From: Sphingomonas hankookensis
Lineage (GTDB): Bacteria > Pseudomonadota > Alphaproteobacteria > Sphingomonadales > Sphingomonadaceae
Direction of reading: 5' to 3'
Length of the DNA stretch: 64,000 nt
NCBI RefSeq assembly: GCF_001619955.1
Contig: NZ_LQQO01000034.1
Span: forward strand, 1-64,000
The position numbers and the translations under genes are program-made. The notes under the pieces are model-generated. The model saw only the letters and a program-made list of their open reading frames with translations, had not been told where the DNA came from and ran no database searches. This document shows, one piece after another, positions 1-64,000 of the stretch. How positions within the stretch are numbered: the stretch's first letter is position 1; each line of letters begins with the position of its first letter.

Positions 1-125
1 GATAGGGGGTCCTTTTTGGACGCCGATTGACATCTCCATTTCGAAAAGCAGTTGAAAATGATGCGGCGGAAGCTGGCACCACCACCCGGCATGCATATCT
101 TGGAAGCACGAAGGAGGTATCGCCG

Positions 126-272
126 ATGGGACTGTTCGACAGCAATGGCAACGACCGCACGAAGGGTGGCCCGAAGGTCAAGACCGGACCCAATGCAGGG
201 CTGACTCGCGCGAAGAACGATGATGGCCGCTGGCGCGAGAAGCGCAGCGATGCGGGCAAGCCCCGCAAGTGA
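126..272 (+). CDS. small basic hypothetical protein (48 aa)
   Basis: I do not recognise the family. A 48-residue, Gly/Lys/Arg-rich, probably unstructured protein beginning MGLFDSNGN and ending in a basic tail (AGKPRK). The start at 126 is chosen because a near-perfect Shine-Dalgarno (AAGGAGG, 111-117) sits 8 nt upstream; an earlier in-frame ATG-type start lacks one. A consensus -35 hexamer TTGACA lies at 27-32, without a convincing -10. It lies beside a serine recombinase gene, so it may be cargo of a mobile element. That it is translated is likely from the ribosome binding site; its function is unknown. Confidence 0.55.
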   Translation: MGLFDSNGNDRTKGGPKVKTGPNAGLTRAKNDDGRWREKRSDAGKPRK

Positions 273-302
273 CGCGCCGCCACATCATCTGATAGAAAGG
301 TC

Positions 303-369
303 GCGGATAGGCTGGTGAGGCTGCTGCCCTTGTGGAGGGGGCCGCGCTGGACACCGCCAGCCTATCCGC
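303..369. repeat. 13-bp perfect inverted repeat (hairpin or recombination site)
   Basis: GCGGATAGGCTGG at 303-315 is exactly repeated in inverse as CCAGCCTATCCGC at 357-369, with 41 bp between. It lies just after the small gene ending at 272. It may be a transcription terminator-like hairpin (no T-tract follows) or a DNA site used by the nearby serine recombinase. The rest of 273-467 shows no gene. Confidence 0.5.
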
Positions 370-467
370 TTCCTCAACCGTTGGACGGGTGAAGCTCGAC
401 TGCTTTGCGCCTCGTTGAATCGCGGCTCAATGCACAAACTGGGCAACCGCCGACAACCACCCCGTTT

Positions 468-671
468 TCACTTCGCCCGTTCGATGAGCCCCATCAACTG
501 GTTGCCGGTCCCGACGATGCGGAAGGTGTCATCGACCGTCTTGCCGGTGGTGGGGTCGTAAGTGCCAAGGATGCGGCCCGCGAAGTTGAATGCTCGCTGC
601 CGCCCCTGCGTCATGTCCTCGATATGCCCGATGATAAAACCACGCTGATCCCGGATCGTCGTTCGCGCCAT
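468..671 (-). CDS. conserved small mobile-element-associated protein (67 aa)
   Basis: A 67-residue protein starting MARTTIRDQRGFIIG and containing two degenerate copies of a [R/I]-x-G-x-[Y/I]-D type strand motif (GFIIGHIED, then GRILGTYDP), ending in a GTGNQLMGLI segment. Short proteins of this make-up are common beside resolvase genes on plasmids and integrated elements of Proteobacteria; their role is unknown. The start at 671 has GGAGG 5 nt upstream; a second ATG 12 nt earlier overlaps that Shine-Dalgarno and is less likely. It is divergent from the recombinase gene, sharing a roughly 106-bp promoter region. Confidence 0.7.
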   Translation of the reverse strand: MARTTIRDQRGFIIGHIEDMTQGRQRAFNFAGRILGTYDPTTGKTVDDTFRIVGTGNQLMGLIERAK

Positions 672-749
672 ACTCGCCTCCATGGTGATGACGGTCGAAG
701 GCTCTCACACGAACGGGAAATAATCGAACTAAATGAACTGCTTGACCCG

Positions 750-781
750 TTCCAGAACTGGAGCGAGTCATTCTGGAATGA
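750..781. promoter_or_regulatory. paired dyads overlapping the recombinase start codon
   Basis: Two dyads with centres 18 bp apart: TTCCAG-AA-CTGGAG (750-763) and TCATTC-TG-GAATGA (768-781). They are also related to one another as an inverted pair, TTCCAGAA at 750-757 and TTCTGGAA at 771-778. The second overlaps the recombinase ATG (778). This placement suggests autoregulation or a recombinase binding site, as in resolvase/res arrangements. That is inference from symmetry and position only. Confidence 0.4.
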
Positions 782-1368
782 CCAAGCGCGTTGCCCTCTA
801 CACCCGCGTCTCACAGGACAGCCAGACCACCGAGAACCAGCGTCGAGAACTCATGGCCGTCGCCGAACGACTTGGCTGGGAAGTCGTCGCCGAGTTCTGC
901 GATCATGGCATCAGCGGATCGAAGGGACGTGACAAGCGCCCCGGCTACGATGCGCTGATGAAGGCTGTCGCGCGGCGCGAGATCGACATGGTGGCAAGCT
1001 GGGCCGTGGACCGGCTCGGGCGCTCCCTCCAGAATCTCGTCACCTTCCTCACCGAGATCAACGCCAAGGGCGTGGACCTCTATCTCCACCAGCAGGCGCT
1101 CGACACCAGCACGCCCAGCGGACGCGCCATGTTCGGCATGCTGTCGGTGTTCGCCGACTTCGAGCGCGAGATGATCATCTCACGGATCAAGGCCGGGTTG
1201 GCCCGATCCACGAAACGGTCAGGCCGACCGCCCCTCGACGCCGAGAAGGTCGAGCGTATCAAGCGATCCCTCACCAAGGGCGTCTCCATCAACGCCACCG
1301 CCAAGAAGCTCAAGGTCGGTGTCGCGACCGTCCATCGGGTGAAGCAGCAAATGGCGCTCGCCGCCTGA
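778..1368 (+). CDS. serine recombinase (resolvase/invertase family)
   Basis: A 196-residue small serine recombinase. The N-terminal catalytic domain opens RVALYTRVS, with the nucleophilic Ser in YTRVS and supporting residues in TTENQRREL and in the helix around VDRLGRSLQNL. Further conserved blocks are DLYLHQQALDTSTPSGRAMF and FADFERE. The C-terminal region (GRPPLDAEKVERIK to the end) is a helix-turn-helix of the Hin/Tn3-resolvase type. Such enzymes cut and religate DNA at short dyad sites by way of a phosphoserine intermediate. The start MTKRVALYTRVS is chosen by family alignment, since the upstream in-frame extension is unlike the family. Its stop abuts the stop of the convergent small gene. 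It probably belongs to a mobile element whose other end lies outside the window. Confidence 0.9.
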   Translation: MTKRVALYTRVSQDSQTTENQRRELMAVAERLGWEVVAEFCDHGISGSKGRDKRPGYDALMKAVARREIDMVASWAVDRLGRSLQNLVTFLTEINAKGVDLYLHQQALDTSTPSGRAMFGMLSVFADFEREMIISRIKAGLARSTKRSGRPPLDAEKVERIKRSLTKGVSINATAKKLKVGVATVHRVKQQMALAA

Positions 1369-1542
1369 TCAGCGAGCGCGCAACCACTCCATCGCCTCGT
1401 CGAAGGTCATCGTCTTCCCCGGCTGCGCGCCTGCCTGCTCGATACGCGCGAGGAAGGCCGGGTTGAGTTCTTCACCCCGGCAGATCGGGCACGCCTCGTC
1501 GCCATGATCGTCGCCGCAACCGCCCTCGAAAGCGTCACCCAT
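1369..1542 (-). CDS. small CPxC-containing protein (57 aa)
   Basis: A 57-codon reading frame running from an ATG at 1542 to a TGA at 1369-1371, immediately adjoining the recombinase stop in a convergent layout. It reads MGDAFEGGCGDDHGDEACPI and onward, with a CPIC pair and an acidic His/Asp-rich N-terminus, and closes with MTFDEAMEWLRAR. One Cys pair plus CGDDH could bind a metal, but four clear ligands are not established. A G-rich stretch lies upstream. I do not know a named family. The acidic, well-formed sequence and lack of overlap with another gene favour a real gene. Confidence 0.5.
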   Translation of the reverse strand: MGDAFEGGCGDDHGDEACPICRGEELNPAFLARIEQAGAQPGKTMTFDEAMEWLRAR

Positions 1543-2183
1543 GGATCATACCCCCGACCTCACTGACGAGGCACCAGCCACCATCGACCAAACCGATGCG
1601 CCGACCACCATACAGGCCATCACCGAACGCTTGCGGGGCCGTCGCGAGGCAGTCAGCGGAGCGTCACCGGATGGTCGAGAAGATGGGCATGGTGCGGTCC
1701 CTTCGCCCGCTCCAGTCGTCTCGCTGAAATAGTGAGGCTATTTCAGCTTCTCGGAGACGACATGGCCGGCGCCGACTGCGGCGACCGACGACATGGCTTT
1801 GCCATGTCGCGCCCCCGATCGTTGCGCATAACTCCGCTGACAATGCGGTGAGGCACGTCCTGCTCGATTTCTGATCGCGGACGCGCCAGCCATCCATTCG
1901 CTGCCCGAAATCGATCCATCGAAATTGTTTGCGAGTGGTAGCGAATCAAATGTGATTCCGCGCAGTCCAAGCCTGGGAACCAACCCTCCGGCGCGAATCA
2001 GCCAGCCGGCACGCATCCTATTTCGGCCACCCCGGACGTAATCCGGGGTCGAGCTTCCCCGGCCGTGCGAAAAAGGAGAAGCGTGACCCCGGATCAAGTC
2101 CGGGGTGACGATGGTGGCAGGGCAGCGGTCAGCCTCACCCTTCGGCGGCTCGAAGAAGCGCACCAGACCAATGCCCCCCGGCA
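1543..2183. other. 640-bp stretch without a convincing gene
   Basis: Short reading frames exist on both strands here, but none has a ribosome binding site, family motif or coding-like composition. The composition is less GC-rich than the neighbouring core genes. The only recognisable item is the repeat at 2028-2108. This may be decayed mobile-element DNA forming the junction with the chromosomal backbone. Confidence 0.5.
2028..2108. repeat. REP-like palindromic repeat, family A, copy 1
   Basis: Inverted arms built on CACCCCGGac..ATCCGGGGTC and GACCCCGGATCAAGTCCGGG, separated by about 25 bp. The same arms recur at 17500-17533 (half), 20185-20267, 24320-24402 and 48221-48300, always outside genes. 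Each arm is itself a GC-rich hairpin. Such elements are abundant in sphingomonad genomes. Confidence 0.85.
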
Positions 2184-3593
2184 TCAGAATTCCGACCAGT
2201 CATCCTCCACCACCGCGACCGCCGCATTGCCCCGCGCCATGCGCTGCGGAACCGGGCGCGGCACCGAGCGCACCGGCAGGCGCTGCACCGTGTCGCGCTG
2301 GTCGCGGACCACCATCTCACCCAGGTGGAAGCGGGCGATCTCACCCGACAATGCATCGGCCTCGGACGACAGGCTGCGTGCGGCGGCGGTGCTCTGTTCG
2401 ACCATTGCGGCATTGCGCTGGGTCACGCCGTCCATTTCCGCCACGGCGGTATTGACCTGCGACAGGCCCTGCGACTGCTGCACCGCCGCGCCCGAGATAT
2501 CCGCCACCAGCGTGCTGATCTCCCCGATCCGGGCGATGATCCGGTCGAGCGAGCGGCCGGTTTCGCTGACCAGCGCGACGCCGCTATCGACCGTTTCCAC
2601 CGATGCGGTGATGCGCTGCTTCACGTCCTTCGCCGCCTCGGCCGAGCGCTGCGCCAGCGCCCTAACTTCGGAAGCGACCACGGCAAAACCCTTGCCCGCA
2701 TCGCCCGCCCGTGCCGCCTCCACGCCGGCGTTCAGCGCCAGCAAGTTGGTCTGGAACGCGATGCCGTCGATCACCGCGATGATGTCGGATATTTCGGCGG
2801 ACGTCCGCTCGATCCGGCCCATCGCGTCGACCGCGCGGCGCACGACCTCGCCCGACTCGACCGCCTCGCTGCGCGCGGTGCCGACGATCGTGTCGGCGCG
2901 CGCTGCGCTGGCGGCGCTTTCGCGCATCGTCGCGGTGATCTGCTCCATCGCGGCGGCACTTTGTTCGAGGCTCGCGGCCTGTTGTTCGGTACGCTGCGAC
3001 AGGTCGTCCGATGCCGCGCTGATCTCGCTCGCGCCCTTGTGGATGGTGCCCGCCACCGTCGACACCGACAGCATCGTTGCACGCAGCGAGGCGACGGCGG
3101 CGTTGAAATCGTCGCGCAGCGACAGGAACGGTTCCTGCAAGTCGGCGTCGATCCGCGCGGTCAGGTCGCCGGCGGCGAGCTTGCCCAGCCCCTCACCCAT
3201 GATCGCCACCATCTGCCGCTGAGTATCGCGCTCCATCGCCGCCAGCGCGCTTTCGCGGAACGTCGCCATCGCCTTGGTAATGCGGCCGACGCAGTCACGA
3301 TTGGCGGTATAGGCGACCGGACTTTCCAGATCGCCTGCCGCCAGCGCCTCCATCCGCACGACCGTCGTGACATAGGGGGTGCAGATCAGCCGCGACGCGC
3401 CGAAGGTCACACCGACGATCGCCGCCACGCCGGCCAGCGCCCCGCCGACGACCACCCCCGGCGCGACCAGCATCGAACCCGACGCCGCCAGGATCGCCAG
3501 CGCGGCAATCCCGCCCGACAGCATCAGATACACCAATGCCAGCACCCGGAATTTGACCCGGATCGGCGCGTTACGCGAAAACCATGCAATCAT
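2184..3593 (-). CDS. methyl-accepting chemotaxis protein with CheR-docking-like C-terminus
   Basis: A 469-residue chemoreceptor. Two membrane segments (about 16-36 and 43-65) are nearly adjacent, so there is no sizeable periplasmic ligand domain. A HAMP domain follows (about 66-120), then a second HAMP-like segment (GLGKLAAGDLTARI, about 135-175), then a cytoplasmic signalling coiled coil. Its tip (FQTNLLALNAGVEAARAGD, about 280-298) contacts CheA/CheW. The C-terminus ends DDWSEF, resembling the xWxxF tether by which CheR binds receptors. The start at 3593 is preceded by GGGGGA. It lies 34 bp downstream of the GGDEF-EAL gene on the same strand, so the two probably form an operon. The stimulus is unknown; with no periplasmic domain, it may sense membrane or cytoplasmic state. 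Confidence 0.92.
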   Translation of the reverse strand: MIAWFSRNAPIRVKFRVLALVYLMLSGGIAALAILAASGSMLVAPGVVVGGALAGVAAIVGVTFGASRLICTPYVTTVVRMEALAAGDLESPVAYTANRDCVGRITKAMATFRESALAAMERDTQRQMVAIMGEGLGKLAAGDLTARIDADLQEPFLSLRDDFNAAVASLRATMLSVSTVAGTIHKGASEISAASDDLSQRTEQQAASLEQSAAAMEQITATMRESAASAARADTIVGTARSEAVESGEVVRRAVDAMGRIERTSAEISDIIAVIDGIAFQTNLLALNAGVEAARAGDAGKGFAVVASEVRALAQRSAEAAKDVKQRITASVETVDSGVALVSETGRSLDRIIARIGEISTLVADISGAAVQQSQGLSQVNTAVAEMDGVTQRNAAMVEQSTAAARSLSSEADALSGEIARFHLGEMVVRDQRDTVQRLPVRSVPRPVPQRMARGNAAVAVVEDDWSEF

Positions 3594-3627
3594 CTGACGT
3601 CCCCCCAAACATCGTTGCCACCACCGC

Positions 3628-5958
3628 TCACGCGCGGCGCATCCGCACCACCGTCTGTATCCGCCGCGCCGGGATCGCTTCGGGCCGCCCGAACAGATAG
3701 CCTTGCGCCAGCGCACAGCCCTCGGCCTGCACCATCGATCGCTGCACCTCGTTCTCGACCCCTTCGGCGACCACCGGCACGTTCAGCCCCTTGCCGAGGC
3801 CAGCGATCGCCCGGACGATCGAGCGAGCCGCCTCGTCCTCGTGCATCGCCGATACGAAGCTCTTGTCGATCTTGATCTTGTCGAATGGAAAGTGCCGCAG
3901 GTTGCTGAGCGACGAATAGCCGGTGCCGAAATCGTCCATCGCGATGCGCACCCCCAGCGCCCGGATCTCGCGCAGGATCGCCAGCGACACGTCCCGGTCG
4001 CGCAGCAGCGCGGTCTCGGTAATTTCCAGCTCCAGCCGGCCGGGCGCCAGTCCGCTGTCGGCCAGCGCGCTGCGCACCACCATCGGCAGCGTCGACACGC
4101 GCAGCTGCACCGGGGAGACGTTCACCGCCAGCGTCAGCGGTTCGGCCCATTCGCTGGCATCGCGGCACGCTCGGCGCAGCGCCCATTCGCCGATCGCCAT
4201 GATCGTGCCCGCTTCCTCGGCGACCGGAATGAAGATCGCCGGCGGCACCTGTCCGCGCTCGGGATGGTCCCAGCGCAGCAGCGCCTCATAGCCGACGACC
4301 TCGCCCGCCGCGGTCGACACCAGCGGCTGATAGACCAGCTGCAATTCGTCCCGGCACACCGCATGGCGCAGATCATGTTCGAGGCTGCGGCGGTCGCGCG
4401 CCTGCCGGTCCATCCGGTCGTCGAAAAAGGATGCGGTGCCGCGCCCGTCCTGTTTGGCACGGTACAGCGCGACATCGGCATTGTGGCGCAGCGTTTCCGG
4501 GTCGGTCCCATCGCGCGGAAAGGTGACGACGCCCAGGCTGCATCCGACCGCCATCGGATCGCGCGTCGAATCCATCTCGGCGGCAAAGCCCGACAGGATG
4601 CGGCCCGCCAGCCGGCGGGCATCGTCCAGGGATGCGATATCGCGTTGCAGGACGACGAATTCGTCGCCGCCGATCCGCGCGACCAGGTCCTGCGGACGGA
4701 TGCAGTCGTCGAGGATGCGCGACACCCGGATCAGGATCGCATCGCCCGCGCCGTGGCCGAACAGGTCGTTGACCGCCTTGAACCGGTCCAGATCGACCGC
4801 GATCAGGGCAAAGGGCGTGTCGGCCCGCACCGCTTCGTGCAGCGCGGTGTCGAACGCGGCGCGATTGACCAGCCCGGTCAGCGGATCGTGCGACGCCAGA
4901 TGCTCGATCGCCCGCTGCGCCCGCGCGGTTTCGGTCAGGTCGCGCATCGCGATGACGGTGGCGGCGCGACCGCGATATTCGATGGCGCGCGCGGTCAGCT
5001 CGACCAGCTGGTCCTCGATCTCGCTGCCGCGGATGCGGGCGCGGGTCGCATCGCCGCGATGCGGGCGCAGTGCGTCGCGGGCGACCGTTTCGAACCACGC
5101 TGCGGTCGACGTACCGACCAGCGCCGCGCGGTCCACGCCCAGCAGCGCGCACGCCTGTTCATTGGCGTCGAGGATGCGGTCGTCGCTGGTGATGAGCAGT
5201 CCTTCGGACGTCGCATCGGCCAGCCCGCGCAGGTCGGTCAGGAACCGGTCGAGCACCGATGCCACCGCGCTCAGCGCGACCAGCAGCAGCGCCGCCGCGA
5301 CGATCCACAGCACCAGCCATTGCGACCGCCCGCCGGCCTGCGCCACCGCCCCGCCATGCTGGCCCATCGTCGCCGATGCCATCGCGACGAAATGGATCGT
5401 CACCGTCGCCAGCACCATGCCGGCGGCGGGCAGGATCATCCGCTGCCGCCCTTCCAGCCGCAGGAACAGCGCGAACGCCGCCGACAACAGCACCCATCCG
5501 ACCAGCACCGCGCCGGCGATCATGCCGTGATCGACCCGGTGGCCCATCGCATTGGCGATCGCCGCCATGCCGGTCAGGTGCATGCCGAGAATGCCCAGCG
5601 TCGCGACCGCCCCGCACAGCATCACCAGCGGCAACCCCCGCGCCTGGCGCAACAGGGCAAAGGCGATGCCGAACGCGCCGATGGCGATCGTCGCGGAAAC
5701 GGCGGTCAGCAACTGGTCGAACTGCAGCGCGAACGGGCTGCGATAGGCGATCATCGCGATGAAATGGGTCGACCACACCCCGCCCCCGGCGGTGACCGCC
5801 GCCGAGCTCAGCCACAGCAGGCGACGTTCGACCACGCATTCGAACGACCGCTGCAATTGGGCAAAGGTGGACAGCGCGCTGACGATGCACAGCAACAATG
5901 CCAGCAGGACCACCGGCAGGTCATGGTGCGAGACGATCATGTCCAACAGGTACGACAT
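3628..5958 (-). CDS. MHYT-PAS-GGDEF-EAL cyclic-di-GMP signalling protein
   Basis: A 776-residue membrane protein. The N-terminal third is an MHYT sensor with seven predicted helices and the diagnostic repeats WSTHFIAM (62-69), GMHLTGM (125-131) and IHFVAM (188-193), thought to bind copper or a gas ligand. A PAS domain follows (about 245-345), then a diguanylate cyclase domain with an intact GGDEF (430-434) and an inhibitory RxxD site (RPQD, 421-424). Last is a phosphodiesterase domain with EAL (558-560), MDDFGTGYSSL, KIDKSFV and AEGVE. Both catalytic domains look intact, so the direction of signalling cannot be told from sequence. It is first in a likely two-gene operon with the chemoreceptor downstream. 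Confidence 0.95.
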   Translation of the reverse strand: MSYLLDMIVSHHDLPVVLLALLLCIVSALSTFAQLQRSFECVVERRLLWLSSAAVTAGGGVWSTHFIAMIAYRSPFALQFDQLLTAVSATIAIGAFGIAFALLRQARGLPLVMLCGAVATLGILGMHLTGMAAIANAMGHRVDHGMIAGAVLVGWVLLSAAFALFLRLEGRQRMILPAAGMVLATVTIHFVAMASATMGQHGGAVAQAGGRSQWLVLWIVAAALLLVALSAVASVLDRFLTDLRGLADATSEGLLITSDDRILDANEQACALLGVDRAALVGTSTAAWFETVARDALRPHRGDATRARIRGSEIEDQLVELTARAIEYRGRAATVIAMRDLTETARAQRAIEHLASHDPLTGLVNRAAFDTALHEAVRADTPFALIAVDLDRFKAVNDLFGHGAGDAILIRVSRILDDCIRPQDLVARIGGDEFVVLQRDIASLDDARRLAGRILSGFAAEMDSTRDPMAVGCSLGVVTFPRDGTDPETLRHNADVALYRAKQDGRGTASFFDDRMDRQARDRRSLEHDLRHAVCRDELQLVYQPLVSTAAGEVVGYEALLRWDHPERGQVPPAIFIPVAEEAGTIMAIGEWALRRACRDASEWAEPLTLAVNVSPVQLRVSTLPMVVRSALADSGLAPGRLELEITETALLRDRDVSLAILREIRALGVRIAMDDFGTGYSSLSNLRHFPFDKIKIDKSFVSAMHEDEAARSIVRAIAGLGKGLNVPVVAEGVENEVQRSMVQAEGCALAQGYLFGRPEAIPARRIQTVVRMRRA

Positions 5959-6179
5959 TCAGCCAGGACCCCCATCCGGCGCTGCTTCCTGTCGTACAGG
6001 ATGGGGGGCGGCGATTAAATATCGGTATATCGTCAATTCGACGGAATGGCGGAAAAGTCCTTACTTTCCCGACCATCCTCAGCAACGAGTTACGGAATTT
6101 ACGCAACTGCTAAACACTGTTCTGTCGCCAGAACGATTTCAACTGCTTAGTATTCGGTATCCATCGTCGGATGCCGGCG

Positions 6180-8609
6180 CTATTTCTGCACCGGCACCGC
6201 CGCCACCTTCGGCTTGACATACCGGTCGAGCCAGTCGGTCATCTGCCACAGCGTCTCTTCGGTCGATTCCAGCGCGCGATAGCCATGCGCCTCGTTGGGC
6301 AGCACGACATAGCGCACGGTCGCGCCATTTCCTTTAAGCGCCGCGTACATCCGCTCCGACTGGATCGGGAAGGTGCCGCTATTGTCGTCCGCCGCACCAT
6401 GGATCAGCAGGATCGGCTCCTTGATCCTGTTGGCATAGGTGAACGGGCTCATCTCGGTATAGGTCGACGTCGCCTGCCAATAGGTGCGCTGTTCCGCCTG
6501 GAACCCGAACGGGGTCAGCGTGCGGTTATACGCGCCCGACCGGGCAATGCCGGCGCGGAACAGGTCGGTATGCGCCAGCAGGTTGGCGGTCATGAACGCG
6601 CCATAGCTGTGCCCGCCGACCGCCATGCGATCGCGGTCCGACACGCCCAGCTTCACCACCGCATCGACCGCGGCTTGCGCATCGGCGCGCAGCTGCTGGA
6701 CATAGGTGTCGTTGGCCTCCGCGCCATTCTCGCCGATGATCGGCATCGACGGATCGTCGAGGATCGCATAGCCCTGGGTCAGCAGGAACAGATGGCTGAT
6801 CCCGCGCGGCCGCACGAAGCGATTGCCCTGGTCGACCGTCTGCCCGGCGACCTTCGCATCGGTATATTCGGCCGGATAGGCCCAGAGCAGGGTCGGCAGC
6901 GGCCCGTCGCGCTTCGCATCATAGCCGGCGGGCAGATAGAGCGATCCCGACAGCGGCAGGCCGTCGGCGCGGTTGTAGGTGATCGTGCGCTGGGTGACGC
7001 CGGCCAGCGCGGGGGCGGGATCGGCGAAATCGGTGACCGGCTTCGCGCTGCCGCCCTTGACCGGACGCAGCATGTAGTTGGGGGCCAGCTTCGCGCTTTC
7101 GCGCCGCGTCAGCATCCGCTGCCCCTTGTCGTCGAGCAGCGCGACGACGGTTTCGTAATAGGGTGCCCTGGCGGTCCAGAGCCGCTTCTGTTCGCCGCCC
7201 GCGACCGGCATCACGCCCAGGAACGGGAAGGCGCCGGCCTTGGTCGCGCCGTCGCCGGTGACGTACACCGCGTCGCGCGCGGGGGTGAAGCGCATCACCG
7301 GCTTGCCCGCCGCATTCTCTTGCGTGATCGGAAAGCCGGGATCGCCATATTGATCCTGATAATTGCGGGTCAGCAGCGTGCGTGCCGGCCCGGGACGGCC
7401 GGGCGAGACGCCCAGGCGATGTTCGGTGCGCGTGCGCCATTCGCGGTCGACCACCATCGCGAAATCGTCATTGCCCCAGAACACCGTCGCAAAGCGCGCC
7501 GGCGTCTGCGCCAGTTCGACCGGAGCAGCGGTGAACGGTGCGGCCTGCATCATCACCCGGTCGTGGAACGCCACCTTCGCCTTGGGATCGCCGCCGTCCA
7601 GCGCCTCCGCCCAGACGAGGGTCGCCGGCGCATCGGCGCGCCATGTCGTCTCGCGCGGGCCCTTGAACGTCGCGTCGAAATCGACCGGCAGGTCGTCGGC
7701 CAGCGGCCGGTCGACCAGCGTCCTGACCGGCGTTCCATCGATCGTCGCCACCACGATCTCGGTCGGGAAGAAGCTGGCGGGCAGCAGATAAGAATAGGGG
7801 CGCTTCAGCCGCTCGGTCAGCAGGTAGCGGCCATCGGGCGACACGCTGAAATCGGTCATCAGGCCCGGCTGGCCGATCGGCTGCATCGCGCCGGTCAGGT
7901 CGACGCGGACCAGCTGTCCGGTGAAATAATGGTCGAACAACGCCTCGTCGGTGGCATTGCGCAACAGATCCTCATAGGTCCGCGCCGCCGACACCCGGCC
8001 CATGCTTTCCTGCACCACCGGCCCGGTCGGGGTCGGATCGGCGACCGGCGCCGCGCCGCGGCCGGTCGGGACCATATAGGCGATCAGCGCCTTGCTGTCG
8101 GGCGTCCACGCGAACGGCGTGCCGAACGTCCCGTTCAAGCCCCGCGCAACCATGCGCGCGCTGCCGTCACGCTCGGCGATCCACAGCGACAGCGCATTGG
8201 CCTCCTGCACGTAAAACGCCATCCGCGCGCCATCGGGCGACCAGTCGGGCGCGGCGAAGCGCGTGCCGGCGGGCAGCTTCACCGCGACGCTGCGGCCGGT
8301 CGTGATATCCTTGAAACTCAGCGCGTTCAGCCACTGGACGCGCATCTCCGCCTGCCCATTGGTCGCCGGATCGATGCGATAGCCCGCAAGGCGCAGAATC
8401 GGCTTCGACAGATTGGCGATGCTCGGCAAATTCTCGCGGCCGAGGATCGCCAGCGTGCGATGGTCGGGGCTGACCGCGACCCCCGGCGTCGGCGGGGTTT
8501 CCAAAATCTTCGCAATGGCATCGGGCGCACGGTGATAGCCGGTGGCCGGTTCCTGCGCATGGGCGGTCGTGGCAAGCAGCAGAGCGATCAGACAGGCACC
8601 AGCGCGCAT
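6180..8609 (-). CDS. secreted S9 family (prolyl oligopeptidase-like) peptidase
   Basis: An 809-residue protein with a cleavable signal peptide (about 1-18, ending AHA). The N-terminal half carries WD40-like beta-propeller repeats (AVSPDHRTLAI, SVSPDGRYLL). The C-terminal half is an alpha/beta hydrolase with the S9 triad: Ser668 in GGHSYGAF, Asp741/742 in HGAADDN and His775 in NEAHGY. It resembles the S9C/S9D glutamyl-endopeptidase-like enzymes of Gram-negative bacteria more than true prolyl oligopeptidase. It probably trims peptides in the periplasm. It is monocistronic, with no partner gene on the same strand nearby; the 220 bp after it hold nothing recognisable. Confidence 0.92.
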   Translation of the reverse strand: MRAGACLIALLLATTAHAQEPATGYHRAPDAIAKILETPPTPGVAVSPDHRTLAILGRENLPSIANLSKPILRLAGYRIDPATNGQAEMRVQWLNALSFKDITTGRSVAVKLPAGTRFAAPDWSPDGARMAFYVQEANALSLWIAERDGSARMVARGLNGTFGTPFAWTPDSKALIAYMVPTGRGAAPVADPTPTGPVVQESMGRVSAARTYEDLLRNATDEALFDHYFTGQLVRVDLTGAMQPIGQPGLMTDFSVSPDGRYLLTERLKRPYSYLLPASFFPTEIVVATIDGTPVRTLVDRPLADDLPVDFDATFKGPRETTWRADAPATLVWAEALDGGDPKAKVAFHDRVMMQAAPFTAAPVELAQTPARFATVFWGNDDFAMVVDREWRTRTEHRLGVSPGRPGPARTLLTRNYQDQYGDPGFPITQENAAGKPVMRFTPARDAVYVTGDGATKAGAFPFLGVMPVAGGEQKRLWTARAPYYETVVALLDDKGQRMLTRRESAKLAPNYMLRPVKGGSAKPVTDFADPAPALAGVTQRTITYNRADGLPLSGSLYLPAGYDAKRDGPLPTLLWAYPAEYTDAKVAGQTVDQGNRFVRPRGISHLFLLTQGYAILDDPSMPIIGENGAEANDTYVQQLRADAQAAVDAVVKLGVSDRDRMAVGGHSYGAFMTANLLAHTDLFRAGIARSGAYNRTLTPFGFQAEQRTYWQATSTYTEMSPFTYANRIKEPILLIHGAADDNSGTFPIQSERMYAALKGNGATVRYVVLPNEAHGYRALESTEETLWQMTDWLDRYVKPKVAAVPVQK

Positions 8610-8860
8610 TCATACCCCCTTGTGGTCGTTTGGCGTTCATCCTGACATGCGCGGGCGCCGGGCGCTAGGCGGTTACAAGCGAAACCAGTTCGCGAGGGTC
8701 GAGCCCGGGGTGACGAATTTTCAGAATGATGTTGCGGCTTTCATCGAGGCCGAACCCCCTGCGCGAAACTCTGGCGAAATTTCCGACCTAATAGCGGCAC
8801 ATCCCACAGCTACATCTGTAGTCGAAAGCTAAACCATTGAATTTGCCTGCTGTGAAAAAC

Positions 8861-8876
8861 TGGCACGGTGGCTGCA
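8861..8876 (+). promoter_or_regulatory. candidate sigma54 (RpoN) promoter
   Basis: TGGCACGGTGGCTGCA matches the -24/-12 consensus TGGCACG-N4-TTGCA with one mismatch and keeps the invariant GG-N10-GC spacing. Transcription would start near 8888, about 40 nt before the ATG at 8927. The wider 8610-8926 gap (317 bp) holds no gene; part of it is the promoter region of the divergent S9 peptidase. An enhancer-binding site was not identified. Confidence 0.55.
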
Positions 8877-8926
8877 ATGTAGTTGGCATCACCGGAACCA
8901 ACCGGAAAATTCAGGGAGCCACCATC

Positions 8927-9232
8927 ATGACCGCCATCCGTTTCGCCGCTTCGATCGTCCTCGGCCTGGTCGCCACGACCTCGGCCTTCGCCGCCGAACC
9001 CAACGAAGTCCCGACGCCCGTCGCAACCAGCGTTGCCGGTGCGAGCGCGATGGCGACGACGATCACGCTGGCCGCCGGCCCGGCCGCCGTCGCGTACAAG
9101 GCCGGTCCGAACGCACGCTACTGCTTCGTTACCGAACAGGTCGGATCGCGTTTCCGCCGGACCCAGTGCAACACGCGCGCAGGCTGGCAGGCCAAGGGCA
9201 TCAATCTGGACCGCGCCCTCGCCGGCTACTGA
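8927..9232 (+). CDS. small secreted hypothetical protein (101 aa)
   Basis: A 101-residue protein with a clear signal peptide (MTAIRFAASIVLGLVATTSA, cleaved after AFA at about 24). The mature part is small, with two Cys residues (RYCFVTEQ and RTQCNTRAGW) that could form a disulfide, a pattern shared by small secreted sphingomonad proteins of unknown role. The start at 8927 is chosen for the signal peptide and the AGGGA Shine-Dalgarno; the in-frame sequence upstream overlaps the promoter. It stands alone behind a sigma54-like promoter, which suggests regulated expression, for example nitrogen-, envelope- or motility-linked. Confidence 0.72.
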   Translation: MTAIRFAASIVLGLVATTSAFAAEPNEVPTPVATSVAGASAMATTITLAAGPAAVAYKAGPNARYCFVTEQVGSRFRRTQCNTRAGWQAKGINLDRALAGY

Positions 9233-9287
9233 TCTTTCGACACATCGACCACGGCCGCATCCCGCAAGGGGTGCGGCCGTCGCCCTG

Positions 9288-10175
9288 TCAGGGCAGCGTC
9301 GCGCCCATCCCCGCCTGCAACACGGCATACCATTCGGCATGGGTCCAGCTGACGCGCAGCGCCCCGGCGGCGGCGCGGATGCGGTCGGCATTCTGCGATC
9401 CGACGATCGGGATGACGCCCGCCGGATGGGCCATGCTCCACGACAGCGCGGCGGTCGCGGCATCGACGTCGAAGCGCTGGCCGTGATCACGCAGCAGCAG
9501 CGTGGCGGGATGATCGCCACCGCTGAGCCGCCCGCCACCCAGCGGCGACCAGCCCAGCACCGCCATCCCGCGCGTCATCGCCTGGTCCAGCACCCCATCG
9601 AACAGCGGCTGGGGATGCAGCGGCGAAAATTCCGGCTGAGTGCTGAGAATCGGCAGGTCGAGGAACGCCTGGAGCGCATCGACCTCCGCCGGGCTGTGGT
9701 TCGACACGCCGATCCCGCGCACCTTGCCCTGCTCGACCATGCGCGTCAGGCTGGCCGCGACCTCCTGCGGATGGGTCAGGAAGTCGCGGCGGTGAATCTG
9801 GTACAGGTCGATCCGCTCGATCCCCATCCGGCCAAGCGAGGCGTCGACCGCCTCCGGCAGATAGCCGGCATCCGACCGATAGGGATTGCCCGGCCGGATG
9901 CCCCCCTTGGTCGCGATGACCATGGCGTCGCGCAGCGACGGCGCCTCGGCCAGCACCTGCCCGAACAGCGCCTCGGCCGACCCGAAGCCGGCGGGCGTAT
10001 CCGCGCCATAGATGTCGGCGGTGTCGAACAGGGTGATCCCTGCTTCCAGCGCCGCCTCCACCAGCACGCGCGCCGGCGCGACCTCGCCGGTAAAGCGCCA
10101 CATGCCCCAGGCGAGGGGGGAGACGAGGATATCGCTCTTGCCGAGCGGGCGGGGATGGGGATCGGGCGTGAACAT
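9288..10175 (-). CDS. aldo/keto reductase family oxidoreductase
   Basis: A 295-residue TIM-barrel NAD(P)H-dependent reductase. The catalytic tetrad is visible: Asp and Tyr in FDTADIYG, Lys in ATKGG and His in YQIHR. The cofactor-binding C-terminus (IPIVGSQNADRI) is typical. It resembles the YdhF-like subgroup (MAVLGWSPLGGGRLSG). The start MFTPDPHPRPLG at 10175 is chosen because the N-terminal extension ahead of it is unlike the family. The substrate is unknown. It is divergent from the amino-acid catabolic operon, with 236 bp between. Confidence 0.88.
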   Translation of the reverse strand: MFTPDPHPRPLGKSDILVSPLAWGMWRFTGEVAPARVLVEAALEAGITLFDTADIYGADTPAGFGSAEALFGQVLAEAPSLRDAMVIATKGGIRPGNPYRSDAGYLPEAVDASLGRMGIERIDLYQIHRRDFLTHPQEVAASLTRMVEQGKVRGIGVSNHSPAEVDALQAFLDLPILSTQPEFSPLHPQPLFDGVLDQAMTRGMAVLGWSPLGGGRLSGGDHPATLLLRDHGQRFDVDAATAALSWSMAHPAGVIPIVGSQNADRIRAAAGALRVSWTHAEWYAVLQAGMGATLP

Positions 10176-10272
10176 GGCCGCTGGTGTAGGCGCTACGTCC
10201 CTGCCGGCAATGCCGAAAATTCCGGGCGGTCGCCATGCTTCGCCCGATTGCGCAGTGCCCTTCATTCCGATC

Positions 10273-10290
10273 CGTCATCAGCAGATGACG
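10273..10290. promoter_or_regulatory. perfect 7-bp dyad upstream of the catabolic operon
   Basis: CGTCATC-AGCA-GATGACG is an 18-bp perfect dyad, 122 bp upstream of the aminotransferase start, in the divergent gap 10176-10411. Size and position suit a regulator operator, possibly of the LysR protein encoded just beyond the operon. No -35/-10 pair was identified with confidence. Confidence 0.4.
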
Positions 10291-10411
10291 CCATTGCGTT
10301 TGCGGGGGCCGGCCCGACGGGTTCATTAGACCGCGCATACGACCCCCCGGGTGCGGCACGCCGAACGGATTGCCCACGCGCCCATTCCCGGATCGACCGG
10401 AAGGAACCGCC

Positions 10412-11608
10412 ATGACGCACGCCCTGATGAACCTGTACAACCGCGCGCCGATCGCGGTGGAGCGTGGCGAGGGCGTGTGGCTGATCGATACCGAGGGGCG
10501 GCGCTATATCGACTGCGTGGCCGGCATCGCCACCGACGCACTGGGCCATGCCCATCCCGCCCTCGTCGCGGCGCTGACGGAGCAGGCGGGCAAATTGTGG
10601 CATGTCTCCAACATCTTCCGCATTCCGGGACAGGAGGCGCTGGCCGAGCGGCTCGTGGGGGCATCCTTTGCCGACTGCGTGTTCTTCGCCAATACCGGCA
10701 CCGAAGCGGTCGAATGCGCGATCAAGACCGCGCGGCGCTATCACCATGTAAACGGCCAAAGCGAGCGGATCGATATCGTCGGTTTCGCCGGGTCGTTCCA
10801 CGGCCGCACCTATGCCGCGATCAATGCATCGGGCAATGCCGGCTATATGGAGGGTTGCGGCCCGCGCCTGCCGGGCTTCGTCCAGCTGTCGATCGACGAC
10901 GCGGCGGCGATCGAGGCGGCGATCGCCAGCCCGACCACGGGGGCGGTGATCGTCGAACCGGTGCAGGGCGAAGGCGGTGCGCGCGCGCTGTCGGGCGAAT
11001 GGCTGCTGCGCCTGCGCGAACTGACCCGCAATCACGGCGTCCTCCTGATCCATGACGAGGTGCAGAGCGGCATGGGCCGGACCGGCAAGCTGTTCGCGCA
11101 CCAGTGGTTCGACGGCGCGGCGCCCGACATAATGGCGCTGGCCAAGGCGCTGGGATCGGGCTTCCCGGTCGGCGCCTGTCTTGCCACCAGTGAGGCCGCG
11201 AAGGGCATGACGCCGGGTGTCCATGGCACGACTTTCGGCGGTAATCCGCTGGCGATGGCGGTCGGCATCGCCGCGTTCGACACGATCGCGAACGAGGACA
11301 CGCTCGCCCATGCCCGCGCCGCCAGCGCCAATTTCTTCGAACGGCTGGAGGAGCTCCGCGCCCGCTTCCCCGACGTGATCGCGGAGGTGCGCGGCAAGGG
11401 GCTGTTGATCGGCCTGAAGATGATCTTCAATAATCGCGAGTTCATGGGGGTAGCGCGCGACCACGGCATTCTGGTCGCGGGCGGCGGCGAGAATTGCGTG
11501 CGCCTGCTCCCCTCGCTGCTGATCTCGGCGGAGGAAATTGCCGAGGCGGTGACGCGGCTGGAAGCCGCCTGCGTCGCGGCGCGCGGGACGATGGCTAAGG
11601 CGGCATGA
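10412..11608 (+). CDS. class III aminotransferase, AstC/ArgD family
   Basis: A 398-residue PLP enzyme of the acetylornithine/succinylornithine aminotransferase family. Visible family blocks are FANTGTEAVECAIKTAR (phosphate loop), SFHGRT, EPVQGEGG, IHDEVQSGMGRTG (PLP-pyridine Asp) and the Schiff-base Lys in ALAKALGSG. The family transfers terminal amino groups of ornithine derivatives, and several members also act on lysine or 2-aminoadipate-related substrates. The start at 10412 has GGAAGGAA upstream. It overlaps the next gene by ATGA. Because downstream genes handle 2-oxoadipate and D-2-hydroxyglutarate, and no astA or astB is present, I infer a lysine or 2-aminoadipate transamination role rather than arginine catabolism. 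An ArgD function in arginine synthesis cannot be excluded. Confidence 0.88.
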   Translation: MTHALMNLYNRAPIAVERGEGVWLIDTEGRRYIDCVAGIATDALGHAHPALVAALTEQAGKLWHVSNIFRIPGQEALAERLVGASFADCVFFANTGTEAVECAIKTARRYHHVNGQSERIDIVGFAGSFHGRTYAAINASGNAGYMEGCGPRLPGFVQLSIDDAAAIEAAIASPTTGAVIVEPVQGEGGARALSGEWLLRLRELTRNHGVLLIHDEVQSGMGRTGKLFAHQWFDGAAPDIMALAKALGSGFPVGACLATSEAAKGMTPGVHGTTFGGNPLAMAVGIAAFDTIANEDTLAHARAASANFFERLEELRARFPDVIAEVRGKGLLIGLKMIFNNREFMGVARDHGILVAGGGENCVRLLPSLLISAEEIAEAVTRLEAACVAARGTMAKAA

Positions 11609-13026
11609 GCATGCTGACCTCCACCTGCCCCGCGACCGGCGAGACCGTCTGGTCCGGCCCGAGTGCCAGCGCCGCCGATGTCGACGCCGCTATCGCCCGC
11701 GCCCGCACCGCCTTTCGTGACTGGCGGCGTACGTCGCTCGAAGATCGCGTGGCCATCGCCCGCGCCTATGCCGCCGTGCTGAAAGAACGCACCGCACCGC
11801 TCGCCGAACTGATCGCGCGCGAAACCGGCAAGCCCTTGTGGGAAACCACGCAGGAAGTCGGCACGATGATCAGCAAGGTCGAACTGTCGATCACTGCACA
11901 GGCCGAGCGTGCCGGTGAAAAGCGAAGCGCGATGCCGTTCGGGGAGTCCGTCTTGCGCCACCGCCCGCACGGCGTGATGGCGGTGCTCGGGCCGTACAAC
12001 TTCCCCGGCCACCTGCCCAATGGCCATATCGTGCCGGCGCTGCTCGCCGGGAACACGGTGGTGTTCAAGCCGTCCGAACTGACCCCGGCGGTCGGCGCGG
12101 CGATGGCGGAAGCTTGGGGCCAGGCCGGCCTGCCCGACGGCGTGCTGAGCGTCGTGCAGGGCGCGCGCGAAACCGGTGCGGCGCTGGTCGCCGCCGATAT
12201 CGACGGGCTGCTGTTCACCGGATCGGCGACGACCGGCGCGCATTTCCGCCGCGCCTTCGCCGACCGGCCCGACGTGATCCTCGCACTGGAACTGGGCGGC
12301 AACAACCCGCTGATCGCGTGGGACGGCGACGTGACCGAAGTCGCGGCCCTGATCGTCCAGTCGGCCTATATCACCACCGGCCAGCGCTGCTCCTGCGCCC
12401 GCCGCCTGATCGTGCCGCACGGCGCGTTCGGCGACGCGGTCATCGACGCGGTCGCCGCGCTGATCCCGCGCCTGCCCATCGGCCGCTGGGACGAAAACCC
12501 CTATATCGGCCCGCTGATCTCCGACGCCGCCGCCGCCACCGCCCGCGCGCAAGTCGCCGCGCTGGAGGCCGCCGGCGCCCGCGCCATCGTGCGCTTCGGC
12601 GGGATCGAGGGACGCAGCGCCGCCTTCGTCACTCCCGCGCTGCTCGACGTGACCGGCGTGGCGGTGCCCGACGAGGAGATTTTCGCCCCCGTCCTGCAGG
12701 TGATCCGCGTCGCCGACGTCGACGCCGCGATCGACGCCGCCAACGACACCCGCTTCGGCCTGTCCGCCGGGCTGCTCACCACCGACGACGCGCTGTGGGA
12801 GCGGTTCGTGGTCGAGGCGCGCGCCGGGGTGGTCAACCGCAACCGCCCGACCACCGGCGCGGCGGGGGCGCAGCCGTTCGGCGGCATCGGCGATTCGGGC
12901 AACCACCGCCCCAGCGCCTATTATGCCGCCGATTACTGCGCCTATCCGATGGCGAGCTTCGAGGCGGGGAGCGCGGCGGGTAACTGGGACGCGCTGAAGC
13001 CCGTGGTCGAACCCGGCCAGCCCTGA
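11605..13026 (+). CDS. aldehyde dehydrogenase, AstD family (succinylglutamate-semialdehyde dehydrogenase-like)
   Basis: A 473-residue NAD(P)-dependent aldehyde dehydrogenase. The signatures are GPYNFPGHLPNGHI, FTGSATTG (nucleotide loop), ELGGNNP (general-base Glu) and TTGQRCSCARRL (nucleophilic Cys). The C-terminal VVNRNRPTTGAAGAQPFGG and SGNHRPSAYYAADYC segments are characteristic of AstD, which oxidises N-succinylglutamate semialdehyde. Translation is coupled to the aminotransferase through ATGA. In this operon a semialdehyde made by the upstream enzyme, such as 2-aminoadipate semialdehyde, is a plausible substrate; this is inference. A second in-frame ATG lies 6 nt inside. Confidence 0.9.
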   Translation: MSMLTSTCPATGETVWSGPSASAADVDAAIARARTAFRDWRRTSLEDRVAIARAYAAVLKERTAPLAELIARETGKPLWETTQEVGTMISKVELSITAQAERAGEKRSAMPFGESVLRHRPHGVMAVLGPYNFPGHLPNGHIVPALLAGNTVVFKPSELTPAVGAAMAEAWGQAGLPDGVLSVVQGARETGAALVAADIDGLLFTGSATTGAHFRRAFADRPDVILALELGGNNPLIAWDGDVTEVAALIVQSAYITTGQRCSCARRLIVPHGAFGDAVIDAVAALIPRLPIGRWDENPYIGPLISDAAAATARAQVAALEAAGARAIVRFGGIEGRSAAFVTPALLDVTGVAVPDEEIFAPVLQVIRVADVDAAIDAANDTRFGLSAGLLTTDDALWERFVVEARAGVVNRNRPTTGAAGAQPFGGIGDSGNHRPSAYYAADYCAYPMASFEAGSAAGNWDALKPVVEPGQP

Positions 13027-13100
13027 CCATCCTCCTGCGCGGCACCGGGATCGGCACCCCATTCTCTTTGCCGCGTCCCGATCCTATCTCGAAGGCGACC

Positions 13101-14471
13101 ATGACCCACCGCTTCACCCATCCCGACGCCATCCGCACCCGTTTTTCCGAAGCGATGTCGGCGATGTACCGCGCCGAAGTGCCGCTCTACGGCGACCTGC
13201 TGTCGATCGTGGCGGAGGTGAATGCCGAGATACTCGCCACCCGCCCCGATCTCGCGGCGGAAATGGCCGGCGAACTCGACCGGCTGGACGTCGAGCGCCA
13301 CGGCGCGATCCGGCTGGGCACTGCGGCCGAACTGCACATGATGCGCCGGGCCTTTGCGGTGATGGGGATGTATCCGGTCGGCTATTACGACCTGTCGGTG
13401 GCGGGCGTGCCGGTCCATTCGACCGCCTTCCGTCCGGTTGACGACGATGCGCTGAACGCCAATCCGTTCCGCGTCTTCACCTCACTGCTGCGCCTCGACC
13501 TGATCGAGGACGAAGGGCTGCGGGCGGAGGCGGAAGCGATCCTGTCGACCCGCCGGATCTTCACCGACGAAGCGATCCGCCTGATCGAAAAGGACGCGGC
13601 AGAGGGCGGGCTCGACGATGCCGACGCCGACCGCTTCGTCGCCGAACTGCTCGAAACCTTTCGCTGGCACGGCGATGCACGGGTCGATGCCACGACCTAT
13701 CACCGGCTGCACGACGCCCACCGGCTGATCGCCGACGTCGTGTCGTTCCGCGGGCCGCACATCAACCACCTGACCCCGCGCACGCTCGACATCGATGCGG
13801 CACAGCGCGCGATGCAGGCGCGCGGCATCGATGCGAAGGCGGTGATCGAGGGGCCGCCGCCCCGCGCCGTGCCGATCCTGCTGCGCCAGACCAGTTTCAA
13901 GGCAATCGAGGAGGACGTGACCTTTCCCGGCGACCAGCCCGGCCAGCACACCGCCCGCTTCGGCGAGATCGAACAGCGCGGCGCCGCGCTGACGCCCAAG
14001 GGCCGCGCGCTGTACGACCGGTTGCTGGCCACCGCCCGCGGCGAACAGGGGTCGCAGGGGGCCAGCTATGCCGAACGGCTCGCCACCGCCTTCACCGCCT
14101 TTCCCGACACGATCGAGGAACTTCGCGAACAGGGCCTCGCCTGGTTCCGCTACGACCTGACCGACGCCGGGCAGCGGCTGGTGGGCAGCGGGGTTCGCCC
14201 GGCCGGCGATATCGATGCGTGGGTGGCGGCGGGCCATGTCCGCGCCGTGCCGATCGTGTACGAGGATTTCCTGCCGGTCAGCGCCGCCGGCATCTTCCAG
14301 TCGAACCTGGGCGGCACCGAACAGCGCAGCTATGCCGCATCGGCGGCCCGTGCCGCGTTCGAGGACGCGATGGGCGATGCGGTGCAGGACGAACTCGCGC
14401 TCTATGCCGACATGGAGGCACGCTCGATCATGACGGTCCGCGAAGCCTTGCGGGGGGTCGCGGCGGCCTGA
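13101..14471 (+). CDS. hglS: 2-oxoadipate dioxygenase/decarboxylase (HglS/YdcJ, DUF1338)
   Basis: A 456-residue protein of the VOC-related DUF1338 family. Characterised members (Pseudomonas putida HglS) are Fe(II) enzymes converting 2-oxoadipate to D-2-hydroxyglutarate with loss of CO2. Visible family features: His79 with Arg83 in ELHMMRRAF (the first metal His and the substrate-gripping Arg four residues on), the HINHLTPRTLDID block with further His residues, and LPVSAAGIFQSN near the C-terminus with the Val-Ser pair of the specificity pocket. The start at 13101 has GAAGG upstream. Its stop overlaps the next start as TGATG. Placement directly before a D-2-hydroxyglutarate dehydrogenase strongly supports the assignment. 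Confidence 0.9.
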   Translation: MTHRFTHPDAIRTRFSEAMSAMYRAEVPLYGDLLSIVAEVNAEILATRPDLAAEMAGELDRLDVERHGAIRLGTAAELHMMRRAFAVMGMYPVGYYDLSVAGVPVHSTAFRPVDDDALNANPFRVFTSLLRLDLIEDEGLRAEAEAILSTRRIFTDEAIRLIEKDAAEGGLDDADADRFVAELLETFRWHGDARVDATTYHRLHDAHRLIADVVSFRGPHINHLTPRTLDIDAAQRAMQARGIDAKAVIEGPPPRAVPILLRQTSFKAIEEDVTFPGDQPGQHTARFGEIEQRGAALTPKGRALYDRLLATARGEQGSQGASYAERLATAFTAFPDTIEELREQGLAWFRYDLTDAGQRLVGSGVRPAGDIDAWVAAGHVRAVPIVYEDFLPVSAAGIFQSNLGGTEQRSYAASAARAAFEDAMGDAVQDELALYADMEARSIMTVREALRGVAAA

Positions 14472-17400
14472 TGGCGGCGGTCGCCAATCTGCTGCGCCGT
14501 CTGGATCAGGCGGGCTTTTCCGGCGATGCCGAGGACGGCATCGGCGCGCGGCAGGTCGCATCGACCGACAACAGCATCTATCAGGTTCGCCCGACCGCGA
14601 TCCTCTATCCGTGCCGCGGCGACGATGTGACGCTGCTGGTGCGCGCACTCGCCGACACCGGCCTGTCGCTGACGGCGCGTGGCGGCAATACCGGCACCAA
14701 CGGCCAGTCGCTGAACGACGGGATCATCGTCGATTTCGCCCGCCACATGCGGGGGATCGGCGCGTTCGATCCCGACACGGATACGATCACCGTCGAACCG
14801 GGCGTCGTGCTCGACCAGCTCAATGCCTTCCTCAAACCCCATGGCCGCTTCTTCCCGCCGATGGTGTCGACCGCCAGCCGCGCGACGATCGGCGGCATGG
14901 TCGCGACCGATGCATCGGGCAAGGGATCGCGCCGCTGGGGCAAGACGTCGGACTATCTCGTCGCGCTCGACGTCACCCTGTCCGACGGCACGCCGTGGCG
15001 CGTCGAACCGATGACGCGTGCCGAGGCCGAGGCGATCGCCGCCGGTAGCGGCATCGTCGCCGACATCCACCGCGAGGCGCTGCGCATCGTCACCAGCCGC
15101 GCCGACGATATCGCCGCGATCTTCCCGGACATGAACCGCGGTCTGACCGGCTATAATCTGCAAAAGACATGGGATGCGGCCGCCGACCGTTTCTTCCTCG
15201 GGTTCCTGCTCGCCGGGTCCGAAGGCACGCTCGCGATCACCCGTTCGATCACGCTACGCGTCGCCCATAAGCCGAAGAAGCGCGCGCTGGCGGTCATCCG
15301 CTACGCCGCGTTCGACACCGCGATGCGCGACGTGCAGCGCCTGATCGCCGCCGATCCGGTCGCGATCGAAATCCTCGACGACAAGGTGCTGGGCGTCGCG
15401 CGCAGCGATATCATCTGGTCGAGCGTCGAAGGGCTGCTCGGCGGTGCGAGCGATGTGGTCGGTAAGTCTGATCCGGCACAGCCGGATCAGCACGGTGCCG
15501 GCCCGCTCCCCCACCCGACCACCCAGTCAGAATACGCTGTGGGTGGTCGGGTGGGGGAGCGGGCCGGCACCGCATCCTCTTCCGAGGATCAGACTCTCGC
15601 CGCGATGAACTTCGTCGAGTTTGCCGCCGACGACAACGCGACGATCGACGCCGGCCTCGCCGCACTGACCGCCATCGGTCCGCAGGGCGACATGCGCATC
15701 ATCCGCGACGATGCCGCCATCGGCCAGCTCTGGACGCTGCGGGAAAAGTCGGTCGGGCTGCTCGCCCGGCTCGGCGGCGCGCGACAGGGGATTCCGTTCG
15801 TCGAGGATACCGCTGTCCCGCCCGAAAAGCTCGCCGATTTCGTCGCCGAGTTCCGCGCGCTGCTCGACGGCCACGGCCTGAACTACGGCATGTTCGGCCA
15901 TGCCGATGTCGGCTGCCTCCACGTCCGCCCGTTCCTCGACCTGCGCGATCCTGCACAGGCGGCGCTGATCCGCCCGATCTCCGATGAAGTGGCGCGCCTG
16001 ACCAAGGCCTATGGCGGTCTGCTCTGGGGAGAACATGGTCGCGGCTATCGCGGCGAATTTTCGCCGCTGTTCTTCGGCAGCCTCTATCCCGAATTGCAGT
16101 CGCTGAAAGCCGCGTTCGACCCGCATAACCGCTTCAACCCCGGCAAGCTCGCCGCTCCCGCCGGGCAGCCCGTCGACCGGATCGACGGCGTGCCCTTGCG
16201 CGGTGAAGCCGACCGGCAAATCGATCCGGCCCGCGCGAAGGACTTCGACCGCGCGGTCGCGTGCAACGGCAATGGCGCGTGCTTCGCCTGGGACTCGCTC
16301 GACGTGATGTGCCCGTCCTACAAGGCAACGCGCGACCGCGCGCAATCGCCCAAGGGCCGCGCCTCGCTGCTGCGTGCCTGGGCCCGGCTGGATTCGATCG
16401 CGCAACCCAGCCCGGCCGAAGCCGCCGAACGCGACGCGCTGGCCGCCGACACCCATGCCTCGCTCGCCACCTGCCTGTCGTGCAAGGCGTGCACCACGCT
16501 CTGCCCGGTCAAGGTCGACGTGCCGGTGATGAAGTCTCGCTTCGCCGAACGCCACTGGGCCAAACGCCCCCGTCCGCTGCGCCACCGCGTCGTCGCGCAG
16601 ATGGAATCGATGCTCGCCGCCGCGCGCGCCATGCCGGGGCTCGCCAACCGCGTCGCCGACAGCGAGCGGGCGCACGCCGCGCTGGAACGCACGCTCGGCT
16701 ATGTCGACCTGCCCCCCTTCGCTGTCGCCGACCCCGGCACCCTGCCGCCAGTCGCCTCGCCAGCAAAGCTCAAGGCGCTACCGGCCGAGGAACGCGCGCG
16801 CGTGGTCGTGCTGGTCGAAGACAGCTTCACCGCCAGCTTCGACGGCCCCGTCATCGCCGCCGCCGCCCGGGTGCTGACCGCCTGCGGCTATCGCGTGCTG
16901 CGCCTGCCGCCGCGCAGCAACGGCAAGGTGCTGTACCTGCTGGGGCTACGCACCCGCTTCGCCCGCATCGCGCGCCGGCGGATGGCGGAAGCCCGCGCGC
17001 TGGCCGATCTGGGCGTGCGGCTGACCGGACCGGACGCCGCCACCGCGCTGATGTTCGGCCAGGAATTTGCCGAGATGACCGGCGACAGCGTCGACGTGAC
17101 GGGCCTCGAAACCCTCATCGCCGAAGCGGTCAGCCACGGCCGCGCACCCACCGCGACGCAAACCGTCCCGGCCCAGCGCCTGCTCGGCCACTGCACCGAA
17201 CAGGCGCTCCGCCCGCAGGCGCTGGCGACCTGGGCACAGGCACTGGCCGGCTTCGGCATCACCGCCACCCCAATCAAAACGGGGTGTTGCGGCATGGCGG
17301 GGCTGTTCGGCCACGAAGCGGCGAACCAGAAACTGTCGCGCGACATCTTCGCGCTCAGCTGGGCGGACGCGACGCAGGACGATGCGATGCTCGCCACCGG

Positions 17401-17488
17401 CTTCTCCTGCCGCTGCCAGACCAAACGCCTGACCGGCCGCCGCCCGCTGCATCCCGTCGAGCTGATCGACCGGGTGCTGGCGGGGTAG
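14471..17488 (+). CDS. FAD/Fe-S D-2-hydroxyglutarate dehydrogenase (YdiJ-like) with in-frame palindromic insert
   Basis: A 1005-residue fusion oxidoreductase. The N-terminal PCMH-type FAD-binding domain (ARGGNTGTNGQS, SRATIGGMVATDASGKGS, FLLAGSEGTLAI) is followed by an FAD-oxidase C-terminal domain ending near PHNRFNPGKL. Then come two 4Fe-4S-type Cys clusters (CNGNGACFAWDSLDVMCPS and CLSCKACTTLCPVK) and a CCG-like domain (TGCCGMAGLFGHE). E. coli YdiJ-type enzymes (about 1018 aa) oxidise D-2-hydroxyglutarate to 2-oxoglutarate and pass electrons to the respiratory chain. The oddity is residues about 332-375, a foreign, low-complexity stretch encoded by a multi-stem palindrome (15465-15595), yet the frame stays open through it. 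Last gene of the operon. Confidence 0.92.
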   Translation: MAAVANLLRRLDQAGFSGDAEDGIGARQVASTDNSIYQVRPTAILYPCRGDDVTLLVRALADTGLSLTARGGNTGTNGQSLNDGIIVDFARHMRGIGAFDPDTDTITVEPGVVLDQLNAFLKPHGRFFPPMVSTASRATIGGMVATDASGKGSRRWGKTSDYLVALDVTLSDGTPWRVEPMTRAEAEAIAAGSGIVADIHREALRIVTSRADDIAAIFPDMNRGLTGYNLQKTWDAAADRFFLGFLLAGSEGTLAITRSITLRVAHKPKKRALAVIRYAAFDTAMRDVQRLIAADPVAIEILDDKVLGVARSDIIWSSVEGLLGGASDVVGKSDPAQPDQHGAGPLPHPTTQSEYAVGGRVGERAGTASSSEDQTLAAMNFVEFAADDNATIDAGLAALTAIGPQGDMRIIRDDAAIGQLWTLREKSVGLLARLGGARQGIPFVEDTAVPPEKLADFVAEFRALLDGHGLNYGMFGHADVGCLHVRPFLDLRDPAQAALIRPISDEVARLTKAYGGLLWGEHGRGYRGEFSPLFFGSLYPELQSLKAAFDPHNRFNPGKLAAPAGQPVDRIDGVPLRGEADRQIDPARAKDFDRAVACNGNGACFAWDSLDVMCPSYKATRDRAQSPKGRASLLRAWARLDSIAQPSPAEAAERDALAADTHASLATCLSCKACTTLCPVKVDVPVMKSRFAERHWAKRPRPLRHRVVAQMESMLAAARAMPGLANRVADSERAHAALERTLGYVDLPPFAVADPGTLPPVASPAKLKALPAEERARVVVLVEDSFTASFDGPVIAAAARVLTACGYRVLRLPPRSNGKVLYLLGLRTRFARIARRRMAEARALADLGVRLTGPDAATALMFGQEFAEMTGDSVDVTGLETLIAEAVSHGRAPTATQTVPAQRLLGHCTEQALRPQALATWAQALAGFGITATPIKTGCCGMAGLFGHEAANQKLSRDIFALSWADATQDDAMLATGFSCRCQTKRLTGRRPLHPVELIDRVLAG
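15465..15595. repeat. multi-stem palindromic element inside a coding region
   Basis: A 131-bp element bounded by 10-bp inverted ends, AGTCTGATCC (15465-15474) and GGATCAGACT (15586-15595). Inside are a perfect 32-bp inverted repeat (15494-15525 against 15540-15571, loop of 14) and a smaller stem CTGATCCGGC-ACA-GCCGGATCAG (15468-15490). It encodes about 43 residues read in frame within the dehydrogenase gene. The flanking protein sequence reads straight from the FAD-oxidase domain on one side to AAMNFVEFAAD on the other, as expected if it were inserted. It behaves like the palindromic protein-embedded elements known from Rickettsia (RPE), though no relationship is claimed. Confidence 0.85.
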
Positions 17489-17499
17489 CTCCCCTCCCC

Positions 17500-17533
17500 G
17501 TCACCCCGGGCTTGACCCGGGGTCCCGCTTCTT
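17500..17533. repeat. family A repeat, half copy
   Basis: A single arm of the family A palindrome (GTCACCCCGGGCTTGACCCG, continuing GGGTCCCGCTTCTT) just after the dehydrogenase stop. The opposite arm is missing; the MITE-like element begins 6 bp further on and may have interrupted it. The hairpin could also serve as a transcription terminator for the operon. Confidence 0.75.
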
Positions 17534-17539
17534 CCTTCC

Positions 17540-17727
17540 AGAGCGGTTTCCGACCGGATTGGATCGTCGGCACGGAGGGAATTCCGGTTCGGGGCAAGGC
17601 GCGACGAGGGAGCGATGCAGTCGCATCGTGACCGACGAGCAACGCCGTCCCGGCGCGAAATCCCCCCGCCGCGAAGCGGGCGCCCGCAGGGCGATGACGA
17701 TGGTTCAATCTGGTCGGAAACCGCTCT
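17540..17727. mobile_element. MITE-like element with 22-bp terminal inverted repeats
   Basis: Ends AGAGCGGTTTCCGACCGGAT (from 17540) and its inverse ending at 17727 (read inward AGAGCGGTTTCCGACCAGAT) match over about 22 bp with one mismatch. The 188-bp interior has no transposase and includes its own GC-rich stems (GCCGCGAAGCGGGCGCCC region). Size, termini and lack of coding fit a non-autonomous miniature inverted-repeat element. It sits in the convergent gap between the catabolic operon and its LysR neighbour. Target-site duplications are not obvious. Confidence 0.6.
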
Positions 17728-17753
17728 AAAGCGCGGGCCCCCGGATAAAGGGC

Positions 17754-18668
17754 TCACGCCTCCGCCCGCGCCTCGTCCAGCAACCACGCACGAAACCGCT
17801 CGAACAGCGGACTGTGGCTGCCGCCACGCGGCCACACCAGATAATAGGCCTCCGACGCATGCAGCGCCACGTCGAGCGGCGTGACCAGCGCCCCCGATGC
17901 CAGCTCCGGCCGGATCAGGAAGGACGGGATCAGCGCCACCCCCATCCCCGCCGCCGCGGCGTGCGCCAGCATCAGGAAATGCTCGTACACCGGCCCATCG
18001 CCGATCGCCGCATCCGCCATGCCCGCCGCCGCGAACCACCGCGCCCATGCATCGGGCCGCGCCTCCAGCGACAGCAGCGCATGCGGTAGCAGGTCGGCCG
18101 GCGTCGCGACCGGATGGCGCGCCAGCCAGTCGGGCGAACACACCGCCACGACATCCTCATGGAACAGCAGCGCATGGTCCGCCCCCGCCCAGTCGGGCAG
18201 GCCGAAATGGATCGCCGCGTCGAAGCGTTCCTCGGCGAAATCGAACGGATAGGACCTGGCCGCGATGTTCACCAGCAATTCGGGATGCCGCGCGCTCAAC
18301 CCCGGCAGCCGGGGCGCCAGCCAGCGCATCCCGAAACTGGGCAGCGTCGCGATGGTCAGCGCACGGTCGGCGACGGGGGTCAGCAGCCGCCGAGTCGCGC
18401 TGCGCAGCTTCTCGACCGCCGGACCCACCGCCTCGGCATAGGCCAACGCCGCCGGCGTCGGCGTCACCCGCCGCCCCCGCCGTTCGAACAACGGCACGCC
18501 CAGCCAGTCCTCCAGCAGCGCGATCTGCCGGCTGATCGCACTCTGCGTCAGCGCCATCCGCTGCGCCGCGCGCGAAAAGCTGCTGGTCTCGACCGCCGCC
18601 AGGAAGCTGGCGAGCGCGGGCAGCGGCGGGAGTTCGCGGCGATGGACGTCGTGATGATCGTTGGGCAT
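17754..18668 (-). CDS. LysR-type transcriptional regulator
   Basis: A 304-residue regulator. The winged helix-turn-helix occupies about residues 17-70 (FLAAVETSSFSRAAQRMALT, SAISRQIALLEDWLG, FERRGRRV), followed by a type 2 periplasmic-binding-fold effector domain. It resembles the GcvA/AmpR-like branch, whose effector domain begins LTIATLPSFGMRWLAPRL. The start MPNDHHDVHRREL at 18668 is chosen from the usual N-terminal spacing to the HTH; there is no strong Shine-Dalgarno. It faces the hglS operon tail to tail and is the likely, but unproven, regulator of it; the dyad at 10273-10290 is a candidate target. Confidence 0.9.
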   Translation of the reverse strand: MPNDHHDVHRRELPPLPALASFLAAVETSSFSRAAQRMALTQSAISRQIALLEDWLGVPLFERRGRRVTPTPAALAYAEAVGPAVEKLRSATRRLLTPVADRALTIATLPSFGMRWLAPRLPGLSARHPELLVNIAARSYPFDFAEERFDAAIHFGLPDWAGADHALLFHEDVVAVCSPDWLARHPVATPADLLPHALLSLEARPDAWARWFAAAGMADAAIGDGPVYEHFLMLAHAAAAGMGVALIPSFLIRPELASGALVTPLDVALHASEAYYLVWPRGGSHSPLFERFRAWLLDEARAEA

Positions 18669-18777
18669 CTGCGGTGGTTCGGACTTATGAGGTGCGGACG
18701 CTGCTACTACGCGCCGTATGCGGCAAGCGCTACATGCCGGGAACGCATCAGGGAAACACTCCCTTCTCAACTCTACC

Positions 18778-18977
18778 CGTTCGGTTCGAGCAGCTTCGAG
18801 CTTGTCGAGAAGCGTCCGTCGAGAACTCGGTCGCCTAGGGGCAACTCAGTCCCATCCCCGTTTGCTTCGAGCGCAGGTTCGAGCCTGTCGAGAACCGAAG
18901 TCGAGAAGGGGGTGCCCCGAACGGGGCGTTCTCGACTACCGCTTCTCGACAGGCTCGAACCTGCTCGAACCGAACGG
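18778..18977. repeat. compound TTCGAG/CTCGAA palindromic repeats, family C
   Basis: Two adjacent inverted modules rich in TTCGAGCCTGTCGAGAAC and its complement, with CCCCGAACGGGGCGTTCTCG at the loop of the second. The same module recurs at 41591-41710. It fills the 322-bp gap between the LysR gene and the next small gene; no gene was seen in it. Confidence 0.85.
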
Positions 18978-18990
18978 AGAATGGGCTGGA

Positions 18991-19374
18991 CTAACCCACC
19001 AACCCCACCACCCCTACCTCGATCACCGGAATCTCCCACGGATGCGCCGCCGCGATCGCCGCCAGCTCCCGCGCGATATCCGCCCCCTCAGGCGCATAGC
19101 TCTTCACCACCACCGTCGGCACCACCGCCGCCTCGCCCGCCCGCCCGGTCGTCGGCACCGCCTCCGCCTGCGGCACGAAGCTCTCCAGCCCGAACCCCAG
19201 CTCGAACACCCCGCGATACGGCCCGATCGCGCCCAGCACGTCGCTGCCCCGGATCACCGCGATCACCGCGCTCAGCACCGCATCGTCGGCCAGCGCCGCC
19301 GCCTCGCCCGCCTGCAGCCGCGCCAATAGATTGCCCGACACGGGACAATGCACCCGCACCACCTGCATCCGCAT
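18991..19374 (-). CDS. hypothetical protein translationally coupled to exonuclease (127 aa)
   Basis: A 127-residue protein rich in Ala/Val with no recognised domain; it opens MRMQVVRVHCPVSGNLLARL. The start codon overlaps the stop of the upstream exonuclease gene (TGATG), so the pair is co-translated. The C-terminal half (VVKSYAPEGADIARELAAI, AAHPWEIPVIEV) looks like a small alpha/beta fold, perhaps of the divalent-ion tolerance CutA type, where a Trp-Glu-xx-Pro-Val-Ile pattern occurs; this likeness is weak. Function unknown. Confidence 0.65.
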   Translation of the reverse strand: MRMQVVRVHCPVSGNLLARLQAGEAAALADDAVLSAVIAVIRGSDVLGAIGPYRGVFELGFGLESFVPQAEAVPTTGRAGEAAVVPTVVVKSYAPEGADIARELAAIAAAHPWEIPVIEVGVVGLVG

Positions 19375-20129
19375 CACAGCAGCAGCCAATCATTGCGGCT
19401 GCGCTTGACCTCGCCGCCGCCCTGCCGCCGCGCCAGTTCGGTCTCGGCGGTGAAGCGGACGTCCTCGTCGCGGTCGGTCAGGAACCCTTCGAGCGAGTCG
19501 TCGTCGATCTCGGTCCATGCCCGCCCGCGATCGGGGCCATAGCGCACGCGCGGCAGCAAGCCGGGCTGGCGCGACCATTCCAGCAGCTGCGCGATCGACG
19601 CTTCGTTCAGCATGTCGCGCAGGTGGAACGCGGTCACATAGGCATCGGGAAACGCCCGGTGCGCGGGCAGTCCGCGCTCATGCTCCATGCCATAGGGCTT
19701 GCGCCAGTATCGCAGCATCTGGTTCGAAAAGCCCGGGCTGTCGGGCCACAGCCGCAGCGCGCATTTCCACGTACAGATCCAGTCGGCACCATGCGTCAGC
19801 TGCGCGGTACAGAATTTCTGTTCGAAATCCGCGCGATGTGCCGCCAGCGCGATGCGGCGCGGATAGGGGTCGAGCACCCGGCGCGCGATATCCTGCCACC
19901 ACGGCGCATCGGCGACCTGTTCGTCGAGGATATGGTGCACCGCCTGCGTCACCGGCGGGATCGGGCGGCCGGGATTGACGAAATGCTGCCCGCCCTCGCC
20001 CGACAATTCCCAGCGCCCGTCCTCGCCCAGCGCGACATCCTGCCAGCCGACTTCGCACACGCCATGCACCGGCGGGGCCTGCCCCGTGGTTTCGAGGTCG
20101 ACGACACGGATGATCTGCGCTTGGGCCAT
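19374..20129 (-). CDS. DnaQ-like 3'-5' exonuclease (ExoX-type)
   Basis: A 251-residue protein of the DEDDh exonuclease superfamily. Exo I is RVVDLETTG (Asp11, Glu13), Exo II is the AAHRADFEQKF region and Exo III is HRAFPDAY (His and Asp). The layout (EVGWQDV, VNPGRPIPPVTQAVHHI) matches exodeoxyribonuclease X, a single-strand-preferring 3'-5' exonuclease used in mismatch repair and recombination. The C-terminal 80 residues (QLLEWSRQPGLLPRV...) continue as in ExoX-like proteins. It lies upstream of, and is coupled with, a small gene of unknown function. Confidence 0.9.
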   Translation of the reverse strand: MAQAQIIRVVDLETTGQAPPVHGVCEVGWQDVALGEDGRWELSGEGGQHFVNPGRPIPPVTQAVHHILDEQVADAPWWQDIARRVLDPYPRRIALAAHRADFEQKFCTAQLTHGADWICTWKCALRLWPDSPGFSNQMLRYWRKPYGMEHERGLPAHRAFPDAYVTAFHLRDMLNEASIAQLLEWSRQPGLLPRVRYGPDRGRAWTEIDDDSLEGFLTDRDEDVRFTAETELARRQGGGEVKRSRNDWLLL

Positions 20130-20184
20130 GGGTCACAAATGGCGCTTCGGCAGCGGAAAAGCCACCCCGGGCAGCCACCCCCTC

Positions 20185-20267
20185 GTCACCCCGGGCTCGA
20201 CCCGGGGTCCCGCTTCTTCGTCCACCGCCAGTTGAAAAGCGGGACCCCGGATCAAGTCCGGGGTGAC
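20185..20267. repeat. family A palindromic repeat, copy 3
   Basis: A full two-armed copy: GTCACCCCGGGCTCGACCCG with its continuation on the left and GACCCCGGATCAAGTCCGGG on the right, with about 20 bp between. It lies in the 144-bp gap between the phosphohexomutase and exonuclease genes (both minus strand) and could terminate the upstream transcript. Confidence 0.85.
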
Positions 20268-20273
20268 GGGAGG

Positions 20274-21641
20274 CTACCCCCGCACCACCCCCGACGCCGC
20301 CAGCTGCGCGTCGACCTCCGCCACCAACCGCGCCAGCGCCGCCTGATCCCGCCCCTCGGCCCGCGCGGTCAGCACGTCCTGCGTGTTCGACGCGCGCAGC
20401 AGCCACCATCCGTCCGCCGTCGTCACCCGCGCGCCATCGGTGGTGTTCACCTCCGCCCCCGCCGCCGCCAACCGCGCCAGCACTTCGTCGATCACCGCGA
20501 ACTTGCGCTCCTCGCTCACCCGGAAGCGCAGCTCGGGCGTGTTCGCCATTGCCGGCATCGCATCGCGCAATTCGCTCAGCGACCGTCCGCTCAGGTGGAT
20601 CGCGCGGATCAGCCGCACCGCCCCGTACGGCGCATCGTCGAACCCGTAATCCTCGCCACCGAAGAAGATATGCCCCGACATTTCCGCCGCCAGCGGCGCG
20701 CCGGTCTCGCGCATCTTGGTCTTCATCGGGCTGTGCCCGGTCTTCCACATCAGCGGCGTACCGCCCAATGCGGCGATGCGGTCGAACAGCGCCTGGCTGG
20801 CCTTCACGTCCGCAATGATCGTCGCCCCCGGCGTTTCCCGCAATGCCGGTTCGGCGAGGATCATCAGCAGCTGATCGCCCCACAGCACCCGCCCCTGCCC
20901 GTCGACCGCACCGATCCGGTCGCCATCGCCGTCGAAGGCCAGTCCGAAATCGAGCTGCTTCTCGGCGACAAGTCGTTGCAGATCGGCCAGATTCTCGACC
21001 TCGGTAGGATCGGGATGGTGGTTCGGAAAATGCCCGTCGACGTCCGTGAACAGCAGGTGATGTTCCCCCGGCAACAGCTGGACCAGCCGCTCGATCACCG
21101 GCCCGGCGGCCCCGTTACCCGTGTCCCAGCCGATGCGATAGCTGCCCCCGGCATAGCCCGCGATCAGGCGCCCGACATAGGTGTCGGTGAAATCATGGTC
21201 CGAAACGGAGCCTTGCCCGTCGTCCCATTCCCCCGCCGCCGCCATAGCCCCGATCCGCTGGATGTCGGGTCCAAAGAACGGACGCCGCTGCATCACCATC
21301 TTGAAGCCATTGTAATCGGCGGGATTATGGCTGCCGGTTATCTGTATGCCGCCATCGACCTCCAGCATCGCTTCGGCATGATATAGCATCGGCGTGGGGG
21401 CCAGGCCGATGCGGACGACATCGACCCCGCTCGCCGTCAGCCCTTCGACCAGCGCCGCCTCCAGCGCCGGCGACGACAGCCGCCCGTCGCGGCTGACCAC
21501 CACCCGCGTACCCCCCGCGCGGCGCAGCAACGTCGCAAAACACCGCCCGATCGCCCGCGCATCCGCCTCGCCCAGCGTCCGCCCGACGATGCCGCGAATA
21601 TCATACTCGCGCAGCGAACTGGGGTGGAAATGGTGGGACAT
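20274..21641 (-). CDS. pgmG: phosphoglucomutase/phosphomannomutase
   Basis: A 455-residue alpha-D-phosphohexomutase that interconverts 1- and 6-phosphates of glucose and mannose, feeding exopolysaccharide and LPS sugar nucleotides. Visible: REYDIRGIVG at the N-terminus, phosphoserine loop TGSHNPADYNG (Ser104), metal loop FDGDGDRIG, sugar loop MSGHIFFGGEDYGF and the phosphate-binding RASNTQ near the C-terminus. The N-terminus and motif set closely resemble PgmG of gellan-producing Sphingomonas. Single gene; repeats lie on both sides. Confidence 0.94.
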   Translation of the reverse strand: MSHHFHPSSLREYDIRGIVGRTLGEADARAIGRCFATLLRRAGGTRVVVSRDGRLSSPALEAALVEGLTASGVDVVRIGLAPTPMLYHAEAMLEVDGGIQITGSHNPADYNGFKMVMQRRPFFGPDIQRIGAMAAAGEWDDGQGSVSDHDFTDTYVGRLIAGYAGGSYRIGWDTGNGAAGPVIERLVQLLPGEHHLLFTDVDGHFPNHHPDPTEVENLADLQRLVAEKQLDFGLAFDGDGDRIGAVDGQGRVLWGDQLLMILAEPALRETPGATIIADVKASQALFDRIAALGGTPLMWKTGHSPMKTKMRETGAPLAAEMSGHIFFGGEDYGFDDAPYGAVRLIRAIHLSGRSLSELRDAMPAMANTPELRFRVSEERKFAVIDEVLARLAAAGAEVNTTDGARVTTADGWWLLRASNTQDVLTARAEGRDQAALARLVAEVDAQLAASGVVRG

Positions 21642-21723
21642 GCGGCAAATCCTGGGCGGTTACGGGGCGCGGACTTTAGGCCGAAGCGGTCGGGCTGAGT
21701 AGGGTCGTCTTTTTGGAAGAAGA

Positions 21724-21895
21724 TAGGGGTTCGCGCGGAGGCGCGGAGGCGCGGAGGAGGTTGCGCGCCGGGCGAGCCTTCCGCGACCGGGAGACCCTAT
21801 CGCTCGCTGCGATCGTACGTAGAGGCCGCTGGCGCGGGTGACGTCGCGCCGGACGCAACCCCCTCCGCGCCTCCGCGCCTCCGCGCGAACCCCTA
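21724..21895. repeat. inverted GCGGAGGCGC repeats, family D, copy 1
   Basis: Left arm AGGGGTTCGCGCGGAGGCGC with a further GGAGGCGCGGAGG, and its inverse on the right (…CTCCGCGCCTCCGCGCGAAC), about 90 bp apart. A second copy of the same design is at 23971-24134. It fills the 268-bp gap between pgmG and the J-domain gene; no gene was seen. Confidence 0.85.
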
Positions 21896-21909
21896 CCTTC
21901 CTCTACGAA

Positions 21910-22164
21910 CTAATGCCGCAACCGCCCCAGCAAAACATCCCGAGCCGCATTAATCCGCCGAGCCAGATCCGCCGACCCACCCCGATCCGGATGCGCCGCC
22001 TGCATCAACCGCTTATGCGCGGCGCGAATTTCGCCCACCTTCGCATCCGCCCCCACGCCCAAAATCGCCCGAGCCTCCGCCTCGCTCCCCACCTTCTTCG
22101 GCTTGGCGCGCAGCCACAGCCAGAAGGCGACGAGCAGCGCGACGATCAGGACCAGCTTGACCAT
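21910..22164 (-). CDS. membrane-anchored J-domain protein (84 aa)
   Basis: An 84-residue protein with one N-terminal membrane helix (about 3-18, VKLVLIVALLVAFWLWL) and a truncated C-terminal J domain carrying the HPD motif (58-60, AAHPDRGG). J domains stimulate the ATPase of DnaK-type Hsp70; this TIM14/DjlA-like layout would recruit the chaperone to the inner membrane. It begins 6 bp after the mipZ stop on the same strand, so the two are co-transcribed. A role in division-related protein handling is possible, but that is only inferred from position. Confidence 0.88.
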   Translation of the reverse strand: MVKLVLIVALLVAFWLWLRAKPKKVGSEAEARAILGVGADAKVGEIRAAHKRLMQAAHPDRGGSADLARRINAARDVLLGRLRH

Positions 22165-22170
22165 CGGTCG

Positions 22171-22968
22171 TCAGGCGACGAGCGGCGAACCGGCCGGTTC
22201 GGGCAGCTGCAACCCGCCCATCATCTCGCGCAGTTCCTGCCGCGCGGCGACATGCGCCAGCCCCATCTCGCCGAATTCGTTGCGGTCGAGCATGGTCAGG
22301 CCAGAGGGGAACAGCTCGCGATAGATCACGCGCTCCGACAAGCCCGGCGTGACGCGGAAGCCGACCCGCTTCGACAGCTGGGTGATCGCCTCCGACACGC
22401 GGCGCATGTTGCGCGCCTCGATATGCTGCAAGCGGTTGCGCAACACGACCCAGTCGATCGTCGACCCGTCGATCTTCGCGCGATGCTTGCGCGTTTCCCA
22501 GATCAGCTCGGAATAGAAGCTCGGCCGCGTCACCTTGAACGTGTCGGGGTCGACTTGGCCGATCAGGTCGAAATCGACGAAGCTGTCGTTCATCGGCGTG
22601 ACCAGCGTATCGGCATTCGTCACGGCGATCCGCGCGAAGCGATCGTCGCGGCCCGGCGTGTCGATCACCATATATTCGGCATGTTCGCCCAACCGGCCGA
22701 GACAGTCGTTGAACCACGCCATGCTCTCGCCGTCATGCGTCTCATAGACCGGCATCGGCAGGTCGCGCCCGGTGCGCTTGATCGTCTCGGCGCGATTGTC
22801 GAGATAGCGGCCCAGCGTGCGCTGGCGATGGTCGAGGTCGAAACACGCCACGCGCGCGCCCTTCGCCGCCAGCGCGATGGCGACGTGGACCGCCGTCGTC
22901 GACTTGCCGGTGCCGCCCTTTTCATTGGCGAACACGATGACGTGCAACCGATCCGAAGCTTCGTCCAA
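22171..22968 (-). CDS. mipZ: MipZ division-plane positioning ATPase
   Basis: A 265-residue ParA/MinD superfamily ATPase with deviant Walker A KGGTGKST (17-24) and Walker B-like MVIDTPGRDD. The region FDLDHRQRTLGRYLDNR, and the C-terminal part with RNRLQHIEARNMRRV and LSERVIYRELFPSGLT, are those of alphaproteobacterial MipZ. That protein forms a gradient from ParB at the poles and inhibits FtsZ, placing the division septum at midcell. It is divergent from panC (84 bp apart) and is followed by a J-domain gene. Confidence 0.94.
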   Translation of the reverse strand: MDEASDRLHVIVFANEKGGTGKSTTAVHVAIALAAKGARVACFDLDHRQRTLGRYLDNRAETIKRTGRDLPMPVYETHDGESMAWFNDCLGRLGEHAEYMVIDTPGRDDRFARIAVTNADTLVTPMNDSFVDFDLIGQVDPDTFKVTRPSFYSELIWETRKHRAKIDGSTIDWVVLRNRLQHIEARNMRRVSEAITQLSKRVGFRVTPGLSERVIYRELFPSGLTMLDRNEFGEMGLAHVAARQELREMMGGLQLPEPAGSPLVA

Positions 22969-23052
22969 AGCGCACTAACCCAAGCTTGTTGATCCGCAGC
23001 GGCTTGCCCCATAGAAGCCGCCTCCCCCGTCCATATCGAAGGGCCATCGGCC

Positions 23053-23892
23053 GTGCAAATTATCCGTCGACTGGAGTCGCTTCGCGAAGCGCTTGGCTCG
23101 TTTGCCGAGGCTGGCGAGGCCGTGGCACTGGTGCCGACCATGGGCGCGCTCCATGCCGGCCACATGGCGCTGGTCGATGCCGCCCGCCGCCTCGCCCCGC
23201 GCGTGGTCGTCTCGATCTTCGTGAACCCGAAACAGTTCGGCCCGAACGAAGACCTTGCCCGCTATCCCCGGCGCGAGGCGACCGATGCGCAGATGCTGTC
23301 CGACGCCGGCGTCGACATCCTGTGGGCACCCGAGGTCGAGGAAATGTACCCGTCGGGCTTCGCGACGAACGTCAGCGTGGCGGGCGTCAGCGAGGTGCTG
23401 GACGGCGCGCACCGCCCCGGCCATTTCGATGGCGTCGCGACCGTGGTCGCCAAACTGTTCGGGCAGGTCCGCCCGGCCGTCGCGCTGTTCGGCGAAAAGG
23501 ATTTCCAGCAGCTCGCCGTCGTCCGCCGGATGACCGCCGACCTCGACCTGGGCGTCGAAATCGTCGGCGTACCGACCCAGCGCGAGGATGACGGCCTCGC
23601 TCTGTCGTCGCGCAACATCTATCTCGACGAGGCCGAACGCGCCCGCGCCGTCACCCTGCCGCGCGCGATGGGCGAGGCGAAGCGCGCGATCGAGCGCGGC
23701 GACGACGTCGCCACCGCCCTGTCCGCCGCGATCGCGACGCTCACCCGCGCCGGATTCGAACCCGATTACGTCACCCTGGTCCACGCCGACACGCTGCGCG
23801 ACCCGGTGCGCGGCAAACCCGCGCGGTTGCTGGCCGCCGCGCGGCTGGGTTCGACGCGGCTGATCGACAATATCGCGGTGGAGTTCGAATAG
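23053..23892 (+). CDS. panC: pantothenate synthetase
   Basis: A 279-residue ATP-dependent ligase joining pantoate and beta-alanine in coenzyme A synthesis. Visible: PTMGALHAGH (HIGH-like nucleotide loop), FVNPKQFGPNEDLARYPR, the GHFDGVATVVAKLF block, FGEKDFQQL and the KMSKS-equivalent LALSSRN. Length is normal for the family. Translation starts at a GTG at 23053; the residues that follow (MQIIRRLESLREAL) fit the usual N-terminus. It is divergent from mipZ. Confidence 0.95.
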   Translation: MQIIRRLESLREALGSFAEAGEAVALVPTMGALHAGHMALVDAARRLAPRVVVSIFVNPKQFGPNEDLARYPRREATDAQMLSDAGVDILWAPEVEEMYPSGFATNVSVAGVSEVLDGAHRPGHFDGVATVVAKLFGQVRPAVALFGEKDFQQLAVVRRMTADLDLGVEIVGVPTQREDDGLALSSRNIYLDEAERARAVTLPRAMGEAKRAIERGDDVATALSAAIATLTRAGFEPDYVTLVHADTLRDPVRGKPARLLAAARLGSTRLIDNIAVEFE

Positions 23893-23905
23893 GGCACTTC
23901 CATCA

Positions 23906-23940
23906 ACGTCACCCCAGCGAAGGCTGGGGTCTCCCGGTTG
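23906..23940. repeat. family B palindromic repeat, half copy
   Basis: ACGTCACCCCAGCGAAGGCT followed by GGGGTCTCCCGGTTG, one arm of the element found complete at 59962-60046, with related sequences at 27792, 55446, 56437 and 59371. Confidence 0.75.
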
Positions 23941-23970
23941 GGAAACGCATCGCTTCGAAAGAGAAAGAAT

Positions 23971-24134
23971 GGGTTCACGCGGAGGCGCGGAGGCGCGCAG
24001 GGGTTGCGACCTGCGCAACGTCACCCGCGACAGCGGCCTCCGTCCACGGTTGCCACGGGAAATGCGGTCTCCCGTTCGCAAAACGATCACCAAGAGCGCA
24101 ACCCCTCCGCGCCTCCGCGCCTCCGCGTGAACCA
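23971..24134. repeat. family D inverted repeat, copy 2
   Basis: GGGTTCACGCGGAGGCGCGG on the left and its inverse (…CCGCGCCTCCGCGTGAACC) on the right. Each is followed inward by a GGGGTTGCG/CGCAACCCC pair. Same design as 21724-21895, in the opposite order of flanking detail. Confidence 0.8.
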
Positions 24135-24319
24135 ACCTTCTTCTTCCTTGGCGTCGCGGCAGACCAGCGACGAAGCGCCTCGAACGCCCATCCGCTTTCC
24201 TACAACCCCAAGCCCTGCCACGCTCCGGCGGTTCTTTGCCATCGTCGAACGACCAGCAACCCCGGCGCGCAACGCCAGCGCCAGCCGTCAACTTTCGCTT
24301 CCCCAAGCCCACCCCACAC

Positions 24320-24402
24320 GTCACCCCGGGCTTGACCCGGGGTCCCGCTCCTTCTTCTCACGTCGGACAAGAAGCGGGACCCCGGATCAGGTCCGGGGTG
24401 AC
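24320..24402. repeat. family A palindromic repeat, copy 4
   Basis: Complete two-armed copy: GTCACCCCGGGCTTGACCCG… and …GACCCCGGATCAGGTCCGGG, about 25 bp apart. Confidence 0.85.
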
Positions 24403-24433
24403 GAGAAATGCAACGACGCACAAAAACGCCACT

Positions 24434-24520
24434 AGTGTGAACTTAGTGAACTTTGGCCGCAAAAAGCTCCACACCGGTCATGTAAGCAAACTGCGCGCGA
24501 GTGTGAACTTAGTGAACTTT
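24434..24520 (+). repeat. AT-rich direct repeat, family E (two copies)
   Basis: AGTGTGAACTTAGTGAACTT occurs at 24434-24453 and again at 24500-24519, 66 bp apart; a third copy lies inverted at 51954-51973. Within the unit GTGAACTTAGTGAACTT, GTGAACTT is itself doubled. It is far more AT-rich than its surroundings and not palindromic, so it differs in kind from families A-D. The second copy ends 6 bp before the ppc stop codon. Confidence 0.8.
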
Positions 24521-24525
24521 GCCGC

Positions 24526-27201
24526 TCACCCGCTGTTGCGCAGCGCCGTCGCGATCGCGTTGATCGACAGCAGGATGCCCTCGCCGATCCGCGCATCCGC
24601 CTCGCCCGCGCGGTGCCGTTTCAGCAGCTCGATCTGCAACAGGTTCAGCGGCTCGATATAGGGCGTGCGCAACCGGATCGATGCCTCGAGCGCCGGACTC
24701 TTCTCCAGCAGCCGGGTCTGGCGCGTGACCGACAACAGCCCGTCATGCGTCGCCTGCCAGCCGCCCTGGATCCGGCCGAAGATCGCATCCGACAGCGCCT
24801 TGTCCTCGACAAGACCCGCATAGCGCGCGGCGACGTCCATGTCGGACTTGGCGAGCACCATCTCCATATTGGCCAGCGTCGCGGCGAACAGCGGCCATGC
24901 GGTCGCCATCTCGCGCAACAACCCCTTGTCCTCGAACCCGGTCAGCGCCGCGCCGACCCCGTACCAGCCCGGCAGCATGATCCGCGCCTGTGCCCAGCTG
25001 AACACCCACGGGATCGCACGCAGATCCTCGATCGCGTCCGACTTCTTCCGGCTCGCCGGGCGCGATCCGATCTTCAGGCCGGCGATCTCGGCGATCGGAG
25101 TCGCCTGGCGGAAGAAGGTGGTGAACCCCTCGGTGCCATAGACGAGGCCGCGATAGGTCTTGAACGCGGTATCCGACAGCGTGTCCATTGCCGCCGCAAA
25201 GCGCGCTGCATCTGCGGGCGACAGCATTTCGGGTTCGAGGCTGGCGAGCAATGTCGCCGAGGTCATCGCCTCCAGATTCGTCACCGCACTGTCGCGCGTG
25301 CCGTACTTGGCGGCGATCACCTCGCCCTGTTCGGTGATGCGGATGCGGCCCTGCACCGTGTCATGCGGCTGCGCCCGGATCGCGGCGAAAGACGACCCGC
25401 CGCCGCGCCCCACCGCGCCGCCGCGCCCGTGGAACAGCTGCATGCCGATGCCCGCCTCCTCGAACACCGGCGCCAGCGCGGTCGACCCCTTCGACAGCTG
25501 CCACGTCGAGGTCAGGTAACCGCCATCCTTGTTCGAATCGGAATAGCCGATCATCACTTCCTGATGACCCCGCTTGCGGGCGATGGCGGCGACCTCGGGC
25601 AGCGCCAGCCACTTGGTCATGATGTCGGGCGCGGCTTCCAGATCGGCGACCGTCTCGAACAGCGGGATCGCCATGATATGCGCCTGCGGCTCCCCGCCCG
25701 GCACGTACAGGCCCGATTCCTTCAGCAGCAGATGAACCTCCAGCAGGTCCGACACCGACTGCGCCATCGACACGATGTAGTGGCGGATGCACTCGCGGCC
25801 GTAGCGGGCATGCGCCGCCGCCGCCTCGCGCAGGATCGCCAGTTCGGAGGCGGTCTGCTCCGAATAGTCGGCATAGGGGCTGACGAGCGGGCGCGGGCTT
25901 TCCAGCTCGCGCCGCAGCAGCGCCACCCGCGCCTCCTCGTCCAGCGCGACATAATCGTCCTCGACGCCCGCGACCTTCAGCAGTTCGGCGACGACGCTCT
26001 CATGGATCACGCTGTTCTGGCGCATGTCGAGCGTGGCGAGGTGGAAGCCGAACGTCTCGACTGCACGGATCAGCCGGCCGAGCGCCCCGCCGGTCGACAA
26101 CGGCCCATTGCCCTGCTGCACCAGCCCGCGCGCCAGCGTGGCGAGGTCGGCGCGGAACGCCGCCGGATCGGCATAGGGCTCGCCGGTCAGGTTGCCCGGA
26201 CGCGGCGCCGCCTTGCCGGTCAGCTTCTGGTGCGTGGCCGCCAGCCGGGCATAGATACCGCTGATCGCCCGACGGAACGGCTCGTCGGCACGGGATGCGG
26301 CATTGTCGCCGCTCTTGTCGGCCAGCGCCGCGATCGCCTCGTCCACGGCGACATGTTCGGTCGAGATCGACAGCTCGGCGCCCAGGCTGTGGAGCTGGTC
26401 CAGATAATAGCCGAGCACCGCCTCCGCCGCCTTGGCCAGCGCCAGGCGCATCGCCGCGGCATCGACGAACGGGTTGCCGTCGCGATCGCCGCCGATCCAG
26501 CTGCCGGGCTTCAGGAACGATGGCGGCCGCTCGCCCAGCACCCGCTCCCACCGGGCATAGAGCGCCGGGAGCGTCGGCAGGAAGATGTCGCGCAGATAGC
26601 TGAGCGCCGTCTCCACCTCGTCGGCGACGTACAGCCGCTCACGCCGCAGCACGCGGGTCTGCCACAGCAGCGCGATCTGGCGCAGGATCGCCTCGTCCAC
26701 CCGGTCGCCTTCCGGCGTCTCGTCGCGACCCTGGTCCTTCAGTTCCATCAGGTCGGCGATGCGGTTCTTGTGGTCGATCATCGACTTGCGCCGCACCTCG
26801 GTCGGGTGCGCGGTCAGCACCGGCGCAATCAGGGCGTGGTCGAGCAAGGCCCGCACCGCATCCGCGCCGATCCCCTCGGCCTTCAGTTTCTCGATGGCGG
26901 TGGCGACATCCGCCCCCGGCTCGGCGGCGATGCCCTGCCGGTCCTCGGCCAGATTGGCGAGCATCGAGAACATCATGAACCCGCGCACGAACGCGATGGT
27001 GTCGTCGAGGCTGAGGCTGTCCAGCCCCAGGTCGATCGTATCCGCCCCGGCCACGCCGCGATGCCGGTCGACGGAGGTGGAGCGGATATGCTCGATCCGC
27101 TTGAACAGCGCCTCCCCGCCATAGGTACGGATGACATCGCCCAGCAGCCGGCCGAGGAAGCGGATGTCGGGATTGTTCGTGATGGGGGGCAGAGTCGTCA
27201 T
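24526..27201 (-). CDS. ppc: phosphoenolpyruvate carboxylase
   Basis: An 891-residue enzyme that carboxylates PEP to oxaloacetate, the main anaplerotic step. Visible: catalytic His in LTAHPTEVRRKS, WIGGDRDGNPFV, the second His-containing loop FHGRGGAVGRGGG, and the binding blocks GYSDSNKDGGY and LLEKSPALEASIRLR. It ends SINAIATALRNSG, the usual Asn-x-Gly carboxy end of the family. Length is normal. It is divergent from the phasin-like gene (about 130 bp apart). Confidence 0.96.
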   Translation of the reverse strand: MTTLPPITNNPDIRFLGRLLGDVIRTYGGEALFKRIEHIRSTSVDRHRGVAGADTIDLGLDSLSLDDTIAFVRGFMMFSMLANLAEDRQGIAAEPGADVATAIEKLKAEGIGADAVRALLDHALIAPVLTAHPTEVRRKSMIDHKNRIADLMELKDQGRDETPEGDRVDEAILRQIALLWQTRVLRRERLYVADEVETALSYLRDIFLPTLPALYARWERVLGERPPSFLKPGSWIGGDRDGNPFVDAAAMRLALAKAAEAVLGYYLDQLHSLGAELSISTEHVAVDEAIAALADKSGDNAASRADEPFRRAISGIYARLAATHQKLTGKAAPRPGNLTGEPYADPAAFRADLATLARGLVQQGNGPLSTGGALGRLIRAVETFGFHLATLDMRQNSVIHESVVAELLKVAGVEDDYVALDEEARVALLRRELESPRPLVSPYADYSEQTASELAILREAAAAHARYGRECIRHYIVSMAQSVSDLLEVHLLLKESGLYVPGGEPQAHIMAIPLFETVADLEAAPDIMTKWLALPEVAAIARKRGHQEVMIGYSDSNKDGGYLTSTWQLSKGSTALAPVFEEAGIGMQLFHGRGGAVGRGGGSSFAAIRAQPHDTVQGRIRITEQGEVIAAKYGTRDSAVTNLEAMTSATLLASLEPEMLSPADAARFAAAMDTLSDTAFKTYRGLVYGTEGFTTFFRQATPIAEIAGLKIGSRPASRKKSDAIEDLRAIPWVFSWAQARIMLPGWYGVGAALTGFEDKGLLREMATAWPLFAATLANMEMVLAKSDMDVAARYAGLVEDKALSDAIFGRIQGGWQATHDGLLSVTRQTRLLEKSPALEASIRLRTPYIEPLNLLQIELLKRHRAGEADARIGEGILLSINAIATALRNSG

Positions 27202-27330
27202 GGGGACACTTGCTGCAATGCGGCAGGATGCGGGTCAAGGCACGATGTCGCGGGTGGCCTAAAGCCTTGCCATCGCGTACATCGCTCACGCTGCACATGC
27301 TCGCGGCGGACCGTTCGAGGGAATTGACCG

Positions 27331-27771
27331 ATGCCGACGCCGATGACTGCCTGGTGGCAGATCTGGACCGATGCCGCGCGCACCGGGCTGCAATTCTGGG
27401 AAACGCTTGCCGCCTCCGCCGTGGTCATCGATCGGCGGATGCCGATGATCGACGCCGGGATGCGCAATCCGTGGACCGCCGATCATGTCGAACTGACCGG
27501 CATGGTCACCGAAAAGGCGACCGCCTTCGCCAAGGCCGGTGACTCGCTGGCGGCCGACATGTCGGCGATGCAGGGCCTGTGGTTTCAGGCGATGCAGGAC
27601 GCGTGGTTGCTCGGCACCGCCGGCCGCATGCCCTCGGCCAAGCGCGTGGCGGCAAGCAACGACCGCGCGATGCGGCTGGCGGCCGGGATGATCGGCGCGG
27701 GCGGCCGCGCGCTGACCCCGATCCATGCCAAGGCGACGGCGAACGCCAAGCGGCTGGGCGCGAAGCGGTAA
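27331..27771 (+). CDS. phasin-like hypothetical protein (146 aa)
   Basis: A 146-residue, Ala/Met-rich, helical protein without a signal peptide (WWQIWTDAARTGLQFWETLAAS, MSAMQGLWFQAMQDAWLLG, GRALTPIHAKATANAKRLGA). The amphipathic helices and closing HAKATANAKRL stretch resemble small phasin-like or granule-associated proteins of sphingomonads. I see no diagnostic phasin motif, so the role is unknown. It is the only gene between ppc and the next repeat. Confidence 0.6.
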   Translation: MPTPMTAWWQIWTDAARTGLQFWETLAASAVVIDRRMPMIDAGMRNPWTADHVELTGMVTEKATAFAKAGDSLAADMSAMQGLWFQAMQDAWLLGTAGRMPSAKRVAASNDRAMRLAAGMIGAGGRALTPIHAKATANAKRLGAKR

Positions 27772-27791
27772 GCCATTGCCATAGATCTTTT

Positions 27792-27887
27792 CGTCATTCC
27801 CGCGCAGGCGGGAATCCATATGCGCCGACGGTTCGTCTACATCGGGACGTCAGCGTCTATGGACTCCCGCCTTCGCGGGAGTGACGA
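27792..27887. repeat. family B palindromic repeat, full copy
   Basis: CGTCATTCCCGCGCAGGCGG on the left and its inverse on the right (CTCCCGCCTTCGCGGGAGTG ending in ACG), with a conserved spacer containing GACGTCAGCGTCTATGGA. The copy at 55446-55542 has the same spacer element. Confidence 0.85.
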
Positions 27888-28030
27888 ATATGGGTGACAT
27901 AGAGCGACTGGGACCGGTCCCCCAAAAGAGTCCGCAACCGCACATTGAACCGTTCGCCGCGCGTAACGTTTAAGCGGTCAGACCTTCGTTCAGGACGACC
28001 CGCGCCATTCCTCCGCCCCGCCCCGCCGCA

Positions 28031-28711
28031 TCACTTGCGCCAGTCGAGCACGGGCCAGCCGCGCCTGCGTGCCAGTGCTTTCAGCGGCGCATGGGCGTTG
28101 ACCGGGAACGGCTCGTCCGCCCATTCGAACACCGGCGCGTCGGACACATGGTCGCTGTAGAAGCGTACCGCGACATCGCCGCGCGCGATGCCCTGCCCTT
28201 GCGCCCACGCCTCGATCGCGCGCAGCTTGGCCGCGCCATAGCAATTCTCGCCGTCGATCCGCGCCAGCACGTCGCCGGTATCGCCCCGCGCGCAATCGGT
28301 GGCGATCACCGCGTCGAACCCCAGCAGCTGTGCGATCTCCTGCGCGTAGAAGCGGTAGGATGCGGTGGCGAGCACCAGCATCCGCCCCTCCGCCCGGTCC
28401 GCCTCGATCCGTGCCTTCGCCCCGTTGAGCAGACCGGTGGCGACCGTCGCTCGCGCAAAGGCGCGCGCCGTTTCGATCAGCCGGGCATCGGGCACCGCCC
28501 GGCCGAGCACGAGGCGGTGGGTCATCTCCTTCAACCGGTCGCGACCGTAGAATTTCAGCGCATAGCCCGCGACCGCGATGCCCGCGATGGGCAGCAGCCA
28601 CAGCGCGCCGCGCCCCCGTTCCTTGAGCGCGTGGCGCAGGAACGGCGTCCATGTCGCGACGCGGGTGATGGTCTTGTCCATGTCATAGATGGCGAGGTCG
28701 CGGTGGCCCAT
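28031..28711 (-). CDS. HAD-IB family phosphatase (SerB-like)
   Basis: A 226-residue haloacid dehalogenase-fold phosphatase. Motif I is YDMDKTIT (nucleophile Asp and acid Asp), motif II is LATASYRFYAQEI, and motif IV is RFYSDHVSDAPVFEWAD. A short hydrophobic stretch (ALWLLPIAGIAVAGYALKF) interrupts the cap region, as in many HAD-IB members linked to the membrane. The start at 28711 (MGHRDLAIYDMDKT) is chosen by family N-termini; a second ATG 54 nt upstream overlaps the divergent mlaE promoter. The substrate is unknown; phosphoserine or a lipid phosphate are common for relatives. Confidence 0.85.
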   Translation of the reverse strand: MGHRDLAIYDMDKTITRVATWTPFLRHALKERGRGALWLLPIAGIAVAGYALKFYGRDRLKEMTHRLVLGRAVPDARLIETARAFARATVATGLLNGAKARIEADRAEGRMLVLATASYRFYAQEIAQLLGFDAVIATDCARGDTGDVLARIDGENCYGAAKLRAIEAWAQGQGIARGDVAVRFYSDHVSDAPVFEWADEPFPVNAHAPLKALARRRGWPVLDWRK

Positions 28712-28767
28712 GGCGCTTGCGCGTACCACCTTGCCGCGACGTCGCAAATCGCCGATGGATGCCATTG

Positions 28768-29877
28768 ATGAGCGCTTCCGCCGATTTTTCGCACGACCGG
28801 ACCGATGGCGGTGACGTGCTGCGGTTCACCGGCAACCTGTCGCTCAGCACGGTCGGCGACCTGCCCGACCGGCTGAGCGGCTATGACGGCAAGGTCGACC
28901 GCATCGACCTGTCGGGGGTCGACCGCATCGATACGGTCGGCGCATGGGTCATCCACCGCTTCGCCCGCGACCGCAACGTCACGATCGACGGGCTGAACGC
29001 CGACAGCCAGCATCTCTTCGACCAGGTGGCCGCCGCCGACGATCCCGTCGTGCGCAAGGACAAGGCGCTCAGCCCGCCCCTGCGCGCGCTGGAGGAGATC
29101 GGCGATGCGGTCACAGGCAGCGCCCGCCAGCTGCTCGGCCTGCTCGGCTTCATGGGTGCGACCGTCCTCGCCTTCCTGAACGTGCTGCGCCATCCGCGCC
29201 GCTTCCGCTTCAACGCGACGGTGCAGCGCTTCGAGGTCGTCGGCGTCTCGGCGCTGGGCATCATCGGACTGATGAGCTTCCTGATCGGCATGGTCATCGC
29301 GCAGCAGGGCGCGGTACAGCTGCGCCAGTTCGGCGCTGAGGTGTTCACGATCAACCTGATCGGGCGCCTGACCTTCCGCGAACTGGGCGTGCTGATGACC
29401 GCGATCATGGTCGCCGGGCGCTCCGGATCGGCCTTCGCTGCGCAGCTCGGCACGATGAAGCTGACCGAGGAAATCGACGCGATGCGTACCATCGGCGTGT
29501 CGCCGATGGAGGCGCTGGTCCTGCCGCGCGTCATCGCCGCGATCGTGATGATGCTGCTCTTGGGCTTCTACGCATCGATCATCGCGATCATCGGCGGCGG
29601 GCTGCTCAGCTGGGCGCAGCTTGGCATCCCGCCGATCACCTTCGTCACCCGCATTCGCGAAGTGGTGCCCATCACCGACCTCTATATCGGCCTGATCAAG
29701 GCACCGGTATTCGGCGCGATCATCGGCATTTCGGGCTGTTTCCACGGGATGCAGGTCGAAAGCGACGCCGAACAGGTCGGCAACCGCACGACCGCGGCGG
29801 TGGTGCAGGCGATTTTCCTCGTGATCGTGCTCGACGCCTTCTTCGCCATCTTCTTCGCATGGATCGGCTGGATATGA
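28768..29877 (+). CDS. mlaE: ABC transporter permease MlaE with N-terminal STAS domain
   Basis: A 369-residue protein. Residues about 10-95 form a STAS domain (LRFTGNLSLSTVGDLPDRL, DLSGVDRIDTVGAWVIH), the fold of MlaB. The rest is the MlaE permease with about five membrane helices and the family's GTMKLTEEIDAMRTIGVSP motif. In the Mla system, MlaE with MlaF, B and D moves phospholipid between the inner membrane and the periplasmic carrier. Here MlaB is fused to the permease. Start at 28768 (MSASADFS). The stop overlaps the mlaF start (ATGA). Confidence 0.94.
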   Translation: MSASADFSHDRTDGGDVLRFTGNLSLSTVGDLPDRLSGYDGKVDRIDLSGVDRIDTVGAWVIHRFARDRNVTIDGLNADSQHLFDQVAAADDPVVRKDKALSPPLRALEEIGDAVTGSARQLLGLLGFMGATVLAFLNVLRHPRRFRFNATVQRFEVVGVSALGIIGLMSFLIGMVIAQQGAVQLRQFGAEVFTINLIGRLTFRELGVLMTAIMVAGRSGSAFAAQLGTMKLTEEIDAMRTIGVSPMEALVLPRVIAAIVMMLLLGFYASIIAIIGGGLLSWAQLGIPPITFVTRIREVVPITDLYIGLIKAPVFGAIIGISGCFHGMQVESDAEQVGNRTTAAVVQAIFLVIVLDAFFAIFFAWIGWI

Positions 29878-30725
29878 GCGACGACACCGACGCCATCATC
29901 CGCGTGCGCGGCCTCAAGAACCAGTTCGGCGAACAGGTCATTCACGAAAATCTCGACCTCGACGTGCGGCGGGGCGAAATCCTGGGCGTCGTCGGCGGGT
30001 CGGGCACCGGCAAGTCGGTGCTGATGCGCTCGATCATCGGGCTGCAAACGCCTGCCGCCGGCACGATCGAGGTGTTCGGCGAAAACACTATCGGCCGCGA
30101 AGAGACCGAAGCGACCGAGATCCGCAAGAAATGGGGCGTGCTGTTCCAGGGCGGTGCGCTGTTCTCCACGCTGACCGTCGCGGAAAACGTGCAGGTCCCG
30201 CTCAAGGAATTCTACCCGAAGCTCAAGCCTGCGCTGCTGGAGGAGATCGCCGGGTACAAGGTCGTCATGACCGGCCTGCCCGCCAATGCCGGCCCGAAAT
30301 ATCCGTCCGAACTGTCGGGCGGGATGAAGAAGCGCGCCGGCCTCGCCCGTGCGCTGGCGCTCGATCCGCAGCTGCTGTTCCTCGACGAACCGACCGCGGG
30401 ATTGGACCCGATCGGCGCGGCGGCGTTCGACGAACTGACCGCCTCGCTGCAGAAGACGTTGGGGCTTACCGTCTTCCTCATCACCCACGACCTCGACACG
30501 CTGCACGCCATCTGCGACCGGGTGGCGGTGCTGGCGGACAGAAAGGTCATCGCCGTCGGCACGATCGACGAATTGCTCGCGCTGGATCACCCGTGGATTC
30601 AGGAATATTTCAATGGACCCCGTGGCCGTGCCGCCACCGATGCACAGGATCGCATTGCAAAGGCGCATGACCACAATCGCGATGCCGGAACCGAACCGGC
30701 CTCGCCGCAAGCCCAGAGGCGCTGA
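29874..30725 (+). CDS. mlaF: ABC transporter ATPase MlaF
   Basis: A 283-residue ATP-binding subunit. Walker A GGSGTGKSVLM, Q-loop FQGGALFSTLTVAENV, signature LSGGMKKRAGLARAL, Walker B LLFLDEPTAGLDP and H-loop LITHDLDTLH are all present. The C-terminal 35 residues (RGRAATDAQDRIAKAHDHNR…) extend past the core as in other alphaproteobacterial MlaF. ATGA overlap with mlaE and TGATG overlap with mlaD show tight co-translation. Confidence 0.95.
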   Translation: MSDDTDAIIRVRGLKNQFGEQVIHENLDLDVRRGEILGVVGGSGTGKSVLMRSIIGLQTPAAGTIEVFGENTIGREETEATEIRKKWGVLFQGGALFSTLTVAENVQVPLKEFYPKLKPALLEEIAGYKVVMTGLPANAGPKYPSELSGGMKKRAGLARALALDPQLLFLDEPTAGLDPIGAAAFDELTASLQKTLGLTVFLITHDLDTLHAICDRVAVLADRKVIAVGTIDELLALDHPWIQEYFNGPRGRAATDAQDRIAKAHDHNRDAGTEPASPQAQRR

Positions 30726-31693
30726 TGGAAACCCGGTCGAACCATGTCCTTGTCGGCGCGGTGGTGCTGATCCTGCTGGTCATGCTGGCGCTGTTCACCG
30801 TGTGGCTCGCCCGCATCGGCGGCGGCCGTGAAAAGGAATATGACGTCTTCTTCAAACAGGCCGTCGACGGCCTCGCGAAGGGCTCGCCGGTCTCCTTCTC
30901 GGGCGTGCCGGTCGGTCAGGTCGAAGATATCGCGCTGTGGCCGAAGGATCCGCAATTCGTGCGCGTCCGGCTGAAGGTCAAGGACGAAACCCCAGTCCTG
31001 CTCGGCACGACCGCGACCATCGTCGGCAGCTTCACCGGCGTGTCGACCATTACGCTCGACGGCGCGGTCCGGGGCGCCCCGCCGATCGCCTGCCCCGAAA
31101 CCAATCCCGAACAGCAATGCCCGATGGGCGTGCCGGTCATTCCGCCCAAGGCCGGCGGCGTCGCTGCGCTGCTCAGCTCCGCGCCGCAGCTGCTCGAACG
31201 CGTCACGACGCTGACCGAACGGCTGGCCGACGTGCTGTCGGACCGCAACCAGAACTCGATCGCCGCGATCCTCGACAGCACCAACCGGCTGACCGATGCG
31301 CTCGCCGATCGCGGTCCCGAAATCGCCGCGACGCTGGCCGAAACCCGCATCGCCATCCAGCGTGCCGGGGTCGCCTCGCAACAGATCGGCGAACTGGCCG
31401 CGACCACCAACGGCGTGCTGGCCAACGACATCCAGCCCACGATCCAGCAGCTTAATCGCACCATCGCCAGCGCACAGAAGAGCGCCGATACGCTCAACGA
31501 AGCGATCGGCGATGCGAAGCCGGGGCTGCAGGCGTTCAGCAAGCAGACGATCCCGCAGGTGAACCAGCTGGTCGGCGACCTGCGCGCGATGACCGGTGCG
31601 CTCGCCTCGGTCGCGGAAAAGGTCGATCAGGGCGGCGCCACGGCGCTGGTCGGTCGCTCGAAGCTGCCCGACTACGACCCGAAAAAGAAGTGA
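30725..31693 (+). CDS. mlaD: MlaD-family substrate-binding protein (MCE domain)
   Basis: A 322-residue protein with one N-terminal membrane anchor (about 8-28, VGAVVLILLVMLALFTVWLA) and an MCE domain (about 38-118, YDVFFKQAVDGLAKGSPVSFSG…). A long helical region follows (LLERVTTLTERLADVLSDRN and onward). MlaD forms a hexameric ring on the permease and channels phospholipid; longer helices are typical of the larger MCE proteins. Coupled to mlaF by TGATG. Confidence 0.93.
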   Translation: METRSNHVLVGAVVLILLVMLALFTVWLARIGGGREKEYDVFFKQAVDGLAKGSPVSFSGVPVGQVEDIALWPKDPQFVRVRLKVKDETPVLLGTTATIVGSFTGVSTITLDGAVRGAPPIACPETNPEQQCPMGVPVIPPKAGGVAALLSSAPQLLERVTTLTERLADVLSDRNQNSIAAILDSTNRLTDALADRGPEIAATLAETRIAIQRAGVASQQIGELAATTNGVLANDIQPTIQQLNRTIASAQKSADTLNEAIGDAKPGLQAFSKQTIPQVNQLVGDLRAMTGALASVAEKVDQGGATALVGRSKLPDYDPKKK

Positions 31694-31719
31694 CGCGGAA
31701 GACGAGGATGAGGCCCGCC

Positions 31720-32298
31720 ATGAAGAAGCTCTCGGTTCTGCTGCTCCTGCCGCTCGCGGCGTGCATCCGCTTCGGGGCGGAACCGCCGCCCGCACTGCTG
31801 ACGCTGACCCCGGCCGCGCCGGTCGCCGCCGGGCAGACGCAGAACTCGGCCGCTGCGCGCTCGATCACCGTGCAGGTGCCGGTCGTCCCGCAGGAATTGG
31901 CGGTGACCCGCGTGCCGGTCCAGTCCAGCCCGACGACCATCGCCTATGTGAAGGAAGCGCAATGGGTCGAACCGCCCGCGCGCCTGTTCGCGCGGCTGCT
32001 GTCGGACACGCTGACCTCGCGCGCGAACATGGTCGTGCTCAGCCCGCGGCAGGGCTTCACCGATCCCGGCGCGCAGCTGTCGGGCGAACTGCGACAATTC
32101 GGCATCGACGCAACCCGCAACGAAGCGGTCGTCGTCTATGACGCGACGCTCCAGCGCGTGAACGCGACGACCTTCGAAAAGCGCCGCTTCGAAGCGCGCG
32201 TGCCGGTAACCGTGATCGACGCGAACAACGCCGGCCCTGCGATCAATCAGGCCGCGAACACCGTCGCCACCGCCGTCGCCGACTGGGTTCGTCGCTGA
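31720..32298 (+). CDS. ABC-type transport auxiliary lipoprotein (PqiC/DUF330-like)
   Basis: A 192-residue lipoprotein: MKKLSVLLLLPLAACIRFG has a lipobox (LAAC). The mature part follows the ABC_trans_aux pattern (SITVQVPVVPQELAVTRVPV, YVKEAQWVEPPARLFARLL). This family sits beside MCE transporters and may link them to the outer membrane or periplasmic carrier. The start at 31720 fits the signal peptide; ATG at 31708 and GTG at 31690 are in-frame alternatives that begin before the mlaD stop. Last gene of the mla operon. No mlaC is seen here. Confidence 0.88.
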   Translation: MKKLSVLLLLPLAACIRFGAEPPPALLTLTPAAPVAAGQTQNSAAARSITVQVPVVPQELAVTRVPVQSSPTTIAYVKEAQWVEPPARLFARLLSDTLTSRANMVVLSPRQGFTDPGAQLSGELRQFGIDATRNEAVVVYDATLQRVNATTFEKRRFEARVPVTVIDANNAGPAINQAANTVATAVADWVRR

Positions 32299-32302
32299 TC
32301 TG

Positions 32303-32917
32303 ATGCCCCTGCATAACTGGCTGCTGTTCGTGGCCGCCGTGATCGTGCTGTGCGGCACGCCCGGCCCGAACATGCTCCATGTCCTCTCCCGCAGCGTGGC
32401 GCTGGGCTGGCGCGGCAGCTTGCCGGCGATGGCCGGGTGCCTGACGGCTCTGGTCGGGGTGCTGGCGGCATCCGCGGCGGGGCTGACCGCGCTGCTGACC
32501 GCCGTACCCGGCCTGTTCGACGTGCTGCGCTATGCGGGGGCAGCCTATCTCGCATGGCTCGGTTTTCGCGCGCTGACCACACGCGCCGCATCGGCCGATG
32601 CGCCGTTGCCGGCGCTGCCGCCCGCGCGACTGTTCCGCGGCGGCTTTCTGGTCGGGATCAGCAATCCCAAGCTGCTGCTGTTCGCCACCGCCTTCCTGCC
32701 GCAGTTCGTCGACCAAGCCCGGCCACAGGCACCGCAGTTCGCGATCCTCGTCGCGACCTTCGCGCTGGTCGAATGCCTGTGGTACGCCGCCTATGCGCTG
32801 GGCGGCCGATCGATCGCCCGCCACCTGACCCGCCCGCGCGTCCGCCGCTGGTTCGACCGCGCGACTGGCGGCATCTTCCTCGGCTTCAGCGCCGCGCTGC
32901 TCGCCTCGCGCGTCTGA
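32303..32917 (+). CDS. LysE/RhtB family amino acid exporter
   Basis: A 204-residue membrane protein with about six helices. The N-terminal signature CGTPGPNMLHVLSRSVALG and the GFLVGISNPKLLLFATAFLPQF motif identify the LysE/RhtB superfamily, which exports amino acids such as homoserine, threonine or lysine. The substrate cannot be told from sequence. It starts 4 bp after the lipoprotein gene and may be read through from the mla operon, without functional linkage being known. Confidence 0.9.
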   Translation: MPLHNWLLFVAAVIVLCGTPGPNMLHVLSRSVALGWRGSLPAMAGCLTALVGVLAASAAGLTALLTAVPGLFDVLRYAGAAYLAWLGFRALTTRAASADAPLPALPPARLFRGGFLVGISNPKLLLFATAFLPQFVDQARPQAPQFAILVATFALVECLWYAAYALGGRSIARHLTRPRVRRWFDRATGGIFLGFSAALLASRV

Positions 32918-32920
32918 TTT

Positions 32921-33787
32921 CTACCGGACCGGCGCCTTGCGGACCGGCGGCATCGCATTGCACACATCGGCCCCGCCCGCCGGCACCGTGAAGAACGGCG
33001 GCTCGCGATTCTCCCGCCCGCGCAGCCATGCGGCGAACCGCGCATTGTCGGCCGCGCGAAACTGATAATGCGGGCGCTGCGCAGCCGGCATGTCGCTGGC
33101 CAGCCGCACCGACAGGATCGGGGTCGGCACCTGATCCGGCGCATAGAAGCCCATATTGCCGGTCCCGCGCGGCAACGAGGACAGAAACTCCATCCCCTCG
33201 ATCACCCGCCCAACCAACGCGATATTGCGGTCGAGATGCCGCGGCGCGTGGCCGATCACGGTGTACAGCTCCGCCCCGCTACCGGTGCTGGGCGCCATGT
33301 CCCGCCCGACCCCGACCATCGCATAGCAATGCGTCAGCCACGCCGCCTTGCCATCGCTCGCCACCGGCCAGCCATCCGCGCTATGCCCGCTCTTCGCCGC
33401 ATAGGGGTCCGGCCGCGTCATCCGCGTCACCGCATCATAGCGGCTGCCGACATATTCGGCGGGCGGATTGGCGACGACACCGGCGGGCAGCGGCTTCTTC
33501 TCGGTCACGTCGCCCCATTGCGTGACGTAATTGTCCTGCACGCGGTACACCGACGTCCCGTCCCACCAATGCGCCCGCGCCAGCTTGCGCAGATTGTCGA
33601 CATGGACCGGCGCGTAGCGCGGCGCCAGCCGGATCACGACCCGTCGGTTGCCGGCAAGCGTCATTACCATCAGTTCGTCATCGGGAATCGCCCGCCAGTC
33701 GGCCTCGACCGGATCGGCCGGCGCAGGCGGCGCCGCGGCAGATGCAGTGGACTGGAGCAGGGCGGCGATCAGCGAGACGATGTGCAT
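32921..33787 (-). CDS. periplasmic cyclophilin-type peptidyl-prolyl isomerase
   Basis: A 288-residue protein with a signal peptide (MHIVSLIAALLQSTASAAA). The core is a divergent cyclophilin (VVIRLAPRYAPVHVDNLRKL, WWDGTSVYRVQDNYVTQWGD, ELYTVIGHAPRHLDRNIALVGRV) with an enlarged insertion. Cyclophilins isomerise peptidyl-prolyl bonds and help fold outer-membrane proteins. The start at 33787 is chosen for the signal peptide; the same frame remains open upstream only because it runs antisense through the tRNA-Ser gene. Confidence 0.85.
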   Translation of the reverse strand: MHIVSLIAALLQSTASAAAPPAPADPVEADWRAIPDDELMVMTLAGNRRVVIRLAPRYAPVHVDNLRKLARAHWWDGTSVYRVQDNYVTQWGDVTEKKPLPAGVVANPPAEYVGSRYDAVTRMTRPDPYAAKSGHSADGWPVASDGKAAWLTHCYAMVGVGRDMAPSTGSGAELYTVIGHAPRHLDRNIALVGRVIEGMEFLSSLPRGTGNMGFYAPDQVPTPILSVRLASDMPAAQRPHYQFRAADNARFAAWLRGRENREPPFFTVPAGGADVCNAMPPVRKAPVR

Positions 33788-33877
33788 GCGCCATGCTGGC
33801 ACGCATATCGTCTGTCCTGCAACTGCCGCTTGCCAGAAATCGCGCCGCGCCCTAGGGAACCCACCTTCCGGCAATGC

Positions 33878-33968
33878 GGAGCGGTGGCCGAGTGGTCGAA
33901 GGCGCTCGCCTGGAAAGTGAGTATACGGCAAAACCGTATCGAGGGTTCGAATCCCTCCCGCTCCGCCA
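33878..33968 (+). tRNA. tRNA-Ser(GGA)
   Basis: A class II tRNA with long variable arm. Acceptor stem GGAGCGG (33878-33884) pairs with CCGCTCC (33958-33964), with discriminator G and an encoded CCA at 33966-33968. The D arm is GCCGAGTGGTCGAAGGC. The anticodon loop CTGGAAA places anticodon GGA at 33912-33914, reading UCC and UCU codons. The TPsiC arm is GGGTTCGAATCCC and the variable arm is TATACGGCAAAACCGTAT. Confidence 0.97.
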
Positions 33969-34076
33969 TTCGACAAGGTCTTAGGCCGAACCCGCTAGGG
34001 CAACCGCAGGCAGCGACATGCCGGTCAGCCAGTCGCATCCGACGGACGCCCCCGCCCGTCAGATGCGACCGCTCGA

Positions 34077-35144
34077 TCAAACCCGCAGCGGACCGTTGGC
34101 GACGGGCGGGTCGAATTGTGGGACGCCGTCGGCATCGTAGCGGACCGGTTGGACCCGCGTATGGCGGTTGGGATCGAATAGCGGGTCGCCGGTGATCTTT
34201 TCATAGTCGCGCGCGTGGAACACGATCATGTCGCGGCCGCGTTCGTCGACGGTGAAGCTGTTGTGGCCGGGACCGAAAATCCTGCGGGCCGGATCGGTCT
34301 TCATCACCGGTACCGGCGATTTGGTCCACGCCGTCGGGTCCATGATATCGGCATCGTCGCGCGCAGTCAGCATCCCCAGACAATAGCGCGCATCGGTGGC
34401 GCTGGCCGAATAGGTCATGAACAGCCGCCCGTTACGCGCCAGCAGCGCCGGCGCCTCGGCAACCTTGTAGCCCCGGATTTCCCATGGAAGCGTCGGCACG
34501 GTCAGCCGCGCAGGCTTCGCGGCCAGCGTCAGCGGCGTCGCCAGCGGTGCGAGGTACAGGTTCGAATTGGTGTCGATTCCCGGCTCGCGCTGCGCCCACG
34601 CCAGATAGCGGGTGCCGCGATGGACGAAGCTGGTCGAATCAAGGTTGAAGCTGTCCCATGGCGTCTGGAGCTGGCCCAGCACGGTCCAGTTGCCCATCAT
34701 CGGATCGGGGCCATCGCACACCACGGCATAGGTGCGGATGCGGAACACATCCTCGCCGCCGCCGCTGGGGCCGGCGGCGAAATACATGATCCACTTGCCG
34801 TCGATCCAGTGCAGCTCGGGCGCCCACAGGAAGCCGGACATCGGCCCCTTCGCCTCATGCCGCCACAGCACCTTTTCCGACGCGTTGGTCAGGCCGCCGA
34901 TGGTCCGCGCGCGCCGCAACACCAGCCGGTCATATTCCGGTACCGACCCGGTCAGGTAATACCAGCCATCGGTGTGGCGAAAAACCTGCGCATCGGCGCG
35001 GTTCTTGACCAGCGGGTTGACGATGCCGTTCGGGCGGCGGCGCTGCGCGAAGGCAGGCAGCGTTGCGGCGGCGGCAGTAACGGCCGCCCCGCTCAGGAAC
35101 AGGCGGCGCGATAGCGGATCGGTCACGGGCATCTTCTCCTTCAT
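34077..35144 (-). CDS. GH43 family glycosidase, Tat-exported (exo-arabinofuranosidase-like)
   Basis: A 355-residue five-bladed beta-propeller hydrolase. The N-terminus carries a twin-arginine signal (SRRLFLSGAAVTAAAATLPA). Likely catalytic residues are Asp in NRADAQVF, Asp in NLDSTSFV and Glu in VAEAPALL. The general layout suits exo-acting alpha-1,5-L-arabinofuranosidases that release arabinose from oligosaccharides. Its start at 35144 overlaps the stop of the upstream gene (ATGA); an ATG at 35132, just after AAGGAG, is a second possibility. Third GH43 of a same-strand operon behind a TonB receptor. Confidence 0.86.
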   Translation of the reverse strand: MKEKMPVTDPLSRRLFLSGAAVTAAAATLPAFAQRRRPNGIVNPLVKNRADAQVFRHTDGWYYLTGSVPEYDRLVLRRARTIGGLTNASEKVLWRHEAKGPMSGFLWAPELHWIDGKWIMYFAAGPSGGGEDVFRIRTYAVVCDGPDPMMGNWTVLGQLQTPWDSFNLDSTSFVHRGTRYLAWAQREPGIDTNSNLYLAPLATPLTLAAKPARLTVPTLPWEIRGYKVAEAPALLARNGRLFMTYSASATDARYCLGMLTARDDADIMDPTAWTKSPVPVMKTDPARRIFGPGHNSFTVDERGRDMIVFHARDYEKITGDPLFDPNRHTRVQPVRYDADGVPQFDPPVANGPLRV

Positions 35145-36142
35145 TGCGCGGTCGGCCAGCCATCGCGGCCCCATTCGAGGGTCGCGACACGCAGGGTCGG
35201 CGCACCGTCATTGTCCTTGTCGTAGGCGTGATGGACGAGGCGGTCGACGCCATCGGTCCCACGATAATGGCCGGCGTGTCCCGGCCCGCGGAACCGTCTC
35301 TGTTCCTGCAGGTCGGCGCGCAGCAGGATCGTGCCGCCACCGGCCAGCATCGAGCTGCCGTCCTTGCCCAGATAGGGGCCGGTGATCGACTTCGATCGGC
35401 CGATCACGGTGTAATAGGTGCTGTTCACGCCTTTGCAGCAATAGTCGTAGCTGGCGATCAGCCAGTAATAGCCGCCACGGGCAAAGATATAGGGCGCCTC
35501 GATGATCGACGGTGCGCCGGCCGGCACCGGGCGGCTGGCGAGCGTCAAAGGTCTGGCGCGCGGGTTCAGTGGCTTGCCGGTGGCGCGGTCCAGCTCGACC
35601 AGCTTCAACCCGCTCCAGAAGCTGCCGAAGGACAGCCAGTGCCGCCCCTGGCCATCGGCGATGAACGCCGGGTCGATCGCATTGTAGTCGTCGGTGGGCA
35701 TCGACTGCAGCACCACCCCCTCGTCCCGCCAGCCATAGCCGGGCGCGGCGGGGTCGAGCGTCATATTGGTGGCAAGCCCGATCGCCGAGCGGTTCGACCC
35801 GAAGGTCGAAACCGAATAATAGAGCCGGTAGCGCCCGTTCACGAAGGATATGTCGGGCGCCCACATGTTCTTCGCCCCCGGTATCGCCAGCACCGCCCAG
35901 TCGGGCAGCGTGGCGAAGGGCGGCGTGCCGGCGCGCCAGTGGACGAGGTCGGGCGAGGTGCGCGCCGCGATCAGCCCCTGCCCGTCCTTGCCGATCCCGG
36001 TCGAAAAGACGTGCCAGGTGCCGCCCTGCCGGATCAGGACCGGATCATGGACCGGGCGGATGTCACCGTCAGGCGCCGGGGCCTGGGCCATCGAGCCACC
36101 GGCCAGCAGCAGCGCGGCGAGCGGCGCGACGAACCGGGCCAT
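35141..36142 (-). CDS. GH43 family arabinan endo-1,5-alpha-L-arabinanase-like enzyme
   Basis: A 333-residue secreted glycosidase with signal peptide (MARFVAPLAALLLAGGSMAQ). Arabinanase signatures: PVHDPVLI (catalytic Asp), YSVSTFGSNRSAIG, NAIDPAF, FGSFWSGLK and IIEAPYIF (acid Glu). CCKGVNSTYYTVIGRS is shared with the neighbouring paralogue. These enzymes cleave alpha-1,5-linked arabinan backbones. It begins 1 bp after the preceding gene and overlaps the next one by ATGA, so all three are co-translated. High similarity to the next entry implies local duplication. Confidence 0.9.
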   Translation of the reverse strand: MARFVAPLAALLLAGGSMAQAPAPDGDIRPVHDPVLIRQGGTWHVFSTGIGKDGQGLIAARTSPDLVHWRAGTPPFATLPDWAVLAIPGAKNMWAPDISFVNGRYRLYYSVSTFGSNRSAIGLATNMTLDPAAPGYGWRDEGVVLQSMPTDDYNAIDPAFIADGQGRHWLSFGSFWSGLKLVELDRATGKPLNPRARPLTLASRPVPAGAPSIIEAPYIFARGGYYWLIASYDYCCKGVNSTYYTVIGRSKSITGPYLGKDGSSMLAGGGTILLRADLQEQRRFRGPGHAGHYRGTDGVDRLVHHAYDKDNDGAPTLRVATLEWGRDGWPTAQ

Positions 36143-36143
36143 G

Positions 36144-37226
36144 TTACTGCGCCACCGGCCAGCCATCGGCATCCCAGACCAGCTTCTGGATCTGCAGCGT
36201 CGGCGCGCCGTTCCGTTCGCGGTCATAGGCGTGATAGACGATGTGATCACCGGTTGATTCCTGCAACACGGCGACATGGCCGCGCCCGACATAGCGGGCA
36301 TTGGTCCCCTGCCCCGATGCCAGCACCAGCGTGCCGCCGCCGTCGAGCATCGATTTGCCGCTCTTGTCGAGATACGGACCGGTTGGCGTCTTCGACCGGC
36401 CGACGACGGTGTTGTAGGTGCTGTCCGCGCCCTTGCAGCAGCTGTCGAACGCCGCGAACAGATAATAATAGTCGCCGTGCCGCACCACGAACGGCGCCTC
36501 GATCGCGCCGGGCGACGGACGGCTGGCCAGTGCGTAGACCGTCTGGTCGCTGGCGAGGCGCAGGCCGGTAGCGGGATCGAGCCGCACCATCTTGATGCCA
36601 CTCCAGAAGCTGCCGAAGGCCATCCATTCGCGGCCATCGGCATCGGTGAACACCGCCGGATCGATCGCGTTGAAATTGTCGGACGTGCTCGACTGGATGA
36701 CCGGGCCCTTGTCGGTCCAGCCTGTCGAGGGGGTGTTGGTGTTCAACGCATTGGTGGTGGTCAGGCCGATCGCCGAGCGGTTGCTGCCGAAGGTCGAGAC
36801 CGAATAATAGAGGCGGAACTCGCCACCGCGCTTGACGATATCGGGCGCCCAGATGCCGCTGGTGCCCGGCACCGCCGTCGTCGCCCAGGCGGGCAACGCC
36901 GTGTAGGCCGGCCCGCGCCACGTCCACCCCTTCAGGTCGGTCGAGGTGCGCGTCGCCAGCAGCCCTTCGCGATCGCTGACCGAACCGGTCGCGAACAGGT
37001 AATAGGTGTTGCCGTCCTTGATGATCGCAGGGTCGTGTACAGGCATGGTATCGCCGGTCAGCGCCAGCCCGACCGGCGTCGGGCTGGCCGTGGGAGTCGG
37101 TGTAGGCGTGGGCGTCGGGGCCGGCGCGGCGGGCGCCTTGATATTGCCGCTGGCATCGCTGCCGGAAATACCGTTGCAGCCGGCGAGAAGGACGAGGGCG
37201 GCGAGCGGAAGGGTGGACCGGATCAT
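36144..37226 (-). CDS. GH43 family arabinanase-like lipoprotein
   Basis: A 360-residue protein with a lipobox (LLAGC at about 13-17), a Pro/Thr-rich linker (PTPTPTPTPTASPTP, about 38-52), then a GH43 catalytic domain. Catalytic residues are in MPVHDPAII, NAIDPAV and AIEAPFV; FGSFWSGIK and STFGSNRSAIGL match endo-arabinanases. The lipid anchor and flexible linker suggest display on the outer membrane surface, giving oligosaccharides to the TonB receptor encoded 70 bp upstream. It is a paralogue of the next gene in the operon. Confidence 0.92.
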   Translation of the reverse strand: MIRSTLPLAALVLLAGCNGISGSDASGNIKAPAAPAPTPTPTPTPTASPTPVGLALTGDTMPVHDPAIIKDGNTYYLFATGSVSDREGLLATRTSTDLKGWTWRGPAYTALPAWATTAVPGTSGIWAPDIVKRGGEFRLYYSVSTFGSNRSAIGLTTTNALNTNTPSTGWTDKGPVIQSSTSDNFNAIDPAVFTDADGREWMAFGSFWSGIKMVRLDPATGLRLASDQTVYALASRPSPGAIEAPFVVRHGDYYYLFAAFDSCCKGADSTYNTVVGRSKTPTGPYLDKSGKSMLDGGGTLVLASGQGTNARYVGRGHVAVLQESTGDHIVYHAYDRERNGAPTLQIQKLVWDADGWPVAQ

Positions 37227-37295
37227 GGGTGGGTCACTCCGTCAGAATAGAATGGGATCGCGAAGGGCGGCGGGGCGCTGGCCCCGCCCGCCCGG

Positions 37296-40112
37296 TCAGT
37301 CGAACGCGTAGCGCAGGCCGACCGCGAAGGTCCGCGACAACAGCGTGGTGCCGAGATTGAACTGGTTCTGGTTCCCGGCATCCTCGAACTTGTAATAGTT
37401 CTGCTGCGTCTGGCTGGTCAGGTTGACCGCATCCAGCGTCAGGCCCAGCCGCTTGGTGACGTCATAGGTCAGCTGGAAATCGAGGCTGCTTTCGGGCCGC
37501 CGCCATACGCCGATCGGGTTGGCGAACAGCCGCGCCTCGTTATTGCCGAGGAACGCCTTGCGCCAGACATAGGACAGGCGGGCGCCCAGACCGCCCTTAT
37601 CATAGGCGAGCGTTGCATTGTACGACAGGTCGGACACGCCGAAGAATGCCGATTCGGTTTCGGCGACGATGTTGCCGTTCTGGTCCGAGATGGGGATGTT
37701 CTGCTTGGAATCGAGCAGCGTCATGCTGCCCTGGAAGCCGAAGCCGTCCAGCACCCAGGGCAGATAGGTCGGGAAATAGGTCAGGCCCAGCTCGATGCCC
37801 TTCAGCACGCCGTTCGATGCGTTTTCGGGACGGGTCACGGCAAAGCGGTTGGTGTTCAGCCCGGTGCCGGGGATGACCAGCAGCGAGGTGACCGGCACGA
37901 CCAGCCCATCGATCTCGCGACGGAAGGCGGTGGCGTAGAGCGCACTGTTGCGTTCGAAATACCATTCGGCCGACAAGTCGTAGTTGCGCGCGGTGGTCGG
38001 GCGCAGGTTCGGATTGCCGGCGCTGCCGCTGCCGCGCCCGACATTGGTCAGGTCGCCGACCAGGTTGGGATTGGGGTTGAGATCGCCGAACGCCGGACGG
38101 CGCAGCGTCTCACCATAATTGAAGCGGATGCGGAAATCGTCGGTGATCTCGTAGCGCAGCGTGGCGCTCGGCAGGAAACGGCTGGTGCCGTTCGACGCGC
38201 TGGTCACCCGGCCGTTATAGCGGTCGGTAAAGACGAAATTGGTGTCGACATCGGTGTAGCGCACGCCCGCCTGGACGAAGAACGGTCGTCCGAACAGGTC
38301 GAACTGCCCGTCCGCCATCGCATAGGCGGTCATCGTGATCTCGTTGATGTCGAACACATCGGTCAGGCTGAGCGCGTTCGACAGCTTGAACCCCGGTGCG
38401 ACGCTGCCCTTGTAGAGCTGGCGGATCGCATCGACATTTTCGTAGATATAGGTGCCGTTGGGGACCAGCCACGACGTCGGCACGCTGGCGCGCCCGTCGA
38501 AAAAGTCCTTGTTGAGCAATTGCAGGCCCGGATCGAGCGTCGACAACCGCCGACCGAGCCCGGGCGCGTCCTGCGCCCGCACCGAATCCATCGCATTGCG
38601 ATCGTCGATGCGGATGCCGGCCTTCACGCGGCGCAGGAAGCCTTCGTCCCAGCGGTTCTCACCATCCAGATGCAGGGTAAGGGCGTCACCCTTCGACCGG
38701 TTGGCGTTGTCGTAGAATTCGCCGACATTCCACTGGGTCGGGTCGGTCAGCAGCGCGTTGTTGTCGAAATTATAGGCGGGAATGCCGTTGCGGGTGTTGA
38801 AGTCGACATCGATCCGCTTGGCCACGCGATCGATCCGCATCGCCAGGAACTGCGTGTCGAACTGGCTGTTCTGGTACGACAAGTCGGCGGTGATCCGCGC
38901 ATTGTCACCGACCTTCCAGTCGCCGTTCAGCGCATAGACGAAGCTGTTGGTCTTCGACCGGGTATAGTCGCCGCTGTTGAAGCCATAGACGTCGCCGACC
39001 GAGCGCGCCTTGATGATGTTGGTGTCGGGATACAGCTCGATCGTCGATTTGGGGTTGGCGCCAAGCGACCCCCACCAGTCGACGAAGCTGAAGAACAGGC
39101 TGTTCTGCGTCGTCGCGCTGAACTGGTTCCAGAAGACTTCGGCGGTGTAGGTCGAGCTGTTGTTCGGCGACCATTGCACCGCGGCGTTGACCGCCGGACG
39201 CTCGCGCGTGCCGGCGACGTCGGGGCTGAACACCGCGTCGCGCGACAGATAATAGGGCACCTGCCGCCCACCGAGCAGGAAGGTCGATCCGGCGGCATAG
39301 GGCAGGCCGCGCTCGGTCCCGGGCACCCAGGCGCCGCTTTCGGGGAAGACCCGCTGCAACGGGGTGAAGCCCGGCGGCGGGTTTTCGGTCACAAACGGCA
39401 CCATCGCGCCCGACGTCACGCTCATGTCGCGGAACTTCGTGCGCGCATAGCTGCCGCTGACCAGCACGCCGATGTCGCCGATCCCGGTTTCCCAGCGGTT
39501 GCTGATCAGGCCCGATACGTTCGGGTTAAAGCTGTCGGCCTGTTCGTTGTAGATGCCGCGCGCGACGCCCGAGATGGCGAAGCCGTTGAAATCGAACGGA
39601 CGCCGGGTGAACACGTCGATCTGTCCGGCAATGCCGGTTTCGATCTGGTCGGCGGCGCGCGTCTTGTACACGTCGATCCGCTTGACGAGGTTCGCCGGAA
39701 TATCGGCCAGCGCAAAGGCCTGACCCGATGCGGTAAAGATGTTGCGCCCGTTCATGGTGGTCAGCGCGTCGGGCAGGCCGCGGATCGAGATCGCCGCCGC
39801 TTCGCCGCCGGTGCGGTTCGTGACCTGCACGCCGCTGATCCGCTGCAACGCTTCGATCGCATTGTTGTCGGGCAATTTGCCGACATCCTCGGCCACGATC
39901 GAGTCGACGACCTGCGTCGCGTTGCGCTTGACGTTCAGCGCGCCGACGATCGAGGCGCGGACCCCGGTGACGACGATTTCATCCTCGGCTTCGGACGTGA
40001 CCGACGCGACATCCGGCGACGACTGGACTTCCGATGTGTCCTGTGCCGATGCCGGTGATGGCAGAAATGCCAAGGCCGAAACCGACGCCAGAATCGTAGC
40101 TATGCCGCGCAT
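37296..40112 (-). CDS. TonB-dependent receptor (carbohydrate uptake type)
   Basis: A 938-residue outer-membrane receptor. It has a signal peptide (ending PASAQ), a TonB-box-like DEIVVTGVRAS, a plug domain (LPDNNAIEALQRISGVQVTN, AAISIRGLPDALTTMNGRNI), and a beta-barrel closing with AVGLRYAFD (C-terminal aromatic-x signal). The type belongs to the Xanthomonas/Caulobacter-style sugar receptors. It is followed 70 bp later by three GH43 genes, so arabino-oligosaccharide import across the outer membrane is the likely role. No regulator gene lies adjacent. Confidence 0.94.
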   Translation of the reverse strand: MRGIATILASVSALAFLPSPASAQDTSEVQSSPDVASVTSEAEDEIVVTGVRASIVGALNVKRNATQVVDSIVAEDVGKLPDNNAIEALQRISGVQVTNRTGGEAAAISIRGLPDALTTMNGRNIFTASGQAFALADIPANLVKRIDVYKTRAADQIETGIAGQIDVFTRRPFDFNGFAISGVARGIYNEQADSFNPNVSGLISNRWETGIGDIGVLVSGSYARTKFRDMSVTSGAMVPFVTENPPPGFTPLQRVFPESGAWVPGTERGLPYAAGSTFLLGGRQVPYYLSRDAVFSPDVAGTRERPAVNAAVQWSPNNSSTYTAEVFWNQFSATTQNSLFFSFVDWWGSLGANPKSTIELYPDTNIIKARSVGDVYGFNSGDYTRSKTNSFVYALNGDWKVGDNARITADLSYQNSQFDTQFLAMRIDRVAKRIDVDFNTRNGIPAYNFDNNALLTDPTQWNVGEFYDNANRSKGDALTLHLDGENRWDEGFLRRVKAGIRIDDRNAMDSVRAQDAPGLGRRLSTLDPGLQLLNKDFFDGRASVPTSWLVPNGTYIYENVDAIRQLYKGSVAPGFKLSNALSLTDVFDINEITMTAYAMADGQFDLFGRPFFVQAGVRYTDVDTNFVFTDRYNGRVTSASNGTSRFLPSATLRYEITDDFRIRFNYGETLRRPAFGDLNPNPNLVGDLTNVGRGSGSAGNPNLRPTTARNYDLSAEWYFERNSALYATAFRREIDGLVVPVTSLLVIPGTGLNTNRFAVTRPENASNGVLKGIELGLTYFPTYLPWVLDGFGFQGSMTLLDSKQNIPISDQNGNIVAETESAFFGVSDLSYNATLAYDKGGLGARLSYVWRKAFLGNNEARLFANPIGVWRRPESSLDFQLTYDVTKRLGLTLDAVNLTSQTQQNYYKFEDAGNQNQFNLGTTLLSRTFAVGLRYAFD

Positions 40113-40372
40113 ATATCCCCCCCAAACGATTTTCTGTTTTTATAATACTCTGACAAATATCAGCTGATTGCGTGTTGGCAATCGAAAAAAAGCGGCACAG
40201 CTTCGGATCATCGCGCCGTTATCGCTAACAACAACTGGACGCGATTACCGAAGAGAGGCCGGACTGTTCGGCGGATTCGTTTGTCTGACTATCGGATGCC
40301 GATGGTCGATATGCTCGATGGTGCATGACCGGCATAGTGGCAGCGGCGGCGGCGAAGCGGTACGAAGGCGTC
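40113..40372. promoter_or_regulatory. divergent promoter region with AT-rich leader upstream of the TonB receptor
   Basis: 260 bp without a gene. The part next to the receptor (40135-40200) is unusually AT-rich for this genome. It contains the perfect dyad ATCAGCTGAT (40159-40168) within a looser CTGACAAATATCAG arrangement, candidates for an arabinose-responsive operator. A G-run near the receptor start serves as its ribosome binding site. Which regulator acts here is unknown. Confidence 0.35.
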
Positions 40373-41542
40373 ATGCCGATCGTCGCCTTGCTCGCCGCTG
40401 CCACGGCGCAACCCGTTGCCGAAGTGCGCGTCGCGTTCGACCGACAGGGCGAAACGGCGGTCGTCACGCGTGGACTGGCCGATATCGCCGCGAACCGTCC
40501 GGTCACCGCCGATGATCCGGTCCGCGTCGCGTCCATTTCCAAGCTGGTAACGGCGATCGCGGTGTTGCGACTGGTCGATGCCAAGCGGCTCGATCTCGAT
40601 GCGGACGTATCCGATCTGCTCGGCTGGCGGCTGCGGCATCCGCGTTTTCCCGACGTGCCGATCACGCTGCGGATGCTGCTGTCGCACCGGGCGGGGATCG
40701 TCGACGGGGTCGATTATGTCCTGCCGCTCGATGCCGAACTGGCCCCGGTGCTAGCGGATCCGAAAGCATGGGACGCCGCCCATGCGCCGGGTACGTGGTT
40801 CGCCTATGCCAATCTGAACTTCCCGATCGTCGCGAGCGTGATCGAACGCGCGACCGGCGAACGGTTCGACCGGGCGATGCAGCGGCTGGTGTTCGCGCCG
40901 CTGGGTATCGAGGCCTGCTATAACTGGGCGAGTTGCGCGCCGGGCGTGTCGGCGCGGGCGGTGGTGCAGTATCGCGCGGGCAAGCCGACCAAGGACGACC
41001 ATCATGGCCGCCCGCCCGCCTGCCCGGTCGAGCCGGCGCGCGACGGTTCGTGCGACCTGTCGCGGTGGCGTGCGGGGGTGAACGGGGCGATGTTCTCGCC
41101 GCAAGGGGGGCTGCGCATCTCGGCGCGGGGGCTGGCGGCGATCGGGCGGATGCTGTTGCGCCGGGGCCAGGGGGACCGCGGGCGATTGTTGTCCCCACGC
41201 GCCTTTGCCCTGCTGACCACGCCGCAATGGACCTGGGACGGGACCAACGGCGACACCGGCAGCGATGCGACGACGGGAGCGAAACAGGCGGGGTTCATGT
41301 GCCGCTATGGGTTGGCGGTGACGTTCCTTGCGACGCCGGTGCGGGGGTGCCGTGACGACCCGTTCGGCGACGGGCGGATGCGGATCGGTCATGCCGGTGA
41401 CGCCTATGGCCTGCGCTCGGGGCTGTGGGTCGATCTGCGGCGCGGGACCGGCGTCGCCTATTTCGCGACCGATGTGCCGGTGGCGGCGGCGACGGGGTCG
41501 GCGTTTACGCCGACCGAGGAGCGGTTGGCACGGGGAAGGTGA
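40373..41542 (+). CDS. serine hydrolase, beta-lactamase/class C-type fold
   Basis: A 389-residue protein of the beta-lactamase/transpeptidase-like superfamily. The catalytic Ser-x-x-Lys is SISK in [12 protein letters not shown], and the Tyr-x-Asn motif is YANLN. A typical LSHRAGI loop follows the first motif. Members act as D-Ala peptidases, esterases or beta-lactamase-like hydrolases; substrate unknown. The start [14 protein letters not shown] at 40373 gives a short signal-like N-terminus and is preceded by GAAGG; ATG at 40325 is an in-frame alternative. No partner gene. Confidence 0.83.
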
Positions 41543-41590
41543 TTTTGCCTCCCCTGCTCCCTTCGCGCCCCACCCCCGACCCCCGACCCC

Positions 41591-41710
41591 GTTTGCTTCG
41601 AGCGCAGGTTCGAGCCTGTCGAGAACCGTAGTCGAGAAGGGGTTGCCCCGAACACAGGGTTCTCGACGGACGCTTCTCGACAAGCTCGAAACTGCTCGAA
41701 CCGAACGGGG
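41591..41710. repeat. family C palindromic repeat
   Basis: TTTGCTTCGAGCGCAGGTTC…GCCTGTCGAGAACC on the left and the inverted module CTCGACGGACGCTTCTCGAC AAGCTCGAA on the right, with GGGTTGCCCCGAACACAGGG between. This is the same element as 18778-18977. No gene in 41543-41737. Confidence 0.85.
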
Positions 41711-41737
41711 GTAACAAAACCGAGCGGACGTGGCCCC

Positions 41738-42667
41738 TCAATGCTTCTTCGGCAGGACGTGCAGTACGCCGGCGATGACCCCGCCGATCAGGACGCCGAA
41801 CACCGCCGCGCCGGCCGCGTTGACGATCCATTCCAGCACCCCGCCCAGCCCCGGCACCGCCTCGGCCACATGATGCGCGGTGTCGTGGACGAGGTGCGGC
41901 AACGTGGCGAAGCCGAACTCCTCCAGCCCGTGCAGGATGATCTGCCCGCCGACCCACAGCATCGCCGCCGTGCCGATCAGCGCCAGCGCCTTGAGCACCA
42001 CCGGCATCGCCTTCACCAGCCCGCGCCCGACACTCTGCGCCAGCGCGCTCGACCGGCGGGCCAGCGCCAGCCCGATATCGTCCATCTTCACGATCAGCGC
42101 GACGACGCCGTACACGCCGATGGTGATCGCGATGCCGACCACCGCCAGCGCGATGCCCTGCATCCAGATCGACAGCGCGGGCAGTTCGTTGAGCGCGATG
42201 ATCATGATTTCCGCCGACAGGATCATGTCGGTGCGGATCGCGCCGCTGACCTGCGTACGCTCCAGCTCGGCCGGGTCGGTCGGGGTCGCCGCTTCCTCGG
42301 CATGATGACCGCCGAACAGCGGGGCGAGGACCTTTTCCGCCCCCTCGAAGCACAGGAACGCGCCGCCCGCCATCAGGATCGGGGTGATCGCCCAGGGCGC
42401 GAAGAATTTGAGGATCAGCGCGGCGGGCAGCAGGATCAGCAGCTTGTTGCGCAGCGACCCCAGCGCGATCTTGCCGATGATCGGCAGTTCGCGCGCAGGC
42501 GACAGGCCGACGACATAGCGCGGGGTGACCGCAGCATCGTCGATCACCACGCCCGCCGCCTTGGCCCCGGCGCGTCCGGCCGCCGCGCTCACATCGTCGA
42601 GCGATGCCGCCGCCAGCTTCGCGATCGCCGCGATATCGTCGAGCAGCGCAACCAATCCACCAGCCAT
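41738..42667 (-). CDS. DUF808 family inner membrane protein (YedI-like)
   Basis: A 309-residue membrane protein with about six predicted helices (LLILLPAALILKFFAPWAI, IAITIGVYGVVALIV, LIGTAAMLWVGGQIIL, AVFGVLIGGVIAGVLHVL). The DUF808 family features LSPARELPIIGKIALGSLRNK and GAFLCFEGAEKV are present. The biochemical role is unknown. The start MAGGLVALLDDIAAIAKL at 42667 has GGGGACAGG upstream; in-frame sequence further upstream is not family-like. Confidence 0.9.
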   Translation of the reverse strand: MAGGLVALLDDIAAIAKLAAASLDDVSAAAGRAGAKAAGVVIDDAAVTPRYVVGLSPARELPIIGKIALGSLRNKLLILLPAALILKFFAPWAITPILMAGGAFLCFEGAEKVLAPLFGGHHAEEAATPTDPAELERTQVSGAIRTDMILSAEIMIIALNELPALSIWMQGIALAVVGIAITIGVYGVVALIVKMDDIGLALARRSSALAQSVGRGLVKAMPVVLKALALIGTAAMLWVGGQIILHGLEEFGFATLPHLVHDTAHHVAEAVPGLGGVLEWIVNAAGAAVFGVLIGGVIAGVLHVLPKKH

Positions 42668-43038
42668 CGCCTGTCCCCTAGTTCCTCGGCCCGACCGGTA
42701 GCGGCAGCCGTGCGGCAACGCCATGGACAGTGGGCCACAAATTTTTTGGTTAACGGGTCGAATGGCTCGACGACGTCCGCCAAGCATGACAAATTTGATG
42801 CGCGATCGTATCAAACCATTGCTGGCGCGCCGCTTTATGGAAAGTGCCGTCATCGACACACGCATAACATCGAGGCCAGTATCGGCGTCTTGCGGGTCCG
42901 CGGTTAACATCCCTTCGGGAATAGTTAAAATCCCGGCAAGGTCTTCTTAAAGCCGGGTCTCTACGTGGTGTCGTATACGAGTAGGCCTAATTCCGTAATT
43001 TGCGGACTTCGGCTCTCGCATAAGGTCGGGAGAGAAGT
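42668..43038. other. 371-bp intergenic region upstream of a chemoreceptor
   Basis: No gene was seen. Two near-identical decamers, TTAACATCCC (about 42904) and TTAAAATCCC (about 42924), stand about 20 bp apart ahead of the chemoreceptor, and a purine-rich GGGAGAGAAG precedes its ATG. No sigma factor consensus could be matched convincingly. Confidence 0.4.
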
Positions 43039-44712
43039 ATGCGGTCGACAATCAAGGCGAAGCTGGGAGTGACGTTCGCCATCATCGTGACGATGCTGAT
43101 TGCCATCGTCGCGATCGGCGTCAGTCAGATGTCGCACATGAATACGGATATCGTCGACGTCATCGACGGCCCGGCCAAGCGACAGGCCCGGTCGCTGCGC
43201 GTACAGGTTGAGGTGAACGAAATCATTCGCCTCGAAAAGAACATGGCCCTGTCGAAGGATCCGGCACAGGTCCGCGAGTTCGATCAGGAATCGCTATCCA
43301 AGATCGCGGCGACCAGCGACCTGATCCGACAGGCGGTGGAAAACGCGTCGGCGACCGCGAAGCCGCGCTGGACCGAAGTCTCGGTGGCATGGGAAAAAGT
43401 CAAACAGATCAATCAGAACGTCCGCACCCTTGCTCTTGCAGGCAAGGGCGACGATGCAGGGCTCCTGTCGCTTTCTCAATCCCGCGACGCCGTCAAGAAT
43501 ATGTACGGCTCGCTCGACGAAATCGTTTCGATCAACGATGGCTTGATGACCGAGGCAAAGACCAAGACCGCCGCCAGCTATGAAGATGCGCGGACGATGC
43601 TGGTCGGTGTCGCCATTGCTGCAATCCTGATCGCGGTCGGCAGCGCGGTGTGGGTCAGCCTGATCGTGTCGCGTGGCCTGAAGCAGTTGGGCAGCGCGCT
43701 GACCCAGGTCGCCGGTGGTGATCTGACCCAGACGATCACGGTGCGGAGCAACGACGAGATCAAGGATTTGGTCGACACGACCAATTCGATGATCGAGCGG
43801 CTGCGCAGCGTGGTCGGCAACAGTTCGCTGGCGGCGGACAGTGTCGCGGGGGGCAGCCAGCAGCTCTCCGCCTCGTCGGAACAGGTCAGCCAGGGCGCGA
43901 CCGAACAGGCTGCCGCTGCCGAGGAAGCATCCGCTTCGATGGAAGAGATGGCCGCCAACATTAAGCAGAACGCCGACAATGCCGCCCAGACCGAGAAGAT
44001 CGCGCGCCAGTCGTCGAAGGACGCCGAGGCGAGCGGCGTCGCGGTCGACCGTGCGGTCGGTGCGATGCGGGTCATCGCCGAGAAGATCGGCATCGTGCAG
44101 GAAATCGCCCGCCAGACCGACCTGCTGGCGCTGAACGCGGCGGTCGAGGCGGCGCGCGCCGGCGAACATGGTCGCGGCTTCGCGGTCGTCGCATCGGAAG
44201 TCCGCAAGCTGGCCGAACGCAGCCAGACCGCCGCTGCCGAAATCAGCGCGGTGTCGGGCGACACGGTGCAGGCCGCGGCACAGGCAGGCGAGATGCTGAC
44301 CAAGCTGGTCCCCGACATCCGCCGGACCGCCGAACTGGTCGCCGAGATCAGCGCCGCATGCCGTGAACAGGATATCGGCGCGTCACAGATCAACCAGGCG
44401 CTGCAACAGCTCGACACCGTCACGCAGCAGAACGCGTCGGCATCCGAACAGATCACCTCGACCTCCGAGGAACTGGCGGGTCAGGCAGAGGAGCTACAGC
44501 AGAGCATTTCCTTCTTCCGCGTCGACGACGGCAGCGGCAAGGCGGCGAAGCGCCCGGCGGCACGCAAGCCGGTGGCCGCCAAGCCCAAGGCGGCCGCCCG
44601 AGCCAAGCCCAACTCGGTCGCCGACCAGCAGGCCCGCGCGCGCGGCTTCGCGCTCGACCTGACCCAGGGCGGCCCGGATAGCGACGACGTGACCTTCGAA
44701 CACGCCGCCTGA
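43039..44712 (+). CDS. methyl-accepting chemotaxis protein (4HB sensor)
   Basis: A 557-residue chemoreceptor. Membrane helices at about 11-30 and 188-211 bracket a periplasmic four-helix-bundle ligand domain ([10 protein letters not shown]…). A HAMP domain follows (about 212-262), then the signalling coiled coil with tip [22 protein letters not shown] long Ala/Lys/Pro-rich linker leads to a conserved tail ([15 protein letters not shown]) that ends HAA. From about residue 260 it is nearly identical to the next chemoreceptor. No CheR-type pentapeptide is seen. GGGAGAGAAG precedes the start. Confidence 0.93.
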
Positions 44713-44735
44713 CCGGACGGCACCGCCCGAACCGA

Positions 44736-44771
44736 CGATCCGCCGCGTCTTTCACCAAAGCCGGCGGATCG
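44736..44771 (+). terminator. candidate hairpin terminator after the first chemoreceptor
   Basis: CGATCCGCCG (44736-44745) pairs perfectly with CGGCGGATCG (44762-44771) across a 16-nt loop, 24 bp after the stop codon. No T-tract follows, so intrinsic termination is uncertain; it may act with Rho or as an RNA end-protecting hairpin. Confidence 0.4.
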
Positions 44772-44839
44772 CCCTCCCCTTCGCGACGGCGCGTCACGCC
44801 AACGGCGAAGGGACCACGCATCAAACGCCCGCAAACAAT

Positions 44840-44856
44840 ATCTCAATTTTTGAGAT
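44840..44856. promoter_or_regulatory. AT-rich perfect dyad upstream of the second chemoreceptor
   Basis: ATCTCAA-TTT-TTGAGAT is a perfect 7-bp inverted repeat, 65 bp before the ATG at 44922. It stands out in a GC-rich genome, and its distance suits an operator near the promoter. It could also be a weak terminator, since T-rich sequence is part of the dyad. Confidence 0.4.
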
Positions 44857-44921
44857 TTAGTCTGGCGGACAACACCCGGGGAATAATGGGTGACCGGAAA
44901 CCAGACATGTTAGGGAATTCG

Positions 44922-46937
44922 ATGAAACGCGTTACGATAAAGACCAAGCTATCCGCGACATTCGGAGTCGTATTGTTGATGATGCTGGCGATCATCATCC
45001 TCAGCGTCTCGCGAATGTCGGCGATGAACAGCGGCCTGGTCGACGTGATCGAAGGCCCGGCGACGCGACAGGTTCGCAATCTCAATATCAAGGTGGCGTT
45101 GCTCGATATCGTGCGGTTCGAAAAGAACATGGCACTGACCGATGACGACGCCCAGAATCGCGAATTCGCAAACAGCGCGGCCACCCGGGTTACCGAACTC
45201 GATTCGCTGCTGAGCGATGCGATGGCCAATTCGACCGAACGGTCGAAGGCCGATTGGGCGACGGTCGCGAACAACTGGAACGAATATAAGGCGATCAACG
45301 CCCGGATCCGCCAACTGGGCCTGGAAAACAGGAATGCCGAGGCCGCGCGCCTGAGCCTGACCGATGCACGCGACCGGGTGGTGACGATCGCCAAGACGCT
45401 GGACGTCCTGATCGGACGCAGCACGTCGCGCATGGAAGAGGCCAAGGCCGAGGCCGCCGCAGCCTATAGCCAGGCCCGCCTGATCCTGATCGTTGCCGGG
45501 CTGCTCGCCTGCGCAATCGCCATCGCCGGCGCGCTGTGGATCAGCCGGATCGTTGCGCAGGGGCTGAAGCGGGTCAGCGTCGCGCTGGACGCGGTCGCGG
45601 TCGGCGACCTCGACAAGGAGGTCGTCGTCACCAGCAATGACGAGATCAAGGACCTGGTCGACACCGTCAACCGCATGACCGCGTCGCTGCGCAAGTCGGC
45701 AGAACTGGCCGATACGATCGCGCTGGGCGACCTGTCGGTCGACCACAAGCCGCTGTCGAACGAGGACCGGCTGGGCCATGCGATGGTCAAGATGGTCGAC
45801 GGCCTGCGCCAGTCGGCGGCACTGGCCGACACCATCGCGCTGGGCGACCTGTCGGTCGATGCGAAGCCGCTGTCGGACAAGGACCAGCTGGGCCATGCGG
45901 TGGTGTCGATGCTCGCCGGTCTGCGCAAGTCGGCCGCGCTGGCCGATACCATCGCCGCGGGCGACCTGACCGTCGATCACCAGCCGCTGTCGGACAAGGA
46001 CCAGCTGGGCAACGCGCTGGTGTCGATGACCAAGCGGCTGCGCAATGTCGTGGGCGACGCGACCGCCGCTGCCGACAATGTCGCGGGCGGCAGCCAGCAG
46101 CTCTCCGCCTCGTCGGAACAGGTCAGCCAGGGCGCGACCGAACAGGCCGCCTCTGCCGAGGAAGCCTCCGCTTCGATGGAAGAGATGGCGGCGAACATCA
46201 AACAGAATGCCGACAATGCCGCCCAGACCGAAAAGATCGCGCGCCAGTCGTCGAAGGACGCCGAAACGAGCGGCATCGCGGTCGATCGCGCGGTAGGTGC
46301 GATGCGGACCATCGTCGAAAAGATCGGCATCGTGCAGGAAATCGCGCGTCAAACCGATCTGCTGGCGCTGAACGCAGCGGTGGAGGCGGCGCGTGCCGGC
46401 GAACATGGCCGCGGCTTCGCGGTCGTCGCATCCGAAGTCCGCAAGCTCGCCGAACGCAGCCAGGCGGCAGCCGCCGAGATCAGTTCGGTGTCGAGCGATA
46501 CGGTGCAGGCGGCGGCGCAGGCCGGCGACATGCTGACCAAGCTGGTCCCCGACATTCGCCGGACCGCCGAGCTGGTCGCCGAGATCAGCGCCGCATGCCG
46601 CGAACAGGATATCGGCGCATCGCAGATCAACCAGGCGCTGCAACAACTCGACACGGTGACGCAGCAGAACGCGTCGGCAGCCGAACAGATCACCTCGACC
46701 TCCGAGGAACTGGCGGGTCAGGCCGAGGAGCTGCAGTCGAGCATCGCCTTCTTCCGGGTCAAGGCCGAACGCCACGAAGCGACGCGGCGCCCGGTGCGCA
46801 AGCCGGCCAAGGCGGCGGCGCCCAAGACGAGGATCAACACCGTCGCCGACCAGCAGGCCCGCGCGCGCGGCTTTGCGCTCGACCTGACGCAGGGCGGGCC
46901 GGACGACGACGACGACGCTTTCGGACAGGCAGCCTGA
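44922..46937 (+). CDS. chemoreceptor with tandem HAMP-like repeats
   Basis: A 671-residue chemoreceptor paralogous to the one upstream. Membrane helices at about 15-36 and 187-207 bracket a four-helix-bundle sensor with the same [10 protein letters not shown] start. HAMP (about 208-257) is followed by three tandem 39-residue units (259-297, 298-336, 337-372) sharing [13 protein letters not shown] and PLSDKDQLG. Next come the signalling domain, a linker and the [13 protein letters not shown] tail. The units look like truncated HAMP domains stacked between membrane and kinase-control module. The start at 44922 has AGGGA upstream; an earlier in-frame ATG overlaps the dyad region. Confidence 0.93.
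45696..46037 (+). repeat. three tandem 117-bp coding repeats
   Basis: DNA periodicity of 117 bp inside the second chemoreceptor gene (third unit slightly shorter). The nucleotide sequence of the CTGGCCGACACCATCGCGCT core recurs almost unchanged in each unit, implying recent expansion by slippage or unequal exchange. The units encode the HAMP-like array. Confidence 0.88.
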
Positions 46938-47008
46938 CCTGACCGGCGCGCCGCCCCCCGCCATGGGGGCGGCCGTCGCGATCGCAGGCATCGACAGGGG
47001 GACGTTGC

Positions 47009-48178
47009 ATGGGACGGAACTGGTTGGGGAATGCGGCGATCGGGACGGCGATGGCGATGGCGATGCTGGTCACGCCGGCACGGGCGCAGGACGAAGCGGC
47101 CGGGCCGCTGGCCATCGACCTGGTGTACAAAGGCGATGTGGTCGGGGTGGCGGCGGGCGATGCGCGCGGGGCACGCTATCTCGACAATCTCGACCTGCTC
47201 GCCTCGCTCGACCTCGACCGCGCGGTCGGCTGGCGGGGCGGCACCGCCTTTGCCAGCCTGCTCAACAATCTGGGCGGGCGGCCCAACGACATCGCCGGCA
47301 CGTTGCAGGGCGTGAACAATATCGAGGTCGCCGGGGCCGACCTGCTGCTGTACCAGGCATGGATCCAGCAGAGTTTCGCCGATGACCGGCTGTCGGTGCT
47401 GGTCGGCAGATACGACCTGAACAGCGAATTCTACGCCAACGACGCCGCGTCGCACCTGATCGCGCCGGCATTCGGCATCGGGTCCGAACTGGCGGCGACC
47501 GGTCCCAACGGCCCGTCGATCTTTCCGCGCACCGACCTTGCCATCCGGCTGCGCGCCGGGGACGAGCGGAACTATGTCCAGGCGGTCGCGATCCGTGCGC
47601 CGCGCGGCACCACCGACGATGGCGGCCGGCGTTCGACGCTGTTCGTGGCGGAGGCCGGGTGGCAGGGGCGGCTGTCGTTCACGCTGGGCGGCTGGGCCTA
47701 TAGCCGGCGCCAGCCGCGCATCATCCCGCCGGGCGTCACCACCGGCCCGGGCGAGGCGGCGTCGCACGGCGTCTATGCCTCGGTCGAGACCGATCTGGCC
47801 GGACAGGCCGACCAGCCAGGGCATTGGCGCGCCTTTGCCCGCGCCGGATGGTCCGATGGGCGGACGACTCCCTTTGCCGGCGGGTTCCAGCTCGGCGTGA
47901 CCGGGCGGGGCATCGTTCCCGACCGGCCCGGCAGCCAGCTGTCGATCGGCGTGGCGAGCGCCGACCTCAGCACCCCCTATCGCCAGGCCAATCCGCCGGG
48001 CGAACCGGCGCTGGCCGGATCGGAAGGGATGGTCGAGCTGACCTATAGCGACGCGGTGCTGCCGTTCCTGACGCTGCAGCCCGACGTGCAATATGTCCGC
48101 CGGCCGGGTGGTTTGCAGGATGCGGACGATGCGGTGGTGCTGGGGCTGCGCGCGATCGTGGCTTGGAAGGCGCTGTAG
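47009..48178 (+). CDS. carbohydrate-selective porin, OprB family
   Basis: A 389-residue outer-membrane beta-barrel with a signal peptide (IGTAMAMAMLVTPARAQ). OprB hallmarks: SLLNNLGGRPNDIAGTLQGV, LYQAWIQQSF, GRYDLNSEFYANDAAS, and a C-terminal strand ending in a hydrophobic residue. OprB-type porins admit sugars (classically glucose) by diffusion. GGGGGACG precedes the start at 47009. It follows the chemoreceptor on the same strand by 71 bp but is probably separately expressed. Confidence 0.85.
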   Translation: MGRNWLGNAAIGTAMAMAMLVTPARAQDEAAGPLAIDLVYKGDVVGVAAGDARGARYLDNLDLLASLDLDRAVGWRGGTAFASLLNNLGGRPNDIAGTLQGVNNIEVAGADLLLYQAWIQQSFADDRLSVLVGRYDLNSEFYANDAASHLIAPAFGIGSELAATGPNGPSIFPRTDLAIRLRAGDERNYVQAVAIRAPRGTTDDGGRRSTLFVAEAGWQGRLSFTLGGWAYSRRQPRIIPPGVTTGPGEAASHGVYASVETDLAGQADQPGHWRAFARAGWSDGRTTPFAGGFQLGVTGRGIVPDRPGSQLSIGVASADLSTPYRQANPPGEPALAGSEGMVELTYSDAVLPFLTLQPDVQYVRRPGGLQDADDAVVLGLRAIVAWKAL

Positions 48179-48220
48179 GGCGGGTCAGCACGTGGAGCGC
48201 GCCGCGACGCTCCACAACGC

Positions 48221-48300
48221 GTCGCTCCGGGCTTGACCCGGCCTCCCGCGTTTTACCGCGCAGAAGAAGAAGCGGGACCCCGGATCAAGTCCGGGGTGAC
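48221..48300. repeat. family A palindromic repeat, copy 5 (one arm decayed)
   Basis: The right arm GACCCCGGATCAAGTCCGGG is intact. The left arm GTCGCTCCGGGCTTGACCCG is diverged, and CGGGACCCC on the inner side is kept. It lies between the porin and glycosyltransferase genes, which converge here. Confidence 0.75.
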
Positions 48301-48304
48301 GAAG

Positions 48305-49360
48305 CTATGCCGCCGCCAGCGTCGGCTGCGTCCCCAATCCCGCATCGACCAGATTGCCGACGAACTGGTCGGTGCAATGCGACCAGCAATAGGCGGTGCC
48401 GGCACGGGCGCAGGCGTCGCGGTCGGCGGTCAGCGCCTGGGTAACGGCCGCCGCCAGATCGTCGTCGACCGCGCCGATCCGTGCGGAGCCGCCGCCCCGG
48501 CCGTCCGTCCCGATGATGTCGAGCGGCCCGGGTACCGGATAGCCCGCGACCGGGGTGCCGCAGGCCAGCGCCTCGATCATCACCAGCCCGAACGTGTCGG
48601 TGCGGCTGGGGAAGACCAGCACGTCGGCGGCGCGATAGGCAGCGGCGAGTGCCGCACCCTGCTTCAACCCGACGAACCGGGCGAGCGGATAGCGGCGCTC
48701 CAGCTCGGCGCGCGCCGGGCCGTCGCCGACCAGCAGCTTGGTGCCGGGCACGTCGAGCGACAGGAACGCTTCGATATTCTTTTCGACCGCGATCCGCCCG
48801 ACATGGAGCAGGATCGGGCGCGGCAGGGTGGCGACGTCGAGTTGGCCGCCATCGGGCTTGAACAGCGACAGGTCGACGCCGCGCGACCAGCGCTTCGTAT
48901 GGGCGATGCCGTGGTCGCGCAGCGACGCGGCGACGCGGGCGGTGGCGGTCATCACCCCGCTGGCCGCCGCATGGAAGCGGCGCAGGAACGGCCAGAACAG
49001 CCCGGCGGGCAGGTGCGTGCGCATCGCCAGATAGTCGGCGAAATTGGTGTGGAACGAGGTGGTGAAGCGGAGCCCATGCCGCCGGCACCAGCGCCGTGCC
49101 GCCCAGCCGAGCGGTCCTTCGGTCGCGATATGGATCGCGTCGGGCCGGAACGCCGCGATCCGCCGCCCCAGCTCCGGCCCGCAGCCAAAGGCGAGCCGGA
49201 TTTCGGGATAGCCGGGGCACGGCCGGGTGGCGAAGCCGTCGGGGGTATAGGTCTCGACGATATGCCCGCGCTGTTGCAGGCGGCCGATCGTGGTCTGGAG
49301 CGTGCGGACGACGCCGTTGACCTGCGGACTCCACGCGTCGCTGACGATGGCGATCCTCAC
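48305..49360 (-). CDS. GT4-family glycosyltransferase (GTG start)
   Basis: A 351-residue GT-B glycosyltransferase. The N-terminal domain opens MRIAIVSDAWSPQVNGVVRTL; the C-terminal nucleotide-sugar domain has RIAVEKNIEAFL, VGDGPARAEL, FVGLK and the E-x7-E motif FPSRTDTFGLVMIEALACGTPVAGY. The closest general likeness is to SQD2/MgtA-type enzymes that add sugars to diacylglycerol or other lipids. Translation begins at a GTG that overlaps the preceding phosphoesterase stop (GTGA). Acceptor and sugar cannot be read from sequence; a glycolipid is plausible from the neighbours. Confidence 0.88.
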   Translation of the reverse strand: MRIAIVSDAWSPQVNGVVRTLQTTIGRLQQRGHIVETYTPDGFATRPCPGYPEIRLAFGCGPELGRRIAAFRPDAIHIATEGPLGWAARRWCRRHGLRFTTSFHTNFADYLAMRTHLPAGLFWPFLRRFHAAASGVMTATARVAASLRDHGIAHTKRWSRGVDLSLFKPDGGQLDVATLPRPILLHVGRIAVEKNIEAFLSLDVPGTKLLVGDGPARAELERRYPLARFVGLKQGAALAAAYRAADVLVFPSRTDTFGLVMIEALACGTPVAGYPVPGPLDIIGTDGRGGGSARIGAVDDDLAAAVTQALTADRDACARAGTAYCWSHCTDQFVGNLVDAGLGTQPTLAAA

Positions 49361-50280
49361 GCGGTGGCGACCACCCGGCCGGGGACGGGCGCCTTGCCCG
49401 ACGACTTCGCCAGTTCCTTTTCCCAGGTCTCGGCCCGCCAGTCGATCAGCGACATGGCGCCCGCATGATCCTCGACCAGCGCGGTGCAGCTCTCCACCCA
49501 GTCGCCGTCGTTATAGTACATGATATCGCCGATCCGGCGGATCTCGGCGGTGTGGATATGGCCGCAGACCACGCCGTCGACGCCGTGTTCGGCGGCGGCA
49601 TGGGCGACGGTTTCCTCGAACCGGCCGATGAAGTTGACCGCGTTCTTCACGCGATGCTTGGCATAGGCCGACAGCGACCAATAGGGCAGGCCGAGCTTGC
49701 GCCGGGCGAAGTTCCACACGCTGTTGGCCTTCAGCAGCGCGGTGTAGGCATGGTCGCCGAGGAAGGCGAGCCATTTGGCATAGAGCACCACGCCGTCGAA
49801 CTTGTCGCCGTGCAGCACCAGCAGGCGGCGGCCGTCGGCGGTTTCGTGGATATCCTCCTCGACCATCTCGACCCCGCCGAATTCGAGGCCGGTATAGTCG
49901 CGGAATGCCTCGTCATGGTTGCCGGGGATGTAGATGACGCGCGTGCCGCGGCGGGCGAACTTCAGGATCGATCGGATGACGTCGTTATGGCTCGACGGCC
50001 AGTACCAGCCGCGACGGATCTGCCAGCCATCGACGATGTCGCCGACCAGGTACAGCGTCTCGCATTCGAACGAATGGAGGAAGTCGACCAGCTGGGTCGC
50101 GCTGCATCCGGGCGTACCCAGATGGACGTCGGAGATGAAGACGGTGCGGTAGGACTTTTTGGGGCCTTCCGCCTGATAGCTTTGCGGGTCGTTGATCCAG
50201 TCGGGGATCTTGCGCGCCAGCGACTTTACCGGCGGTTGCGTATTCTTTCGATCGGTCCGGGATACAAATGCCGTCGTCAT
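49357..50280 (-). CDS. LpxH-like metallophosphoesterase
   Basis: A 307-residue calcineurin-type phosphoesterase. Metal motifs: FISDVHLGTPGC (D-x-H), LVGDIVDGWQ (GD), IYIPGNHDE (GNHD), VLHGDKFD and CGHIHTAE. The whole protein resembles the larger LpxH-related group called UDP-2,3-diacylglucosamine diphosphatase, although this group is often paired with a glycosyltransferase rather than with lpx genes. Start at 50280 has GGGGGAAG upstream. Overlaps the glycosyltransferase gene by 4 bp, so the two form an operon; it is divergent from pmtA. Confidence 0.87.
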   Translation of the reverse strand: MTTAFVSRTDRKNTQPPVKSLARKIPDWINDPQSYQAEGPKKSYRTVFISDVHLGTPGCSATQLVDFLHSFECETLYLVGDIVDGWQIRRGWYWPSSHNDVIRSILKFARRGTRVIYIPGNHDEAFRDYTGLEFGGVEMVEEDIHETADGRRLLVLHGDKFDGVVLYAKWLAFLGDHAYTALLKANSVWNFARRKLGLPYWSLSAYAKHRVKNAVNFIGRFEETVAHAAAEHGVDGVVCGHIHTAEIRRIGDIMYYNDGDWVESCTALVEDHAGAMSLIDWRAETWEKELAKSSGKAPVPGRVVATA

Positions 50281-50482
50281 CGTACTTCCCCCACGCCAGT
50301 GGACCGGACTTGCGTCCTTGCGATGCCGGCGCAGTAACGTCCCCGCGCGACAATAGTATTGCGCGGGTGTGACGGCCGTTCTCATCAAACTGAAACCTTG
50401 CTGACATGCCCGCGCCATTGGGCTGTCATCGAATCCCGTCATCGTAATTGGCCAGACAAGCCGCACGGCGCTGGACAAGGAA

Positions 50483-51181
50483 ATGCACGGATTGGCTCAG
50501 GAACTGAACCGCGTCGGCGTGGCGAGCGCCTATGATCGCTGGGCGCCCATCTATGACCTGGTGTTCGGCCCCGTCTTCAAGCGGGGTCGCCGTGCGGCGA
50601 TCGACGCGGCGGAGACGGTCGGCGGCCGCATCCTCGAGGTGGGGGTCGGCACCGGCATCTCGCTGCCGCATTACCGCGCCGAGAGCCGGATCACCGGCAT
50701 CGATATCGCCGACCAGATGCTCGACAAGGCGCGCGACCGGGTGCGCCGGCTGAAGCTCAACCATGTCGAGCGGATCGCGATCGGCGATGCCGAGGCGCTG
50801 GATTTCGACGACGCGTCGTTCGACGTCGTCGTCGCGCAGTACGTGGTGTCGGCGGTGCCGCATCCCGACCGTGCCCTGAGCGAGTTCCTGCGCGTGGTGC
50901 GGCCCGGCGGCATGATCGTGATCGCGACCCGGCTGGGCGCGGAAGCGGGGATGCGCGCCAGGATCGAGCGCGCGCTGATGCCGATCACCAGTCGGCTGGG
51001 CTGGCGTACCGATTTCCCCTGGTCGATCTATGGCGACTGGGCGGCCCGCAACCCGCAGGCCGAGCTGGTCGAGCGCCGGCCCCTGCCCCCGCTCGGCCAT
51101 TTCTCGCTGGTGTGCTTCCGGCGCGCGGCCGCTGCCGGACAGGACAACCACCCGACGCCCGCGCTCGGCGCGACCGCCTGA
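50483..51181 (+). CDS. pmtA: phosphatidylethanolamine N-methyltransferase (PmtA-like)
   Basis: A 232-residue class I SAM-dependent methyltransferase. Glycine-rich motif I ILEVGVGTGISLPHY, acidic motif TGIDIADQMLDKARDRV, and AEALDFDDASFDVVVAQYVVSAVP follow the bacterial Rhodobacter-type PmtA. That enzyme methylates phosphatidylethanolamine three times to phosphatidylcholine, with YDRWAPIYDLVFG at the N-terminus. It begins near AAGGA. Phosphatidylserine decarboxylase, the source of its substrate, is encoded about 4 kb downstream. A UbiE-like methyltransferase of another lipid is the main alternative. Confidence 0.85.
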   Translation: MHGLAQELNRVGVASAYDRWAPIYDLVFGPVFKRGRRAAIDAAETVGGRILEVGVGTGISLPHYRAESRITGIDIADQMLDKARDRVRRLKLNHVERIAIGDAEALDFDDASFDVVVAQYVVSAVPHPDRALSEFLRVVRPGGMIVIATRLGAEAGMRARIERALMPITSRLGWRTDFPWSIYGDWAARNPQAELVERRPLPPLGHFSLVCFRRAAAAGQDNHPTPALGATA

Positions 51182-51208
51182 AAACCCTTATCTTCAAAGG
51201 CTTTATCG

Positions 51209-51820
51209 ATGCCCGGATTCAAGGAAGCGTTGCAGGAACAGCGGTGGGACGATCATCGCTATTACCATCACAGCATCATCAACCAGGCGCTGCACTTCGT
51301 CAGCGCGACGACGTTCCTGATCGCCTATGTCGTGGTGTGGATCGACCCGGCGGTGGCCAGCCTGCTCGGCTGGCTGGTGGCGATGACCGCGCGGCAATCG
51401 GGGCATTTCTTCTTCGAGCCCAAGACCTACGACCATGTGAACCAGGCGACGCACGAGCATAAGGAAGAGATCAAGGTCGGGTATAACCTGTTCCGCAAGG
51501 TCGTCTTCATGGGGCTGTGGGCGGCGACGCCGATCCCGCTGCTGCTCGACCCGACCTTTTTCGGGGTGTTCGAACCGCATGTCGGGTTCGTCGGGTTCCT
51601 GCGGCATCTGGCGCTGTTGTGGCTGGCGTTCGCGGTGGGCGGGCTGCTGTTCCGGGTGGTGCAGCTGTTCATCCAGCGCGACGTGATGACCGGGCTGGTG
51701 TGGGCGACCAAGATCGTGACCGATCCGTTCAACGACTTCATCCTGTACCGGAAAGCGCCGGTGCAACTGTTGAAGGGCGCGCGGATCGATACGGATCTGC
51801 AGGAGGCTGCACGGCACTAA
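51209..51820 (+). CDS. Mpo1/DUF962-like membrane protein
   Basis: A 203-residue membrane protein. The pattern YYHHSIINQALHFVSATTF, then a second helix and GHFFFEPKTYDH, matches the His-rich layout of the DUF962/Mpo1 family. Its yeast member is an Fe(II) dioxygenase in alpha-oxidation of 2-hydroxy fatty acids from phytosphingosine. About four membrane helices (AYVVVWIDPAVASLLGWLVA, LLWLAFAVGGLLFRVVQLF). A sphingomonad makes 2-hydroxymyristoyl sphingolipids, so such a role is attractive but inferred. It lies 27 bp after pmtA with AAAGG upstream, so the two are probably co-transcribed. Confidence 0.65.
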   Translation: MPGFKEALQEQRWDDHRYYHHSIINQALHFVSATTFLIAYVVVWIDPAVASLLGWLVAMTARQSGHFFFEPKTYDHVNQATHEHKEEIKVGYNLFRKVVFMGLWAATPIPLLLDPTFFGVFEPHVGFVGFLRHLALLWLAFAVGGLLFRVVQLFIQRDVMTGLVWATKIVTDPFNDFILYRKAPVQLLKGARIDTDLQEAARH

Positions 51821-52285
51821 GCGCCGGGCAAGGCGCAGCGAACGCTGCGCCGCGCCGCATTAGGCGCCCGGCCGGCGGCGCCAAAAGCGCCGTCCGACGA
51901 CGACACGGGCTTTGCCCGTGGCGGCCCACTGAAAACAAACGCTTTTCCGGAATAAGTTCACTAAGTTCACACTCGTGACCGGTTTCGCGCATTTGCGAAC
52001 CGGTCGCATTTCGTTGGGCTGGTCGATCAACCGGGAGAAAGAGCGGCGGCGAGCGTGACAGGGCGCCTCGGTGTAGGAAAGTGCTTTCCAGTACGACCAC
52101 GCCGGAACGACCATGCTCGTTGCGCTCCTGCAACATTATCCGCGCCCGCCACCTGTTAACGCGCTGGCGCGACCCCATATCGGAAGTGGCCCCGCCATAC
52201 TGGCTGGACCCGCTACCGGCGCCGGCCAGTCGACCCTTTCCACGTGACCCGGCGGTCCGTTTGCTCGAATGATGACTGGACCGAC
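51821..52285. other. 465-bp gene-free region with the inverted family E repeat
   Basis: No gene was identified. A GC-rich hairpin-like run (GACACGGGCTTTGCCCGTGG at about 51902) comes first, then the inverted family E 20-mer at 51954-51973 and a short imperfect dyad (GACCGGTTTCGC / GCGAACCGGTC, about 51977-52005). Confidence 0.5.
51954..51973 (-). repeat. AT-rich repeat family E, inverted copy
   Basis: AAGTTCACTAAGTTCACACT, the exact complement of the 20-mer found twice at 24434 and 24500. Shared flanking CG extends identity to about 22 bp. Three copies in 64 kb, all intergenic. Confidence 0.8.
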
Positions 52286-52543
52286 ATGCAGGACGATTGG
52301 CGACGGGGCACCCCGACCGCGGTGACGACTTCGCGGGCGATGAACGTGAGCATCGCACGAACCGATGTCGAGTCACTGTGCCGCAAGCATGGCGCATCGA
52401 TCAGCGCGATCGAGACGCTGCATTCGGGCGGCACGCATGTCGTGCTGAAGAATGGCGACGCCGCCGACACGATGCGCAAGGCGTTCGGCAAGAAGCTGAT
52501 CGCCGGCACGGTCGTGCGGACGCCGTGGGTCCGCAACGGCTGA
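52286..52543 (+). CDS. small conserved-looking hypothetical protein (85 aa)
   Basis: An 85-residue basic protein. The C-terminal half is ordered-looking (HGASISAIETLHSGGTHVVLKN, DTMRKAFGKKLIAGTVVRTP) and resembles a small beta-alpha nucleic-acid- or peptide-binding unit, though I recognise no named family. The start at 52286 is chosen with ACTGGA upstream; ATG at 52340 would give a 67-residue form. It is followed 20 bp later by another small gene. Confidence 0.5.
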   Translation: MQDDWRRGTPTAVTTSRAMNVSIARTDVESLCRKHGASISAIETLHSGGTHVVLKNGDAADTMRKAFGKKLIAGTVVRTPWVRNG

Positions 52544-52562
52544 CCCGGCGAGCGATCCCCCG

Positions 52563-52757
52563 ATGACCCGCGACACCCCCGCCCTCACCCGCGCAGTCGA
52601 ACTGGCCGCATCGGGGGACTTTTTTTCGGTGAACCAGATCCGGCAGGCGCTGCGTCGCGAGGGCTATGCCACGCTAGCGCAGGACCTGTCAGGCCATCAG
52701 GCGAACCGGGCGATCATCGAGGCATTGCACGCGGCGTCCGACGCCCGGCGAGGGTAG
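52563..52757 (+). CDS. small hypothetical protein (64 aa)
   Basis: A 64-residue helical protein: TRAVELAASGDFFSVNQIRQ, ALRREGYATLAQDLSGHQAN. The composition is normal for coding DNA and the layout resembles a short helical bundle, as in small proteins of unknown function found next to each other in sphingomonads. No membrane segment. The likely operon partner is the preceding small gene. Confidence 0.55.
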   Translation: MTRDTPALTRAVELAASGDFFSVNQIRQALRREGYATLAQDLSGHQANRAIIEALHAASDARRG

Positions 52758-52836
52758 GCTGCCGTCTCGATCGCGGTGCCGCCGACTCCGATCCGGCCGT
52801 CCCGTGCCTACGCGGGAGGCGGAGCGGGAATACGCC

Positions 52837-54501
52837 TTAGCCCCGCCCCAGCCGCCGCGCCAAGGTTTCCTTCAGCACCTGTCGCCGCAGCATCTTGTTG
52901 GTCGTGCCCGGCGCGGTCCACCACCAGCCGTCCTGCTGCATCGCCTGTGCCGCCTTCACGAAGCGCGCGACGACCTCGGCGAACGCTGCGTCGTCATAGT
53001 TCAGGCTGAAGATCAGGCGGCCGGTGCCGACCCAGCTCAGGGCCAGCCCCTCGGCTCGGGCATAATATTGCAGCAGCCAGTTGTAGCGCGAGGGGACGGT
53101 GTAGAGGATCGTCCATACCGTCTGCATGCCGGCGGCGCGGACGGGGAGGTCGGCCTCCGCCATCGCTTCGTTGAACCGGGCAAGGCGTGCGTCCCAGCGG
53201 GCGTCGACGTCCTCGTACATCGCCTGCACTTGCGGAGAGTCGAGGCGTTCGAGGAACACGTCCATCGCGCCCATGACATAGGGGTGGGCGTTGAAGGTGC
53301 CGCGCGCGAAGCAGATGTCGGCGGGCGCTTCGGGGCGGAAGCGCTTCATCAGCTCGGCGCGGCCGCAGACGACGCCGATGGGCAGGCCACCGCCCAGCGT
53401 CTTGCCATAGGTCACCATGTCGGGCCGGACGCCGAACGCCTCGGCCATGCCGCACTTTGCGAGGCGGAAGCCCATGAACACCTCGTCGAAGATCAGGACC
53501 ACGCCGGCCTGCGTGCAGACGTCGCGCAGCTTCACCAGCCAGTCGCGATAGGCGGCGCGGTCGAGCCGGGCCGAGCGGCTGCTGTCGACCAGCGTGCCGT
53601 CGGAGGGCGCGCCCTTGTTCGGGTGCATCGCTTGTAGCGGGTTCACCAGCACGCAGGCGATGTCCTTGCGCGTGGCCAGCACGTGGAGCGTGCGGTCGGA
53701 CATTTCGGACAGGGTCAGCGTGTTGTCGGCAGGCGTCGGGTTGCCGATGCCGGGCTGCACATCGCCCCACCAGCCATGATAGGCCCCGGCGAAACGGACC
53801 ACGCGACGGCGGCCGGTGTGATAGCGCGCGAGGCGCACCGCCTGCATTACCGCTTCGGTGCCGGACATGTGGAACGAGACCTCGTCCATGCCGCTGATCG
53901 CACGCAACCGGTCGACATTGGCGGCGATGACCGGGTGATAGGTGCCCAGCACCGGCCCGAGATCGGCGACGCGGGCGGCCCCTTGCGCAATGCAGTCCTT
54001 GTAGAAATCATGGCCGAACAGGTTGACCCCGTACGAGCCGGCAAGGTCGTAGAAGACATTGCCGTCGAGGTCGGTGACGGTCACGCCCGACGACGACTGG
54101 TAGAAGGCACCGGTCGCTAGGGTGTCGCGGACTTTCGCGCTGAACTGGAACGGCACGCGGTAGCGGCCGGTGAATTGCAGGTCGGAGAGCCCCTCGCGCA
54201 ATGCCTTCGTCGCAGCGACCGTCTTGGCGAAGCGGGTCGCGTAGAGCGCGGAAAGGCGTTCGAAGCCGGCGCGGCGCTTCGCAGCGATGTCGGCCGGTGC
54301 GTCGTCGGCGGCGAAGAAGCGGGCGTCGTCATAGTCGTAGAAGGCGATCTGGCGCGCGATGCGCTGGCCCCAGCGGACATGGCCGGTGAGCGAGCCATGC
54401 TTGGCGCGGCTGAGCCGCAGACGGGCGCGGCCCTTGGTGGCGGCGAGACCGGCGACGCCGGCGGCGAAGGTAGCTGCGAGAGCTGGGGCGAGAGCCATCA
54501 T
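52837..54501 (-). CDS. class III aminotransferase with long N-terminal extension (GSA aminomutase-like)
   Basis: A 554-residue PLP enzyme; about 130 residues precede the usual fold (FQSSSGVTV-type start). The first 25 (MALAPALAATFAAGVAGLAA) form a hydrophobic segment that could be an anchor. Class III motifs: MSGTEAVMQAVRLAR, GAYHGWWGDVQPG, LIFDEVFMGFRL and Schiff-base Lys in VTYGKTLGGGLPIG, closest to glutamate-1-semialdehyde 2,1-aminomutase and its relatives. Heme synthesis is unlikely with this extension. It is divergent from psd with only 35 bp between, so a lipid-linked amino substrate is possible. Function unknown. Confidence 0.82.
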   Translation of the reverse strand: MMALAPALAATFAAGVAGLAATKGRARLRLSRAKHGSLTGHVRWGQRIARQIAFYDYDDARFFAADDAPADIAAKRRAGFERLSALYATRFAKTVAATKALREGLSDLQFTGRYRVPFQFSAKVRDTLATGAFYQSSSGVTVTDLDGNVFYDLAGSYGVNLFGHDFYKDCIAQGAARVADLGPVLGTYHPVIAANVDRLRAISGMDEVSFHMSGTEAVMQAVRLARYHTGRRRVVRFAGAYHGWWGDVQPGIGNPTPADNTLTLSEMSDRTLHVLATRKDIACVLVNPLQAMHPNKGAPSDGTLVDSSRSARLDRAAYRDWLVKLRDVCTQAGVVLIFDEVFMGFRLAKCGMAEAFGVRPDMVTYGKTLGGGLPIGVVCGRAELMKRFRPEAPADICFARGTFNAHPYVMGAMDVFLERLDSPQVQAMYEDVDARWDARLARFNEAMAEADLPVRAAGMQTVWTILYTVPSRYNWLLQYYARAEGLALSWVGTGRLIFSLNYDDAAFAEVVARFVKAAQAMQQDGWWWTAPGTTNKMLRRQVLKETLARRLGRG

Positions 54502-54536
54502 GGCTGACGCAAATATGACCCGATAAGGAAATATTG

Positions 54537-55436
54537 ATGACGGCCATGGACCGCACCGCTCCCTCGCCGCTCGCCCGTGCCATCGCGAAGCTGACCGATA
54601 TCGAATCGCTGAACTATGCCGCGACCAACTGGCTGCCGCGCCGGACGCTGACCCGCGCGATGGGGTGGTTCAGCAAGGTCGAGCAGCCGCTGGTGGCGAA
54701 GGCGTCGATCGCGGTGTGGCGGACCTTTTGCGATGTCGACCTGTCCGATGCGGCGGAGACAAGCTGGCGCTCGATGCATGCCTGCTTCATCCGGCGGCTG
54801 CGGCCGGGGGCGCGGACCTTCGCGGCGCAGGCGCATCAGGTGGCGTCGCCGTCAGACGGGATCATCGTCGCCAGCGGGCCGATCACCGGCGACAGCATCG
54901 TGCAGGCCAAGGGCAAGCGCTATTCGATCGCCGAACTGACCGGGGGCGAGGGGGAGGCGTATCTGGGCGGGAGTTTCGTGACGCTGCGGCTGACCGCCGG
55001 CATGTATCACCGGTTTCATGCGCCCCAGGACGGGCGGGTCGAGCGGGTGCGGTACTTTCCCGGCGATTGTTTCAACGTGAACCCGCCGGCGCTGAAGCGG
55101 GTCGACGGGCTGTATTGCCGCAACGAACGGGCGACCGTGCGCATGCGGCTGGACGACGGGACGTCGATCCTGCTGGTGCCGGTGGCGGCGATCCTGGTCG
55201 CGGCGATCCGGCTGACGTTCCTCGACACGGTGAAGCTGTTGCGCGAGCGGGCCGAGCCGGTCGCCAATGTCGATGTGCCGGTCGTGCAGGGGCAGGAAAT
55301 GGGGTGGTTCGAACATGGGTCGACCATCGTGCTGCTGACGCCCGCGCCGTTCGTACTGGCGGACGGGGTGCAGACCGGCGACCGGGTGCGCGCGGGGGAA
55401 GTGTTGTTCGAGCGAGCGGTGGTCGAGGCGATTTAG
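54537..55436 (+). CDS. psd: phosphatidylserine decarboxylase
   Basis: A 299-residue membrane-associated proenzyme. The self-cleavage site is HGSTIV (Gly261-Ser262), producing a pyruvoyl group on the small subunit; further conserved blocks are SPSDGIIVASGPI, GSFVTLRLTAGMYHRFHAP and the FNVNPPALKRVDGLYCRNER region. It makes phosphatidylethanolamine, the substrate for PmtA. The start at 54537 has AAGGA upstream, spaced 7 nt; a TTG three bases earlier is in frame. Divergent from the long aminotransferase. Confidence 0.93.
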   Translation: MTAMDRTAPSPLARAIAKLTDIESLNYAATNWLPRRTLTRAMGWFSKVEQPLVAKASIAVWRTFCDVDLSDAAETSWRSMHACFIRRLRPGARTFAAQAHQVASPSDGIIVASGPITGDSIVQAKGKRYSIAELTGGEGEAYLGGSFVTLRLTAGMYHRFHAPQDGRVERVRYFPGDCFNVNPPALKRVDGLYCRNERATVRMRLDDGTSILLVPVAAILVAAIRLTFLDTVKLLRERAEPVANVDVPVVQGQEMGWFEHGSTIVLLTPAPFVLADGVQTGDRVRAGEVLFERAVVEAI

Positions 55437-55445
55437 GGTCTCCCT

Positions 55446-55542
55446 CGTCACTCCCGCGAAGGCGGGAGTCCATAACCGCCACCGTTGCGGATCGAGCCGA
55501 ACCGTCAGCGTCTATGGATTCCCGCCTTCGCGGGAATGACGA
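55446..55542. repeat. family B palindromic repeat, full copy
   Basis: CGTCACTCCCGCGAAGGCGG and its inverse about 60 bp away, with the same CGTCAGCGTCTATGGATT spacer element as 27792-27887, here inverted in part. Confidence 0.85.
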
Positions 55543-55599
55543 CAGGGTTGCGCTCAACCCCTGCCCCGCGCCACTCTGTCGGTGATGGAGGGGGACGGG

Positions 55600-56424
55600 A
55601 TGAGCGGCATCGTCGATGCGCATCTGCATGTGTGGCGGATCGATGCGCCGTTCCATGGCTGGCCGGCGCCGAGTGATGGCGTGCTGTATCGCAGCTACAA
55701 CCTGGCCGATGTACGCGCGGCGATGGGCGATGCGCCGGTCGATCGGGTGGTGCTGGTCCAGGCACAGACCGATGATCGCGAGACCGACTGGCTGCTGGAG
55801 CTGGCGGAGGGCGATCCGTGGGTGGCGGGGGTGGTCGGCTGGGTCGCGCTGGACAGCCCCGACGCGCCGGCGCGGATCGCGGCGCTGGCGGCACGGCGCA
55901 AGCTCGTCGGGCTGCGGCCGATGCTGCAGGCGATCGGCGATACCGACTGGCTGTTGCGGGGCGATGTCGCGCGCGGGGTCGCGGCGATGGTCGAGCATGG
56001 GCTGAGGCTGGATGCGCTGGTGCAGCCGCGGCATTTGGGCATGCTGGCGACGTTCGCGGATCGCTGGCCGGGCCTGCCGATCGTGATCGACCATGCCGCC
56101 AAGCCGGCGCCGCCGGGGGATGCGGACTGGCGCAAGGGGATGGCGGCGCTGGCGGAGCGGCCTTCGGTATGGTGCAAGCTGTCGGGGTTGCGCACCGAAC
56201 AGGCGACGGGGGCCGATCCGCTGGCGCTGGCGCCGATGGTCGCGCGGCTGGTGGATTGGTTCGGGGAGCGGTTGCTGTGGGGCAGCGACTGGCCGGTGCT
56301 GTCGGCGGCGGGGGATGGGTATGGCGACTGGCTGGCGACGACGCAGGGCTTGACGGCGGGGTTGTCGGACGATGCGCGGGCGCGGTTGATGGGGGGCGCG
56401 GCGCGGGAGTTTTACGGGGTTTAG
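55600..56424 (+). CDS. amidohydrolase family 2 (L-fuconolactonase-like)
   Basis: A 274-residue TIM-barrel amidohydrolase. Metal motif VDAHLHVW at the N-terminus, DALVQPRHL in the middle, IDHAAKP and LLWGSDWPVL near the end; these follow the L-fuconolactonase/2-pyrone-4,6-dicarboxylate lactonase group, which opens sugar-acid or aromatic lactones. GGAGGGGG precedes the ATG at 55600; upstream in-frame ATGs are less likely. No pathway partner is adjacent, though a sugar kinase lies 2 kb downstream. Confidence 0.86.
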   Translation: MSGIVDAHLHVWRIDAPFHGWPAPSDGVLYRSYNLADVRAAMGDAPVDRVVLVQAQTDDRETDWLLELAEGDPWVAGVVGWVALDSPDAPARIAALAARRKLVGLRPMLQAIGDTDWLLRGDVARGVAAMVEHGLRLDALVQPRHLGMLATFADRWPGLPIVIDHAAKPAPPGDADWRKGMAALAERPSVWCKLSGLRTEQATGADPLALAPMVARLVDWFGERLLWGSDWPVLSAAGDGYGDWLATTQGLTAGLSDDARARLMGGAAREFYGV

Positions 56425-56436
56425 CTTCCGTCGAAC

Positions 56437-56525
56437 CGTATCCCCGCGCAGGCGGGGATCCAGAGTTTCCCATCGCGAACGGCGGCGTTCCTGGCTCTGG
56501 ACCCCCGCCTGCGCGGGGGTACGAC
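56437..56525. repeat. family B variant palindromic repeat
   Basis: CGTATCCCCGCGCAGGCGGG and the inverse CCCCCGCCTGCGCGGGGGTA. The spacer contains CTCTGGACCC and differs from the 27792/55446 subtype; the subtype recurs at 59371-59456. Confidence 0.8.
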
Positions 56526-56602
56526 AATTCGGGAGGCACCCGCACCCTTTCAAAACGCCCCCGCCGCCCGCTACAAGCACGCCAACTCGAAGGGGAATTG
56601 CC

Positions 56603-58474
56603 ATGGTTCGTTCGCTGGTCGCCGCGTTGCTGGCCTCATGCCTCGCTTGGCCCGCCGTAGCGCAGACCGCGCCGGTCATGCCCGCGCGGACCGTCGCCAG
56701 CGATCCGGGGGCGAACGCGCCGGTGCGCTACGACGTGTCGTTCCCGCAAGCCGCGCATCACCGAGCACGGATCGTCGCGACGTGGCGCGGCGTGCCCGCC
56801 GGGCCGCTCAGGGTGCAGATGTCGCGGTCGTCGCCGGGGCGCTATGCGATCCACGAATTCGCCAAGAACGTCTATGACGTCAGCGCGACCGATGGCGCCG
56901 GACGGCCGCTGAAGCTGATCCGCACCGATCCCTATGGCTGGAGCGTGGCCGGGCATGACGGCACGGTGATCGTCAGCTACACGCTCTATGCCGACCGGGG
57001 CGATGGCACCTATGCGCAGATCGATGCGACCCACGCGCATCTGAACATGCCCGCGACCTTTATGTGGGCGACCGGGTACGACGCACAGCCGATCAGCGTG
57101 CGCTTCACCAGCCCCGATCCGACATGGAAGGTCGCGACGCAGCTGCCCGGCGGGAGTGCGCCCGGCAGCTATTGGGCGCCGAACCTGCAATATTTCATGG
57201 ACAGCCCGACCGAATTGTCGAACCACATGGTTCGCGAATGGCAGGAGGCCGGCAAGACATTCCGCCTGGCGCTGCACCATGACGGCACCGCCGCCGATCT
57301 CGACCGCTTCACCGAAAAGGCGAAGAAGGTGGTGGCCGAGGAGATCAAGATCTTCGGCGCGCCGGCGAACTATGATTTCGGCACCTATACCTTCATCGCC
57401 GATTATCGCCCGTGGGTGACCGGCGACGGGATGGAGCATCGCAACTCGACGATCATCACCGATCAGCGCTCGCTGGCGCAGGCGAACGACGACCAGCTCG
57501 GCACGCTGGCGCATGAGTTCTTCCATAGCTGGAATGTCGAGCGGCTGCGCCCGCGCGAACTGGAGCCGTTCGACTTCACCCGCGCCAATCCCACGCCGTC
57601 GCTGTGGCTGGCCGAGGGGTTCACCAGCTACTACGGGCCGCTGGCGATCCGCCGCGCCGGGCTGGCGTCGGTCGATGAATGGCTGGGCGAAATGGGCGGG
57701 ATGGTCAGCGGGGTGGTCAACAACCCGGCGCGCCTGCCCGCGCGGATCAACGCCTCGCCACAGGAGATGAGTCTCCGCGCGCCGTTCGTCGATGCCGCGA
57801 CCGCGATCGATCCGGTCGAGCCGAACATCTTTTCGTCCTATTACGGCTATGGCGCGGTGATCGGCCTCGCGCTCGACCTGCAGCTGCGCCAGCGCTTTCC
57901 GGGCAAGAGCCTCGACGATTATATGCGGCTGTTGTGGGCGACACATGGCGCGCCGGAAAAGCCCTATACGCCTGCCGACCTGCGTGCGGCGCTCACGACG
58001 CTGACCGGGGACAAGGCGTTTGCCGACCAGTTTTTCGACCGGACGATCGAGGGCAGCTTCCTGCCCGATTTCGCGCCGCTGCTGGATCAGGCGGGGCTGG
58101 TGCTGCGTGCCGCTAACCCAAGCAAGGGCTGGATCGGGCGGACCAATGCCACGCAGGAGAAGGACGGCGTGACTTTGCTGCTGTCGCCGGCGCAGAACAC
58201 GCCGCTGTTCGCGGCCGGCGCGGATCGCGGCGACGTGATCCTGTCGCTGGGCGGTCAGCCGGTCGGCGATCTGGCCGCGTGGAATGCCGGGGTTGCGGCA
58301 TTGAAGTCGGGGACGCCCACCGAGCTGCGCTATCGCCAGCGCGGGGTCGAGCGGGTGGCGACGCTGACCCCGGCGGCCGATCCGACGCTGGAGATCGTGC
58401 GCGGCGAGACGGTCGGGCGGACGCCGACGCCACAGCAGCGGGCGTTCCGGGCCGGCTGGCTGGGCGCGGAATAG
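56603..58474 (+). CDS. M61 family metallopeptidase with PDZ domain
   Basis: A 623-residue secreted peptidase with signal peptide (MVRSLVAALLASCLAWPAVA). The zinc site is HEFFH (His304, Glu305, His308) in LAHEFFHSWNVERLRP, with downstream Glu in LAEGFTSYYGPL. The N-terminal beta-domain (MSRSSPGRYAIHEFAKNVYD) and a C-terminal PDZ domain (RGDVILSLGGQPVGDLAAW, about 530-600) complete the glycyl-aminopeptidase layout. It works in the periplasm on small-residue N-termini. Its stop is 5 bp before the next gene's GTG. Confidence 0.92.
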   Translation: MVRSLVAALLASCLAWPAVAQTAPVMPARTVASDPGANAPVRYDVSFPQAAHHRARIVATWRGVPAGPLRVQMSRSSPGRYAIHEFAKNVYDVSATDGAGRPLKLIRTDPYGWSVAGHDGTVIVSYTLYADRGDGTYAQIDATHAHLNMPATFMWATGYDAQPISVRFTSPDPTWKVATQLPGGSAPGSYWAPNLQYFMDSPTELSNHMVREWQEAGKTFRLALHHDGTAADLDRFTEKAKKVVAEEIKIFGAPANYDFGTYTFIADYRPWVTGDGMEHRNSTIITDQRSLAQANDDQLGTLAHEFFHSWNVERLRPRELEPFDFTRANPTPSLWLAEGFTSYYGPLAIRRAGLASVDEWLGEMGGMVSGVVNNPARLPARINASPQEMSLRAPFVDAATAIDPVEPNIFSSYYGYGAVIGLALDLQLRQRFPGKSLDDYMRLLWATHGAPEKPYTPADLRAALTTLTGDKAFADQFFDRTIEGSFLPDFAPLLDQAGLVLRAANPSKGWIGRTNATQEKDGVTLLLSPAQNTPLFAAGADRGDVILSLGGQPVGDLAAWNAGVAALKSGTPTELRYRQRGVERVATLTPAADPTLEIVRGETVGRTPTPQQRAFRAGWLGAE

Positions 58475-58479
58475 GCGTC

Positions 58480-59367
58480 GTGCGGCTGTGCGCCGATGTC
58501 GGCGGTTCGTTCATCGACATCGCCGCGTTCGACGGTGATGCGCGGATCCTGTGGCGACGCAAGACGGCGACGCCGGTCGGCGACTGGGCGGCGTTCGTCG
58601 CGGCCTTCGCCGATGCGGTACAGGCGGTGCCGTGCGATTCGGTGTCGATCGCGACCGCGGGGCTGGTCGATCCGACGAGCGGCAAGGTCACCAGCGCCAA
58701 CATTCCGTGCATCGACGGGCGGGCATTGGCGCGCGATCTCAGCGCGGCGTTGGCGCAGCCGGTGCGGGTGGTGAACGACGCCGATGCGTTCGTGCTGGCC
58801 GAAGCGGCGATGGGCGTGGGCCAAGGGCATGAGCGGGTGTTCGGCATTATCCTGGGCACCGGAGTCGGCGGGGGGCTGGTCGAGCGGGGGCGGATCGTCA
58901 GCGGTGCGGGCGGGATCGGCGGCGAATGGGGCCATGGGCAGGTGATTCATGCCAGCCCCGTCGCGGCCAATGCGATGCCGGTGTTCCCCTGCGGTTGCGG
59001 GCGGCACGGGTGTCTCGACACGATCGGCAGCGCGCGCGGCCTGGAGCGGCTGCACCGCTTCCTGCATGGCGTGGACGCCGACAGCATCGCGATCACGCGG
59101 GGTGCTGAGGCGGGCAATGCAAAGGCATATGCGACGGTCGCGTGGTTTTGCGACCTGATCGGCGGGTCGATCGCGATGCTGCTGCATGCGGTGTCGGCGA
59201 CGATCGTGCCGGTGGGGGGCGGGCTGGCCAATGCCACCGGTCTGATCGCAGCGCTCGACGCGCGGGTACGGGCGAACTTGCTGACCCCGGTCGCGACGCC
59301 GGTGGTGGTGCCGGGGCGGCTGGGCGACGAAGCGGGGTTGATCGGGGCGTTCGTCGCGGGGAAATGA
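58480..59367 (+). CDS. ROK family sugar kinase (GTG start)
   Basis: A 295-residue ROK protein. Nucleotide motif CADVGGSFIDIAAFD; DADAFVLAEA; the LGTGVGGGLVERGRIVSGAG glycine-rich block; zinc-type motif PCGCGRHGCLDTIGSA. ROK kinases phosphorylate glucose, N-acetylmannosamine, fructose or similar sugars; this one lacks a DNA-binding domain, so it is an enzyme rather than a repressor. The GTG start at 58480 lies 5 bp beyond the M61 stop; in-frame sequence upstream belongs to the M61 gene. Substrate unknown. Confidence 0.87.
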   Translation: MRLCADVGGSFIDIAAFDGDARILWRRKTATPVGDWAAFVAAFADAVQAVPCDSVSIATAGLVDPTSGKVTSANIPCIDGRALARDLSAALAQPVRVVNDADAFVLAEAAMGVGQGHERVFGIILGTGVGGGLVERGRIVSGAGGIGGEWGHGQVIHASPVAANAMPVFPCGCGRHGCLDTIGSARGLERLHRFLHGVDADSIAITRGAEAGNAKAYATVAWFCDLIGGSIAMLLHAVSATIVPVGGGLANATGLIAALDARVRANLLTPVATPVVVPGRLGDEAGLIGAFVAGK

Positions 59368-59370
59368 TAC

Positions 59371-59456
59371 CGTACCCCCGCGCAGGCGGGGGTCCAGAGC
59401 GTCAGATGCTACCGCAGCGTGCCTGGCCCTGGATCCCCGCCTGCGCGGGGATACGG
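59371..59456. repeat. family B variant palindromic repeat
   Basis: CGTACCCCCGCGCAGGCGGG and its inverse CCCCGCCTGCGCGGGGATAC, the same subtype as 56437-56525, so that the M61-ROK pair is bracketed by two like elements. Confidence 0.8.
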
Positions 59457-59466
59457 TTTGCCGCGC

Positions 59467-59799
59467 TCAGCGCCGATAGCCCGGGCGACCGTTGCGGTCG
59501 TGCTTGTCGACGCGAACCTTGTAGGCCAGCGCGTCGAAGCGGCGGTCGAGGTCGCGGCGTTCCTGCATCGAAAGGCCGTTCGAGCGGCGATAGCGCTGTT
59601 CGAGATTGGCGATCTGGCGGAATTCGGCGCGCAGGTTCACCGCCTCGCGCCGGCTGAGCGAGCCGTTCCGGATACCCTGGTCGATGCGGCGTTCGATCTG
59701 CGCCTGGCGCTGGTTGACCGACTGCCACGGCTGGGCGGCGGCGGGCAGCGCGGTCATCAGGGCGCCGAGGCCGGCGAGCATCAGTGCGAACTTCTTCAT
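59467..59799 (-). CDS. small secreted helical protein (110 aa)
   Basis: A 110-residue protein with a signal peptide (MKKFALMLAGLGALMTALPA, ending AAAQ). The mature part is Arg/Gln-rich and helical (RQAQIERRIDQGIRNGSLSR, REAVNLRAEFRQIANLEQRY, MQERRDLDRRFDALAYKVRV), similar to small periplasmic proteins of unknown role found widely in sphingomonads. AAGGAG precedes the start by 7 nt. Monocistronic. Confidence 0.82.
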   Translation of the reverse strand: MKKFALMLAGLGALMTALPAAAQPWQSVNQRQAQIERRIDQGIRNGSLSRREAVNLRAEFRQIANLEQRYRRSNGLSMQERRDLDRRFDALAYKVRVDKHDRNGRPGYRR

Positions 59800-59961
59800 C
59801 CCTTTTCTCCTTTGCGGACCATCAAGGTCGAAGGTGAAAATGGCGAACGGCTGTCGCAGGGGTTTGTCGCAAAGGACGGAAAATTGTGTCGGATTGTCGC
59901 GACTTGGCCGGGGTCGTTCAGCTTTCGGGAGACGGAAGGCAAGCCCCCTGCCCCGCCACAT

Positions 59962-60046
59962 ACGTCACCCCGGCGCAGGCTGGGGTATCCCGGTTGTCGG
60001 CGGGACAGGAGCCGCGAGAGACCCCAGCCTGCGCTGGGGTGACGTT
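59962..60046. repeat. family B palindromic repeat, GTCACCCC subtype
   Basis: ACGTCACCCCGGCGCAGGCT with GGGGTATCCCGGTTG, and the inverse CCCCAGCCTGCGCTGGGGTG ending ACGT. A half copy is at 23906-23940. Confidence 0.8.
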
Positions 60047-60056
60047 TTGGGGGCGG

Positions 60057-60791
60057 CTAGGCCGGCAAGCCCTTGGCGCGCAGGATCGGGGTCAGTACCT
60101 TCTCCATCGCGGCATAGCCGGCCGGGGTCGGGTGGACGCCGTCATCGGCAAAGCCCGGCCGCATCGCGCCGGCCGGCGTCGCGAGTGCCGGGGTATAGTC
60201 GACGAAGGTGATGCGGTTCTTCGCGGCATAGTCCTTCGCCCAGGCGTTGATCGCGCGGATCGGGGCGACGGTGGCGAGGCCCGGCTTCCATGGGAAACCG
60301 TCCGCCGGCGGCACGCTGGCGAGCAGCACGCCGATGCCGGCCTGACGTGCGATCATCGCCATCATCGCGAGATTGTCATGCGTCTGCGCCGCCGTCATCG
60401 GCCCGGTATTGCCGGCGATGTCGTTGGTGCCGGCCATGATGTGCACATAGCGCGGGCGGTGGGCGACGACATCGGCCATCATGCGCAGCACCATCTGCGG
60501 CGTCGTCTGTCCGCTGATCCCGCGCCCGACCCGGCCGGGGCGGAAGAAGGCGGGGCGGCTGCCGCGCCAGCCTTCGGTGATCGAGTCGCCCATGAAGACG
60601 ATGTCGGTCCTCGCCCCCGATGCGGCGAGCGCAGCATTGTCGGCGGCATAGCGCCCCAGCCACGGCCAGTCGGTCGCGAGCTGGCGCTGGTGCTTCACTT
60701 CCCAGCTTTCCTCCTGCGCGGCACAGGCGGCAGCGGGCAGCAACGCGGACGCGGCGGCGAGGCCGAGGAAATGGCGACGATCGGGGGTCAT
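60057..60791 (-). CDS. SGNH/GDSL hydrolase, Tat-type N-terminus
   Basis: A 244-residue esterase. Block I MGDSITEG (Ser70), block III MAGTNDIAG (Asn), and block V DDGVHPT (Asp and His) give the SGNH catalytic set. The N-terminus DRRHFLGLAAASALLPAAAC has a twin-arginine-like motif and a possible lipobox Cys23. Family members release acetyl or other short acyl groups, often from polysaccharides. The start at 60791 overlaps the upstream carboxylesterase stop (ATGA). Confidence 0.88.
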   Translation of the reverse strand: MTPDRRHFLGLAAASALLPAAACAAQEESWEVKHQRQLATDWPWLGRYAADNAALAASGARTDIVFMGDSITEGWRGSRPAFFRPGRVGRGISGQTTPQMVLRMMADVVAHRPRYVHIMAGTNDIAGNTGPMTAAQTHDNLAMMAMIARQAGIGVLLASVPPADGFPWKPGLATVAPIRAINAWAKDYAAKNRITFVDYTPALATPAGAMRPGFADDGVHPTPAGYAAMEKVLTPILRAKGLPA

Positions 60792-62284
60792 AACGATCCT
60801 TGCAGGCGGCAGAGTTCCGGGCGGATGTCGCCGTCGCGCGGGGTGGCGCCGCGGGCGTCGAACAGGATGTTGGCGGGCTTGCCCCGGACGCTGCGCGCCC
60901 AGGCCGGACGGCCATCGCCATTGGGATCGCCGGTGGTGGCGAAGGCGACCCAGTAATCCTGCATCCAGACCGGCCCGGCGCGGCGATCGTTGAAGATATA
61001 GTCGATCTCGGCCGCATGGGTCGTCGGCCCCGCCCCGCCGTCGCGCGCCATGTCGAACTCGTAGCGCCATACCGGCCAGTTGCGGGTGGCGAGCAGGTTG
61101 GCGAGGCTGCCCGCCGGGCAGCGGAAGGTGGCGTCGGTCGCGATCTGCTGGTCGCGGGTGCCAAGGCGCGGATGCGGCAGCGGATCGGGTTCGTCGAGCC
61201 GGTAGAAGGTCCGCGCGCCCTCGGCATTGGCGCCGAACGACAGGTCGACGAACCCGTCGCGTGCCGGACGGCCGCCGGGCAGGTCGAGTTCGAGCACGTT
61301 GCTGCCGATAATCACCGGACGCTTCGGCGCGGTGACGAACAGCCGGTCGGGCGTGTCGGGCAGGACCGCGCCGTCGATGGTCGTGCGCAGATAGAGATAA
61401 TCGTCGGCGGTCAGCTTCGCATCGTGCAGCTTCAGGTCGGCCGCCAGCAACGCGGCGGGCGATACGGTGCGAAGACTCGCGCTGCCACGGGTGCCGAGCA
61501 GTACGTCCAACTGGTCGCCGATGCGGAACGCTTCCTTGAGCGGACGCCATGGCAGGCCGAAGCCGGGGGTGCCCGACTCCATCGCGGCCTTGGCGAACAG
61601 TCCGCGCGCCAGCGGCGAGGCGAGGAGGAGCGACACGTCCTGCGATCCGGCGCTTTCCCCGGCGATGGTGACGTTGTCGGGATCGCCGCCGAACTTGGCG
61701 ATGTTGTCGCGAACCCAGCGCAGCGCCGCGATCTGGTCCATCAGGCCGTAATTGCCGCTCTTGCCCTCCGCTTCCGCCGCCAGCGCCCGGTGGGGCAGGA
61801 AGCCGAAGATGCCGAGCCGGTACTGGATGGCGACGACGACGACCCCGCGCTTGCCGATCGACGACAGCGCCATGTCGCCCGCCGATCCCGCGCGGTTGCT
61901 GCCGCCGTGAATCCACACGATCACCGGACGCTTGCCGGTCAGCGCCGGGGTGCCGACGTCGAGCGTCAGGCAGTCCTCGCTGGCGAACACATGGTCGGCG
62001 CGGTTCCAGCCATAGTCGTTCTGGAGACAGGCCGGCGCGCGGGCGGTGGTAGTGCGGATGCCGGTCCATTCGACCACCGGCTGCGGTTCGCGCCAGCGGT
62101 TGGCGGCCAGCGGCGGCGCGGCGAAGGGGATACCGCGAAAGAGGATGCGGTCGGCCTCGGCCCTGCCCTCGACGATGCCGCCGGAGACCGAGACGCGGGG
62201 TGGGGTCGGGGCAGCAGGGGTGGCTTCCTGTGCGGTGGCGGGGGTTGTCGCGGCGAGGAGGAGAGTTGCCCAGATTGCCTTCAT
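60788..62284 (-). CDS. secreted type-B carboxylesterase
   Basis: A 498-residue alpha/beta hydrolase with a signal peptide (MKAIWATLLLAATTPATAQ). Oxyanion hole HGGSN (126-130), nucleophile elbow GESAGS (Ser211), GNYGLMDQIAALRWVRDNIA and catalytic His region THAAEIDYIF. It hydrolyses carboxyl esters; the substrate is not predicted. It overlaps the SGNH gene, so a two-enzyme deacylation operon is likely. Both follow the GH3 gene on the same strand after a repeat gap. Confidence 0.9.
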   Translation of the reverse strand: MKAIWATLLLAATTPATAQEATPAAPTPPRVSVSGGIVEGRAEADRILFRGIPFAAPPLAANRWREPQPVVEWTGIRTTTARAPACLQNDYGWNRADHVFASEDCLTLDVGTPALTGKRPVIVWIHGGSNRAGSAGDMALSSIGKRGVVVVAIQYRLGIFGFLPHRALAAEAEGKSGNYGLMDQIAALRWVRDNIAKFGGDPDNVTIAGESAGSQDVSLLLASPLARGLFAKAAMESGTPGFGLPWRPLKEAFRIGDQLDVLLGTRGSASLRTVSPAALLAADLKLHDAKLTADDYLYLRTTIDGAVLPDTPDRLFVTAPKRPVIIGSNVLELDLPGGRPARDGFVDLSFGANAEGARTFYRLDEPDPLPHPRLGTRDQQIATDATFRCPAGSLANLLATRNWPVWRYEFDMARDGGAGPTTHAAEIDYIFNDRRAGPVWMQDYWVAFATTGDPNGDGRPAWARSVRGKPANILFDARGATPRDGDIRPELCRLQGSL

Positions 62285-62321
62285 CGCCGTGCCCCTGTGT
62301 TGCCGTCCGCGTTCGGGTAGC

Positions 62322-62464
62322 AAATCCTCCCCGGCACGGGGAGGGGGACCGTCGCCGTAGGTGATGGTGGAGGGGGCTCGCCCCGCAACGCAACGGTTCC
62401 GTAGGCGGATACCCCCCTCCACCATGCTGCGCATGGTCCCCCTCCCCGCGGATCGGGGAGGACC
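62322..62464. repeat. GGTGGAGGGGG/CCCCCTCCACC inverted repeat, family F
   Basis: Left arm with CCTCCCCGGCACGGGGAGGG and GGTGGAGGGGGC; right arm the inverse, with CCCCCCTCCACCATGCTGCG and CCCTCCCCG. It occupies nearly the whole gap between the GH3 and carboxylesterase genes. Confidence 0.85.
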
Positions 62465-62466
62465 TT

Positions 62467-64000
62467 TTACTTGCAGCTGAGCTTCACGTCCGCCGTGGTG
62501 CCGAGCGCGACGCGTGCCACGCTGACCGTCATCGTGCCGTCGGTGGTCAGCACGAACGGCGTGTCGACCTTGCCCATGTTCACATTGCCGCCGAAGCATT
62601 TGAGCGGCACGCCCAGCGTCTTCCACTGGCCGGTGCCCAGCGGTTCGAGCCGGCCGAGCGCCACCTGCCCGCTACCCGGACCGCTGCGCAGCGACAGGGT
62701 GACCGGCCTGGTCGGGGCGGCATCGACCCGCATCGTCGCGGTCAGCATCACGTCGCCATTGGTCTGGCGCGTCAGGTCGACCGGCGACTGGGTGCTGAGC
62801 AGGATCTGCGCCGGGCCGCTGCCATCGACGACGAAGCGGCGCGCGCCTTCCTGAACACCATGGTCGGTCGCGGTGACCTTCACGCGGCCGGCGCCCGACT
62901 GTGCCGGGACCGTCGTGATGCGGGTATTGCCGCCGGTGCCGGCGCCGCCGACCTCCAGCGACCATGCGGTCGCGGGCAGGCCCTTGTCCATGAACACGTC
63001 GCCGGCATCGGCTTCGGCCACCTTGGCGTCCTCCGACAGGGTCGGCACGACCGTCCTGCTGGCGCCGGTCAGGCCATAGCCCAGCGGAAACTGGGTCGGA
63101 CCGGTGGCATCCGCCGTCGCCGGCCACGGGAAGGACAAGGTGCCGGTGAAGTCGCGCTTCGCCTTGCCACTGCGGTCCTTGAGCAGCACATCGGCGACCC
63201 CAGCCCCTTCCGATCCGGGCAGCCACGCGACGACGAACGCATCGGCGGCGTTGATCGCGGCGTTCACGAACAGCGGGCGACCGGTCAGCATGACGGCGAC
63301 GACGGGAATGCCCTGCGCCTTCAGCTTCTTCATGGTTTCAATGGGTTGGCGCAGTTCGGGGCGCAGCTGCAGCGTCTTGATGTCACCCTGGAACTCGGCA
63401 TAGGGCGTTTCGCCGAACACGACGATCGCCGCATCGGGCTTGGCGCCGGTGAAGCTGCCATCGGGCGACAGCATGGCCGAACCGCCCGCCGCCTTGGCCG
63501 CGGCGTCGATCCCCTGGTAGATCGAGGTCGCGCCGGGGAAATATTTCGGATCGATCCCCGTCCCCTGCCACGTCAGCGTCCAGCCGCCCGACTGGCGCGC
63601 GACGTCGTCGGCCCCGTCACCGGCGACCAGCACCCGAGCCCCGGCCTTGATCGGCAGCAGCGAACCGTTGTTCTTGAGCAGCACCAGCGACTTGGCCACC
63701 GCTTCGCGCGCGATCGCGCGGTGCTCAGGGCTGCCGAGCAGGTCGAACTTGCCCGACAGCGGGCGCGACGACGGCTTGCCCGCGTCGAACAGACCGGCGC
63801 GCAGCTTAACGCGCAGGATGTTGGATACGGCGTCGTCGAGGCGTGCCATCGGGACTTCGCCCGACTTCACTTGGGCGACCAGGTTTTCCCAGATCGGCTT
63901 CCAGCTGTCGGGCGCCATGTACATGTCGAGACCGGCGTTGATCGCACGCGGGCACGACGCGTTGGTGCAGCCCGCCACCTGGCCATGCGCGTTCCAGTCG
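62467..64000 (-). CDS. GH3 family beta-glucosidase-like enzyme (5' end beyond window)
   Basis: The visible C-terminal 510 or so residues of a GH3 enzyme; the gene enters from the right edge. The first codons read DWNAHGQV, the catalytic-Asp region (SDW-type), so most of the N-terminal barrel is missing. Then come the second domain (GHRAIAREAVAKSLVLLKNN, GDGADDVARQSGGWTLTWQG, VVFGETPYAEFQGD) and a C-terminal galactose-binding-like domain (VDGSGPAQILLSTQSPVDLT … CFGGNVNMG) of the ExoP type. Such enzymes release glucose or related sugars from beta-glucans in the periplasm. Confidence 0.9.
   Translation of the reverse strand, partial: DWNAHGQVAGCTNASCPRAINAGLDMYMAPDSWKPIWENLVAQVKSGEVPMARLDDAVSNILRVKLRAGLFDAGKPSSRPLSGKFDLLGSPEHRAIAREAVAKSLVLLKNNGSLLPIKAGARVLVAGDGADDVARQSGGWTLTWQGTGIDPKYFPGATSIYQGIDAAAKAAGGSAMLSPDGSFTGAKPDAAIVVFGETPYAEFQGDIKTLQLRPELRQPIETMKKLKAQGIPVVAVMLTGRPLFVNAAINAADAFVVAWLPGSEGAGVADVLLKDRSGKAKRDFTGTLSFPWPATADATGPTQFPLGYGLTGASRTVVPTLSEDAKVAEADAGDVFMDKGLPATAWSLEVGGAGTGGNTRITTVPAQSGAGRVKVTATDHGVQEGARRFVVDGSGPAQILLSTQSPVDLTRQTNGDVMLTATMRVDAAPTRPVTLSLRSGPGSGQVALGRLEPLGTGQWKTLGVPLKCFGGNVNMGKVDTPFVLTTDGTMTVSVARVALGTTADVKLSCK

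Follow-up and report, generated by a model that had tools for sequence, protein, structure and literature searches.

A gene for a YdiJ-like FAD-linked oxidase in Sphingomonas hankookensis carries, in frame, a palindromic insertion that belongs to a dispersed family of hairpins. It lies in the window, by which we mean the whole stretch of 64,000 nucleotides that was analysed. We give a probability of roughly 78% to the reading that the segment is a non-autonomous mobile hairpin (MITE) that was inserted in frame, probably by an IS5/IS1031-like transposase, and is carried as a disordered loop. The insertion is a rare accident of a known type and not a new kind of system, and it offers a clean full-site and empty-site example, outside Rickettsia, of a mobile hairpin joining an open reading frame. 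The more interesting lead is the link of the hairpin family to gene ends.

The following features of the window are referred to throughout.

14471..17488, plus strand: host gene, YdiJ-like FAD-linked oxidase with 4Fe-4S domain (open reading frame and Pfam; 1005 codons including the insert)
15459..15461, no strand: TCG, possible left copy of a 3-bp target duplication (from the sequence; possibly by chance, as the left flank differs from that of relatives)
15462..15596, plus strand: inserted unit of 135 nt in its most likely limits, as judged from the closest orthologue without the insert; its left boundary could shift by a few bases
15465..15474, plus strand: left inverted end AGTCTGATCC, 10 bp, degenerate GAGNCYG-type
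15468..15490, plus strand: left outer hairpin (sequence and fold)
15493..15525, plus strand: 5' arm of the core hairpin, 33 bp, perfect
15526..15539, plus strand: core loop, 14 nt, with a recurring motif that reads AGAATAC here and AGGATAC in many copies
15540..15572, plus strand: 3' arm of the core hairpin, 33 bp, perfect
15574..15589, plus strand: right outer hairpin (from the fold)
15586..15595, minus strand: right inverted end GGATCAGACT, 10 bp
15597..15599, no strand: TCG, possible right copy of the duplication (from the sequence; also present in the empty site)

As to its origin, an IS5/IS1031-like transposase would once have moved the element by way of its GAGNCYG-type ends, duplicating 3 bp, and this copy would have landed in a turn of the flavoprotein between a helix and a strand, away from the sites after stop codons that the family usually occupies. 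Because element and duplication together would amount to a multiple of three with no stop in frame, the gene stayed open with 45 extra codons; these would be carried as a disordered loop, most likely without a function of its own.

Insertion and empty sites

The segment is absent from all 29 aligned homologues, which were drawn from 74 loci found in a scan of named genomes and include sequences of alphaproteobacteria, gammaproteobacteria and cyanobacteria. The expectation of the sequence-only reading that exactly this segment is missing from homologues thus holds, and none of the 29 is a distant homologue that carries the segment without the palindrome. Sphingomonas orthologues read, for example, ASDAPVAAMNF where the window reads ASDVV...TLAAMNF. 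When 295 genus genomes were searched with 701 bases around the insert, both flanks were found, among the matches listed (down to an E value near 1e-21), in 13 genomes: that of the window, a second one of the same species and 11 others; G344 had one flank only among these matches. In all 11 other Sphingomonas genomes with both flanks listed there is no insert and at most 14 unaligned bases lie between the flanks. Among the species examined, the insert is restricted to one. An assembly artefact could be rejected, since the second assembly of the species carries the insert within 3701 nt that match exactly and has 2 mismatches over 26 kb; this assembly is too close to the window genome to inform on conservation.

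The closest empty site reads GATG-CCCCCG-TCGCCGCG, and the window reads GATG-TGGTCG-GTAAGTCTG...CAGACTC-TCGCCGCG. The simplest reading of these letters, and the most likely one, is a unit of 135 nt (15462-15596) between TCG and TCG. As the host gene exceeds the closest empty orthologue by 135 nt, the inserted unit is slightly longer than the 131 bp of the palindrome. The frame of the enzyme gene is kept, as had been claimed from the sequence; the gain is 45 codons rather than about 43 residues.

Host protein and predicted fold

The host frame is open over 1005 codons starting at the ATG at 14471 (ORF analysis), and its product has the Pfam domains FAD_binding_4, FAD-oxidase_C, Fer4_8 and Fer4_17; the gene name YdiJ was adopted from the sequence-only reading. 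FAD-oxidase_C is matched as one stretch, residues 267-560, that runs across the insert. Against the orthologue of Leaf32 (L052), 960 codons could be aligned with 89% amino-acid identity, and the extra 45 codons of the host form a single block. The dN/dS of 0.16 for this comparison mostly reflects the time before insertion. The predicted model of the host protein has a mean pLDDT of 86.5. Residues 326-373 fall below 50 and form a loop between a helix (314-323) and a strand (378-386), the low values being due in part to the fact that no aligned sequences exist for this segment. The model is compatible with a disordered, tolerated loop in an otherwise confidently predicted enzyme.

The multi-stem palindrome of 131 bp with 10-bp inverted ends is real and is composed of an inner hairpin and two outer hairpins. 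Its inner repeat is perfect, as first described, with arms that measure 33 bp and not 32 bp. The strong RNA hairpin that had been postulated is supported by computation: the 131 nt fold with -113.4 kcal/mol compared to a shuffle mean of -55.1 (z -14.1), and 0 of 200 shuffles fold as well. We infer that translation proceeds through this hairpin and that the enzyme tolerates the additional loop. A very stable hairpin could also end transcription or stall ribosomes, in which case the insertion would silence the gene and the open frame would be that of a recent pseudogene or a weakened allele. Such an outcome would fit with the position of most family copies behind gene ends, where a transcript end is expected, and with an insert that, among the species examined, is found in this one alone and so may be recent. 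However, the 1005 codons contain neither a stop nor a frameshift, conserved residues and domains are kept, and no T-run of the kind found in intrinsic terminators is seen 3' of the core in the window. We therefore regard silencing as unlikely and prefer the reading as a tolerated loop.

Two short REP-like palindromes occur elsewhere in the window, one at 17503-17530 directly behind the host gene's stop codon (recognised by eye) and one at 20202-20250 with perfect arms of 14 bp.

A dispersed hairpin family

The genome of the window holds 12 core places and one fragment (25 rows, as the palindrome is matched on both strands). A covariance model of the core (R2), built from 10 aligned copies of this genome, matches 35 of the 61 genomes searched in the genus at an E value of 1e-6; at 1e-7 it matches 60 of 149 genomes of the family, which represent 46 of the 91 genera sampled. 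The supposition that related copies are dispersed in sphingomonads is thereby confirmed. Across the class, the model has matches in 9 of 114 genomes, the genome of the window included. Twenty copies from six non-sphingomonad genomes have the core arms in common and often also the loop, and two plasmid records, one from Novosphingobium resinovorum and one from Sphingomonas sanguinis, contain partial matches, the best place having no annotated gene. Elements are about 130-155 bp long, consist for the most part of a conserved 80-nt hairpin and have no coding capacity for a transposase. An Rfam scan of six loci returned nothing at the gathering score, and the matches below threshold are mainly to microRNA hairpins. 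Among the papers searched, largely from outside subscription journals, none contains the letters of the core, and the titles and abstracts listed there for sphingomonad MITEs and palindromic repeats do not describe the family. The hairpin family is widespread and apparently unnamed.

The copies compared in the following are not a random sample; they comprise the best-scoring ones from the genus genomes and those met via protein matches. At stem positions 4, 5, 8, 21, 25, 26 and 29, copies differ in the Watson-Crick pair. Pairs were counted in the 91 of 105 copies with both anchors (14 lacked them) for the six commonest types per position; at stem position 4, for example, C-G occurs 51 times, T-A 34 times and 6 copies are unpaired. 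Five pairs of loci that have both flanks in common were aligned. A clear set of compensated changes is present in only one of them, L220/L231, which has the same neighbours in two genomes and shows such changes in both the core and an outer hairpin; the other four are mixed or hard to align. Either selection or replication errors that correct palindromes would give a stem that stays paired. The outer hairpins vary widely among copies.

In two copies (L010:2030-2109 and L011:1990-2069) the loop points the other way with respect to the outer hairpins, as though the hairpin were able to flip, and a third (L015:1900-2050) has a further palindromic stretch nested in one core arm.

Ends, target duplications and candidate transposases

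When inverted ends were sought automatically in 105 copies, 17 copies came up, several of them by chance, and the pattern GAGNCYGWT was used instead. Both ends are intact in 7 of 163 copies, most of which have no recognisable intact pair. Six of the seven are flanked by identical 3 bp, TGA or TCA, and three of these six belong to one non-sphingomonad genome. IS1031 elements have TNA targets and duplicate 3 bp, according to the available part of PMC12016507. The ends and the duplications fit IS1031-type transposition into TNA for the family, but not for the window copy, whose possible TCG duplication mismatches TNA and whose own ends are degenerate.

With MITEs that have IS5/IS1031-type ends, the family shares the short length, the dispersal, the lack of a transposase gene and the inverted GAGNCYG... 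ends. Duplications of 3 bp of the TNA type flank 6 of the 7 copies with intact ends, and the window copy has a possible TCG. Unlike these MITEs, the element consists mainly of a conserved hairpin of 80 nt and not of the remains of an IS. An autonomous element with these ends is not required for non-autonomous elements, and none was found: in 8 genomes, no end pair of the exact pattern encloses an IS, and with an earlier end pattern, no pair of IS length surrounds a transposase in 4 genomes. A further end pattern, AGTCTGATCCNGC, occurs at 12 places, most of which resemble ordinary sequence by eye; one of them, L124, is a second element described below.

The transposase families searched were DUF4096 and, in the genome of the window, Y1_Tnp. 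The IS elements with DUF4096 (36 matches in 7 of 9 genomes) were rejected as the mover: the 30 of 36 loci that were inspected have other ends (such as TAGGGTCGGGAC) or none that are convincing. A RAYT origin was rejected as well, with 0 matches to PF01797 (Y1_Tnp) in the genome of the window and a positive control in 5 of 14 genomes.

One genome (G245) contains seven end pairs that are about 140 bp apart and two that are just 46 bp apart (G245:C1:2764965-2765010 and 4498999-4499044). The latter have no room for the core, and the ends alone seem to form small palindromes. At another locus (L124; G000:C1:378070-378700), a second element of about 82 bp has the ends AGTCTGATCC and GGATCAGACT but lacks the core hairpin, its interior being different and REP-like. 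At L170:47-2700 (G049:C1:3262097-3264668), two copies separated by 2.6 kb have their outward ends intact.

Copies inside genes

Position relative to genes could be evaluated for 135 copies (105 first copies minus 6 near an edge, and 38 second copies minus 2, L325 being without the core). Only two of them are in frame inside a gene: the window copy and a weaker case, L212, from a different Sphingomonas genome, where the gene is esterase-like. Among the 105 first copies, the window, L212 and L203 passed the in-gene score, and none of the 38 further copies did. L203 was rejected since the best score of its left flank is on the opposite strand and there is a start codon after the copy. Eight more (L138, L165, L186, L201, L206, L229, L319 and L320) were not counted because one flank is non-coding in the open frame. 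For L212, two homologues without the stretch have 36% and 32% identity; no Pfam domain is matched by the part with the insert itself, and the part past an N-run matches Esterase. The N-run, together with a partial repeat of the gene's upstream part (L212:1758-2860), may be a scaffolding error caused by the hairpin.

The sequence-only reading had compared the segment to the RPEs of Rickettsia. According to the available text of PMC10969869, RPEs are about 150 bp long and nearly half of them are inside genes. The window copy resembles those described there in being palindromic, about 130-150 bp long and in frame in an enzyme gene whose homologues are without it. It would be an RPE-like system if the element were shaped for proteins, with a favoured coding frame and repeated in-frame insertion, and both in-gene copies indeed read the element in one frame (PLPHP...GGRVGERAG). 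With three frames to choose from, however, agreement between two copies is no evidence of a preference, and the 2 of 135 evaluable copies that are in frame in genes compare poorly with the nearly half given in the same available text. Host and setting are unrelated, no favoured peptide is apparent, and the remaining readable copies adjoin gene ends. As the core is open in at least three of the six frames in all 105 tested copies, its translatability is nothing special. The RPE framing did not survive these counts, and we consider such a system very improbable. The idea that an old, conserved stretch of the enzyme happens to be palindromic here can be dismissed, because the segment is missing from the 29 aligned homologues and the 11 genus genomes and the same DNA motif occurs at non-coding places.

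The sequence-only reading had known of no sphingomonad example of a palindrome translated in frame. We take E. lithoralis and S. alaskensis to be sphingomonads. The accessible part of PMC3733652 reports palindromic repeats in tRNA-synthetase and truB genes of these two species, so that sphingomonads with in-frame palindromes have been published before. ERIC and further enterobacterial repeats known from ORF fusions are, as far as the accessible text of PMC2759123 goes, likewise normally intergenic with occasional in-gene copies, and differ in sequence and host group.

Position beside stop codons

Coding signal was scored by a model trained in this analysis and not taken from annotation. It is clear on both sides of 104 of the 135 evaluable copies and not of the other 31. 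The 104 comprise 63 between genes of the same direction, 29 between convergent and 12 between divergent genes (p 0.012 for convergent versus divergent). Where a gene end points at a copy (121 cases), the median distance from stop to core is 24 nt in raw counts, with 106 within 0-40 nt, 115 within 0-80 nt and 3 beyond 80 nt; 3 of the 121 read into the copy, the window included. A start could be read in 58 unidirectional gaps, and in 43 of these the copy is nearer to the stop than to the closest possible start. The orientation of the loop shows no bias with respect to transcription in unidirectional gaps (31 same, 32 opposite).

REPs, including those of sphingomonads, have been described inside ORFs and in the vicinity of stop codons, and more often between convergent than divergent genes (PMC3733652, available part). 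The family resembles the GTAG and CGTC REPs of that text in forming hairpins beside gene ends and sometimes inside ORFs, and in the excess of convergent over divergent sites. Its stem of 33 bp contrasts with the 8-9 bp given there for CGTC REPs. Unlike REPs, it has 3-bp duplications at copies with intact ends, and the genome of the window is without RAYT.

We tentatively raise the possibility, which we do not favour, that the hairpin family is a portable 3'-end module placed at stop codons via TNA targeting. It could serve upstream genes as a two-way transcript end or as a stabiliser of their mRNA, with the 33-bp stem kept paired through both-sided changes across species and the window copy as a rare case within a protein. 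Under this reading, the choice of TNA targets would lead to sites at stop codons, since TGA and TAA fit TNA. If the stem marks transcript ends, this would have consequences for how operons and 3' ends are annotated in sphingomonads, and TNA targeting would account for the ability of mobile elements to seed 3' ends.

One copy (L186:2504-2582) lies directly before the gene for RnpA and is open into its frame, probably before the true start.
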